DNA of 44,135 bases from Thermodiscus sp. (GTDB lineage: Archaea; Thermoproteota; Thermoprotei_A; Sulfolobales; Acidilobaceae): contig WAKH01000045.1 of NCBI GenBank assembly GCA_015523485.1, positions 1 to 44,135 on the forward strand. The letters run 5' to 3'. Positions 1 through 44,135 of the stretch are shown here, in pieces. The notes under the pieces are model-generated. The model was not told the origin of the DNA. It was given only the letters and a program-made list of their open reading frames with translations, and did no database searches. The position numbers and the translations under genes are program-made. Numbering within the stretch: position 1 is the stretch's first letter; each line of letters opens with the position of its first letter.

Positions 1-1759
1 TCTCTTTTAGTTCCTCTTCTAATTCGGGAGACGGCTCGTATCCTTCCTTTAATACAACGACTGCGACTGGCACCTGGCCCTTTACTGGATCCGGTGCTCC
101 CACTACCGCGGCTTCGCTAACGGCCGGATGCGCTAGTATGGCGTCTTCCAGCTCAATCGTGCCTAGCCTGTGGCCTGCTACGTTCATAACCTCGTCGGCT
201 CTTCCTAGGAGCCAGAAGTATCCATCCTTATCCCTCACAGCATAGTCGGCCGGGTAGTAGATCCATATTCCCTTGTCTGGCCTGCTGAACATTGACCAGT
301 ATGTCCTGATATACCTGTCTGGGTCTCCCCATATACCCATTAGCATACCCGGCCATGGCTGTTTTATGACAAGAAGGCCCTTCTCCCCTTTCTCCGCTGG
401 TTGACCATCCATCCTTAGAACATCCGCTACTATACCGGGGAGAGGGAATGTCGCGCTACCCGGCTTTAGCGGTACTAGACTTATGCCTGGAGCTGGTGAG
501 ATCATGGCCGCGCCAGTTTCTGTCTGCCACCATGTGTCCACTATTGGAGCCTGCCTCCTCCCTATCTTTTCATAGTACCACTTCCATACCTCGGGGTTGA
601 TAGGTTCCCCCACGGTTCCTAGAAGGCGTATTGTCTCGAAGCTGTAGTTCTTTAACCAGTCGTCACCGTACCTTCTCAGCAGTCTTAGCAGAGTTGGGCT
701 CGTATAGAATGTCGTGACGTCGTATTTGTCTATCATTGACCATATCCTGTCAGGCTTGGGATAGTTTGGTGCTCCTTCATACATTAGCTGGGTAACACCG
801 TTCATTAGGGACCCGTAGACTATGTAGGTGTGGCCGGTGATCCAGCCGATATCTGCGGCACACCAATATACGTCTTCGGGCTTCGGGTCCCAGTTCCACT
901 TGAACACATTGTATACGTATGTCATGTAGCCGCCTACACTATGCATTATTCCCTTAGGCTTTCCTGTCGTACCGCTGGTATAGAGTATGAATAAGACGTC
1001 ATCAGATTTTCTCGGCTCGGGCTTTACATACGCCTTAATTGGCGCTTCACTAACTAGTTCATGATACCATATATCTCGCTCATTACTCCATGGTACCTCT
1101 ATTCCAGCCCTCTTCACTACTATTACTTTCTTCACCTTGACTCCTTTCTCAGCGGCCAATGCTATAGCTTGGTCAGCGGCCTCCTTCAACCGGACTATTT
1201 TCCCCCTTCTATAGAATCCATCGGCTGTTATCAGGACCTCCGCTTTAGCATCTACTATTCTATCAGCTAGTGCTTGGGCGCTGAATCCGGAGAAGACTAC
1301 GCTGTGTATGGCGCCTATTCTGGTTAATGCTAGGAGTGATATGGGTAGTTCAGGGATCATTGGTAGGTATAATGTGACTGTTTGACCTGGTTTTATTCCT
1401 AGGAAGTGTTTTAGCGCCCAGGCGAACCTGTTTACCTCCCAGTATAGTTCCCTGTAGGATATTACTCTCGTGTCTCCCGGTTCTCCCTCCCAGTAGTAGG
1501 CTACCTTGTTTGCTGTAGGAGTGGTTATCCATTTGTCGAGGGCGTTTAGGTTTATGTTGGTTACTCCCCCTTTGAACCAGCGGTAGAAGGGAGGATTCGA
1601 CTTATCGAGTATGGTATCCCAGGTCTTGTACCATATTAGTTCTCTCGCTCGTTCATCCCAGAATCTCTCGATGTCCTCGACACTCTTCTTGTAGTATTCG
1701 AGATATGCCTCGAGGCTAGGAGTATATTTTTCCGCGAAGGGAAGGGTTTCCTCAGACAA
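1..1759 (-). CDS. acs: Acetyl-CoA synthetase (AMP-forming), C-terminus cut by window edge
   Basis: Activates acetate with ATP and CoA to acetyl-CoA through acetyl-AMP in the cytoplasm. About 586 codons are in the window. The protein starts MSEETLPFAEKY and carries the ANL-superfamily P-loop YTSGTTGKPKG near residue 260, and the adenylate-binding WWQTETG segment near residue 405. Family members are usually 630-670 residues, so roughly 60-80 C-terminal residues, including the catalytic lysine that Pat-type enzymes acetylate, lie outside. I chose TTG at 1757-1759: an upstream in-phase-looking ATG only opens a seven-codon frame that stops at once, and a GGTGGG ribosome site lies 7-12 bases before the TTG. 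An AT-rich TATA-like stretch lies at about 1790-1820. A Pat-like acetyltransferase is two genes away. Propionyl-CoA synthetase is the main alternative. Confidence 0.93.
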   Translation of the reverse strand, partial: MSEETLPFAEKYTPSLEAYLEYYKKSVEDIERFWDERARELIWYKTWDTILDKSNPPFYRWFKGGVTNINLNALDKWITTPTANKVAYYWEGEPGDTRVISYRELYWEVNRFAWALKHFLGIKPGQTVTLYLPMIPELPISLLALTRIGAIHSVVFSGFSAQALADRIVDAKAEVLITADGFYRRGKIVRLKEAADQAIALAAEKGVKVKKVIVVKRAGIEVPWSNERDIWYHELVSEAPIKAYVKPEPRKSDDVLFILYTSGTTGKPKGIMHSVGGYMTYVYNVFKWNWDPKPEDVYWCAADIGWITGHTYIVYGSLMNGVTQLMYEGAPNYPKPDRIWSMIDKYDVTTFYTSPTLLRLLRRYGDDWLKNYSFETIRLLGTVGEPINPEVWKWYYEKIGRRQAPIVDTWWQTETGAAMISPAPGISLVPLKPGSATFPLPGIVADVLRMDGQPAEKGEKGLLVIKQPWPGMLMGIWGDPDRYIRTYWSMFSRPDKGIWIYYPADYAVRDKDGYFWLLGRADEVMNVAGHRLGTIELEDAILAHPAVSEAAVVGAPDPVKGQVPVAVVVLKEGYEPSPELEEELKE

Positions 1760-1766
1760 TTTATGG

Positions 1767-1785
1767 CCCACCTTTGTGGGACATT
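1767..1785 (-). promoter_or_regulatory. Leader hairpin and mini-ORF over the acs ribosome site
   Basis: In the acs mRNA, CCCAC and GTGGG (plus-strand 1776-1780 and 1767-1771) can form a five-base-pair hairpin with a four-base loop. It would pair the GGTGGG ribosome-binding sequence of acs. The same bases encode a seven-codon frame, MSHKGGP, whose stop codon sits just before the TTG start of acs. The pairing is visible directly; any regulatory effect is inference, and a five-base-pair stem is weak at high temperature. Confidence 0.3.
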
Positions 1786-1931
1786 TTGATTAAATATATG
1801 ATCTTGTATATATTATCTATTTTCGCGAGTGTATTAACACTAAACCATAAATCATAAAAATTATATTAATATTTGTAATAAGAGATATAGACCACACATA
1901 CCATCCAAATAAACTGGGGAGACACAGTATA

Positions 1932-2867
1932 ATGAAGCCAAAAAACATAGAATGCATAATAGACGCCCACACCCACCTACCCACAAACCCTCCAAAAACC
2001 CCAAAAACATTCCTCCAAGAACTATCAAGAAAGGGAGTAAACGGTGCAATCATACTAGGTATACCAGCAGTAAAAACCCTCCTCGAAACAATAGACCCGA
2101 AACACGTGAATAAGGAGCATGAGAAAATCAAGGAATTCCTATCAAAATACCACAGCAACATAAATGATTTCCAGCCAGACATACTGCTCATGAATGCCCT
2201 CAAAATGATGACCAGTTATGGCAGACTCTGCAGCTTCAATCCCATAGGTGAGCGCTACAAAGTCATGGCAGCAGCAGATCTATCGAAGGACCCGGAGTCG
2301 TTGGCTAGAGAACTTGAAGCCCTCGTCAAGAGAGGGTTTAAGGGATTCAAAGTAATCTCAACTATATTCATGAAGCACCTCGACAACAAAACGGTTGAAA
2401 GCGTCTTTGAAGTGGCCCAATCCCATAACCTTCCAGTAATTGTACACGCTGGTTGCGATCCAGGCATATGGGAACTGCCAGGCTACTGTAAGTACGGAGA
2501 CCCTTCGAGACTCTACAAGATACTAAGAGAACATCGCGACGTAACTACCATAATAGCTCATATAGGAAGCTACAGCTACCTTGCACCGGGAGTCTTCCTA
2601 GAGGAGACAATCGAATTGGTAAGAAGGTTTGCTAATGTTTATGTTGATACAAGCGCGGTTCCACCACAGCTGGTTGGGATAGCTGCTAAACACGTACCAG
2701 CTGATAAGATACTCTTCGGTTCAGACTATCCCGTCATTAATAACATTGAACTCGAGAGCTTCATCTTCGAAGTCTATAAACAGTTGAAGAATGCAGGCTT
2801 CTCAACTCGGGAGGTGAATAAAGTTTTCTGGATCAACGCCTTAAATATATTTGGAATAAGGTGTTGA
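1932..2867 (+). CDS. Metal-dependent amidohydrolase (amidohydrolase_2 type)
   Basis: A 311-residue TIM-barrel hydrolase of the amidohydrolase superfamily. The first strand carries IIDAHTH (D11, H13, H15), metal ligands typical of the family. VIVHAG near residue 172, IIAHIGS near 209 and ILFGSDYP near 262 supply the later histidines and the catalytic aspartate. The length fits the amidohydrolase_2/TIM-barrel hydrolase group rather than TatD (about 260 residues). The substrate cannot be told; relatives act as decarboxylases, lactonases or amidases. It reads away from acs across a 170-base AT-rich divergent region. The stop is three bases before the start of the acetyltransferase at 2871, so the two are probably cotranscribed. 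Confidence 0.8.
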   Translation: MKPKNIECIIDAHTHLPTNPPKTPKTFLQELSRKGVNGAIILGIPAVKTLLETIDPKHVNKEHEKIKEFLSKYHSNINDFQPDILLMNALKMMTSYGRLCSFNPIGERYKVMAAADLSKDPESLARELEALVKRGFKGFKVISTIFMKHLDNKTVESVFEVAQSHNLPVIVHAGCDPGIWELPGYCKYGDPSRLYKILREHRDVTTIIAHIGSYSYLAPGVFLEETIELVRRFANVYVDTSAVPPQLVGIAAKHVPADKILFGSDYPVINNIELESFIFEVYKQLKNAGFSTREVNKVFWINALNIFGIRC

Positions 2868-2870
2868 GTA

Positions 2871-3434
2871 TTGCAGGTTAACTGCACGCGGACGGTAATA
2901 CGCCATGATAAAGTTGGCGAGATTATCATACGAAAGCCCTCGCCCTACGATAAGAAACTTGTGGAAGAGTTTCTTAGGAGGTTGAGCCAGGAATCGATAT
3001 ACCATAGGTTCTTTAAACTGATTAAAGATTATGGGGAAATAGTTGATAAAATGCTTGGGGAAGACACAAAGGTATGTCTACTAATGGAGAAGGACTCAAA
3101 AGTCATTGGCTGCGCAGAAGTGTACAAGACCATATGGCCGGAAGTTGGAGAGCCAGCGGTAGCAATACTCGACGATTACCAGGGAAAGGGTCTTGGAAAA
3201 CTCCTAGTATTTCTCCTAGCGATATGTTCCTACAAGGTTGGAATACGTAGGTTCAGGGCATACATATTCAAAGAGAATCTGCCCGCGATCAGGATAGCGT
3301 CGAAACTATCATCGAAGATAATCGAAGACTATGGTGATTCACTGCTTATTGAAATGGAAGTAGAAAGGAGTTTAGATGATATCATGGATTACATTAGACT
3401 ACATTTTGAAATTCTGCCTGGCGAGAGAGCATGA
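2871..3434 (+). CDS. GNAT acetyltransferase, Pat-like
   Basis: A 187-residue GCN5-related N-acetyltransferase. The acetyl-CoA pyrophosphate loop is QGKGLGK at residues 104-110. The N-terminal RKPSPYDKKLVEEFLRRLS followed by a YHRFF-like segment resembles protein acetyltransferase Pat, whose bacterial form acetylates the active-site lysine of acetyl-CoA synthetase and whose Sulfolobus relative acetylates Alba. The start is TTG, just after the amidohydrolase stop, implying translational coupling. The gene ends four bases before the convergent radical SAM gene. The acs gene nearby makes Acs a natural substrate candidate, but that is inference from family and position. No deacetylase (Sir2) gene is in the window. 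Confidence 0.75.
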   Translation: MQVNCTRTVIRHDKVGEIIIRKPSPYDKKLVEEFLRRLSQESIYHRFFKLIKDYGEIVDKMLGEDTKVCLLMEKDSKVIGCAEVYKTIWPEVGEPAVAILDDYQGKGLGKLLVFLLAICSYKVGIRRFRAYIFKENLPAIRIASKLSSKIIEDYGDSLLIEMEVERSLDDIMDYIRLHFEILPGERA

Positions 3435-3438
3435 TAAT

Positions 3439-4650
3439 CTAGCTCCACCATTCTTCCACCACATAGTTATGTCTCAGAAGCCACTTATTGCCAAGATATA
3501 CCTCATCTATTCCTGCTTTCCTAGCTGCCTCCACGGCCTTCTCGGCATGATGAATACTGGTTGTGGGTAAATCAAGCATCTTGTAATCTGGATGGAATGC
3601 TAGGAGTACCAATGGAATGTTCTTGTCTAAGCTGGCTAAGTAACTCGCAATATTGTAGACCTCTCCTGGACCGACATAGCCCGGGACAAGCAGTATGCTT
3701 ACGACCAATAACGGCGGGTCCCTCCTCCTTGTACCAAGCCTTGCAACAATCCGAGCATTCAACTTAAGCCTCTCAACTGCCCTCTCGCCATCAACTCCCG
3801 TTAACGCCTCATATATCGAGGGAGACCACGCCTTCCAATCTATCTTAACTATCCCTCCAGTCTCCAAGCTTAACTTAGCCATCTCCCTCATAATCGCCGG
3901 ATTTACCAAGCCATCCGTTTCCCAGCATATCCGCTTAAACCTCTGGCCAGAGTATCTGGCTAGCCTAACAATCCTTTTTGATGCCGCTACTAGTAATCCA
4001 GCTTGTGGAGTGGGATCTCCGCCAAAATAACAAACGCATCTGACTTTTTCGTCTAATGATTCCTGGACTAGCTGGTTAACATCCATAGTCCTCCTCCAGC
4101 TCTTCACTGTCGATGTCGAAATGTCTTGAGGGACCCCTACTTCATCCTCTAATACCATGAGTTTATGCTCCCAGTTCTGGCAGAATGCACAGTCTAAGGG
4201 GCATCCTCCCATGAAAACTGCCAGATTATAGTAGCCATATTCGGGGCCCATAGTGTCTGTATAGTCAGGGTAACCTCTACTAGTTGCGGCCGGGCATACC
4301 GGAGTTGACACACAATTGGTTGGTAAGGTGTCAAGATAGGTGAATCCCAAGAGCTTTCCTGACCCAGCAATATGTTGTAGTTTACCGTCTTTGACTCTCC
4401 ATATGCCACAATAGCCTGAACCACCTTCCGGTATTTCACACTCATTTACACATATCTGGCATTTCACCTTCTTCGCGAGCGTATCCTTTGGCGGTTGTGG
4501 TGTTAGTCCTAGGCGGAGCCGCCATTTCCGCCTAGTCCTTCTAACCAGTTCGAGGGCTTCACCGGGCTTTTCACGTAGGCAATGGCTGCACACTCCCAGC
4601 CATGATGATACTAGTTTCGACTCTCTACCGCATAATCGGCATCTGGCCAA
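3439..4650 (-). CDS. Radical SAM protein, AmmeMemoRadiSam / PFL-activase-like (COG1180)
   Basis: A 403-residue radical SAM enzyme. The cluster motif is GGCPLDCAFC (CX3CX2C) near residues 148-157, the spacing of pyruvate-formate-lyase activating enzyme relatives. Two further cysteine groups precede it: an N-terminal CRLCG...CSHC zinc-ribbon-like pair and CQICVNEC...GYCG near residues 65-85, matching the cysteine-rich lead-in of AmmeMemoRadiSam-system radical SAM proteins. The true reaction is unknown; no pyruvate-formate lyase gene is nearby, and the Memo and AMMECR1 partners are not in this window. ATG start. Converges with the acetyltransferase. Confidence 0.82.
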   Translation of the reverse strand: MARCRLCGRESKLVSSWLGVCSHCLREKPGEALELVRRTRRKWRLRLGLTPQPPKDTLAKKVKCQICVNECEIPEGGSGYCGIWRVKDGKLQHIAGSGKLLGFTYLDTLPTNCVSTPVCPAATSRGYPDYTDTMGPEYGYYNLAVFMGGCPLDCAFCQNWEHKLMVLEDEVGVPQDISTSTVKSWRRTMDVNQLVQESLDEKVRCVCYFGGDPTPQAGLLVAASKRIVRLARYSGQRFKRICWETDGLVNPAIMREMAKLSLETGGIVKIDWKAWSPSIYEALTGVDGERAVERLKLNARIVARLGTRRRDPPLLVVSILLVPGYVGPGEVYNIASYLASLDKNIPLVLLAFHPDYKMLDLPTTSIHHAEKAVEAARKAGIDEVYLGNKWLLRHNYVVEEWWS

Positions 4651-4712
4651 TAGATATCAGCCCTCCCAATGTTTAGGATGTGCTTTAAGCAGGGATATCT
4701 AATCAAGGTAGA

Positions 4713-4773
4713 GGGCTCAGCAAAGGCCAATTCGCTCATCCGGAAGTCGCCGATAGCTGGGACTTCATCGCCC
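4713..4773 (-). ncRNA. Candidate C/D box sRNA (weak)
   Basis: Reading the minus strand, the 61 bases begin GGGCGATGA (C-box-like, one mismatch to RUGAUGA), contain an internal GGATGA (C'-like, 4741-4736), then a 15-base spacer and CTGA (D box, 4720-4717) followed by GCCC, which can pair with the opening GGGC. The order and spacing suit an archaeal 2'-O-methylation guide RNA with L7Ae-binding kink-turns. D' is poorly defined and no good TATA box is seen, so this is tentative. It lies in the 221-base gap between the radical SAM and LysE-family genes. Confidence 0.35.
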
Positions 4774-4871
4774 AATACGAATAGTTACATGTGAGGGTCA
4801 ATAGGTTATCCTATGGAAACGAATTGTTTAAAACATATGAATACTGATAGAAATGGTTTCGGAGAGATGCT

Positions 4872-5513
4872 TTGGGCAATCTAAGGAAAGCCGTGATTGA
4901 TACCGCTGTAATAACGCCATCAGGTGCATTGAGTCCCGGCCCCTTGTCGGCCTCGGCAGTTGCTGCTGGCGCTAGCCTTGGATTATTGGGCGGTTTACTA
5001 GTTGCACTCGGCCATCTACTTGTGGAGCTCCCCTACTTTATCGTCCTGATCCTAGTCATGGGAGTAATTGAGGCTAAGTTAAGGAGGATTAAGACCGTCC
5101 TTGACTTGATCGCTGGAGGCTTCATGCTTTTCTTCGCTTATCTCCTAGTGATTACTGGTATAGGCCTGTATAATGGTGAGGGGATAGCTGGTGGAAGCAT
5201 AATCTCTAATCCACTTACAGCAGTCGCCACAGGAGCGATACTCACGGGTGCAAACGCGTACTTCCTTGCTTGGTGGTTCACTGTTGGCAAGCCGATTATA
5301 GACTCTGCTAGAAGCATGGGTTGGAGGAATGCTTCCATCATCTACATCGTCCATTATTCATATGATTTCGGCTGGCTAATACTCCTCGCAGCGATAGGTG
5401 GACTGGCTGGCCTTGGAGGGAGCATGATCCTTGCAGGGCTAATGTTTGTCTTAGCATTAGTCCTAGCCTATTATGGTGTCAAGATAATAGTGAACATTAG
5501 GAAGCCGGCATAA
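4872..5513 (+). CDS. LysE/RhtB-family transporter
   Basis: A 213-residue integral membrane protein with about six hydrophobic segments. It opens with the LysE-superfamily signature around SPGP (residues 21-24), followed by a glycine-rich first helix. LysE/RhtB proteins export amino acids or related metabolites; the substrate is not deducible. The start is TTG with GGAG eight bases upstream; an ATG five bases earlier opens a frame that stops after five codons. The other short membrane gene follows 53 bases downstream on the same strand, so the two may be one transcript. Confidence 0.75.
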   Translation: MGNLRKAVIDTAVITPSGALSPGPLSASAVAAGASLGLLGGLLVALGHLLVELPYFIVLILVMGVIEAKLRRIKTVLDLIAGGFMLFFAYLLVITGIGLYNGEGIAGGSIISNPLTAVATGAILTGANAYFLAWWFTVGKPIIDSARSMGWRNASIIYIVHYSYDFGWLILLAAIGGLAGLGGSMILAGLMFVLALVLAYYGVKIIVNIRKPA

Positions 5514-5566
5514 GTACATTCTCTATTTAATCTTGCTCGTCTTGTTGATTGATATAAGGGTTAGAG

Positions 5567-6625
5567 TTGAAGCCAGCAAAGGCTATACGGGCAGTATCAG
5601 CAGTAGGTGTAACTACATCTATAATATACATGATAGTCGCGTTTATCTCGTTAATTTTGGAGAACCCCAGCTTGCACGCAAGGTTCATGCTATATGGAGC
5701 CCTCATCCTATTCCCATATGCCGTCTCACTAGCTTATGTAGCGAGTGTCACAAAAAGACATATTCCAGACCTTGTACCCGTAGCCCTAGCCACAATACTA
5801 TTGATACCAATCCCCATACTGGCAATGTTAGGAGTGAGTGACTCGTACCTTACAGTGATAGTTGCTGTCTCTGGTTTGCTCGGGGTCCCGTCTGCTATAA
5901 TAGTGGGAAGAGGGAGGAAATCATCCGTCAAGCTAAGCCTCTATCTAGTTGCACTCACATACCAGACTATGAGCCTCGCATCAATAGCCCTTACAATATC
6001 GCCCACTACAATATTCCTCTATCGTGCACTGGTCCTAGTGCTAGCATTCCCTGTGCCATTAATCTATGCTGTAACGGTCAATTCATTCCCCGCGACCTTC
6101 AAGGATGAGCCTAATGAACCTCTCTCCTATCCTCTACCATTGCTCAGCCTGATCTCAGGCCTCCTGATACTATATGGGTATCAGAAGGTGGCTAGTTACT
6201 TGATAGTCCTTACGCTCGCATTGTATATCTACAGTGCTAGGATATACAAGTGGATAGATTACCGTGAACGAATTAGGAATTATCCAGAGGGACCCGCGAA
6301 AAAGGGGCTCGAATACTTCCTTTGGGGGCACGTAGCAGTCATAATAGCTATCCTGATAATGACTGCCTACATTCTTGGATTACCTGGAGAATGCATGGGC
6401 CTATGCTATCTTCATCTATTTACGCTCGGCTTCATTACGTTGCATGTATGGATACATGGCCCACTGATGCTGCCCGTAATTCTGGGAGTACGCCACAGGA
6501 GAAGGTTTACTCTAGCACCATATCTACTGCTACTTGCAGCGATGGCTGTGTTCCCCGCATTCATGAGTATAGCTTTCATACTCTACGTGGCGTCGTTCAT
6601 AGCAACTGTCTATATCGTACTCTAG
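5567..6625 (+). CDS. Polytopic membrane protein with conserved-looking histidines, unknown
   Basis: 352 residues, almost wholly hydrophobic, with roughly ten predicted membrane spans. I do not recognise the family with confidence. Near the C-terminus are a GHVAV helix, then LHLFTLGF, LHVWIHGPL and GVRHRRRF. These intramembrane histidines resemble the heme/copper-binding layout of NnrS-like or oxidase-related proteins, but the match is only suggestive. The TTG start has AAGGG upstream. It follows the LysE-family gene on the same strand. Confidence 0.55.
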   Translation: MKPAKAIRAVSAVGVTTSIIYMIVAFISLILENPSLHARFMLYGALILFPYAVSLAYVASVTKRHIPDLVPVALATILLIPIPILAMLGVSDSYLTVIVAVSGLLGVPSAIIVGRGRKSSVKLSLYLVALTYQTMSLASIALTISPTTIFLYRALVLVLAFPVPLIYAVTVNSFPATFKDEPNEPLSYPLPLLSLISGLLILYGYQKVASYLIVLTLALYIYSARIYKWIDYRERIRNYPEGPAKKGLEYFLWGHVAVIIAILIMTAYILGLPGECMGLCYLHLFTLGFITLHVWIHGPLMLPVILGVRHRRRFTLAPYLLLLAAMAVFPAFMSIAFILYVASFIATVYIVL

Positions 6626-6691
6626 GATTCTAAGTTGATTTCCGATAAATCTTTGGATTTATTGTCTCGTTGTTAGGAGTAGAAGGAGGTG

Positions 6692-7393
6692 TTACCCGTC
6701 TACTACCTTTACGGTGAACGCTTCAGGTACGTTCGTGGTCTTTGGAGCCTCCTGCTTCTTTGCTGGCGTCTTTACCGCTATCTTTGAGCCGCTGGCTAGC
6801 TCGAGAGTCTTGGATAGCTTATCGAGTATCTCTTTCGCCTCCTCCTTCTCTTTGGTTAAGGTCTCCTTTAGCTTCTTGAGGTGCGTCATTCCCTGCTCGA
6901 ACTGTCTCTCTCCTACTTCCCCTGAGAAGTATGTCATCTGGAGTACAGCCATTGCCCTTGCGATGTGCATGTTCTGGTAGTCTATCTTCTCGATCCTCTT
7001 CTTGATCTCCGCTTCCACCTCCTTGGCCTTCATCTTCAGCTTCTTTATCTGCTCGGTCAGCTTCCTCTCTAGCTCCTTGAGTACCTCGCCAGGAATCTCG
7101 CCCTTGGCTATCATCTCCTCAACTCCTTTCTTCCTCTTGTAGGACCTGTCAAGACTGTCGATCAGCTTTATAGCAGCGTGCTTCCACTCTGGTATGACTG
7201 TTAGTTTACCGTCGGTTATCTTTACCCTCTCGCCCTCGACCTTCTCGAGCCTAAGATCTTCGACCTTGATCTCGACATACTCCACGTATCCCTCTGCATC
7301 GGCGCTTACGCTTACTAGGATTCCTATCTCCCTGCCGTACTCGTCGAAGACAACCCTACCTATGCTTCCAGCAACTTCTTCTATCTTCAACAA
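6692..7393 (-). CDS. cdvA: CdvA, archaeal cell-division membrane adaptor
   Basis: CdvA forms filaments at the division plane of crenarchaea and recruits ESCRT-III (CdvB) to the membrane. The 233-residue protein shows the expected layout: an N-terminal PRC-barrel-like domain (about residues 1-75, with GRVVFDEYGREIG), a long charged coiled coil (about 80-200), a linker rich in Lys/Pro/Thr, and a short C-terminal hydrophobic strand, EAFTVKVV, corresponding in position to the ESCRT-III-binding peptide that contacts the CdvB winged helix in Sulfolobus. TTG start, with GGTGA seven bases upstream. It is divergent from cdvB instead of heading a cdvABC operon. No cdvC (Vps4 ATPase) is in the window. 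Confidence 0.88.
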   Translation of the reverse strand: MLKIEEVAGSIGRVVFDEYGREIGILVSVSADAEGYVEYVEIKVEDLRLEKVEGERVKITDGKLTVIPEWKHAAIKLIDSLDRSYKRKKGVEEMIAKGEIPGEVLKELERKLTEQIKKLKMKAKEVEAEIKKRIEKIDYQNMHIARAMAVLQMTYFSGEVGERQFEQGMTHLKKLKETLTKEKEEAKEILDKLSKTLELASGSKIAVKTPAKKQEAPKTTNVPEAFTVKVVDG

Positions 7394-7416
7394 GATCTAT
7401 TCACCAATACTGGTAT

Positions 7417-7428
7417 TACACTAGTGTA
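7417..7428. promoter_or_regulatory. Perfect 12-bp palindrome in the cdvA initiation region
   Basis: TACACTAGTGTA is a perfect inverted repeat 24 bases upstream of the cdvA start codon. It lies between a TATA-like box (next entry) and the expected cdvA transcription start near 7408-7410. A dimeric regulator bound here would block cdvA initiation. cdvA transcription is cell-cycle controlled in Sulfolobales, so an operator is plausible, but the binding factor is unknown. Confidence 0.4.
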
Positions 7429-7431
7429 GAC

Positions 7432-7439
7432 GGTATAAA
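7432..7439. promoter_or_regulatory. TATA box shared between cdvA and possibly cdvB
   Basis: GGTATAAA on the plus strand reads as TTTATACC on the minus strand. For cdvA it lies about 23 bases before the expected start at 7408-7410, ideal archaeal spacing. Read on the plus strand it would start a cdvB transcript near 7463 with a leader of about 55 bases. Use in both directions is inference. Confidence 0.45.
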
Positions 7440-7517
7440 GGGGGGATAGGAATGAGACACCGCGCCGAACCCCATACATGAATTCCTGGACCCATAACTA
7501 AAACCGGTGCATAACCC

Positions 7518-8192
7518 ATGAGTCTAGACAAATGGGCAAAGAACTGGGGAGGGCCAGGAAAGAGAGAGACAATTGGCGAGAAGGTCAAAAACTTCATCAG
7601 CCCACCAGGACCAATCAGGCACCAGGTCGTTAACGCAATCTACAGGCTAACCAGCCAGATACACAAGCTAGACTACAGCCTATCCAAGCTGCAGGCCTAC
7701 GATAAGCAGCTATTCGAGAAGACTGTAAACGCCCTAATCGAGGGAGACAAGACAAAAGCCAGGATGTACGCAAACGAGGTAGCAGAGATCAGGAAGATGG
7801 CCAAGATAATACTCACAGTAAGACACGCTCTCGAGAGAGTAAAGATAAGGCTAGACACCTTCCTAATAGTAGGAGACGTACAGGCAAACCTAGCACCAGC
7901 AGTAGTCGCACTCAAGGGAGTAGCGGGATACCTAAAAGGCATGATGCCCGACGTATTCGCGGAGCTAATGGACATTGACGAGGCACTACAGGCCACAATG
8001 ATGCAGACAGCAGTCGCAGCACCAGGCATGATAGGCGGAGACATAGTAACAGAGGAGGCCCAGAAGATACTCAAGGACGCTGCAATCGTCGCAGAGCAGA
8101 GGCTCAAGCAGAACTTCCCAGAGCTACCCGTCATCGAGGGCATCCCAAGCCAGAGCGGAGCCACCCAGGCAAGCGTCGAAGAGGGCAAGTAG
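7518..8192 (+). CDS. cdvB: CdvB-family ESCRT-III protein (Snf7-like), no winged helix
   Basis: ESCRT-III proteins polymerise on membranes and constrict the division neck, and are remodelled by the Vps4-like ATPase CdvC. The 224-residue protein has the helical, alternately charged Snf7-type core (about residues 30-190) and near its end FPELPVIEGIP (200-210), which fits the proline-rich MIM2 pattern bound by the CdvC MIT domain. It stops about 14 residues later. Sulfolobus CdvB (about 260 residues) has a winged helix after MIM2 that binds CdvA; none is present here. It could therefore be a CdvB1/B2-type paralog or a CdvB that meets CdvA differently. ATG start; divergent from cdvA. Confidence 0.85.
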   Translation: MSLDKWAKNWGGPGKRETIGEKVKNFISPPGPIRHQVVNAIYRLTSQIHKLDYSLSKLQAYDKQLFEKTVNALIEGDKTKARMYANEVAEIRKMAKIILTVRHALERVKIRLDTFLIVGDVQANLAPAVVALKGVAGYLKGMMPDVFAELMDIDEALQATMMQTAVAAPGMIGGDIVTEEAQKILKDAAIVAEQRLKQNFPELPVIEGIPSQSGATQASVEEGK

Positions 8193-8329
8193 CCCCTTAT
8201 TTCTACATTCCACTTTATCATTATTACAGATTTTATGTAGTCCTAGCACCCAAACACCAGTCTTCCTCCTAGATCAAATAGAATCCATGCTTAAAAATTC
8301 ACAGAGCCCCAGCCATCTCGGTGAAGTAA

Positions 8330-9211
8330 TTGCAACAAGTCAAAGGAGACACCTATCTACTAAGAGGCAGCCCATCAACCCTCTTCTACATAGACGAACA
8401 GCAACTATACATGATAGATCCGGGTCATGGCGGGAAGAGAACCAAACAGCTACGAAAAATAGCTAGAAAAGCAAACAAACCCGTAACCATAATCCTAACA
8501 CACTACCACAGCGACCACGTCGAAATACTATCGCGTAACCTAGACTTCAAGTACAAGGCGATCTCATCAATCCTCGACAGACCCGGCATAGAATATACTG
8601 AATACCGTATAGGGATGACCTTCGGTGTCCCCCTAGAATCCTGGAAAGAAGCCCTAATGTTCAAAGCTCCCCCGGTAAAGGTAGATGAAACAATAAAGTG
8701 TGGAGAGAACATAGGGCCCCTACAGACGGTCCATCTACCGGGACATACGCCCGGCCAGATCGGTATCCTTACGCCAGACAAAGTATTCTATGCTGCCGAC
8801 GCGGTATTCGGGGAGAAAGTACTCGAAAACTATCTCGTACCATATCATAGGAATCCGTGTCAGGCACTGGAAACGCTGGAGAAACTCAGGGATCTCGACT
8901 ATGAAATCCTAGTCCCTGGACATGGCCCAGTAGTTGAACGGAGCCAGGCACTGGATCTCATCAACACCAACATTGAAGCACTGAAAAGATTCCTTGACAC
9001 GCTAGTCGAAAAGGCAGGTGAAGGTAGAAGCTTCCAAGATATAGTGGAAGTAATACTAGACGGTAAAACAGCGAGGTCGGCTGGAGAATACATCTTAGTC
9101 GAACAATCGATTAGGGGCGGGCTAATCTGCCTGGCAGGCAAGGGCCTCATAACACTGGATACAAGCTCGTCAATACCATTATGGAAGTCTAGTAATCCAG
9201 GTTCCCAATGA
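8330..9211 (+). CDS. Metallo-beta-lactamase-fold hydrolase
   Basis: A 293-residue MBL-fold enzyme. The zinc motif THYHSDH gives H58, H60, D62 and H63; LPGHTPG near residue 143, AADAV (bridging Asp) and VPGHGP supply the remaining ligands. A helical C-terminal domain of about 80 residues follows. The family includes glyoxalase II-like thioesterases and RNases; the C-terminal part lacks a beta-CASP insertion, so a small-molecule or thioester hydrolase is more likely. TTG start with GGTGA upstream; a TATA-like GCTTAAAAA lies near 8290. The RNA methyltransferase follows after 21 bases, suggesting an operon. Confidence 0.8.
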   Translation: MQQVKGDTYLLRGSPSTLFYIDEQQLYMIDPGHGGKRTKQLRKIARKANKPVTIILTHYHSDHVEILSRNLDFKYKAISSILDRPGIEYTEYRIGMTFGVPLESWKEALMFKAPPVKVDETIKCGENIGPLQTVHLPGHTPGQIGILTPDKVFYAADAVFGEKVLENYLVPYHRNPCQALETLEKLRDLDYEILVPGHGPVVERSQALDLINTNIEALKRFLDTLVEKAGEGRSFQDIVEVILDGKTARSAGEYILVEQSIRGGLICLAGKGLITLDTSSSIPLWKSSNPGSQ

Positions 9212-9232
9212 AAGTCAATTAACGGGTGAAAG

Positions 9233-10423
9233 ATGCTGCTAAAAGGACCCCACAGCTGCGGGACACCACTAAGATATGACAACAGCCTACTAGAGATGAT
9301 CCCTCCCATCCTAGGTGATACCTGTAGGCTAATTCAAAGGCTGACTATGCCCACCAGTAGAGCATATGTAAGGGTAAATACGCTCAAGATCAGCGTGAGG
9401 GAATACCTACGCATCCTAGAAGAGGCAGGATACTCATTTAGTGTTGACGAAGAGATACCAGAGGCCATATGGACCCCTATACAAGGTCCATTCCCCATAA
9501 CGCCTCTAAACAAGAAAGTTATCGCGGACAAAAGGGCCTCTGAAAACGTCATGCTGGGAAGCGACTTATACATCCCTGGCGTGGTAGGAGCGAAAAACGT
9601 TAAGAAAGGGGACAAGGTTACTATAGTTGCTCCAAACGGTATTCCCGTCGCTAATGGGATAGCAATAATAGATTATCATGATGTAATTCAGGTTAAACGT
9701 AGAGCCAAGAGAGGAAGACTTGGATTATTCGTGAAAGTAACCGAGTCATTATATCGGACAGTCAGAGTCGGGGATTTACCTGGTTTTAACGAGGGATACA
9801 TTTATGGTCAAAGCCTATCAAGCATGTACGTCGCACGCCTACTAGATCCTCAGCCCCATGAATGGATAATTGATATAACAGCGGCTCCAGGAGGTAAGAT
9901 AAGTCATGCAGCGCAACTAGCAGGTCCAAAAGCTAGGATAGTAGCTGTAGATAGGCCCAGCAAGGTAGAGAAACTCAAAGAGACTTTTACAAGGCTAGGA
10001 ATGAACTGGATACAAGTCCTAGGAGGAGACTCAAGATATCTCACAGTAGACCATCCGAGCCTAACAGGGAAATTCGATAAGGTCATACTCGACCCTCCAT
10101 GTACCAACCTAGGCGTGATCCCAAAGGTAGTAGACAATAGGAGCCACAGGGACGCAAGGAACCTGGTATCATATCAGTTCCAACTAGCTAAAACTGCCGC
10201 TAAACTCTTGAAAAAAGGAGGAATCCTAGCCTATAGTGTATGTACGCTAACGTATCCTGAGGCAGAGGCGCAAGCTCTGAGGATATCGGAGGAACTAGGA
10301 TTTGAGCCCATTGAGCCTGAATTCAGACCAGTGAGGCCCATTCGGACAAGTTACGGCTATTGGCTATCACCGCTACTCCATGATGTGACAGGATTTTATA
10401 TCAGCCTCCTACGAAAGAAGTAG
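9233..10423 (+). CDS. RNA cytosine-C5 methyltransferase with PUA domain (NSUN6-like)
   Basis: A 396-residue RsmB/NSUN-family S-adenosylmethionine enzyme that makes 5-methylcytosine in RNA. A PUA domain occupies about residues 95-170, inserted before the Rossmann domain, the layout of archaeal NSUN6-like tRNA methyltransferases. Motif I is ITAAPGGK, motif IV is DPPC with C290, and motif VI is YSVCTL with C337; the paired cysteines are the nucleophile and release residue of this class, and both are present. ATG start 21 bases after the hydrolase. tRNA position 72 is the likely target by family, not shown here. Confidence 0.9.
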   Translation: MLLKGPHSCGTPLRYDNSLLEMIPPILGDTCRLIQRLTMPTSRAYVRVNTLKISVREYLRILEEAGYSFSVDEEIPEAIWTPIQGPFPITPLNKKVIADKRASENVMLGSDLYIPGVVGAKNVKKGDKVTIVAPNGIPVANGIAIIDYHDVIQVKRRAKRGRLGLFVKVTESLYRTVRVGDLPGFNEGYIYGQSLSSMYVARLLDPQPHEWIIDITAAPGGKISHAAQLAGPKARIVAVDRPSKVEKLKETFTRLGMNWIQVLGGDSRYLTVDHPSLTGKFDKVILDPPCTNLGVIPKVVDNRSHRDARNLVSYQFQLAKTAAKLLKKGGILAYSVCTLTYPEAEAQALRISEELGFEPIEPEFRPVRPIRTSYGYWLSPLLHDVTGFYISLLRKK

Positions 10424-10425
10424 AT

Positions 10426-10499
10426 GGCCGCTCGGAGCCATCCTCTTACCTCATCCAATGGTCAGGATATGGACAGCTCACCCACTCCTCACTGCGGCC
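10426..10499 (-). ncRNA. Candidate C/D box sRNA
   Basis: On the minus strand, 74 bases are bounded by a six-base-pair terminal stem (GGCCGC with GCGGCC). Inside, in order, are GTGAGGA (C-like, one mismatch), a guide-length segment, CTGA (D', 10465-10462), a five-base spacer, GGATGA (C', 10456-10451), a 15-base guide and CCGA (D-like, 10435-10432) abutting the stem. A TATA box (TATTAAAT) ends 23 bases before the first base, the normal archaeal distance. Together these support a 2'-O-methylation guide RNA. Weak points are the imperfect C and D boxes and the 20-base first guide. It lies between the convergent NSUN and thioesterase genes. Confidence 0.5.
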
Positions 10500-10522
10500 G
10501 TAAAACATACTGTATTATGGAG

Positions 10523-10530
10523 ATTTAATA
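10523..10530 (-). promoter_or_regulatory. TATA box for the 10426-10499 RNA candidate
   Basis: Minus-strand TATTAAAT with an upstream CT-rich element; 22-23 bases separate it from the GG that would begin the RNA at 10499. It lies just downstream of the thioesterase stop, where no protein promoter on this strand is needed. Confidence 0.45.
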
Positions 10531-10539
10531 GAAGTAATC

Positions 10540-10962
10540 CTATTCTCTTTTCCTCGCTCCATGCTTTATGAGCTTCTCAACCAGTTCGTCGGGGACCCTT
10601 ACGGCTTGGAAAGTTTTTGGATCTATTGCGACCGTTACAATTGTGCACTCTGCTGCTAGAGCGTTCAAGTCAAGGTTCATTATCCTGTATTTGTAAGTGA
10701 TGCTTTTCTCGCCTAAGATTATGTCGCGTATCTCAACGCGATACCTGTCGTGGACTCTGAGTGGTGCCTTGAAATCGCAGGAAGCGTGTACTCTAGGGAA
10801 CATTACGTTCCCAGGCTTCCATCTTGCGTTTAGTACGGAGGCGAAGAACTCTTCCTCAGTCTCTTCGCAGAATTTGAATATCGACGAGAAATGTGCTATC
10901 TGTGCTGTATCGGTCTCGTTCCAATATACCCTATCCTCACGGCTATATATTACGTCTCCCAA
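10540..10962 (-). CDS. Hotdog-fold acyl-CoA thioesterase (4HBT/YbgC type)
   Basis: A 140-residue single-domain hotdog protein. The N-terminal WNETDTAQIAHFSSIF segment matches the 4-hydroxybenzoyl-CoA thioesterase/YbgC signature, with D18 in the position of the catalytic aspartate. These enzymes hydrolyse acyl-CoA thioesters. The length is typical. ATG start. It is divergent from the flavoprotein gene at 11104, with the enoyl-CoA hydratase next, so an acyl-CoA role is reasonable, but substrate chain length cannot be inferred. Confidence 0.82.
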   Translation of the reverse strand: MGDVIYSREDRVYWNETDTAQIAHFSSIFKFCEETEEEFFASVLNARWKPGNVMFPRVHASCDFKAPLRVHDRYRVEIRDIILGEKSITYKYRIMNLDLNALAAECTIVTVAIDPKTFQAVRVPDELVEKLIKHGARKRE

Positions 10963-11103
10963 TATAACTCCACCCTGAATACCCCGTTGTCATAGCCGAT
11001 TTTTAGGATTACCACGTAATGGTCCTAACGTATCCTGGTATGAAAATATTTACGAACACGATAGAAGCTAGAAACTATTTCCAATAAGAAACAGGTGTTA
11101 ATA

Positions 11104-12276
11104 ATGAAGACCAGAATAACCATAATAGGGGGAGGAATAGCCGGAGTAGCAGTAGCTAAAACACTCCTCGAGAAAACAGGTGGAGAAGCGGAAATCCAAA
11201 TAATTACAAAAGACAAACACTACACCGCGGGTCCAAGTAGGCCACTCCTATTAACAGGAGAACAGCAACTAGACCGAATAACACGAGGATATGAAGAACT
11301 AATCCTCAGGGGAGTCAAAGTAACCCACGGTTTAGTTACAAAAATTCACCCCGACGAGAGAAAAGTTGAAATCGTCCAGTCCCCTCCATCCAATGAATCA
11401 CGCTCAAACATTGAATACGACATACTAGTGGTAGCACCAGGCGTAGTATATGACGGCTCCTCAATAGAAGGCTACGATCAAGCCAGGGGCAAAATAGCAA
11501 ACGTATACGAGATAGGAAGAGTGCACACCCTGAAACACTGGGTACACTCGATAACCAAAGGACGGATAATAGTATATGCGCCTCCAATGCCATACAGATG
11601 TGCACCAGCACCCAGCGAAATGACCCTACTGATAAACACCATACTAAAAGCGAGGAAAGCGAGAGACAATGTAGAAGTTATACACGTTGATGCAAACGAT
11701 GCCCCACAACCACCTGTGATAGCGAAAGAGATCACAGCATTATTCGAGGAGAACGGGATAAACTTGATAGCTGGGAGGAGGATAATCGAACTCGGAAAGG
11801 ATAAGGTTACACTAGACGATGGAGAGGAGCTAGAATATGACATACTAGCACTACTCGAACCCAACAGAGCCCCAGACTTTGTAATAGAGGCGGGACTAGG
11901 CAGCCAATGGTTTGAAGTAAGATCGCCAGAAAACCTAAGACACGTGAAATACGACGATATACTAGCGGCGGGTGACGTTGCAAAGCTCCCATTCCCCAAA
12001 AACCAAGAAATTGCCTACGAGTCAGCCTTGCACGCAGTGAACAATATTATCGATGAACTCGGAATAGGAGAGCCTGTGAAGGTACAATACGCGTTCCTAG
12101 GCTGGGTCTACGTGGGAAACCCAAAGGGTGAATTACAAACAAAGAGCTTGAAATTCGGCTTAAACTTCACGCAGAAACCACCTAAGCCAACCAAGGATCC
12201 AGAGCCAAAAACAGAATACACTAAGGCAAAGGATGAGTGGGAGCAGGCCTATCTGAAGAGCCTCTTCGGATACTGA
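11104..12276 (+). CDS. FAD-dependent pyridine nucleotide-disulfide oxidoreductase, SQR/NDH-2-like
   Basis: A 390-residue two-dinucleotide-binding-domain flavoprotein. The FAD motif GGGIAG is at residues 9-14, VVAPG near 110-115 and AAGDVAKLPFP near 280 is the second FAD contact. Overall resemblance is to sulfide:quinone oxidoreductase, flavocytochrome c sulfide dehydrogenase and type II NADH dehydrogenase. The only cysteine is C166 in PYRCAPAPSE; canonical SQR needs at least two redox cysteines, so classic sulfide oxidation is doubtful. I prefer ATG 11104 (AGGTG seven bases upstream) over the in-frame GTG at 11095. The C-terminal tail is rich in Lys/Pro. Confidence 0.72.
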   Translation: MKTRITIIGGGIAGVAVAKTLLEKTGGEAEIQIITKDKHYTAGPSRPLLLTGEQQLDRITRGYEELILRGVKVTHGLVTKIHPDERKVEIVQSPPSNESRSNIEYDILVVAPGVVYDGSSIEGYDQARGKIANVYEIGRVHTLKHWVHSITKGRIIVYAPPMPYRCAPAPSEMTLLINTILKARKARDNVEVIHVDANDAPQPPVIAKEITALFEENGINLIAGRRIIELGKDKVTLDDGEELEYDILALLEPNRAPDFVIEAGLGSQWFEVRSPENLRHVKYDDILAAGDVAKLPFPKNQEIAYESALHAVNNIIDELGIGEPVKVQYAFLGWVYVGNPKGELQTKSLKFGLNFTQKPPKPTKDPEPKTEYTKAKDEWEQAYLKSLFGY

Positions 12277-12338
12277 CCCCACTATATACAATTATTATTT
12301 ACCAGAACACTATTCACCACTTTTCCGGTGAGCCTCCT

Positions 12339-13109
12339 TTGGAGAAGTTAGCCAACGGTAGAATCCTGTATGGAGTAGATCCTCCAGCGGCCTATATCGT
12401 GATAAATAGGCCTGAAAAGAGGAATGCGATGACATACGAGATGTGGAGGGCCCTAGCCACCGCATACAAAGAGGCTTGTAGCGATGAAAATGTAAGGGTA
12501 GTAGTGCTTAGGGGAAAGGGAGGAGCCCTATCGGCAGGAGACGACATTAAGGAAATGAGCGAGCTCAAGGGAACAATCGATGCTCGCCGGTTCTTCGATG
12601 CCCTGGAAGAGGCGTTTAAAGCTGTGATGGAGTGCCCCAAGATTACTGTTGCAGTGGTCGATGGCCCCGCTGTCGGTGGAGGAGGAGAGATACTATTAGC
12701 AATGGACTATGTAATCGCAACCCGAAACGCCTACACTGGATTCCCAGAAATACACATTGGCCTCATACCACCAGTCTTATCAACACTAGGCGTGTTCATG
12801 CTTGGCTTAAAGAACGTGAAGAAACTCGCCCTTACAGGCCGCTTCCTAAAGGCCGAGGAGGCACATAGTCTAGGAATATTTGATGAAATAGTAGATGAGG
12901 ATAGAATAGATGAGTCGTTGAAGAAGATAATCGATACGTCCCTAATACTACCAGAGGAGGCCGTAAAGAGCATCAAGAGGTTAATCCTGGCCAGTATTAA
13001 GCCCGCCTACGAGTATGGAATGAGTGAGCTAGTACAGCTTGTAACGACTGAAGAGGCTAAAATGAGAATGAAGATGTTCCTTGAAAAGAAACTGCCTAGA
13101 CCATCATGA
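12339..13109 (+). CDS. Enoyl-CoA hydratase/isomerase (crotonase family)
   Basis: Adds water across 2-enoyl-CoA double bonds or isomerises them. With TTG 12339 as start the protein is 256 residues, the usual crotonase size; GGTGA lies eight bases upstream and CACTATATACAA near 12280 is a TATA-like element. An in-frame GTG at 12237 would add 34 unlike-family residues and overlap the flavoprotein gene, so I reject it. GGALSAGDDI (about residue 60) and AVGGGGE (about 112-118) form the oxyanion hole and first glutamate; GFPEIHIG carries the second glutamate near 137. Both catalytic glutamates are present, favouring hydratase activity. The 3' end overlaps the convergent TIP49 gene by 14 bases. Confidence 0.88.
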   Translation: MEKLANGRILYGVDPPAAYIVINRPEKRNAMTYEMWRALATAYKEACSDENVRVVVLRGKGGALSAGDDIKEMSELKGTIDARRFFDALEEAFKAVMECPKITVAVVDGPAVGGGGEILLAMDYVIATRNAYTGFPEIHIGLIPPVLSTLGVFMLGLKNVKKLALTGRFLKAEEAHSLGIFDEIVDEDRIDESLKKIIDTSLILPEEAVKSIKRLILASIKPAYEYGMSELVQLVTTEEAKMRMKMFLEKKLPRPS

Positions 13110-14451
13110 GATCCTTGTATTTCTCTACGAGGCTCACGCTCTCCTTTAAATCAGCGAATAGCCTCTCCGCCTCCTTTACATCGTCTGGCTCTACGGCTCT
13201 GGCTCCTCTACGCTTAGCAATCATCCATGCGGGATCTAGCAGTTGTAGGGCGTATCTCAGGCTCCTCTTGCTCCCTATCTTGGTTAGCTCTTCTATTGCT
13301 TCCTCGGTTAGTGGGACCTCTAGCTCGTCACTCCTTATCCTGATGATGTCTCTAATCTCATCCTCCGTGTAAGGCCTAGTGGGGATTATTAGGAGCCTGT
13401 CGAGAAGGTCTCTCGGCATGCCATGGGGCGATTCAACATCTGTACCCTTTATCTTCGTGATCCCTCTGTTGGTGGCTAGGATTATGAGTGGCGCGAACTC
13501 GCTCTCCATCGCCTTGGTCAGGAATCCAAAGGCCTCAATGTCTAGAAGGTGTGCATCGTCGATGAAGAGGACTCCTGGAACTAGCTCGGCTTTTCCTTCA
13601 TCGATCATCTTCTTTACTAGTTCATCGGTCTTCTTCCTCACCTCATCGCTGATCTCTCTTTCCCCGCCAAACACTGCAAATAATCCTGTGAATATTGCTC
13701 TCTGTGCAGCTATGCTTAAGTCAACGTCGTGAAGCGTGAATGTCCTAACTACCTGCTTGGTCTTCTCAACGGGTCCCTCGGGAATCTCTACCTCTTGCTC
13801 TACTTCGAGGTCATACAGCTTCTTACCTCTACCCTTTGCTCTACCTAGCTTTTTTACTTCGAGTGTTTCAGCATCTATGACTATCACGTCGCCTTCCCTG
13901 ACTCTGAGCTGGTAGAGCTGTGCTGCAACTTCAGGAGGGACCCTGGTCAGTTCAAGTGAATCATCCTTTGTTTCAAGGACTATTCTAGCTCCTGCGAGTG
14001 TCGGATAAGGGGAGAAGGGAGACCTTTTCCTCACGTATTTTATAGATGCCACCATCCCTTCGAGAACTCTCCTAGTTTCAACTACCCTCACACCTATTGC
14101 TCTCCTAATAGCCTGTAGTAGGACCTCGGTCTTTTTCCTCTCAACACTGTAGATCTCACTGGCATTCATAGCCACGAAAGGAGTATCGGCTCCCAGCTCT
14201 CGAGCAATCGCAATGGCAATAGCCGTCTTACCTGTTCCAGGAGGTCCTGCCAACAGTACACCTTTTCCAGCTAATCTACCCTCCTTAACAAGCTCCACTA
14301 CTATCCCAGCAGCCTCCCTAGCCTCCTCTTGGCCGACTAGTCCCCCTCCTATACGGCGGGCTTTACCGTTCTCGTCTAAGCCTAGACCAGTTATGTGGCT
14401 ATGACTCGAAACCTGTATGGTTTGTGTCGGACCCTTCAACCTAGACTCCAT
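13096..14451 (-). CDS. TIP49/RuvB-like AAA+ ATPase (archaeal Rvb)
   Basis: Homolog of eukaryotic RuvBL1/RuvBL2, hexameric AAA+ ATPases of chromatin remodelling and snoRNP assembly. From ATG 14451 the protein is 451 residues, typical for archaea; HSHITGLGLDE, GLVGQ and GPPGTGKT (69-76, Walker A) follow. The inserted OB domain characteristic of TIP49 spans about 130-260. Walker B reads LFIDDAHLLDIEAFGF near 294, with Asp-Ala where eukaryotic proteins have Glu-Val (DEVH), a notable change at the catalytic position. The frame stays open to 14544, but those 31 extra Tyr/Ser/Pro-rich residues have no counterpart in relatives I know and would cross the divergent permease start. Confidence 0.86.
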   Translation of the reverse strand: MESRLKGPTQTIQVSSHSHITGLGLDENGKARRIGGGLVGQEEAREAAGIVVELVKEGRLAGKGVLLAGPPGTGKTAIAIAIARELGADTPFVAMNASEIYSVERKKTEVLLQAIRRAIGVRVVETRRVLEGMVASIKYVRKRSPFSPYPTLAGARIVLETKDDSLELTRVPPEVAAQLYQLRVREGDVIVIDAETLEVKKLGRAKGRGKKLYDLEVEQEVEIPEGPVEKTKQVVRTFTLHDVDLSIAAQRAIFTGLFAVFGGEREISDEVRKKTDELVKKMIDEGKAELVPGVLFIDDAHLLDIEAFGFLTKAMESEFAPLIILATNRGITKIKGTDVESPHGMPRDLLDRLLIIPTRPYTEDEIRDIIRIRSDELEVPLTEEAIEELTKIGSKRSLRYALQLLDPAWMIAKRRGARAVEPDDVKEAERLFADLKESVSLVEKYKDLMMV

Positions 14452-14527
14452 TCTCCATCGACCCGTGAATTCATTACTGTAAGGATAGGTGGGATATGAA
14501 GATTTTGGGTAATATCCATTATTATAC

Positions 14528-15901
14528 ATGAGGATAACTAACAACCCCTATACGGGATTCAACCAAAACTTATCACCCGGTTCATTTTCCAGCACTAGAG
14601 CAGGGTCAGTGAGTAAGGGCTTAGAAAAACGCCTAGGGACCCTTGAGTTCATCCTCCTGATGTTCTCCATGACCACCTGTTTGCCACTATTCTTCCTTGG
14701 ACCACTAGCCTACCAGCAAGGACTAAGCCTAACACAAGCCATAGTGGCAGCAGCATTAGGAAACGGAATAATCGCTCTAACCATGATCGCGAACGGATGG
14801 CTAGGAGTAAAGGAAAGAATCGACTTCACGGAGCACGCCAAGAAGATATTCGGAGGCCTCCACAAAATCCCAGTGTTCCTAAGGGGATTAGTGGGTGGAT
14901 TATGGTATGGTGTAGAGGCGTTCAACGGCGCACTAGCAATATCACTCATAATACTCTACATCGCAGGAGTGAGAGATGGAATACTCGATAAAGCAATGCT
15001 AATCCTACCAATACTCCTAGCAATCTATGTTGCATCTGCAACCCTTGTCTACAAGAAGGGAATAGTAGCCGTTGGAAAAGCTGCATCGATGGCAGGCCCA
15101 ATCCTACTACTATACTTCGCCTACCTAGCAGTCTCGAATAGAAGCCTGGAACTAGCCTCGTACAGCGTACCAAGCGGTGTAGCTTGGACGAGTGTAGCCT
15201 TCCTAACATACCTAGCGATACAGACGAACTGGTGGGCCACTGTTGCAATCAACATAAGCGATCTAACCAAGTCAGCCAAAAACATAGGTGCAGTGGCAAT
15301 CGGAGTACTCGTTGGAATGCTTGGAGGACAAATAGTAGGGACAGCACTCGGCTACATACTAGCAGTACAGGCAGGGACAGCCCTACCACACGAGATCATC
15401 TTAAACGGGTCGCCTAACGCGGCGATCCTACTAATCGGTCTACTATTCGCCTTCCTAGCACCATGGACCACGGACCTAGCCGCGAACATCCCAGCACTAG
15501 ACGGCCTAGTGAGAGGAGTGTTCAACGTCAAGCCCAAGACAGCCGCCCTAATAGCCGGCGGCCTCGGCTTCATACTAGCACCATGGTACGCGATGGACAA
15601 GGCACAAGACATAGTGAACTATGTGGCTGGATTCGCCAGCAGTTATGGAGTACTTTTAGGACCAATACTTGGAAGCATGTTAGCCTACCTAGCATCAAAG
15701 AAAGTAACAGGGGTCCCTGCATTCACAGCTATGATACTAGGCATACTATCAACATACATATATGCCTACGCTACAGACAGCGTGCAATACTTTACGGTAT
15801 CAAGCGTAAAGATACCATTCCCGCCGGGAATAACAATATACGTTGGCCTTGTAGTAAGCCTATTTCTAGCAATACTCCTCAGCAAGCTCCAACAGAAGTA
15901 A
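14528..15901 (+). CDS. NCS1-family nucleobase/cation symporter (cytosine permease-like)
   Basis: A 457-residue secondary transporter with about twelve membrane spans. The sequence around GGLWYGVEAFNGALA and the later FLAPWTTDLAANIPALDG matches nucleobase:cation symporter 1 proteins that import cytosine, allantoin, hydantoins or purines with protons or sodium. The substrate is not determinable; no pyrimidine or purine catabolic genes adjoin it. The first 28 residues are polar and unlike the family, so GTG 14609 (residue 28, VSKGLEKRLG) may be the true start. Divergent from TIP49. Confidence 0.83.
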   Translation: MRITNNPYTGFNQNLSPGSFSSTRAGSVSKGLEKRLGTLEFILLMFSMTTCLPLFFLGPLAYQQGLSLTQAIVAAALGNGIIALTMIANGWLGVKERIDFTEHAKKIFGGLHKIPVFLRGLVGGLWYGVEAFNGALAISLIILYIAGVRDGILDKAMLILPILLAIYVASATLVYKKGIVAVGKAASMAGPILLLYFAYLAVSNRSLELASYSVPSGVAWTSVAFLTYLAIQTNWWATVAINISDLTKSAKNIGAVAIGVLVGMLGGQIVGTALGYILAVQAGTALPHEIILNGSPNAAILLIGLLFAFLAPWTTDLAANIPALDGLVRGVFNVKPKTAALIAGGLGFILAPWYAMDKAQDIVNYVAGFASSYGVLLGPILGSMLAYLASKKVTGVPAFTAMILGILSTYIYAYATDSVQYFTVSSVKIPFPPGITIYVGLVVSLFLAILLSKLQQK

Positions 15902-15996
15902 ACTCCTAGTAAACCAATCTTTTTCATCTACTCCCTTACCGTCACTCACCTTATAATATCAAGATAGCCTCCTAGTAGTCAACGGGACAGGGGGTA

Positions 15997-16683
15997 TTGG
16001 AGAGGGCTGAACCCATAATTATAGGTCACAGAGCGAATAGCGGGAGGATAGTTCAACTCTACAAGCTAGCTAAAGTGAGGTATGTAGAGATAGACATCAG
16101 ACAGTTAGGTGATGACATACTTGTAGGGCATGGAAGACCTGTAATCAACAGAGCCACTATAATCGGATCGATATGGGCCTGGTTAGACTATAAGCTGTTC
16201 TTCCGCGATCCCTTCCTAAAGGTTAGAACACTTGATGAATGGTTTGATGTTCTAAAGAAGAAGCTTGACGTAAAGGGCATCATTCTAGACCTAAAGAACA
16301 AGATAGACCCCGGGAAGTTAGCGAGTGTTTTGAACAAGCTTGAATTCGAGGGAAGCATATATGTGTCTGTTGAAGATCATAGACAGATACCACTTCTCAA
16401 AGAAAATCTCCCGTCGGCCAAAGTCCTGGCCTCATATAGCATAATGCCAAGAGACATAGTTGAATGCACTTTGATGAGCAAGGCTGACGGTGTAGCGTTA
16501 AGGAAGGATTACGTATCAGCGGATGTAGTACGTGGATTACACGAGTCTGGATTGCTGGTTTTTGCTTGGACGATCAATAGGAGTAATGACGCGGTCAAGG
16601 TCTATAGGGCTGGAGTAGACGGGATCATAACGGATAGGCCGGATATAGTTAGGAAGAGTTTAGGGCTAACCAATCAGTCTTAG
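15997..16683 (+). CDS. Glycerophosphodiester phosphodiesterase
   Basis: A 228-residue GDPD-family TIM barrel that hydrolyses glycerophosphodiesters to an alcohol and glycerol phosphate. H11-R12 (IIIGHRAN), VEIDIRQ, VGHGRP (general-acid His region) and DGIITDRPD near the end are all family features. TTG start with GGGGG upstream. The length is slightly short for UgpQ (about 247). Its last 18 bases overlap the convergent ABC ATPase gene of a Ugp-like importer, reminiscent of ugpQ next to ugpBAEC, though here the genes face each other and are not one operon. Confidence 0.85.
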   Translation: MERAEPIIIGHRANSGRIVQLYKLAKVRYVEIDIRQLGDDILVGHGRPVINRATIIGSIWAWLDYKLFFRDPFLKVRTLDEWFDVLKKKLDVKGIILDLKNKIDPGKLASVLNKLEFEGSIYVSVEDHRQIPLLKENLPSAKVLASYSIMPRDIVECTLMSKADGVALRKDYVSADVVRGLHESGLLVFAWTINRSNDAVKVYRAGVDGIITDRPDIVRKSLGLTNQS

Positions 16684-17766
16684 ATTCTTTTCTGTGTCGG
16701 GATCGAATAGCATAGCCTTGTCTCTTGGCACGTTAATGTATACTCTCTGGCTGATCCTCCCAGTCGTTGTTGGGGGAGCAATTACCTTCACTAGGTTACC
16801 ATCAACCTTCAGGGTGACTATTACTTCACGGCCGAGGGGCTCGATTGTGTATACTTCTCCCTCCATTATTATTCCGTCGTGGCGTGGGACCTCGTGTAGT
16901 GTTGCGTCCTCAGGCCTAAATCCGAAGAGGACGGTCTCTTTACCCAGGTTCTTCAGCCTCTCAGCCAGTATACCCTTTGGACAGTACTTGCCTCCTGGCA
17001 GGATGACGCATGGCTCTTCGACCAAGTCTACTTTGACGGGGAATATGTTGGCTGGCGGGCTACCTATGAAGCTTGCAACGAACACGTTCCTAGGATTCCT
17101 ATATACTTCGTGTGGATCGCCTTCTTGCTGGATTACGCCGTTATTGATGACAACCACCTTGTCTGCCATTGCTAGTGCTTCGCTTTGATCGTGGGTGACG
17201 TATATAGCCGTTATACCTAGGTCTTTTTGCAGCCTCTTGAGCTCGCTTCTAATCTTCAATCTAAGCATAGCATCTAAGTTGCTTAGAGGCTCATCTAGTA
17301 GCAGTACGCTTGGCTCTTTTACAAGCGCTCTTGCTAGGGCTACTCTCTGCTGCTGTCCACCGCTCAACTGTGCCGGGTACCTGTCTAGTAAATGGTCGAT
17401 TTGGAGCATAGCGGCGATCTCCCTCACCTTCTTGTCGATGAAGGACTTGGGCTTCTTAGCTAGCCTCAATGGGAAGCTTATGTTGTCGTAGACCTTCATG
17501 TGTGGGTAGAGAGCGTAGTTCTGGAATACTAGACCGATGTTCCTTTCATTGGGTTTTAGGTTAGTGACATCTTTTCCATCGAATAGTATCTTTCCACGCG
17601 TCGGCCTGTATATGCCGGCTATGAGATATAGCAGCGTAGTCTTTCCACTACCGCTGGGGCCGAGGAGGGCTGTGAATCTTCCGTCCGGGATCTCGAGGTC
17701 TACATTATTGACTGCTACTACGCTTCCGAACCGTTTAGTTACCTTCACCAGTTGTACTGATACCAT
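16666..17766 (-). CDS. ABC transporter ATPase, MalK/UgpC type
   Basis: The 366-residue ATP-hydrolysing subunit of a carbohydrate-type (CUT1) importer. Walker A is GPSGSGKT (36-43), the signature LSGGQQQR near 134, Walker B LLLDEP near 154 and the switch histidine VTHDQSEA near 188. A C-terminal TOBE/OB regulatory domain follows from about 235, as in MalK and UgpC. It is the last gene of the four-gene operon, seven bases after the second permease, with GAGGT before the ATG. Confidence 0.92.
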   Translation of the reverse strand: MVSVQLVKVTKRFGSVVAVNNVDLEIPDGRFTALLGPSGSGKTTLLYLIAGIYRPTRGKILFDGKDVTNLKPNERNIGLVFQNYALYPHMKVYDNISFPLRLAKKPKSFIDKKVREIAAMLQIDHLLDRYPAQLSGGQQQRVALARALVKEPSVLLLDEPLSNLDAMLRLKIRSELKRLQKDLGITAIYVTHDQSEALAMADKVVVINNGVIQQEGDPHEVYRNPRNVFVASFIGSPPANIFPVKVDLVEEPCVILPGGKYCPKGILAERLKNLGKETVLFGFRPEDATLHEVPRHDGIIMEGEVYTIEPLGREVIVTLKVDGNLVKVIAPPTTTGRISQRVYINVPRDKAMLFDPDTEKNLRLIG

Positions 17767-17773
17767 TGTTACC

Positions 17774-18691
17774 TCACCCCTTCAACCCACCACTCATAGT
17801 TTCCAGTAGCAGTCTTTGAGTGAATATGAAGAACAGTATCGTTGGGAGCAGATAAAGGGTCCCCGCGGCCGCCATTATAGGTAGATAACTAGTCTCAAGG
17901 CTACCGCTAGCTAGTTGACCCTCGATGAAGGTAGCCAGAGTCTTCTGGTTGGGCGGTAGGAATATCATTACATAGATTAGATCCTCCCAACCAGCCAGGA
18001 AGGCGAAAATCGCCACCGCAGCAATACCCGGCTTCACAAGCGGGAGAACCGCGTGCCTAAACGCTGTCCACCTGCTTCCACCATCGATTAGCACAGACCA
18101 TTCTAGCTCCCAGGGGACCCTGTCGAAGAAGCCCTTGAGTATCCATATGCTCATTGGTATCTCGAGGCTTGCTCTAGCTAGTATAACGAAGAAGAAGGAG
18201 TAGAGCGTCCTGCTCTGTGGGGGTATGTACTTCACTAGGGTGTAGTAGTATATCGTGTACACTCCGACTATGAGAGCTACTCCGGGGAAGGCGTGTAGTA
18301 GCAGGAGGAGCTTGAGGGACCCCTTTCTCCACCTATACTTCATCCTTGAATACGCATATGCGCTTGTCGCGCTCCCTCCTAAGACCACGGCTGTGACTCC
18401 AGCCGCCACTATGACTGTGTTTCCAATCATTCTCAGAATCTCGCCTGTAGTATAGATTCGAGCGTGGGTTGTACTGAGCTCTCCCCTGAAGAAGGCTATC
18501 CAGTTGTCGAATGTGAAGTTGAACTTGACCCATGGATTTGAGACTATCGTGTTAGCGAAGCTGGTGATTATTAGTGTAGAGTACGCTAATATCAATGGTA
18601 GAGAGACAAGTAAGAGTACGCCTATCAGTATGTAGGACTTGTATCCTGTTACAAGTGGCCCCATGAGCTCGTTCTTACCATTACCCATCAT
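17774..18691 (-). CDS. ABC transporter permease, MalG/UgpE type
   Basis: A 305-residue inner subunit with about six membrane spans. The cytoplasmic EAA coupling loop, which contacts the ATPase, reads VLIDGGSRWTAFRHAVLPL near residues 200-218. Family: CUT1 permease component 2. The ATG overlaps the stop of the preceding permease gene (ATGA), indicating translational coupling and equal stoichiometry. Confidence 0.9.
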   Translation of the reverse strand: MMGNGKNELMGPLVTGYKSYILIGVLLLVSLPLILAYSTLIITSFANTIVSNPWVKFNFTFDNWIAFFRGELSTTHARIYTTGEILRMIGNTVIVAAGVTAVVLGGSATSAYAYSRMKYRWRKGSLKLLLLLHAFPGVALIVGVYTIYYYTLVKYIPPQSRTLYSFFFVILARASLEIPMSIWILKGFFDRVPWELEWSVLIDGGSRWTAFRHAVLPLVKPGIAAVAIFAFLAGWEDLIYVMIFLPPNQKTLATFIEGQLASGSLETSYLPIMAAAGTLYLLPTILFFIFTQRLLLETMSGGLKG

Positions 18692-19632
18692 ATATCACCC
18701 TTGGGCTCTAGGGTTATCTTATCAAACCTCATGATGCGGAGAGTTAAGAGACCTAGGAGGCTGCCAATTATGACAAGTATGACTGCAGCAGCTGCTGCTA
18801 ATCCCTGGTTTTTCACTGTTCCGAATGCCTCGGTGAAGACGAAGAGGGCCCATGTTGTACCATACCATTCATCGACTATTCTCCAGTCTACTAGTACGAA
18901 TAGGTGGGTGTAGCTGGTTACTAGGCTTAGGAGCTGCCATACTGTGACGAAGACTAGGTGCCATCTGGCCATTGGTATTAGGATGTGTCTCACTATCTGC
19001 CATGTGGATGCGCCGTCCACTTTTGCCGCTATGAGTAGTTCTGGTGGTAGGCTCTTGAACGCACTATAGAAGATTATCATTCCATAGCTTACTCCTACTA
19101 GTCCGTTGACGAATATGATTATGCTCCATGCACTCCAGGGTAGTAGATTGGGATCGGTTCCCCAGAAGGTTGGTTGGTCTATCAGTCCTAGTTTGAGTAG
19201 GAAGGCGTTTAGGGTCCCCTGTGGGCTGCCGTAGAAGAAGTAGTACCATATTAGCCCAAATACCGCGAGTGGAGTCATTCTTGGTATGAGCCAGAGGAGC
19301 CTGAATCCTAGGCTCACTCTCTCCTCTATCACGTAGGTGGCTATTGCTAGGAGGAGGCCGCCGAGCACGTTTACTATGAGTGTGAATACTACGAATACTA
19401 TGGTCGTCTTCAATACTAGGGAGCCTAGCGGGTGTGTTGTCACGAACTTGTATAGTGCCCTGTAGTTTTCTAGTTCGACGAATTCTGTTAGCTGGCTTAT
19501 CTTCCAGTCCCTTAGGGGTGTGAAGCTGATCCAAGTGGTAACTATGAGGGGGAGGATGTAGAATGCAGCTATGAGTATAATGGCTGGGAGGAGAAAAAAG
19601 GTTGCGTTACTTAGTTTGTGGCCTAGTTTCAT
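18688..19632 (-). CDS. ABC transporter permease, MalF/UgpA type
   Basis: A 314-residue permease with about six membrane spans and the EAA loop AAKVDGASTWQIVRHILIP near residue 205. It pairs with the 17774-18691 permease as the heterodimeric channel of a CUT1 importer. Its ATG directly follows the TAG stop of the binding-protein gene without a gap. The N-terminus lacks the large extra domain of E. coli MalF, as in UgpA. Confidence 0.9.
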   Translation of the reverse strand: MKLGHKLSNATFFLLPAIILIAAFYILPLIVTTWISFTPLRDWKISQLTEFVELENYRALYKFVTTHPLGSLVLKTTIVFVVFTLIVNVLGGLLLAIATYVIEERVSLGFRLLWLIPRMTPLAVFGLIWYYFFYGSPQGTLNAFLLKLGLIDQPTFWGTDPNLLPWSAWSIIIFVNGLVGVSYGMIIFYSAFKSLPPELLIAAKVDGASTWQIVRHILIPMARWHLVFVTVWQLLSLVTSYTHLFVLVDWRIVDEWYGTTWALFVFTEAFGTVKNQGLAAAAAVILVIIGSLLGLLTLRIMRFDKITLEPKGDI

Positions 19633-21462
19633 CTAGGCCTGCCCCTTCCCCCTGACGGCCATGTAGGCGGCGATGATGATTATGATGATTACTATCACTC
19701 CGATGATTAGGGCGGTGTTGCCTCCTCCAGCCGTTGTGGTTGTAGTTGTAGTCGTTGTTGGAGAAGTGCCCGTCTCGGTACCCGTTGTAGTGGTCTGTGT
19801 TGCTGGTAGCAGGCTCCAGCCGGTTGGCACGCTTCCAGTGAACTCAACGTTGCCTGATAGGTCTGGGTCAGCGTTTACGCTGCTCTCGATGAACTGTATT
19901 GCCTGCTCAGGTGTCATCTGTCCTTTCAGCACCCTGTCTACTGCCTGCTTGAATACGTCTGCGAGCTTGGAGTAGTACGGGTGGCTTGGTGCTAGGTGTG
20001 TGTATTCTAGCATGTAGCTGACGTTGGCTAAGAATTCGATGTTGATCGGGTCAGCGGTCTTCTGTATTATTGGCGCTATCGCATTCATTACCTCCTGTGA
20101 GAATGGTAGCTGTAGGTTCCTCAGCTTGTTTATGAAGGTCTCGTTCTTTAGTAATGCCGATGCCGCCTTCCTCACAGGTACGTGGGCTGATATCACGCTG
20201 TGTACAGCGTTGATTATTGGATCGCTAGCCTCAACTACCATGAGGAATGCTAGCTCCTGGTAGGCCTTCTTGAAGTCTGGGTTGTCAAAGTTGGGGTTGT
20301 CCTTGCCCGCGTTGGCGGCGATCATCCACATGAATGGTTGGCTTAGTGTCACTGGCTGCTTGCCCGGCTCGCCAGCTGGGAATAGGGTGTAGTAGAACTT
20401 GTTCTTTACCTCCTCCGGTGTGAGAGGCCTCTTCTGACCCGTCTGCGGATCGAGGTAGTAGTCCTTCGTCTGCCACTCGGTCCAGTACCAGGTTCCTCCA
20501 ATATCGAATAGCGTGTTGCCCGTTCCGCCCGCTGACTTCTTCTCACCCACTATTGTTGGGTGGATCTGGGTGGCCCAGTCCCAATCCATAATGTTCCTTG
20601 GTAGTAGACCTGCGTCGGCGAAAGCCGCCTCAGTGGCCAGCCACTTGTAGACGGCCTCACGGTCTACTACAAGCTTACCAGTGTTGGGGTCATACAGCGA
20701 TCCTCCGAAGGCGAATATGAACTGTATTAGGTCTGGGTGAGCGCTTCCCTTCCTGTGTATTAGGCCGTAGTCGGCGCAGCCCTTCTCTACCGCCTCCTTA
20801 GCCTTCTGGAATACGTCTGCCCAGGTGAACTGGCCATTCTTGACCTTCTCGTCTAGGCCTGTTAGGTCCCAGCCCATGCACTGTGCGACGTCCTTTCTAA
20901 TGTAGAGTGGTCTCGCCTCTGTGTCCTGTGGTATTCCATAGTACTTACCTTGGTACTTTGCTGCCTCCATTAGTGGCGTGTAGAAGTCTGAGAATACATT
21001 GTTCCAGTAGGCCTGTACCCACTGTGTAATGTCTAGCAACCTGCCGTCTGCAGCTAGTGTTGCAATGTAGATGTAGCTGTTGACGAAAAAGTCGCCGTTC
21101 TGGCCTAACTCGTACTGGGTTACGAAGTTGTCATACTGTTTCTGGAAGCTCGACTCCCAGTTGGTGTCTACCTGTATCTGCACGTTGATACCGTTCTGCT
21201 GCCATACCTGGTTTATCCTATAGGCTGCCTCTACTATGCCGTACATTCTCATTACGCTGTTGGGGTCGCCAGCAGCCTGAACTGTATAGTGTACTGTTGA
21301 GATCCCGTTGCTCTGGAGCCACTGGCCGATAGCGATTACGTCCTGCTCCCAGTTCCCTGTCAGGTCTGGTACTGTCTGTGCATTCACGGTTATTGGAGCC
21401 GTCAGGGGGGCGGCAATGAACGCGGCGAGCAATAACAGTGCCGCTAAAGTTCTGGTTGTCAT
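19633..21462 (-). CDS. ABC transporter extracellular solute-binding protein, membrane-anchored
   Basis: A 609-residue binding protein, first gene of the importer operon. A signal peptide spans about residues 1-28 (ending VNAQT). The body is a type-1 extracellular solute-binding fold rich in aromatic residues. A Thr/Gly-rich stalk (about 550-575) and a C-terminal Ile/Val-rich membrane helix with a basic tail (GKGQA) anchor it outside the cell, the usual archaeal alternative to a lipoprotein. It is far longer than E. coli UgpB (438). Substrate is unknown: oligosaccharide by fold, or glycerophosphodiester if the adjacent phosphodiesterase is functionally linked. GGGTG precedes the ATG; CTTTAATA near 21505 is TATA-like. 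Confidence 0.87.
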   Translation of the reverse strand: MTTRTLAALLLLAAFIAAPLTAPITVNAQTVPDLTGNWEQDVIAIGQWLQSNGISTVHYTVQAAGDPNSVMRMYGIVEAAYRINQVWQQNGINVQIQVDTNWESSFQKQYDNFVTQYELGQNGDFFVNSYIYIATLAADGRLLDITQWVQAYWNNVFSDFYTPLMEAAKYQGKYYGIPQDTEARPLYIRKDVAQCMGWDLTGLDEKVKNGQFTWADVFQKAKEAVEKGCADYGLIHRKGSAHPDLIQFIFAFGGSLYDPNTGKLVVDREAVYKWLATEAAFADAGLLPRNIMDWDWATQIHPTIVGEKKSAGGTGNTLFDIGGTWYWTEWQTKDYYLDPQTGQKRPLTPEEVKNKFYYTLFPAGEPGKQPVTLSQPFMWMIAANAGKDNPNFDNPDFKKAYQELAFLMVVEASDPIINAVHSVISAHVPVRKAASALLKNETFINKLRNLQLPFSQEVMNAIAPIIQKTADPINIEFLANVSYMLEYTHLAPSHPYYSKLADVFKQAVDRVLKGQMTPEQAIQFIESSVNADPDLSGNVEFTGSVPTGWSLLPATQTTTTGTETGTSPTTTTTTTTTAGGGNTALIIGVIVIIIIIIAAYMAVRGKGQA

Positions 21463-21594
21463 AACGCGACACCCGTCAGTGTAGTGGTATCTTGTCGTAT
21501 TAAAGGATTAACTAGAATCTGAAAACAAGATTAAAATACCAGTCAAGACAACCGGTTATAGAATAACTAAATCAATAACACTCAAGGCTCGGGG

Positions 21595-22773
21595 CTATGA
21601 TAGGTGGATGAATGCCCCCTTCAGATAGTCTAGGTATTCCTCACCCCTGTATACGTGATCCGGGGCGGCTCCACGCAGGCTACCCAGTATCTTATAGTCT
21701 CCCCTCTCCGATAGGACTGTAGTGATTACCTTTAGGAATAACTCTCTTGTCAAGAAGTAGCTGCAACTACTCAGGTAGATTATCGCTTCTTCGCTTGCCT
21801 TATCTATGCTCCACTTGTAGGAGCGTATATAGGCCCTCATGCCACGCCTCACGCTCTCCTCGTCTCCCCGTTGTATGAATGCTGGTGGGTCAACTGCCAC
21901 CAGAGTGTAGTGTCTCTTGGGTAATCCCTCTGCTTCCCATATGCTACTGTTTATTATCCTATAATTCCTTATGTTGTTCAACTTCAAGTTCTCCCTTAGT
22001 ATCTCAACCGCGTATCTATCCTCCTCTAGGAAAACTACCTCCCTTGCACCATTATAGGCGGCGTGTATCCCAAAGCCACCAGTGTAGGAGAAGACGTCTA
22101 GAACCTTGTCTCCCTCAACAGCGTATTTCGCGAATTCCAGCCTATTAAGTCTCTGGTCAAGGTAGAACCCAGTCTTCTGACCCCTTAACACGTCTACAAT
22201 GAACTTTACTCCCTCCTCTTCTATTACAACCCTCTTCTTGCTACCAAGTATCCAGCCTGACCTAGGCTGTAGGCCTATGTCTCGCCTGCTCCTCTGCGTG
22301 CTTTTCTCGTATACTGTATCTACACCTGTTAGCTTAACCAGTAGTCTTGCTATATCCTCCATTAGAGCGTCGAAGCTATAGCTACTCGACTGTACTACCG
22401 CGATTTCCCCGCCGTAGACGTCAATGATTAGGCCGGATAGAAGGTCTCCATCGCTATTGGCGAGCCTATAACTACCCGTGTCAACCAGGCCGATTCTCTT
22501 TCTGGCCCGGAATGCTACCTCCAGCTTTTCCTCAACCGCTTCAATTGAATCACTCCACCTGCATTCTCCATGGCCGAGTACCCTGACTGCTACGGGTCCC
22601 TCAGGTTCCCATAGACCACATGCCACGGGCTCGTTTCTAGGCGATACCAATTCGACTAGGGCCGCGGGTGGCAGGGGATAGGGTGGCTTTAGCCACTTCC
22701 TATAGACAATGCCTGTTCCACGCTTAACTTTTTCCAGGCCTACCCCGTTTACCTTCACTTTTACCGGGGGCAT
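21595..22773 (-). CDS. RlmI-like PUA-containing rRNA methyltransferase
   Basis: A 392-residue class I SAM methyltransferase of the RlmI/YccW family, which methylates cytosine in large-subunit rRNA in bacteria. An N-terminal PUA domain (about 1-75), a central EEHEA-like domain, then GQKTGFYLDQR, VLDVFSYTGGFG (SAM motif I) and DPPAF (motif IV) are clear. SSCSYF holds the family cysteine near residue 345. ATG start, overlapping the preceding small membrane gene by 50 bases in another frame, so the four minus-strand genes from hutG downward probably form one transcript. Confidence 0.88.
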   Translation of the reverse strand: MPPVKVKVNGVGLEKVKRGTGIVYRKWLKPPYPLPPAALVELVSPRNEPVACGLWEPEGPVAVRVLGHGECRWSDSIEAVEEKLEVAFRARKRIGLVDTGSYRLANSDGDLLSGLIIDVYGGEIAVVQSSSYSFDALMEDIARLLVKLTGVDTVYEKSTQRSRRDIGLQPRSGWILGSKKRVVIEEEGVKFIVDVLRGQKTGFYLDQRLNRLEFAKYAVEGDKVLDVFSYTGGFGIHAAYNGAREVVFLEEDRYAVEILRENLKLNNIRNYRIINSSIWEAEGLPKRHYTLVAVDPPAFIQRGDEESVRRGMRAYIRSYKWSIDKASEEAIIYLSSCSYFLTRELFLKVITTVLSERGDYKILGSLRGAAPDHVYRGEEYLDYLKGAFIHLS

Positions 22774-23131
22774 ACCTACCAGTCCTCTTCAGGTAATAGG
22801 CTATTACCGCCGTCACTACGGCGATATCACAGTAGTCCTCCAGATTCAGTACTCCTTGCTGGAGGCCGGTTTTGAAGTCCCTCACCTTAGCTTCAAGGTC
22901 CCTGTTGCCCTTATACACCCATAATATGACAATTACGAGCAGGATTGTCGAGAAGATTCCCATAACTCGTAATTCTACTGGGCCTGATATGGAGAAGATG
23001 ATCGAGATAAGCAGTACTATGCCTCCGAGTATAGTCGTGAATCTTGCTCTAGATGATAGCCATTCCTCCACATCCTCCAAGAGGAGGATGGCCTCCTCTT
23101 TATCGCAGGGAAGAATCTCCGTTATCAACAA
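22724..23131 (-). CDS. Small two-span membrane protein, unknown
   Basis: A 135-residue protein I do not recognise. It has an acidic N-terminal part (ending near VEEWLSSRARF), two adjacent hydrophobic helices (about 33-50 and 55-72) with a short turn, a middling polar region, and a basic C-terminal tail. The TTG start overlaps the end of hutI by seven bases and its 3' end overlaps the RlmI-like gene by 50. That tight packing supports a real gene. No function can be assigned. Confidence 0.55.
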   Translation of the reverse strand: MLITEILPCDKEEAILLLEDVEEWLSSRARFTTILGGIVLLISIIFSISGPVELRVMGIFSTILLVIVILWVYKGNRDLEAKVRDFKTGLQQGVLNLEDYCDIAVVTAVIAYYLKRTGRYAPGKSEGKRGRPGKS

Positions 23132-24393
23132 GTACCACCCAACTCGTTCTTAACCATTGCACCCCGGGCAACGACTACCAATGTCTTATCGTGCCCCCAC
23201 TCATAACCTATCCACTTGTAGCTTGGAACATCCCACACTACAATATCCGCAGCGGCTCCTGGCACTATCCTGCCGTGTACGTTATCAATTCTAAGACTCC
23301 ACGCCGCATTTATTGTAGCGGCGGCAAGCGCCTCCAGAGGAGTCAGCCCTAGTAGGTATGTCGCAATATCCATAGTAGTAGCTAGGACAGGGTTCATGTT
23401 ATTCGGATTATAGTCTGTGGAGACGGCTATAATCGCGCCCTTCTCCCTCAACTCGTTGACAGGCGGCTTCTTTTCGGAGAATATTGAGAGCATGCTTGTC
23501 GGCAGTAGGTTCGCCACAGTCCTTTTTGCCACTAGCAACTCGATGTTCTTCGCTGGCAGGTATTCCAGGTGGTCTATGCTATCGATTTGAAACTCTCCAG
23601 CTAGATCACTGCAGCCTATATAAGCCAGCTCCTCAGCGTGAAGCCTTACTCTCAGACCATGCCCCATACCAGCTTCCAAGATCCTCCTTGTTTCCTCGAT
23701 GTTGAAAGCTCCCTTGTCACAGAATACATCTATGTATAATGGCTTAACCTTGGCTGCTAGCGACCGAGGGATTATTTCCTTTATGAATAGGTTGATGTAT
23801 TCCTGTCTACGGTTCTTGTATTCTTGGGGTATGACATGGGCTAAGAGCGTTGGTATGATCTTTGGAAGCCCCGGTGAATCGAGACCTTCGAGTGCATTTA
23901 GCATTTTTACTTCGTATTCTGGTAGGAGTCCATAGCCAGTCTTCACCTCAACTACGGTCGTGCCATGCCTAACCATTAGGAGGAGTCTTTCGAGTAGGAG
24001 CCGCCTCAACTCTTGGACGCTGGCCTGCCGAGTAGCTCGTACTGTCCTGTATATTCCGCCTCCCCTTGCGAGTATCTCGCTGTAACTGTAGCCTTGGAGT
24101 TTCATTTCGAATTCGTCTTCCCTGGACCCTGCGAAGATTAGGTGGGTGTGTGAGTCTACGAGTCCAGGAGTTACCAGTCTTCCATCCGCGTTTATCCTCG
24201 CCTCTGCTTCATATTCGGTGAGGATTCTACTGGTTGATCCTACATCAATAACCCTCTCTCCACGAATCGCGATTCCAGCGTTCTCTATGATTCCAGCATT
24301 ACGGGGGTCCCTCAGGGCTCTGGCTGGTTGGGGTCCCTCCTTAAACGTGACCAGCTGGCCTATGTTGTATATGATTAGGTCTGCCCTAGTCAT
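23125..24393 (-). CDS. hutI: Imidazolonepropionase
   Basis: Third step of histidine degradation: hydrolyses 4-imidazolone-5-propanoate to N-formimidoyl-L-glutamate. The 422-residue amidohydrolase carries DSHTHLIFAGSR (H82, H84), EVKTGYGL, HAEEL and STDYNPN, which together are diagnostic of HutI over other cyclic amidohydrolases. The start ATG is one base after the hutG stop, and the gene is followed by overlapping genes. The end is KNELGGTC. It shares an 18-base identical stretch (RDPRN coding) with hutG. Confidence 0.94.
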   Translation of the reverse strand: MTRADLIIYNIGQLVTFKEGPQPARALRDPRNAGIIENAGIAIRGERVIDVGSTSRILTEYEAEARINADGRLVTPGLVDSHTHLIFAGSREDEFEMKLQGYSYSEILARGGGIYRTVRATRQASVQELRRLLLERLLLMVRHGTTVVEVKTGYGLLPEYEVKMLNALEGLDSPGLPKIIPTLLAHVIPQEYKNRRQEYINLFIKEIIPRSLAAKVKPLYIDVFCDKGAFNIEETRRILEAGMGHGLRVRLHAEELAYIGCSDLAGEFQIDSIDHLEYLPAKNIELLVAKRTVANLLPTSMLSIFSEKKPPVNELREKGAIIAVSTDYNPNNMNPVLATTMDIATYLLGLTPLEALAAATINAAWSLRIDNVHGRIVPGAAADIVVWDVPSYKWIGYEWGHDKTLVVVARGAMVKNELGGTC

Positions 24394-24394
24394 T

Positions 24395-25315
24395 TCACTT
24401 ACACGCCCCTGTAAACAGGTGGTGTATTTTCGCGGCGATTAATGCTGATAGCCTAACTGTTGCATCTGCAACGTCGAGGTGTGGCACTACCTCGACAATG
24501 TCTACTCCCTTAGGGCAGAGCACTGGTATGGCCTCTTCGAGGAGCATGATTGTATGTTGTGGGTATAAGCCTAGGTGCGATGGCGAGTTCACTCCTGGTG
24601 CAAAGGCCTGGTCTATATGATCCATGTCTATGCTAATGTAGTAGGCATCAGCCTCTCCTTCTATGTACTCAATTGCATCGTATACCGTGCTGGGATCATT
24701 CAACACCGTCTGAGCCGGGATAACTTTGAAACCAGCCTCTTCAGCCCTCTCAGCTAGGTATGGTGGATTCGCATACTCACCTATACCTACAATACTCGCT
24801 ACGAGCTTTCCACGATACTTTTTGACTAGATTATACAACCATAAACCGCTAGTGTATCCCTCCTCAACACTCCTCATATCATAGTGGGCGTCTAATAGTA
24901 TCAGTCCTACGCGCTCATACTCCTCTAGAAGAGGGGTAAGTGTCCATTCAGTTATGCTGTGGTCTCCTCCCAGGATAATTACGTGGGGAAATTGTGAATA
25001 GATGAGTTGAAGTGCATTGGTTACCCTCTTACCAGTAGTCTCCCAGTCTCCCGGAGCTATTTTAACGTCGCCCAGATCCCTCGGGGCGAATCTTAACTCT
25101 CCATGTACTGGAGAGAATGTCTTCATCGAATACAAGTAGCTTCTAATCTTTGCTGGCGAGTGTCTTGAACCCGGCCTTCCCGTAATTCCCCAATCCCATG
25201 GTACGCCTAAGAGGGCGACCCTATCGCTTTCCTCTAAATCCCTCACGGCAACATTACGGGGGTCCCTCATAAGGGTGGTTCCAGGCGGCACCATTAAGTC
25301 TCTTAGATCGTCCAA
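24395..25315 (-). CDS. hutG: Formimidoylglutamase / agmatinase-family ureohydrolase
   Basis: A 306-residue binuclear manganese ureohydrolase. GGDHS, DAHYD and SIDMDHID carry the metal ligands. Agmatinase, arginase and formimidoylglutamase share these motifs, but immediate linkage to hutI and nearby hutU points to hydrolysis of N-formimidoyl-glutamate to glutamate and formamide. The ATG start is chosen because relatives begin near [10 protein letters not shown]. First gene of the minus-strand hut unit; the start region also opposes the CDGSH gene, making a 110-base divergent promoter region. Confidence 0.85.
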
Positions 25316-25425
25316 GACTCTCCTCCTATGGTAATGGATATCCGTTGAGGTTATTGTGTCTTAGAAATACATGTACTCATCCTTATTTCCCACGTCAGTC
25401 AATGCGTAGAACTGTGGGATGTATT

Positions 25426-25605
25426 ATGCCTAAAATAAAGCTAGTAGCAACAAGAAATGGCCCGATACTAGTAATGGTTGACGGCCCGGTGAAAACCGCT
25501 CTATGCAGGTGTGGTGCATCTAAGAACAAGCCCTTCTGCGACGGCTCGCATCTAGAGGTTGGGTTCGAGGCCGAGGAGAGGGTAGCATTCGAGCTAGACG
25601 CCTAA
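25426..25605 (+). CDS. CDGSH iron-sulfur domain protein
   Basis: A 59-residue protein with the complete CDGSH [2Fe-2S] ligand set: C27, C29, C38 and H42 in [16 protein letters not shown]. Members of this group transfer or sense iron-sulfur clusters or electrons; archaeal single-domain forms have no settled role. ATG 25426 has GGGAT seven bases upstream; longer in-frame starts add 27 unrelated residues. It lies between divergent hutG and hutU and may share the hutU promoter region. Confidence 0.9.
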
Positions 25606-25693
25606 CATAGAGTACGAAATAAGTATATGTTTATGGGCCTATCCTAATTATTATACAAGAGTCAACACTTTATTCCAATTGAGGGATCCTATT

Positions 25694-27442
25694 ATGACGA
25701 CCGCGGATATTCCTGGATGGGTCTATGAGAAGTACAAGGATAGGCCTATAATGAAGCTCATCGAAGAGGGCTACTACAAGCCCTGGGAGAAGCTACGTGT
25801 AAGGCACATCACGGGATGGGATCTCCACGTTAAGAGTAAATCCTGGCAGGTCGAGGGACCCCTCAGGATGCTATTCCACGTCCTCGATCCAGAAGTCGCC
25901 AAGGATCCAGAGAACCTGATAGTGTATGGAGGAACTGGTAGGGCTGCTAGGAGTTGGGACGCCTTCGAAGCCATAGTTGATACCCTCTTGGAGATGGATG
26001 AGGATCAGACACTAGTAGTCCAGTCGGGTAAACCCGTCGCAGTATTCAGGACACACAAGATGGCGCCCCGCGTAGTGATAAGTAACGCTATGCTCGTTCC
26101 AAAGTGGGCTGACTGGGAGACATTCTGGGAACTTGAGAAGAAGGGCCTGACGATGTATGGTCAGATGACGGCTGGGTGCTGGGCTTATATCGGCACGCAG
26201 GGCATACTCCAGGGGACTTATGAGACCTTCGCCTTTGCAGCAGAGAAACACTTTCCAGAGGGCAGCCTAGAAGGTAAACTCGTGTTATCCGCAGGCCTGG
26301 GCGAGATGGGTGGAGCCCAGCCTCTCGCCGTGACCATGAACGGTGGAGTCGCGATAATCGTAGAAGTCGATAAGAGAATGATTGAAAGGAGAATGAAGCA
26401 CGGCTACCTTGACACCTGGACTGACAGCCTGGACCATGCCCTAGACATGGCTATGAAGGCTATGGAGAAGAGAGAGCCTCTAAGCATAGGGTTGCTAGGT
26501 AACGCCGCCGAGATCTTCCCACAGCTATTAAAGGAGGGCGTAATCCCACACGTCGTTACAGATCAGACACCAGCTCATGACCCATTAAGCTATGTTCCCG
26601 CCGGCATGACACTTGAAGAAGCCAGTGAACTAAGAGAGAAGAATCCCGAAAAGTACAAGCAGTTATCTCTTGAAAGCATGAAGGAACATGTAAAGGCTAT
26701 GGTCGAGTTCAAGAGGAAGGGTAGCGTTGTATTCGAGTATGGAAACAACATTAGGAAGATGGCATATGAGGCGGGCTATAAGGATGCCTTCGAATTCCCA
26801 GGCTTCGTCCAGGCATACATCAGGCCGATGTTCGAAGAGGGAAGGGGTCCCTTCAGATACACGAGTCTAACAGGCAATCCCAAGGACATTGAGAGGCTTG
26901 ATGACGAGCTAATAGCAACCTTCAAGAACAACAAGAGGCTGGTTAGATGGGTTGAGAAGGCGAGGAAGTACGTCAAGTTCCAGGGACTCCCTGCAAGAGT
27001 CGTATGGCTAGGATACGGTGAGAGAGCCAGGTTCGGCAAGCTAATGAACCACTTGATAAGGCTCGGCGAGATAGGCCCAATGTGGATTGGAAGAGACCAT
27101 CTAGACACTGGAAGCGTTGCCAGCCCATTCAGAGAGACTGAGGGTATGAAGGATGGGAGCGATGCTATAGGAGACTGGCCAGTGTTAAACGCACTCCTAA
27201 ACGCGGCGGCAGGAGCTACATGGGTATGCTTCCACCACGGTGGAGGCGTAGGTATAGGATATTCCATCCACGCTGGCATAGGCCTCGTGCTGGATGGAAG
27301 TGAGGAGAGCGATAAGAGGGCTGAACGTGTTCTAACCGCGGACCCAGGTCTTGGAGTGGTTAGACATGCCGATGCAGGCTATGAGAGGGCTAAGAAGGTA
27401 GCCTGCGACAAGGGCATCTGGATGCCCATGCTCTCCTGTTAA
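25694..27442 (+). CDS. hutU: Urocanate hydratase
   Basis: Second step of histidine degradation: NAD-dependent hydration of urocanate to imidazolonepropionate. From ATG 25694 (GAGGG seven bases upstream; TTG 25679 overlaps that site) it is 582 residues, slightly above bacterial HutU (about 555). Family blocks are [31 protein letters not shown](V)QAYIRP, GRDHLD and [15 protein letters not shown]. Two positions differ from what I remember of Pseudomonas putida HutU: PARVVW has Val437 where the enzyme has the reactive Cys410 (PARICW), and RPMFEEG lacks the RPLFC cysteine. TATA-like ATTATAC lies at about 25649. Confidence 0.95.
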
Positions 27443-27538
27443 CCCCTCACATCCATTCTTTAACATACATATATACGATGGAGATTATTGCTACGATTTA
27501 TATCCTTGATAAGAGAGTATATATCCAAGGTGGCGGGG

Positions 27539-27778
27539 ATGGCAGTATACAAGCTAGAACTCACCCTAGAATCGGCTAAATCCTGCCGCACCAAGCCAGC
27601 AGCTCGTCTAGCACTGGCGCTTCTCACAATGAAGAGTGGAGACAAACTGGAAATAGAGGGAGAAGATATGTACTACTCGTACAAGCAGGTTAAGGATATC
27701 ATATTAGCGTCGGGGCTGGAAATAGAAAACGACGAGTACGATGGTCTCACTTATAGAATAGTAGCCGTCAAGAAGTGA
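27539..27778 (+). CDS. TusA/SirA-like sulfur carrier
   Basis: A 79-residue protein with the small two-layer TusA fold pattern. C16 lies in SCRTKP, near the CPxP site of TusA but with one extra residue before the proline, followed by MKSGDKLEIEGED and a C-terminal strand DGLTYRIVAV like TusA. TusA shuttles persulfide sulfur from a cysteine desulfurase. ATG 27539 with GGTGG upstream. It ends 12 bases before sufS, so the pair is likely an operon and a sulfur relay. Confidence 0.65.
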   Translation: MAVYKLELTLESAKSCRTKPAARLALALLTMKSGDKLEIEGEDMYYSYKQVKDIILASGLEIENDEYDGLTYRIVAVKK

Positions 27779-27790
27779 GGGTGTACCGTA

Positions 27791-29026
27791 ATGGCTATAC
27801 TATCATGCCAGGCATATCGTGGAGACTTCCCTGAGCTCCTCAATACTGGGATAATATACTTCGATAACGCTGCTTCAACGCTGAAACCAAAGCATGTTAT
27901 AGATGCTATGAACGAGTTCATAACCAAGACTTACGCTAACGTTCACAGGGGAGTATACAACCTAGCTATGGAATCGACCAGACTATACGAAGAGGCCCAT
28001 GATATCGTCTCGAAATTGATATGCGCAGAGCAGGAAGAGATTGTCTTCACACCCCAAGGAACGACAAACGCGTTACAACTGGTAGCCCTACTACTACACC
28101 ACAATGGTATACTTCGAGAGGGAGACGAGATAATTGTTCCCGGCGACGCACATAACTCTAACCTTTTACCATGGAGACAGATAGCCAGGTGGAATAAAGC
28201 CAGAGTCAAGGTTGTACCGGTTGATCAAAACGGGATTCCCAGGTGGGATAAGCTGGGAGAACTAGTATCGCACAGAACCCGGCTGATAGCTGTAACACAC
28301 GTGTCTAACGTTACAGGGTATGAGAGTCCATTAGACGAGATTTCAAAGATCGCGAGAGAAGTAGGTGCATATATTGTCGTGGATGGCGCCCAGAGCGTAC
28401 CACACATTCCAGTCTGCGTGAACAACCTCGACATAGACTTCCTAGCATTCTCAGGTCATAAAATGCTCGGTCCAACAGGCATAGGGGTGCTATGGATTAG
28501 GAAGGAGCTTGCATATGAATTGGAGCCTCCCCTAGCAGGTGGAGGAACAATCAAGGATGTAGAATGCAAGTGCGGAGCCAATAACATTAGAGTCGACTGG
28601 GAGGAGCCTCCCTGGAAGTTCGAGGCAGGGACCCCTCCGATTATCGAAGCCATCGGGCTAGCTGCGGCTGCCGAGTACCTGTTGATGATTGGCATGGCCA
28701 ACGTAGCTGCACATGAGACTTACCTGACGGAGAGAATGCTGAGGGGGCTCTCACAGATTGATAAGGTTAGAATCGTGGGTCCCAGTGATCCAAAGATGAG
28801 AAGGGGTATAATCTCATTTGTAGTGGATAAGGTTCATCCTGACATTATCGGTATAAGGCTTGGACAGGAAGGTATAGCTGTTAGAACAGGTACTCACTGT
28901 GCTAACATGATGTACCACATGCTAGGCCTACATGAGGGATCGATTAGGGCGAGCTTCTACCTATACAATTGTCCGGAAGAAGTCGATGTGTTCATTGAGA
29001 AGCTCGAGAAGATAGTCAGCGAGTAA
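27791..29026 (+). CDS. sufS: Cysteine desulfurase, SufS/class V aminotransferase
   Basis: A 411-residue pyridoxal-phosphate enzyme that removes sulfur from cysteine to build a persulfide for Fe-S clusters or thiolation. YFDNAAST at the N-terminus, K224 in SGHKMLG (Schiff base) and C370 in RTGTHCANM (persulfide Cys on a group II-type extended loop) identify SufS. Length is typical. The start ATG follows the TusA-like gene closely. No SufBCD genes are in the window. Confidence 0.93.
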   Translation: MAILSCQAYRGDFPELLNTGIIYFDNAASTLKPKHVIDAMNEFITKTYANVHRGVYNLAMESTRLYEEAHDIVSKLICAEQEEIVFTPQGTTNALQLVALLLHHNGILREGDEIIVPGDAHNSNLLPWRQIARWNKARVKVVPVDQNGIPRWDKLGELVSHRTRLIAVTHVSNVTGYESPLDEISKIAREVGAYIVVDGAQSVPHIPVCVNNLDIDFLAFSGHKMLGPTGIGVLWIRKELAYELEPPLAGGGTIKDVECKCGANNIRVDWEEPPWKFEAGTPPIIEAIGLAAAAEYLLMIGMANVAAHETYLTERMLRGLSQIDKVRIVGPSDPKMRRGIISFVVDKVHPDIIGIRLGQEGIAVRTGTHCANMMYHMLGLHEGSIRASFYLYNCPEEVDVFIEKLEKIVSE

Positions 29027-29055
29027 ACAATAATAGCATCACAAAGTCCTTTACT

Positions 29056-29145
29056 GTGTGGAGGAGCAGGCCCGGGCGAGGGACCCCGAAGCGCGGGGGT
29101 CTGTGAACTCGGGAGGCTCCACCCCTAGGCCTTAACCATCCACAC
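29056..29145. ncRNA. GC-rich structured intergenic element, probable ncRNA
   Basis: A GC-rich block in a 240-base AT-containing gap. Base pairing visible: GTGTGGA (29056-29062) with TCCACAC (29139-29145); GGAG (29063-29066) with CTCC (29117-29120); CCCGGG (29071-29076) with CTCGGG (one G-U on the plus strand); GACCCC (29082-29087) with GGGGTC (29096-29101). On the minus strand the pair CTCC is followed at once by TCC-ACA, as in an H/ACA 3' end; the G-U pair favours the plus strand. No T-loop, so not a tRNA. It shares a hairpin with 39237-39309. Strand undecided. Confidence 0.5.
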
Positions 29146-29268
29146 GCCATGTTGATCCTCGTGGGTTAATGAGTATCTCTGGTTGATAGAGGATTAAATT
29201 AGAGACACATTATTGTACGTATATAAACAGGTCGAATATATATACACCTCTACGACTAATATAGTTAT

Positions 29269-29718
29269 ATGGTGATAAAAATGGCACCTTTTAGACTACC
29301 CCGTAAGCACATTCCACTTCTCGCCCGTGACATAATGTCTACTCCCCCATTGACAGTTAATGAGAAGACTCCCATGAGGGAAGCCGCTAAGATCATGTGC
29401 GAGAATAGGGTTGGAAGCGTACTAGTCGTGGGTAACAATGGTGAACTAAGGGGGATACTCACTGAGAGAGACATGACATGTGCCCTAACCAAGGAATCTC
29501 CCGACGTACCAGTATGCGATATGCCAGTATGGGAGTTCATGACGCCTGATCCAGCCTTCGTATACCCAGAGACCCCGATCATAGAGGTAATGGAGAAGCT
29601 AAGGGAGCTGGGTGTAAGGCATCTACCAGTCGTTGATAAAGAGAAGAAGCCTGTAGGAGTAATCTCAATTCGAGATATCCTTGCACTAATCGAAATACTC
29701 TTCAGAATGTTCAGGTAA
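29269..29718 (+). CDS. Two-CBS-domain protein A
   Basis: A 149-residue protein built of two tandem CBS domains (about 20-75 and 85-140), which bind adenine nucleotides and sense energy status. DIMSTPPLTV and FMTPDPAFV mark the domain beginnings; LTERDM and VISIRDIL are the matching ends. A TATATATA at 29237-29244 would begin transcription near 29268, so ATG 29269 is effectively leaderless; ATG 29281 with GGTGAT upstream is the alternative. Related to the CBS protein at 31919-32347. Confidence 0.85.
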   Translation: MVIKMAPFRLPRKHIPLLARDIMSTPPLTVNEKTPMREAAKIMCENRVGSVLVVGNNGELRGILTERDMTCALTKESPDVPVCDMPVWEFMTPDPAFVYPETPIIEVMEKLRELGVRHLPVVDKEKKPVGVISIRDILALIEILFRMFR

Positions 29719-29841
29719 CCCTTAACCCCCATCTCCATATTTCTTCATATACAATACCATACAGTTATATCTAAAAACTACCTATTAAAGATCCAGCTAC
29801 AATTTACTAATCGTGGGACAAGAGTGGTACAGGTGCATTAA

Positions 29842-30327
29842 ATGACCTCCATCATAGGAACGATACAGCTGCGTGCAAGAATGTGCAAGAAGAAGCTAGA
29901 AGACGCAAATCTCAATGATAGATGGATTCCTCGCTTAAAGTCGAAGATTGCGGATATAGTTGCCGAGTGTATAGTCGAACTCCTAGGCGAAGACATAGTG
30001 GAAGAAGTCTACTACATAGACCTAGCGGGGGGAGAGGTAGTTCATTCATTCGAAGGCAGAGACGTTGATATAATCATAAAGGTGAGTGAAAAAGCATCTG
30101 GACTCGAGAAGGACATCAAGATGGCAATTGAGAACTCGTTAAACCCCATACTAAAAGACGTGGTTGCCTGGTACGTTTCTATGAGTGGTAAAGAGGATCT
30201 ACTCGAGGTTCATGTAATCACAGATTATAGCCTCGGGTACGGTGTCCTGGTTAGGAGTAAATTCTCACCAGCCATTAAGGTATGGCCCAGAAGGGTCGAT
30301 GAGAGGCTTGCATTCAGCCTCCTCTAG
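29842..30327 (+). CDS. Conserved small protein A, nucleotidyltransferase-like DxD, paralog of 30314-30796
   Basis: A 161-residue protein I do not recognise as a named family. An N-terminal helical half (KIADIVAECIVELL) is followed by YIDLAGGEV and GRDVDIII (D74, D76). The GxDxD-type strand resembles the metal-binding aspartates of minimal nucleotidyltransferases, but the G-S/G-G loop normally preceding it is not clear, so activity is unproven. LEVHVI and FSPAIKVW are shared with the paralog that converges on it; the two coding ends overlap by 14 bases. A GGTG ribosome site precedes the ATG; TATTAAAG near 29784 is TATA-like. Confidence 0.6.
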   Translation: MTSIIGTIQLRARMCKKKLEDANLNDRWIPRLKSKIADIVAECIVELLGEDIVEEVYYIDLAGGEVVHSFEGRDVDIIIKVSEKASGLEKDIKMAIENSLNPILKDVVAWYVSMSGKEDLLEVHVITDYSLGYGVLVRSKFSPAIKVWPRRVDERLAFSLL

Positions 30328-30796
30328 TCTCCTCGCTATCCCATACCTTGATTAACCTTGAGAACCTGGAGAATACTAGGTTCCAATACGGTGCGTCTTC
30401 CTCTGACCTTACAATGTGGACTTCGATAACGTTTGGTATGCCTAGCTTCTCGACGGGATCGAACCCTAGAACTTCATTAATAACTATTCTAGCCGCCTCG
30501 TCCAGCGATGATTCGATCAGCCTCTCAACATCTTTATTTAGCGCTTCACATCCAGGCGCGAATACTATGATATCGAGGTCTTTACCACCATGGCCCTGTA
30601 TATAGCTGTGTTCCGCCCCGGTTAAGTCCGCCAAGTAAATTGATTTCACACAGTTAACTCCACACTCTCGTAGAATAGAAGTTAGGCATTCGATGACTGG
30701 ATCAGCTATCTTCCTCTTGATGAACTGCCACGAGTGACTCTTATATCCCAAATCATTAATGTCTCTTATGAGTCTTCTTCTTAGGGACCTCTCCAT
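30314..30796 (-). CDS. Conserved small protein B, nucleotidyltransferase-like DxD, paralog of 29842-30327
   Basis: A 160-residue relative of protein A. Shared blocks are KIADPVIECL, LADLTGAE, GKDLDIIV (D73, D75), VIEVHIV and SRLIKVW. From ATG 30796 it aligns with A nearly end to end. The frame is open 25 codons further upstream to a CTG (30871) that has GGTG six bases before it and a TATATT box about 25 bases before the implied transcript start, so an N-terminally longer, CTG-started form is possible. Function unknown; DxD hints at nucleotide chemistry. Confidence 0.6.
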   Translation of the reverse strand: MERSLRRRLIRDINDLGYKSHSWQFIKRKIADPVIECLTSILRECGVNCVKSIYLADLTGAEHSYIQGHGGKDLDIIVFAPGCEALNKDVERLIESSLDEAARIVINEVLGFDPVEKLGIPNVIEVHIVRSEEDAPYWNLVFSRFSRLIKVWDSEETRGG

Positions 30797-30928
30797 GGAG
30801 AGTTCGTCGAGCTTAGTCCTACCTTTGCTTAGTAGGCAGTACCCTGCCTTGACAAGGCACTCTTCGTCCAGTCTTCACACCAGAGATTTTGTTAATGTGA
30901 CTGTAATATAAGAGTTAGCGTGCCATGG

Positions 30929-31837
30929 CTAGTTCTGCTTGTATTGGGTTGTCGTGAGGCAGAGTGTTGTTCGGGCGAGTTCCTTCATAGAGGACATTAT
31001 GGTCAATGCGATTCCTGCCAGTCTAGAGTTATACTTCGATATCCTCTGCATCCGCTCTTCTATACCAGATAGGATCTCCAAGAGTCTCTTACCGCTGGTG
31101 TTCGCCGCTGCTGATGCAACCAGTATTAATGTCTCGGATAACTCTTTGATTATCTTCTCCTTGTCTTCACCGCTTGTCTCATACAGCTCGTTGATTAGTA
31201 GATGGAAGTTTGCTAGTAGAGAGTACATTATTCCAACAGTCATTGGATTAACGTTTTCACCGCTGCAGGTTAGTACTTTGTTGCGGAATACGCTCCTGGC
31301 TAGTATATCTATAATCATTCGAGCCTTTTCGTAGTCCCTCATTGCCTCCTCCTTTGATACCGCTTCTCTTGCTACTCCCTCTATCGTATTTGCCAAAATG
31401 TTGGCTACTAGCTTCAGGAACTTCCTGTTACCATCCTTTGCTGATAGTAGTTGGGCTTCTATTACATTCATTACCTGTACTGCTTCTAGCACGAAGTCGC
31501 TTTTCTTAAGTTCTTCAAGGATCTTTTGTGTGTTTACGCCGTTGGACTTGGGGAGTTCTATCAGTATCCTATCGTAGCCGGATATGAATGCGCATCTGGC
31601 TAGTTCCTCTGGGTCAATGTCTTTAACGTAGTTTGCTAGTTTGATGTTGATTGATCCGATGTTCCTTACTAGTTCGGAGTTTGCCGGTAGGATTCTTAGG
31701 TGATTTCCTTCGTCTACTACGACTACCTCGTCTCCTATGTCTATTCCTACCTTTTTGGCCCATATTTTTGGAAGCGTTATTATGAGGCTAGAACCGCCTA
31801 GTCGCTGGACTCTTCTCTTGGATACTCCAAGACTCAA
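30929..31837 (-). CDS. AbrB-PhoU domain regulator (phosphate uptake regulator-like)
   Basis: A 302-residue protein with an N-terminal SpoVT-AbrB DNA-binding domain (SKRRVQRLGGSSLIITLPK onward, about 1-50) and a C-terminal helical PhoU domain (about 110-300). Archaeal members are presumed to tie phosphate or metal status to transcription. I chose TTG 31837: TTTATATT at 31873-31880 would start transcription near 31850, GGGGA lies upstream of TTG, and GTG 31867 would fall before that start. A perfect palindrome abuts the TATA box, suggesting autoregulation. No pst genes are in the window. Confidence 0.82.
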   Translation of the reverse strand: MSLGVSKRRVQRLGGSSLIITLPKIWAKKVGIDIGDEVVVVDEGNHLRILPANSELVRNIGSINIKLANYVKDIDPEELARCAFISGYDRILIELPKSNGVNTQKILEELKKSDFVLEAVQVMNVIEAQLLSAKDGNRKFLKLVANILANTIEGVAREAVSKEEAMRDYEKARMIIDILARSVFRNKVLTCSGENVNPMTVGIMYSLLANFHLLINELYETSGEDKEKIIKELSETLILVASAAANTSGKRLLEILSGIEERMQRISKYNSRLAGIALTIMSSMKELARTTLCLTTTQYKQN

Positions 31838-31881
31838 TTCAGTCCCCGGGTGTTTAGTAGTTGTCACTACAGAATATAAAC

Positions 31882-31910
31882 TTTAACAGTGTTAAACACA
31901 CAGTGTTAAA
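31882..31910. promoter_or_regulatory. Palindrome plus direct repeat upstream of the AbrB-PhoU gene
   Basis: TTTAACAGTGTTAAA (31882-31896) is a perfect inverted repeat with a single central base. ACAGTGTTAAA recurs as a direct repeat at 31900-31910, a 14-base period. The palindrome touches the TATA box at 31873-31880 and covers the BRE position. An AbrB-type dimer or a local regulator could bind here. Binding is inference; the symmetry is visible. Confidence 0.5.
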
Positions 31911-31918
31911 GAAAGAGG

Positions 31919-32347
31919 CTAGCCTGCCGAATGCAACTCCTCAATATCAACTTCTCCCACAAACGGCTTGCTAACATCCTTAATACTGATAATACCGACC
32001 AACCTACCCTCACTATCAACGACAGGGAGATGCCTGAATCCAAAATGCAGCATAGTCTCTAACGCTCTCCTGGCAGGCTCAGACTCCTTAATCGCAATAG
32101 GGTCCCTCGTCATTACATCCTTAAGTTTGACATTCTCCGGATCAAGCCCCTGGGCGCAAACCCTCCTAAGCAAGTCCCTCTCAGTGAATATGCCGATAGG
32201 CTTTAGATCCTTATCAACAATCACGACACTACCAATGTTCTCATCGGCCATCTTCTTGATCGCTTCCTCCACGGTATCCTCTGGCTTCATTACTATGGGG
32301 GGCTTTGTTATCAGGGAAACGACAGGAAGTTCCTCGGCTTGTGACAT
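31919..32347 (-). CDS. Two-CBS-domain protein B
   Basis: A 142-residue tandem CBS protein. TKPPIVMKPEDTVEEA opens the first domain; FTERDLLRRV closes it; DVMTRDPIAI and VGIISIKDVS frame the second (about 75-130). These bind AMP/ATP-type ligands in the cleft between domains. GGTGA is seven bases before the ATG. It precedes the AbrB-PhoU gene on the same strand, 50 bases away, with the operator between, so the latter has its own promoter. Paralog of the protein at 29269. Confidence 0.85.
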   Translation of the reverse strand: MSQAEELPVVSLITKPPIVMKPEDTVEEAIKKMADENIGSVVIVDKDLKPIGIFTERDLLRRVCAQGLDPENVKLKDVMTRDPIAIKESEPARRALETMLHFGFRHLPVVDSEGRLVGIISIKDVSKPFVGEVDIEELHSAG

Positions 32348-32413
32348 GTCTTTTCACCACTTACCATAACATGGCTCAGATTAATAAAATATTGGATGTA
32401 TATGGGATGTATG

Positions 32414-33415
32414 TTATTTCTTCATGCACATCTTCTTGAACCATTTCGCCGTCTCGGTACAGTCCTGTTCTCTCTTCTGGGGACTCTCTGAAACGTCCAC
32501 TACTATCCTCTTGAATTTATCAACATCTTCGACTGTCATGAAGGGTCGCGAGCTAGTCCTAGCCGTTGACATTGTTAGGCAAATGTCGTTTTCTGGATCC
32601 TCCGGGTCTAGGACGGTGGTAGGCATCCAGTGGCGCTCGTGCAGTTTTCTGCCACTCGTGTATATGTTGAGTACTCCGCCCACGAGGACGAGGGGTGCTC
32701 CTGCATCAATTGATCTCGCCGTTAGTATTTTGTCGATGAAGCAATGCTTCATAGTGACTATGGGACCCTCCTTCTGCGGCGGTGGGAGGAATCTGCTCCT
32801 GTAGGGCATCATGTGCCCTATAACGAGGTGGACCTTGTTTATATAAAATGCCTCGAATAATACTGGGGAGAACAAATCCTCATCTATGAATACTCCTATC
32901 CTACCTATCGGCCTCCCTCCCACGTCTACGACATCGAATATTCCTGGCGTTTTTCCACGGGTGAGGCCGAGCTCCTCTTCTGCTGGGGTTAGCATAACCT
33001 TCCTATACTTTTCAAGGGACCCGTCTGGCTTAATCATGACTGTTGTAACATAGTTCCTGGGGCCAGCGACCTCATATACAGGTCCATAAAGTATATTGAC
33101 GCCATAGCTCGCGGCAAGCCTCCGCAGCATCCTAATAGGATTGTTTTGACTCATTGTCTTCGGGTTGAGCGTCGTCGCCCTGAACCGGACTCGGGCCTTG
33201 GCCCTCTCGGGATTTCTAACATAGGCTGGAATATTCCCCGTTATAGGGTATGCGTTTGAGACGAGTAGGTGGGGCAGCATACCCTTAGCACTCGCCTCTT
33301 CAAGATAACTTGAAACCATGTTGATGAACTTGTGGGTGTTCGCGTTGTAGCTCGGCCCGCTTCTTGCTGCTTTGATAGAACCGTGGAGCACTGTCACGTG
33401 GAGCTCCTTTGCCAT
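32414..33415 (-). CDS. Degenerate carbon-nitrogen hydrolase (nitrilase-fold) protein
   Basis: A 333-residue protein of the nitrilase superfamily judged by YRKVMLTPAEEELG (catalytic Lys region), the following GIFDVVDVGGRPIGRIGVFIDEDLFSP and later beta strands. The usual Glu-Lys-Cys triad appears broken: the lysine is present, but IDED replaces the ICxD cysteine site and SNAYPITG replaces PExxxTG. It may be catalytically inactive or use another chemistry. Its ATG overlaps the reverse gyrase stop (TAATG), so the two are translationally coupled, an unexpected partner. Family assignment is moderately sure. Confidence 0.62.
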   Translation of the reverse strand: MAKELHVTVLHGSIKAARSGPSYNANTHKFINMVSSYLEEASAKGMLPHLLVSNAYPITGNIPAYVRNPERAKARVRFRATTLNPKTMSQNNPIRMLRRLAASYGVNILYGPVYEVAGPRNYVTTVMIKPDGSLEKYRKVMLTPAEEELGLTRGKTPGIFDVVDVGGRPIGRIGVFIDEDLFSPVLFEAFYINKVHLVIGHMMPYRSRFLPPPQKEGPIVTMKHCFIDKILTARSIDAGAPLVLVGGVLNIYTSGRKLHERHWMPTTVLDPEDPENDICLTMSTARTSSRPFMTVEDVDKFKRIVVDVSESPQKREQDCTETAKWFKKMCMKK

Positions 33416-36400
33416 TACTCTACCGCCTCCCTACTCCTCCTATACCCTGATATACATTTCGCCAGCTCGTTAGAATCAGATTGGTATGCCGCCACTACTG
33501 GGCGGGCAATACCCTCTATCTCCGAGTATACTTCATTCATTATAACTATTCTCTCTGCCACCCCCTTCTCGATCTCCTCCATCTTCTCCTGCAGAGCCCT
33601 CGTCCTCTCCTCAGCTACTAGTGATGGTATCTTCTTGAGATACTCGTAGTCTATCAACTTCTCAAGTCCACGGGGGTTGACAGCGATCTCCCTAGTCAGA
33701 TACTCATAGATAGCTTTACCCCTATGAGTAGGGATAACACGGTCTTCTGGACCCCTGCTAATGTATCTTCTCCTATAGAGCGTCTCCACTATCTTAGCAT
33801 AGGTGCTAGGCCTACCAATACCTCTCTCCTTCATTAGTCTTATGATATCTCCCTCAGTATAGAGTGGTACCTTACTTCTCTTTCTTACATGCTCGAGAAC
33901 CGCCGCTTTCAGACCTGGTTCAAGGGCGTGCTGCTCCCGTATATAGTACCAGACCAGCGTGAACCCTTTGCTGATCGGGTCTTCATCCCTGCCTATTTTG
34001 ACTATTCTGTCGACTGTTATGTAGGAGTCTGAGCCTAGGATCTCAACCTTATACACTGCCCTCTTAACTATAGCCTCCCTCATCTGGCTGGCCATGAATC
34101 TGCGGAATATCAGATCGTATAGCCTATAGTGTGCCGCCGTTAATCTACCAGCGATTGGTAGAACTCCCTCCTCTACTAGACGCCTCAAGTTGTCGGCGTC
34201 GATAGGCCTTGTCGGCCTTATAGCCTCGTGGGCGCCTCCTTCACCCCATCTCCTGGGTCTGAATAGCTTGTCGGCGTCGTCGCCGAACGCATCCTTCAAC
34301 CAGTCTCTTGCAACCTGTATACCCCTATCGCTCACTCTTGTAGAGTCGGTTCTATGATAGGTTATGAGACCCATTTCGAACAGATTCTGGGCGAGCCTCA
34401 TCGTTTCAGGAGCACCAAGTCCTAGGTAACGATTTGCGTCCATTATCATAGAGTCTGTCGTGTATGGTGGTGGCGGATTTATCGTCTCTTCCTTTTCTTC
34501 TATTACATCGATCTTTACATCTACATCGACAGTCTTTGTTTTCTTGAAGAACTGTTTGAGTACTTGGGGCTTTCCTATGAGGTCGAGCTCCGTGAAGTAG
34601 ATACGGGTCCCATTGATTAACAGCCTGTATTCGTTGATCTTCTCTTTTGCCTCCTCAGCCCTTTCTATAATCCAGCCTAGCACTGGCGTCTGAACTCTAC
34701 CAGCACTTAGATTATAATAGTATCTGAACCTCCTGCACCGTGTCTTTTCATTCTCCTGGAATCTGCCTGGCCTTGGAAGATCTTCCAGGGATGGACAGTA
34801 GACGCGGGGCCAGAAGTGACACCATAATAGTGGCGAGAGTGTAAAGCCTATCCACCTATCCTCTATCCTTCTAACTATTTGAGCATCAACTAGCCTCTGG
34901 TCGAAGTCCCTTAGGTTTCTTAACGCCTCCATTATCGCCTTCCTGGTCACCTCGTGGAACTCTAGCCTCTGGATCCCTCGCGAGTATGGTTTGAGGAGGA
35001 GTGCAACGTCCCATCCAATCTTTTCTCCTTCAGTGTCTGGGTCTGTTCCTATCAATACAACGTCTGACTCCCAAGCAAGCCTTCTCAAGTCCTCGACGAC
35101 CGTACGCGAGTCCCTGATGTTAGTGCTTCCACACACGGGACATTTGTCTGACTCTATCGTGAATTGGTACCCGCAGTCCAGGCACCTCTTTATGCTTGTG
35201 TAGATTGGGTGGAAGTCCCTCTCCCTCGAATTAACGACGTATACTCCGAATAACCACTCGGGCGAGCTAACCCCTGGTGGTAGATCGTCGCTTAGCTTCT
35301 CAGTTGCTAGATCGTATACGTGACCGCCACTCGCTATTATTGTGAGTAGGAGGTCCCCAGTCGAGATCTCGTAGGCCCTTAGCCCGCCTGGTAATAATCT
35401 TATACTTGGCTGGCCGAAGAAGCCAGCTATAGTCCTAGCCTTATTCGGAGACTCTACAATCAATAATGCAGTCTTAACGAGGTCTTTGAGCTTCTCCTCA
35501 CCCTTTAATACCCTACGTACCTTCTTCCTCTCCTCTTCTATCTCGGACATTATCTTTTCAAGGTCTAGCTCGTTGAAGTCCCTCCACTGGGCATCCACCA
35601 TCCAGGAAGTCCTCTTGATCAATCCTTGAAGAACCCTCTCATCGTCTACTATAACGACGCTCAATCCTAGCGTGATTCCACCCGCGTATAACCTGCTGGT
35701 TCTGCCACTGGCTTGTAGATAGGTGGCAGCGTCCGCTACCAGGATGTATCTCTCACCATTTACTCTCACAATTGCTATATCTCTCCTCTCTTCAAGATAC
35801 TTCCAGACCTCTTCATCCGATAGAGCGTTAAGGAGGAAGTTATACGCCTCGTAAATGGCCCATGTGGCCTGGCTGGCTTTCGGATCACCTTGCAGTATTC
35901 TTTCTGCAATCATTTGTAGAGCGGCTGGGCTCAAGGATCTCGTAATCCTCCTGACTATGGCCAGGTGCCTCCTAGCGGTCTCGGCAACATCCTCAATGGG
36001 GATATCGACTAGTAGACCCAATAATCTCAGGATGCTTGAGGGTGATGGATAACCTACTTCAGCCGAGAACTTATGCCTGGGGACCCCAGCGAATATGGCG
36101 TACCTAACTCTTTCAGGTAAGTCTATGCCCCTGACGAGTACGCCGTAATAGTTAGCCACACCCACAAGGACGTTTATCTTGCCATCGGCGAAATCCTCTA
36201 GAAGAGTTAGCGGTTTCTTGGAATGGAATGCTTCAGCGTTCACACCAGCCTCTCGGAGCATTTCTGCTAGCTTCTCGGCACCCTCTATTCCATGATCAAT
36301 TGGTACATAAACGAGGGTCCCGTCTCTGAAGTAATTCTTGACCAGGTCAACGACTTCTTCATAAATTTCCTTCTCGGGTTTTTTGAAGGAGTCTATAACC

Positions 36401-37437
36401 CTCCTAAGCCCAATATCTCCTCTACCGCCAGCCTCGAAGCCAAGGAGGACGCGGAACAGTTTGACTCTCGAGCCACGTGGTCTACCCGTTGCACTACTCA
36501 CTATTAGTGTAGACGCCCTTTTCCTTGGCCCTTCGAGTCTACTATCTAACTCTTTGGCCCGCTTCTCAAGTTGTAACAGCTCCTTCTTGAGCTCCTCCAA
36601 TCTTTCCTGCGTTGTCTGTCTCTGGCTGAGTTGTAGGCGTAGAATGTTTGCCCTTAGTGACGCTATCCTTCTTTGGAGTCTGAGTAATTCTAGGCCGTTT
36701 GATATGTCTTCATCGCTGAATCCAACGATCTTCAACACAGCATCGACGCTCTTGGCACTCCTTAACACGGCGTCAACGTCGTCTATGAATACGAGCTTAA
36801 ACTTGATCTTTGATAGCTGGTCGACATATTTTCGAGCGAAGCTGGCCGTTGTTATCAGGACATCGAAGTCTCTGTTATTGAAGGCTTCTAATGCCTCCTC
36901 CCTTTGCTTTTTCCTTAGCTTGCTATGAATCGCCACTATTCTAGCATTGCATCCCACATTATCCGCGTAGGTTGAGATCCTCTTGTATGCCATCTCGACT
37001 AACGTCGTGGTCGGGAACACCAGGTAGCTTTTCGACCTTTTACGGCAGGCGAGGTAGAGGCTTGCTACGAGTCCAAATGTCGTCTTACCCACGCCTGTAG
37101 GTGCTATTATGGAGAAGCTATCTCCTCTAACGAGTCGGCGTGACCATGTTCTTTGGGCCCCCCATGCACGGCTGCCTACAACTTCATAAAAGAATTGTAT
37201 CAGCTCTTCTGATTCCTTCTCGAGTTTGACTATTTCGTTGAAACGTTGTGTTAGCGTCTTGTTTTCTTTTAACGCTCTGTAGATAGAGAAGACGTCGTTT
37301 AGCTCAGTCGCGTATTTTTCGGGTATACATCTAGGACATGGGAGTCCTCTCTGGAGCCTGTCTTCGGTATTAGTCTTTCCACAATTTGGGCATGAGTGTC
37401 TGTACGAGCCTCTTCCTATAATTACTGAGTTGGTCAA
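33415..37437 (-). CDS. rgy: Reverse gyrase
   Basis: A 1340-residue enzyme that introduces positive supercoils using ATP; it marks hyperthermophiles. An N-terminal zinc finger (C16, C19, C34, C37) precedes the SF2 helicase-like domain with Walker A APTGVGKT (112-119) and the DDVD box near 198. The topoisomerase IA domain begins near 650 (LLIVESPNKA), with a second zinc finger (CLDCG...CPVCG), the metal site GTDPDTEGEKIGWD and catalytic tyrosine in GLITYHRTDS near 1027. Both cysteine-type fingers are kept. TTG start, GGTG eight bases upstream. It is coupled to the nitrilase-fold gene. Confidence 0.98.
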   Translation of the reverse strand: MTNSVIIGRGSYRHSCPNCGKTNTEDRLQRGLPCPRCIPEKYATELNDVFSIYRALKENKTLTQRFNEIVKLEKESEELIQFFYEVVGSRAWGAQRTWSRRLVRGDSFSIIAPTGVGKTTFGLVASLYLACRKRSKSYLVFPTTTLVEMAYKRISTYADNVGCNARIVAIHSKLRKKQREEALEAFNNRDFDVLITTASFARKYVDQLSKIKFKLVFIDDVDAVLRSAKSVDAVLKIVGFSDEDISNGLELLRLQRRIASLRANILRLQLSQRQTTQERLEELKKELLQLEKRAKELDSRLEGPRKRASTLIVSSATGRPRGSRVKLFRVLLGFEAGGRGDIGLRRVIDSFKKPEKEIYEEVVDLVKNYFRDGTLVYVPIDHGIEGAEKLAEMLREAGVNAEAFHSKKPLTLLEDFADGKINVLVGVANYYGVLVRGIDLPERVRYAIFAGVPRHKFSAEVGYPSPSSILRLLGLLVDIPIEDVAETARRHLAIVRRITRSLSPAALQMIAERILQGDPKASQATWAIYEAYNFLLNALSDEEVWKYLEERRDIAIVRVNGERYILVADAATYLQASGRTSRLYAGGITLGLSVVIVDDERVLQGLIKRTSWMVDAQWRDFNELDLEKIMSEIEEERKKVRRVLKGEEKLKDLVKTALLIVESPNKARTIAGFFGQPSIRLLPGGLRAYEISTGDLLLTIIASGGHVYDLATEKLSDDLPPGVSSPEWLFGVYVVNSRERDFHPIYTSIKRCLDCGYQFTIESDKCPVCGSTNIRDSRTVVEDLRRLAWESDVVLIGTDPDTEGEKIGWDVALLLKPYSRGIQRLEFHEVTRKAIMEALRNLRDFDQRLVDAQIVRRIEDRWIGFTLSPLLWCHFWPRVYCPSLEDLPRPGRFQENEKTRCRRFRYYYNLSAGRVQTPVLGWIIERAEEAKEKINEYRLLINGTRIYFTELDLIGKPQVLKQFFKKTKTVDVDVKIDVIEEKEETINPPPPYTTDSMIMDANRYLGLGAPETMRLAQNLFEMGLITYHRTDSTRVSDRGIQVARDWLKDAFGDDADKLFRPRRWGEGGAHEAIRPTRPIDADNLRRLVEEGVLPIAGRLTAAHYRLYDLIFRRFMASQMREAIVKRAVYKVEILGSDSYITVDRIVKIGRDEDPISKGFTLVWYYIREQHALEPGLKAAVLEHVRKRSKVPLYTEGDIIRLMKERGIGRPSTYAKIVETLYRRRYISRGPEDRVIPTHRGKAIYEYLTREIAVNPRGLEKLIDYEYLKKIPSLVAEERTRALQEKMEEIEKGVAERIVIMNEVYSEIEGIARPVVAAYQSDSNELAKCISGYRRSREAVE

Positions 37438-37634
37438 CTATCTACACCAAGTGTTCCTCTCCGATTACTTCTTAGTGTAATGCTTCGCCGAGTATTATAA
37501 TTGTATTGAACCATATAATTATCTTATTTTAAAGCATGATAAATTAAAAATAGGTTTTCACGACTCCTGTCGTATAAGCCTAGTACAAGATGTTATATAC
37601 TCTCGTCGATAGACTAATAGGATGGGTGAAACAA

Positions 37635-37778
37635 ATGAGCCTGAACAACATTAAGATAAAGGTATGGGAGAAAGTAGAGGGGCTAAGAAAACCGACTCGC
37701 ATGGCGTTCACCGTGACTAAGAAGGACGAGGAAGAGTACGACTGGTATGTAGCCAGCCTCGTCGGCCTAGGAGCCTAA
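37635..37778 (+). CDS. Small conserved-looking protein, 47 residues, unknown
   Basis: Starts MSLNNIKIKVWEK and ends SLVGLGA; strongly charged in the middle (KKDEEEYD). No family recognised, and it does not match Cren7 or Sul7d as I know them. Support for a real gene: ATG 37635 has GGGTGA five bases upstream, and TTATATAC near 37592 would start a transcript near 37620. A longer in-frame ATG at 37590 lies over the TATA box and is unlikely. Divergent from reverse gyrase. Confidence 0.5.
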   Translation: MSLNNIKIKVWEKVEGLRKPTRMAFTVTKKDEEEYDWYVASLVGLGA

Positions 37779-37947
37779 ACCCCCAACGATTCCTAATAAC
37801 AGCAATATACAGATATACATATACCAGGATCCTCCTAATGAAACAGTTATTGCATTGATACATACCAGAACATTAACTCTTACATATCCAAACCTTTAAT
37901 AGCTAACTAACATTTCAATCTACACGAAGACAAAAGGGTGAAGAAGT

Positions 37948-38187
37948 GTGCCGTACAAGGTAAGGATCGACCCAAGAGACACGTGCATTAGCGACATGGT
38001 CTGTGTCTCCATCTGTGGCGAAGTCTTCGAAATGAATGACGATGACGGAAAGAGCCACATCAAGGCCGAGTTCAGAACTGATCCAAACAACCTAGCAGAG
38101 GGAGTCATTCCAGACGACCTCAAGGACTGTGCCCAGGAGGCAGCCGACAGCTGTCCAGTAAACATAATTCACGTAGAGCCCGCTTAA
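37948..38187 (+). CDS. Ferredoxin, single [4Fe-4S] with Asp ligand (Pyrococcus type)
   Basis: A 79-residue electron carrier. Ligands are C13, D16, C19 and C69 (CISDMVC...SCP): aspartate replaces the usual second cysteine, as in Pyrococcus furiosus ferredoxin, where the cluster converts readily to [3Fe-4S]. C23 and C61 are placed for the disulfide seen in that protein. Acidic composition fits. GTG start with GGGTGA upstream. It could serve the 2-oxoacid:ferredoxin oxidoreductase at the far end of the window. Confidence 0.92.
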   Translation: MPYKVRIDPRDTCISDMVCVSICGEVFEMNDDDGKSHIKAEFRTDPNNLAEGVIPDDLKDCAQEAADSCPVNIIHVEPA

Positions 38188-38324
38188 ACAAAATAATCCT
38201 TTTTAACATTTATTTCTTCTAAATTCTCTGTGCTATTGACAGTAACCACTATAACCTCCAGAATCTACACGAAGTCAAAGCAGGAACAAAACAAAATGAT
38301 AACGACGAAGAGGGGTATAGCGAC

Positions 38325-39125
38325 TTGGAACTAGCTTCATGGAGGCTGCTAGCAAGAACAATGAAAAACGCCGACGTAGTCCTAGAAGTAGTCGACATCA
38401 GGGACCCCATACACACCAGGAGCAGAAGAGTAGAGCAAATGGCCGAGGCGATGGACAAGGACCTAATCATAGTATTGAACAAGTCAGACCTCGTACCTAG
38501 AAACGTTGCGGAGAAGTGGGCAAGGATAATAGAAGGACAAGGCTACGACGTCCTATACATATCCGCTAGACACAGGCTGGGAACAAGGATACTCAGAGGA
38601 TTCATCAAGCATGTCGTAAGGATAAAGCCCTTCAGCGTGGTAGTCGTGGGTTACCCCAAGACCGGCAAATCAAGTATAATAAACGCCTTGAGGGGAAGGA
38701 AAGGAGCGCAGACAAGCCCTATCCCCGGAAGCCCCGGTTATACAAAAGCCATACAATTACTGAAGATTGAGCCAGGCTTCTACATGATTGACACGCCAGG
38801 CGTCATCCCAGTAGAGGGTGGATGGCCAGAAGCAATCATTAGAGGTAGAAGCCCGGAAGAATTAGTCGATCCGGTACCGCCAGCGGTAGCACTACTAGAG
38901 AGAGCATTGAAATACAATCCAAAAGCTGTAGAGAAGGCATATGGGATAAGAGAGCGGGACCCCATGCTTATACTAGAGGAGTTGGCGCGTAAGAGAGGCT
39001 GGTACTATAAGCTATCGAAAGAACCACTCATCGAGGAAGCTGCTAGAACCATTATAAGAGACTACCATAGAGCTAAACTCCTATTCTATGTACCCCCCGA
39101 GGAGTATCTAGGGGGAAGACACTAG
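38325..39125 (+). CDS. Circularly permuted GTPase, YlqF/RbgA (YawG) family
   Basis: A 266-residue ribosome-assembly-type GTPase with permuted motifs: G4 NKSD (52-55) precedes G1 GYPKTGKS (109-116) and G3 DTPG (156-159). Such proteins (YlqF/RbgA, Nog2, Lsg1) mature the large ribosomal subunit. TTG start with GAGGGG upstream. No adjacent ribosomal genes. The C-terminal helical part is the usual RNA-binding extension. Confidence 0.9.
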   Translation: MELASWRLLARTMKNADVVLEVVDIRDPIHTRSRRVEQMAEAMDKDLIIVLNKSDLVPRNVAEKWARIIEGQGYDVLYISARHRLGTRILRGFIKHVVRIKPFSVVVVGYPKTGKSSIINALRGRKGAQTSPIPGSPGYTKAIQLLKIEPGFYMIDTPGVIPVEGGWPEAIIRGRSPEELVDPVPPAVALLERALKYNPKAVEKAYGIRERDPMLILEELARKRGWYYKLSKEPLIEEAARTIIRDYHRAKLLFYVPPEEYLGGRH

Positions 39126-39236
39126 CACCTACCCCCATACAAGATAAACGAAGTCACCACCCTTCTACTAAATAAGTCCCCCATACCATTTGAGCTTGGC
39201 AAGACCACTAGGAAATACTTACTTAGCAGCAATCGA

Positions 39237-39309
39237 GGGAGCCCGGATACCCGGGGGTCATCCCAACCACGCCGCTGACTACGGCGCTGTCAACCCCCAG
39301 GCGATACCC
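39237..39309 (-). ncRNA. GC-rich structured intergenic element with TATA box, probable ncRNA
   Basis: A 73-base GC-rich block between two convergent genes. Visible pairing on the plus-strand bases: GGGGGT (39253-39258) with ACCCCC (39293-39298), enclosing CGCCG with CGGCG (39270-39274, 39282-39286) over a seven-base loop; GCC with GGC and GGG with CCC close the outside. On the minus strand a TATTAAA-type box ends 22 bases before 39309, the ideal archaeal distance. No cloverleaf, C/D or H/ACA box set is complete. It shares a hairpin with the element at 29056. Confidence 0.5.
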
Positions 39310-39331
39310 ATTATTGATTACGAGCCTAGAG

Positions 39332-39339
39332 TTTAATAA
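39332..39339 (-). promoter_or_regulatory. TATA box for the 39237-39309 RNA candidate
   Basis: Minus-strand TTATTAAA, preceded by AGGA in the BRE position and followed after 22 bases by GGG at 39309. The only downstream gene on this strand is far off, so the promoter most simply serves the structured element. Confidence 0.45.
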
Positions 39340-39354
39340 TCCTATACATTTGGG

Positions 39355-39690
39355 CTAGCAGACCTTGCTTCCAGGCTCCACAGGTTCGATCACAGTTAAT
39401 AGGGCGGGCTTTGATTCGTCGCTGCATGGAGCGGCTAGAATCATGCCTTGACTCTCTAGTCCCATTAGCTTCTTTGGCTCTAGGTTAGCCACTACTATCA
39501 CGTATTTGCCTATGAATTCTTCTGGCGTATACCATTTGGCAAGACCAGCAATTATCTGCCTCTTTTCATTGCCGAGATCAACTATCAGTTTTAACAGCTT
39601 CTTTGATTTGGGAACCTTTTCAGCATGGATTACCTTCCCGACTCTTAGATCTATTTTTGCAAAATCCTCATACTTTATTTTCTCAACCAT
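39355..39690 (-). CDS. tRNA-binding domain protein, MetRS beta-like (EMAP-II/CsaA type)
   Basis: A 111-residue stand-alone OB-fold tRNA-binding domain. IDLRVGKVIHAEKVPKSKKL, DLGNEKRQIIAGL and the later KYVIVVANLEPKKLMG are characteristic of the MetRS C-terminal domain, Arc1p and Trbp111. In archaea the domain is often a separate subunit of methionyl-tRNA synthetase. No metG gene is in the window. ATG start. Confidence 0.88.
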   Translation of the reverse strand: MVEKIKYEDFAKIDLRVGKVIHAEKVPKSKKLLKLIVDLGNEKRQIIAGLAKWYTPEEFIGKYVIVVANLEPKKLMGLESQGMILAAPCSDESKPALLTVIEPVEPGSKVC

Positions 39691-39777
39691 CCCATACCCC
39701 TACTTAATAGGATCGATGTTTAAGTGGATAATTAAAGCTAATCACATACTCTCAGAGCCATCTCTGAACTTTCCATG

Positions 39778-40440
39778 TTATCCAATAGACTGCATATCTA
39801 TCGGTATATGCACGGTCAATGTTGTACAGTAGCCTGCAATGTTACACACTGTAGTATTAACCTGAAATGCGCCTTCAAAGTCCCTTGATACAGCAATATA
39901 ATATGTAGTGTGGATTACCCGGCCAGGATCAATACCTCTCTTTACTAGAGCATCCTGGCATAATGAAATGAGATTAACCGCTTCACCTCTCCGTGTTTCG
40001 ATCGTTGGCCACGTATCCAATGGAAGATGTAATGTGAATCCGGGGCCGAAACAGTCAGGTCCTCCTGTGACTAGGACTAGTGTTTCTGAAGAATTATTTT
40101 CTAGGTAAACATTTATTTCAATTATATCTCCACCATTATTAATTATATCAAAGACCTTTGATTTGAGACTGCTATAGTCCGAGTAACTATCGCTCCTGAG
40201 TGCATCGAGTATCTTCTCTTTTATTTGGCTGTCGGCAACATTATAGGAGGCCGTAATATTAACTGGCATCCTCCCAGTCATATTTCCCGATCTTTCGATT
40301 ATTATTGTGCCTCCCGCAATTTCATATACTTTATTTGTCAATGGGTTGACTTGCCTCGATGTTATTGTATAGAGGGAGATGACTGCGAGGAGTACTATTA
40401 TCAATGATAATGTTAATCTTGAGGATTGCGTGTCCACCAC
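39778..40440 (-). CDS. Membrane-anchored extracytoplasmic protein, unknown
   Basis: A 220-residue protein with one N-terminal hydrophobic helix (about residues 9-26) and an outside domain containing several N-x-S/T sites (such as NMTG, NITA, NNSS, NTTV). Two cysteines near the end (VCNIAGYC) could pair. No family recognised. It lies 66 bases from the secreted His-rich gene on the same strand, with which it may form a unit. Confidence 0.6.
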   Translation of the reverse strand: MVDTQSSRLTLSLIIVLLAVISLYTITSRQVNPLTNKVYEIAGGTIIIERSGNMTGRMPVNITASYNVADSQIKEKILDALRSDSYSDYSSLKSKVFDIINNGGDIIEINVYLENNSSETLVLVTGGPDCFGPGFTLHLPLDTWPTIETRRGEAVNLISLCQDALVKRGIDPGRVIHTTYYIAVSRDFEGAFQVNTTVCNIAGYCTTLTVHIPIDMQSIG

Positions 40441-40506
40441 CTATTAATATACTCTAACACTATTAGGGGATTTATGTTTAACTTTGGATCTAACTCTCTT
40501 TAACAT

Positions 40507-41157
40507 TTAAGTTGACGATGTTATAGAGCCAAATCCGTAGACTGGTGACCCAGTAATTGTCACATTCTCGTGATCGTGATGCTCACCTACCTCAACATAG
40601 ATCCATACGATCGCCTTGTCGTGCCCATAAACGTTTACTTGGGGTACGTTTGTTGGGAAAGGTAGATCTCCGCATTCCACATGTCCCCATACTCCGCTGT
40701 TACCAGGTGAGATGAATGGACCGTAGAGGTATACCTCATAGTAGCTTGCTCCTTCTACATTATAGCCCGTTAGCATCACAGGGGGTCCGTCCTCGTTCTC
40801 TAGAACTAGGCCAACCCACAGTCCGTGGCATTCATGTTCATGATCGTTGTCGTGGTCACGGCTTGAAGTAGATATGCTACTAGAGTCATCGTGGTCCTCG
40901 TGTTCCTCATGGTGGTTTATTGTGAGGGTGAATTCAGCTCCATTCGTTGTTAAGTTCATGTGTTCTTCCTCGCAGCATTCCTCGTGGCAACAACAGACTA
41001 TTTTCCAACTCCCTATTTCGAGTGAGCCATTTGCAATCGTTACGTCCGCGTTTATCCGGGTGGTATCGTCCCATGACGAGTAGGAAAGGTAGTTGTATGG
41101 TGATGCTGCTATTAGTGTTGCCATAATCATTACTAGTGCTATGAGTTTGTATCCCAA
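40507..41157 (-). CDS. Secreted His/Asp/Cys-rich protein, possible TasA/CalY-like fibre protein
   Basis: 216 residues with an N-terminal signal-like helix (about 1-18). The next part, SPYNYLSYSSWDD...NADVTIANGSLEIG, resembles the mature start of SipW-dependent TasA/CalY proteins and archaeal bundling-pilus subunits, but only by eye. Unusual insertions are metal-ligand runs: CCCHEECCEEEH (55-66), HHEEHEDHDD (82-91), DHDNDHEHECH (101-111) and EHHDHE (192-197). They could bind Zn, Ni, Cu or Ca, or form a charged loop. ATG start. Function unknown; metal binding is inference from composition. Confidence 0.6.
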   Translation of the reverse strand: MGYKLIALVMIMATLIAASPYNYLSYSSWDDTTRINADVTIANGSLEIGSWKIVCCCHEECCEEEHMNLTTNGAEFTLTINHHEEHEDHDDSSSISTSSRDHDNDHEHECHGLWVGLVLENEDGPPVMLTGYNVEGASYYEVYLYGPFISPGNSGVWGHVECGDLPFPTNVPQVNVYGHDKAIVWIYVEVGEHHDHENVTITGSPVYGFGSITSST

Positions 41158-41310
41158 TTTATCGATACACCGTGGCTGAAAGCCTCAATAAAGCTTTATA
41201 TATTAATTGAAACAATGATATATAACATTACATCGGTAGAGTCCTACAGATACACAACATATCTATATCAGCATTCTATGTCCCCGATTATATGAATTGG
41301 TAGCGTTAAA

Positions 41311-42624
41311 ATGAAGGGTTACACTGAGAAGGCAAAGAAAGGCTACCTAGAAACAGGAACCCTGTTTCCCAGAGACATTATATGGAGCATGGGTCTCATC
41401 AAGGCAGCAGCTGCAAAAGCAAACCACACGCTAGGAATTATAGGGGAGGAGCAATTCAGGGCTATCTATGAGACGGCCTTGGAGCTAGCCAGAGGAGAAT
41501 ACGATGATGAAATCACAGTTGATGTCTACCAGACAGGTAGTGGTACAGGGTTAAACCTAAATGTAAATGAAGTAATCGCAAAGCATGCATCATCAAAATA
41601 CGGCGTTCGAATCCACCCATTAGATGACGTTAACAAGAGCCAGAGCAGCAACGACGTCATCCCAACAGCTGTAAGGCTTATGGCCCTGAAGAAGACTAAG
41701 CAACTCATTCAATCAATCGAAAAATTATACAGTCAACTCGAAGAGTTGGCAGAGAAATATAGGGATTATGTAAAGCCCGGTAGAACCCATCTCAGAGACG
41801 CCCTACCTATAACGTTCGGTTTAGAGTTAGACGCATACGCCAAGATATTCAAACATCACACAGCTTCACTAAGCAATATAATGAAGCTACTCTTGCCTGT
41901 CCCGTTAGGTGGGACGGCTGTTGGGACCGGAGCCAATTCTCCCAAAGGATATCGTGAGAAGGCAGTCTCTATACTCGCAGAATTATCAGGCTTCGATCTC
42001 AAGTCAATGGAGAATCCCTCTGCTAAGATGAAGAGCGTCTACGACCTGATCATTCTCTCAGGAGCGTTTAGGGCCCTAGGCCTGGACTTATACAAGCTAT
42101 GCCAGGATCTCCGGCTACTATATAGCGGTCCATTTACAGGCATAGGTGAGATTGACATCAAGATGGATGTGCCTGGTAGCAGTATTATGCCTGGTAAGAG
42201 GAATCCCGTTACACTTGAAGCAATAATGCAGGCTATAGCAGAAGTATTCGGCTTAGATTCGAGCATAGGGTTCTCTGCAACCCTTGGCGAGCTGGAGTTA
42301 TACCTAGGCTATCCATTGATCGCATATAATCTCCATACAATGGCGAGCCTCCTCATAGAATCCATCAATAAACTCGTAGACGTAGTACTTCCAAACCTGA
42401 AGCCAGACAAGGAGAAAATGGAATCTCTAGCCTGGAGGAGTGCTGCGCTACTCACGGCCCTATCGCCATTATTGGGTTACGATAAGGTCGCTCGTATAGT
42501 AGAGAAGATCTCCTCTGGCATGAGCATACATGAGGCGTTGAGGAGCGAGGGATTACCAGAAAAATTGCTGGAGAAAGTGGATCCTAGGCGGATGCTTCAA
42601 CCCTACGATAGCAGAGAGGATTAG
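41311..42624 (+). CDS. Class II fumarase / aspartase-family lyase
   Basis: A 437-residue member of the fumarase/aspartase superfamily, which eliminates water or ammonia to give fumarate. QTGSGTGLNLNVNEVIA, NKSQSSNDVIP (substrate loop) and the signature GSSIMPGKRNP are intact; the signature carries the catalytic serine loop. Fumarase and aspartase are hard to separate; SQSSND and the absence of a typical aspartase tail lean to fumarase, but GTGLNLN instead of GTQTNMN is noncanonical. It lacks the Ala-Ser-Gly MIO triad, so it is not histidine ammonia-lyase. ATG start. Confidence 0.82.
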   Translation: MKGYTEKAKKGYLETGTLFPRDIIWSMGLIKAAAAKANHTLGIIGEEQFRAIYETALELARGEYDDEITVDVYQTGSGTGLNLNVNEVIAKHASSKYGVRIHPLDDVNKSQSSNDVIPTAVRLMALKKTKQLIQSIEKLYSQLEELAEKYRDYVKPGRTHLRDALPITFGLELDAYAKIFKHHTASLSNIMKLLLPVPLGGTAVGTGANSPKGYREKAVSILAELSGFDLKSMENPSAKMKSVYDLIILSGAFRALGLDLYKLCQDLRLLYSGPFTGIGEIDIKMDVPGSSIMPGKRNPVTLEAIMQAIAEVFGLDSSIGFSATLGELELYLGYPLIAYNLHTMASLLIESINKLVDVVLPNLKPDKEKMESLAWRSAALLTALSPLLGYDKVARIVEKISSGMSIHEALRSEGLPEKLLEKVDPRRMLQPYDSRED

Positions 42625-42637
42625 ACGGTGTTGGTGG

Positions 42638-44135
<1,498 letters not shown>

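Follow-up and report, generated by a model that had tools for sequence, protein, structure and literature searches.

The window analysed here, a stretch of 44,135 nt of DNA from Thermodiscus sp. (contig WAKH01000045.1), carries at 40507–41157 on the minus strand an open reading frame of 216 aa with a TTG start codon, whose GC and GC3 are similar to those of the window. We assign it to a metal-ligand-rich ABP-like protein on the basis of its sequence, a family search and a profile match to AbpX, the donor-strand-exchanged, ABP-like fibre of Pyrodictium abyssi (PMC11952670). A putative TATA-like sequence read from the upstream region, TATATAAA (41196–41203, minus strand), lies approximately 40 bp from the start codon. 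The neighbours of the gene are ordinary metabolic and ribosome-biogenesis genes, and the divergent one, with its start at 41311, belongs to the fumarase/aspartase family. At 33415–37437 (minus strand) the window also encodes a protein of 1340 aa, judged by its sequence a putative reverse gyrase, which would fit a hyperthermophile. A second exported protein, of 220 aa, is encoded on the same strand 66 bp downstream of the gene (39778–40440, minus strand); no homologue of this orphan was found in any other of the 60 genomes searched and it therefore gives no functional clue.

Judged by its sequence, the window protein is exported. Its signal peptide (aa 1–27; 41077–41157, minus strand) was assigned from the sequence, the cleavage pattern seen family-wide and a helix at residues 3–18 of the structure model, with cleavage predicted at SYS/SW (cut at the slash). 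The resulting junction, SYS/SWDDTTRINADVTIANG, fits the small-x-small/x-W pattern found throughout the family, whose members have a Sec signal peptide followed by a conserved W-[ST]-[DE]-x-L donor strand; the window protein reads S-W-D-D-T-T, with Thr in place of the Leu of this motif. Its predicted N-terminal donor strand (aa 28–45, SWDDTTRINADVTIANGS; 41023–41076, minus strand) aligns with the mature N-terminus of AbpX and is unstructured in the monomer model. An archaeal type IV pilin was considered and rejected, the Pilin_N domain scoring 13 bits against a cut-off of 25.2.

Four runs of His, Asp, Glu and Cys are present in the window protein (aa 55–66, 82–91, 101–111 and 192–197). Combining the listing of these runs with their projection on the family alignment places them in three loops, which in window numbering span aa 56–66, 81–112 and 190–198. 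Loop 1 holds CCCHEECCEEEH (aa 55–66; 40960–40995), loop 2 holds HHEEHEDHDD (aa 82–91; 40885–40914) followed by DHDNDHEHECH (aa 101–111; 40825–40857), and loop 3 holds EHHDHE (aa 192–197; 40567–40584), all on the minus strand. With the composition of the window's ORFs as background, both the 15 His (binomial p = 2e-5) and the 7 Cys (p = 0.003) are in excess, and none of 20,000 shuffles clustered H, C, D and E locally as strongly as they are clustered in the mature protein. The first-pass annotation, which had described an exported protein with four metal-ligand-rich segments, is thereby confirmed as to the ORF, the runs and the signal peptide.

Projected on the alignment, 70% of the His and Cys of the family fall in the three loops, which make up 19% of the residues, Cys being dominant in loop 1 and His in loop 2. 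The median content of His plus Cys is 7.7% in the family versus 3.1% in its ABP-like paralogues. The annotation had also made conservation of the His-rich segments among orthologs a point of its case: the exact strings are not conserved between family members in the alignment, while the position of the loops that hold them is conserved across the family. With loop sequences that vary from member to member, a defined metal site cannot be assigned. Members rich in His and Cys (at least nine) account for 25 of 40, the state changing three times across the tree, and a ligand-poor clade has few His or Cys in its loops and keeps a CxxC or a single Cys in loop 1. The existence of this clade indicates that the metal ligands are dispensable for the core function. 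We infer from the density of ligands in these sequences that the loops may bind metal.

Neither Pfam nor NCBIfam holds a model that matches the family of the window protein. When 147 genomes were searched with the single protein, matches were found in 21, its own genome included; such a query misses many family members, which an alignment query recovers. When the query was an 18-member alignment, carriers numbered 42 among the 214 genomes searched in the order, a count of matches better than ~1e-13 in which two are fragments at contig ends. A narrower query found eight named loci, and the named relatives, all MAGs, belong to Acidilobaceae, Desulfurococcales, Pyrodictiaceae, Desulfurococcaceae and Sulfolobales. 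The tree places the window protein with the two Acidilobaceae members (support 97/92), and weaker matches to the family occur across the phylum.

Sequence profiles and genomic context together give good support to homology between the family and archaeal bundling pilins. A 34-member family profile run against the whole PDB gave AbpX as its sole match up to E = 10 (E 4.5e-4), the alignment beginning with a Trp, residue 2 of the AbpX chain; with the earlier 18-member profile AbpX was likewise the best PDB match, at a non-significant E of 0.34. The ABP-like pilins adjoining the family gene in relatives themselves match AbpX (E 5e-10). Profile-profile comparison of the family with these neighbouring pilins gave 98.8% (E 1e-16; 97.6% in an earlier comparison), and with a second ABP set, including the two pilins of the own genome, again 98.8%, versus 0.4% for signal peptidases as a control. 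The part of AbpX (PDB 9sj2, 9rhp) that aligns is the first half of the fold, in which its mature N-terminus, WSETLSLSATISTG, aligns with WSDTLRxNVxVxTG of the family. Because WSETLSLSATISTG lies at the end of the chain in PDB 9rhp, it is probably the donor strand. AbpX and the ABP-like paralogues differ from the family in lacking its Cys/His-rich loops, an LWVGLVIENxG strand, a YGP..WGHxxCxxLP loop and a KAVVWI strand, and the C-terminal QWNE motif of the paralogues is mostly missing from the family.

The structure model of the window protein (pLDDT 79.7) is confident in its core, and no strand precedes aa 46; aa 22–40 are of low pLDDT, and aa 29–45 are without a strand in this monomer. A mature model of a relative that lacks the inserts (L012, cut at the mature Trp) was predicted as a beta-sandwich with a pLDDT of 90.6 and a pTM of 0.84, its first 16 residues lying outside any strand. 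In a Foldseek comparison of the two models with the PDB, run without a positive control, no match fell below 1e-3 and neither TasA nor an ABP was among the best 50; both models matched only generic beta-sandwiches, the Cu(I) chaperone PCuA being the top but weak hit for the first. As Foldseek recovered neither TasA nor an ABP, the TasA/ABP fold of the family stays putative; this counts against such a fold but does not refute it. Loops 1–3 are predicted to share one pole of the sandwich, a placement taken from the alternation of strands in the models and not from coordinates.

At 12 loci of the order the family gene adjoins two ABP-like genes. A signal peptidase and DUF5305 are both present in 10 of these; of the other two, one runs into a contig end and is without DUF5305, while the second, on a short contig, has the ABP-like pair alone. 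An HTH_45 regulator also occurs at several of the loci with an ABP pair. In more distant genomes of the phylum, too, family-like members have ABP-like pilins, a signal peptidase and DUF5305 as neighbours (L112–L120). At most other loci of the order the family gene stands apart from the ABP cluster. The same holds for the window gene, which is on a different contig from the cluster of its own genome, where a row of genes encodes two ABP-like pilins together with a multi-TM signal peptidase (contig C84, 3–3350); a membrane protein encoded there at 2757–3350 has no family match. ABP-like pilins were found in 37 of the 42 carrier genomes versus 40 of 172 non-carriers (odds ratio 24, by a test that ignores shared ancestry), four carriers having as their sole ABP matches what was judged to be the family member itself. 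Five carrier genomes are without another ABP-like pilin, one of them 99% complete. One locus (L097, 974–2005, minus strand) encodes a natural fusion of 343 aa that joins an ABP-like domain to a domain of the family, the latter without a donor strand of its own.

We hold with moderate confidence that the window protein serves as an accessory pilin in an ABP/TasA-like biofilm fibre, joined by donor-strand exchange, and that its loops bind metal. The protein would be exported and then cut by signal peptidase at SYS/SW, as the conserved site suggests. Its new N-terminus, SWDDTTRINADVTIANG, would act as the donor strand and enter the open groove of an adjacent ABP-like subunit, by the alignment with AbpX, and its own beta-sandwich would either accept a strand or terminate the chain. 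As the gene is single-copy and patchily distributed, and in view of the natural ABP fusion, the protein is probably a minor, tip, base or nucleating subunit and not the bulk pilin. Loops 1–3, dense in ligands, might then take up divalent or soft metal ions and thereby connect subunits, fibres or mineral surfaces. That the position of such loops is kept in dozens of related species hints that metal ions may be bound by some ABP-type fibres or may hold them together. More tentatively, this unnamed, widespread family may use a transition metal or an iron-sulphur centre at one pole of the subunit to control fibre assembly or bundling, or to seed mineral, in heat-loving archaea, a proposal we regard as less likely than not.

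There is some chance, though we think it unlikely, that the protein is an ABP-like accessory pilin with no metal cofactor at all, its variable loops being a fast-changing adhesive surface in which His, Cys and acidic residues serve disulphides, charge or surface binding. The great variation of the loops in sequence and length (up to ~50 residues in L008 and L009) and the persistence of the CxxC pair in ligand-poor members are consistent with such a surface. However, the enrichment shared by these three loops in most lineages concerns His and Cys and not polar residues in general, and the ABP-like paralogues show no such enrichment (the medians of 3.1% and 7.7% given above). We give still less weight to a secreted metallochaperone or metal scavenger acting on its own, outside any fibre, with an export signal and fold borrowed from ABP. 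The separation of the gene from the ABP cluster, both in the window and at most other loci of the order, would agree with this, as would the PCuA match, but conservation of the donor-strand segment is among the highest in the family, and synteny and co-occurrence with ABP pilins and the ABP fusion in L097 point to the fibre. A c-type cytochrome-like pilin, carrying haem at CXXCH in the Cys/His loops of an electron-carrying fibre, is largely refuted and very improbable: 12 CXXCH occur in nine family members versus 1.8 expected from local shuffles, and cytochrome c maturation genes are present in the window's genome, but the window protein has no CXXCH, CcmC/CcmF (PF01578) was found in 0 of 10 searched genomes in which the member, or that of a close relative, has CXXCH, and the four genomes with CcmC/CcmF have members without CXXCH. 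The members with the CXXCH excess are L002, L003, L008, L085, L093–L095, L098 and L100, from genomes lacking the maturation genes by this search; these motifs may perhaps be zinc or iron-sulphur sites.

A ligand-rich accessory pilin of this kind would represent a third class of subunit for archaeal bundling pili. The gene cluster associated with it, comprising two ABP-like pilins, a signal peptidase, DUF5305 and often an HTH_45 regulator, can be searched for.

Two known systems offer analogies. For TasA of Bacillus subtilis, donor-strand exchange has been shown and TapA is an accessory subunit (PMC9674648); as in TasA/TapA/SipW, a single archaeal cluster encodes more than one exported TasA-like protein and a signal peptidase dedicated to them. 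The TasA/CalY-like N-terminus that the first-pass annotation had reported holds in the wider sense of the AbpX profile match, whereas the window protein has no match to Pfam PF12389 Peptidase_M73 (TasA/camelysin), nor does the family. Structure prediction and comparison with TasA and the archaeal bundling pilin, which the annotation had called for, yielded a predicted beta-sandwich and, within the scope of the Foldseek search above, neither TasA nor an ABP. It had also suggested looking nearby for a SipW-like peptidase: a signal peptidase does accompany two ABP-like pilins in the own genome and stands beside the gene in relatives, but that of the own genome is on the other contig and scores above the NCBI archaeal signal peptidase I cut-off and below the SipW one. 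In CanA, it is divalent ions, held at either end of the jellyroll, that drive polymerisation into cannulae (PMC12326000). No sequence match between CanA and the family was found, and the CanA sites are for ions such as Ca and Mg, unlike the His/Cys-rich loops described here; CanA is an exported jellyroll protein, from the related archaeon Pyrodictium abyssi. If the loops do bind metal, the biofilm fibres of hyperthermophiles would contain a metal-controlled element comparable with these ion-driven cannulae.
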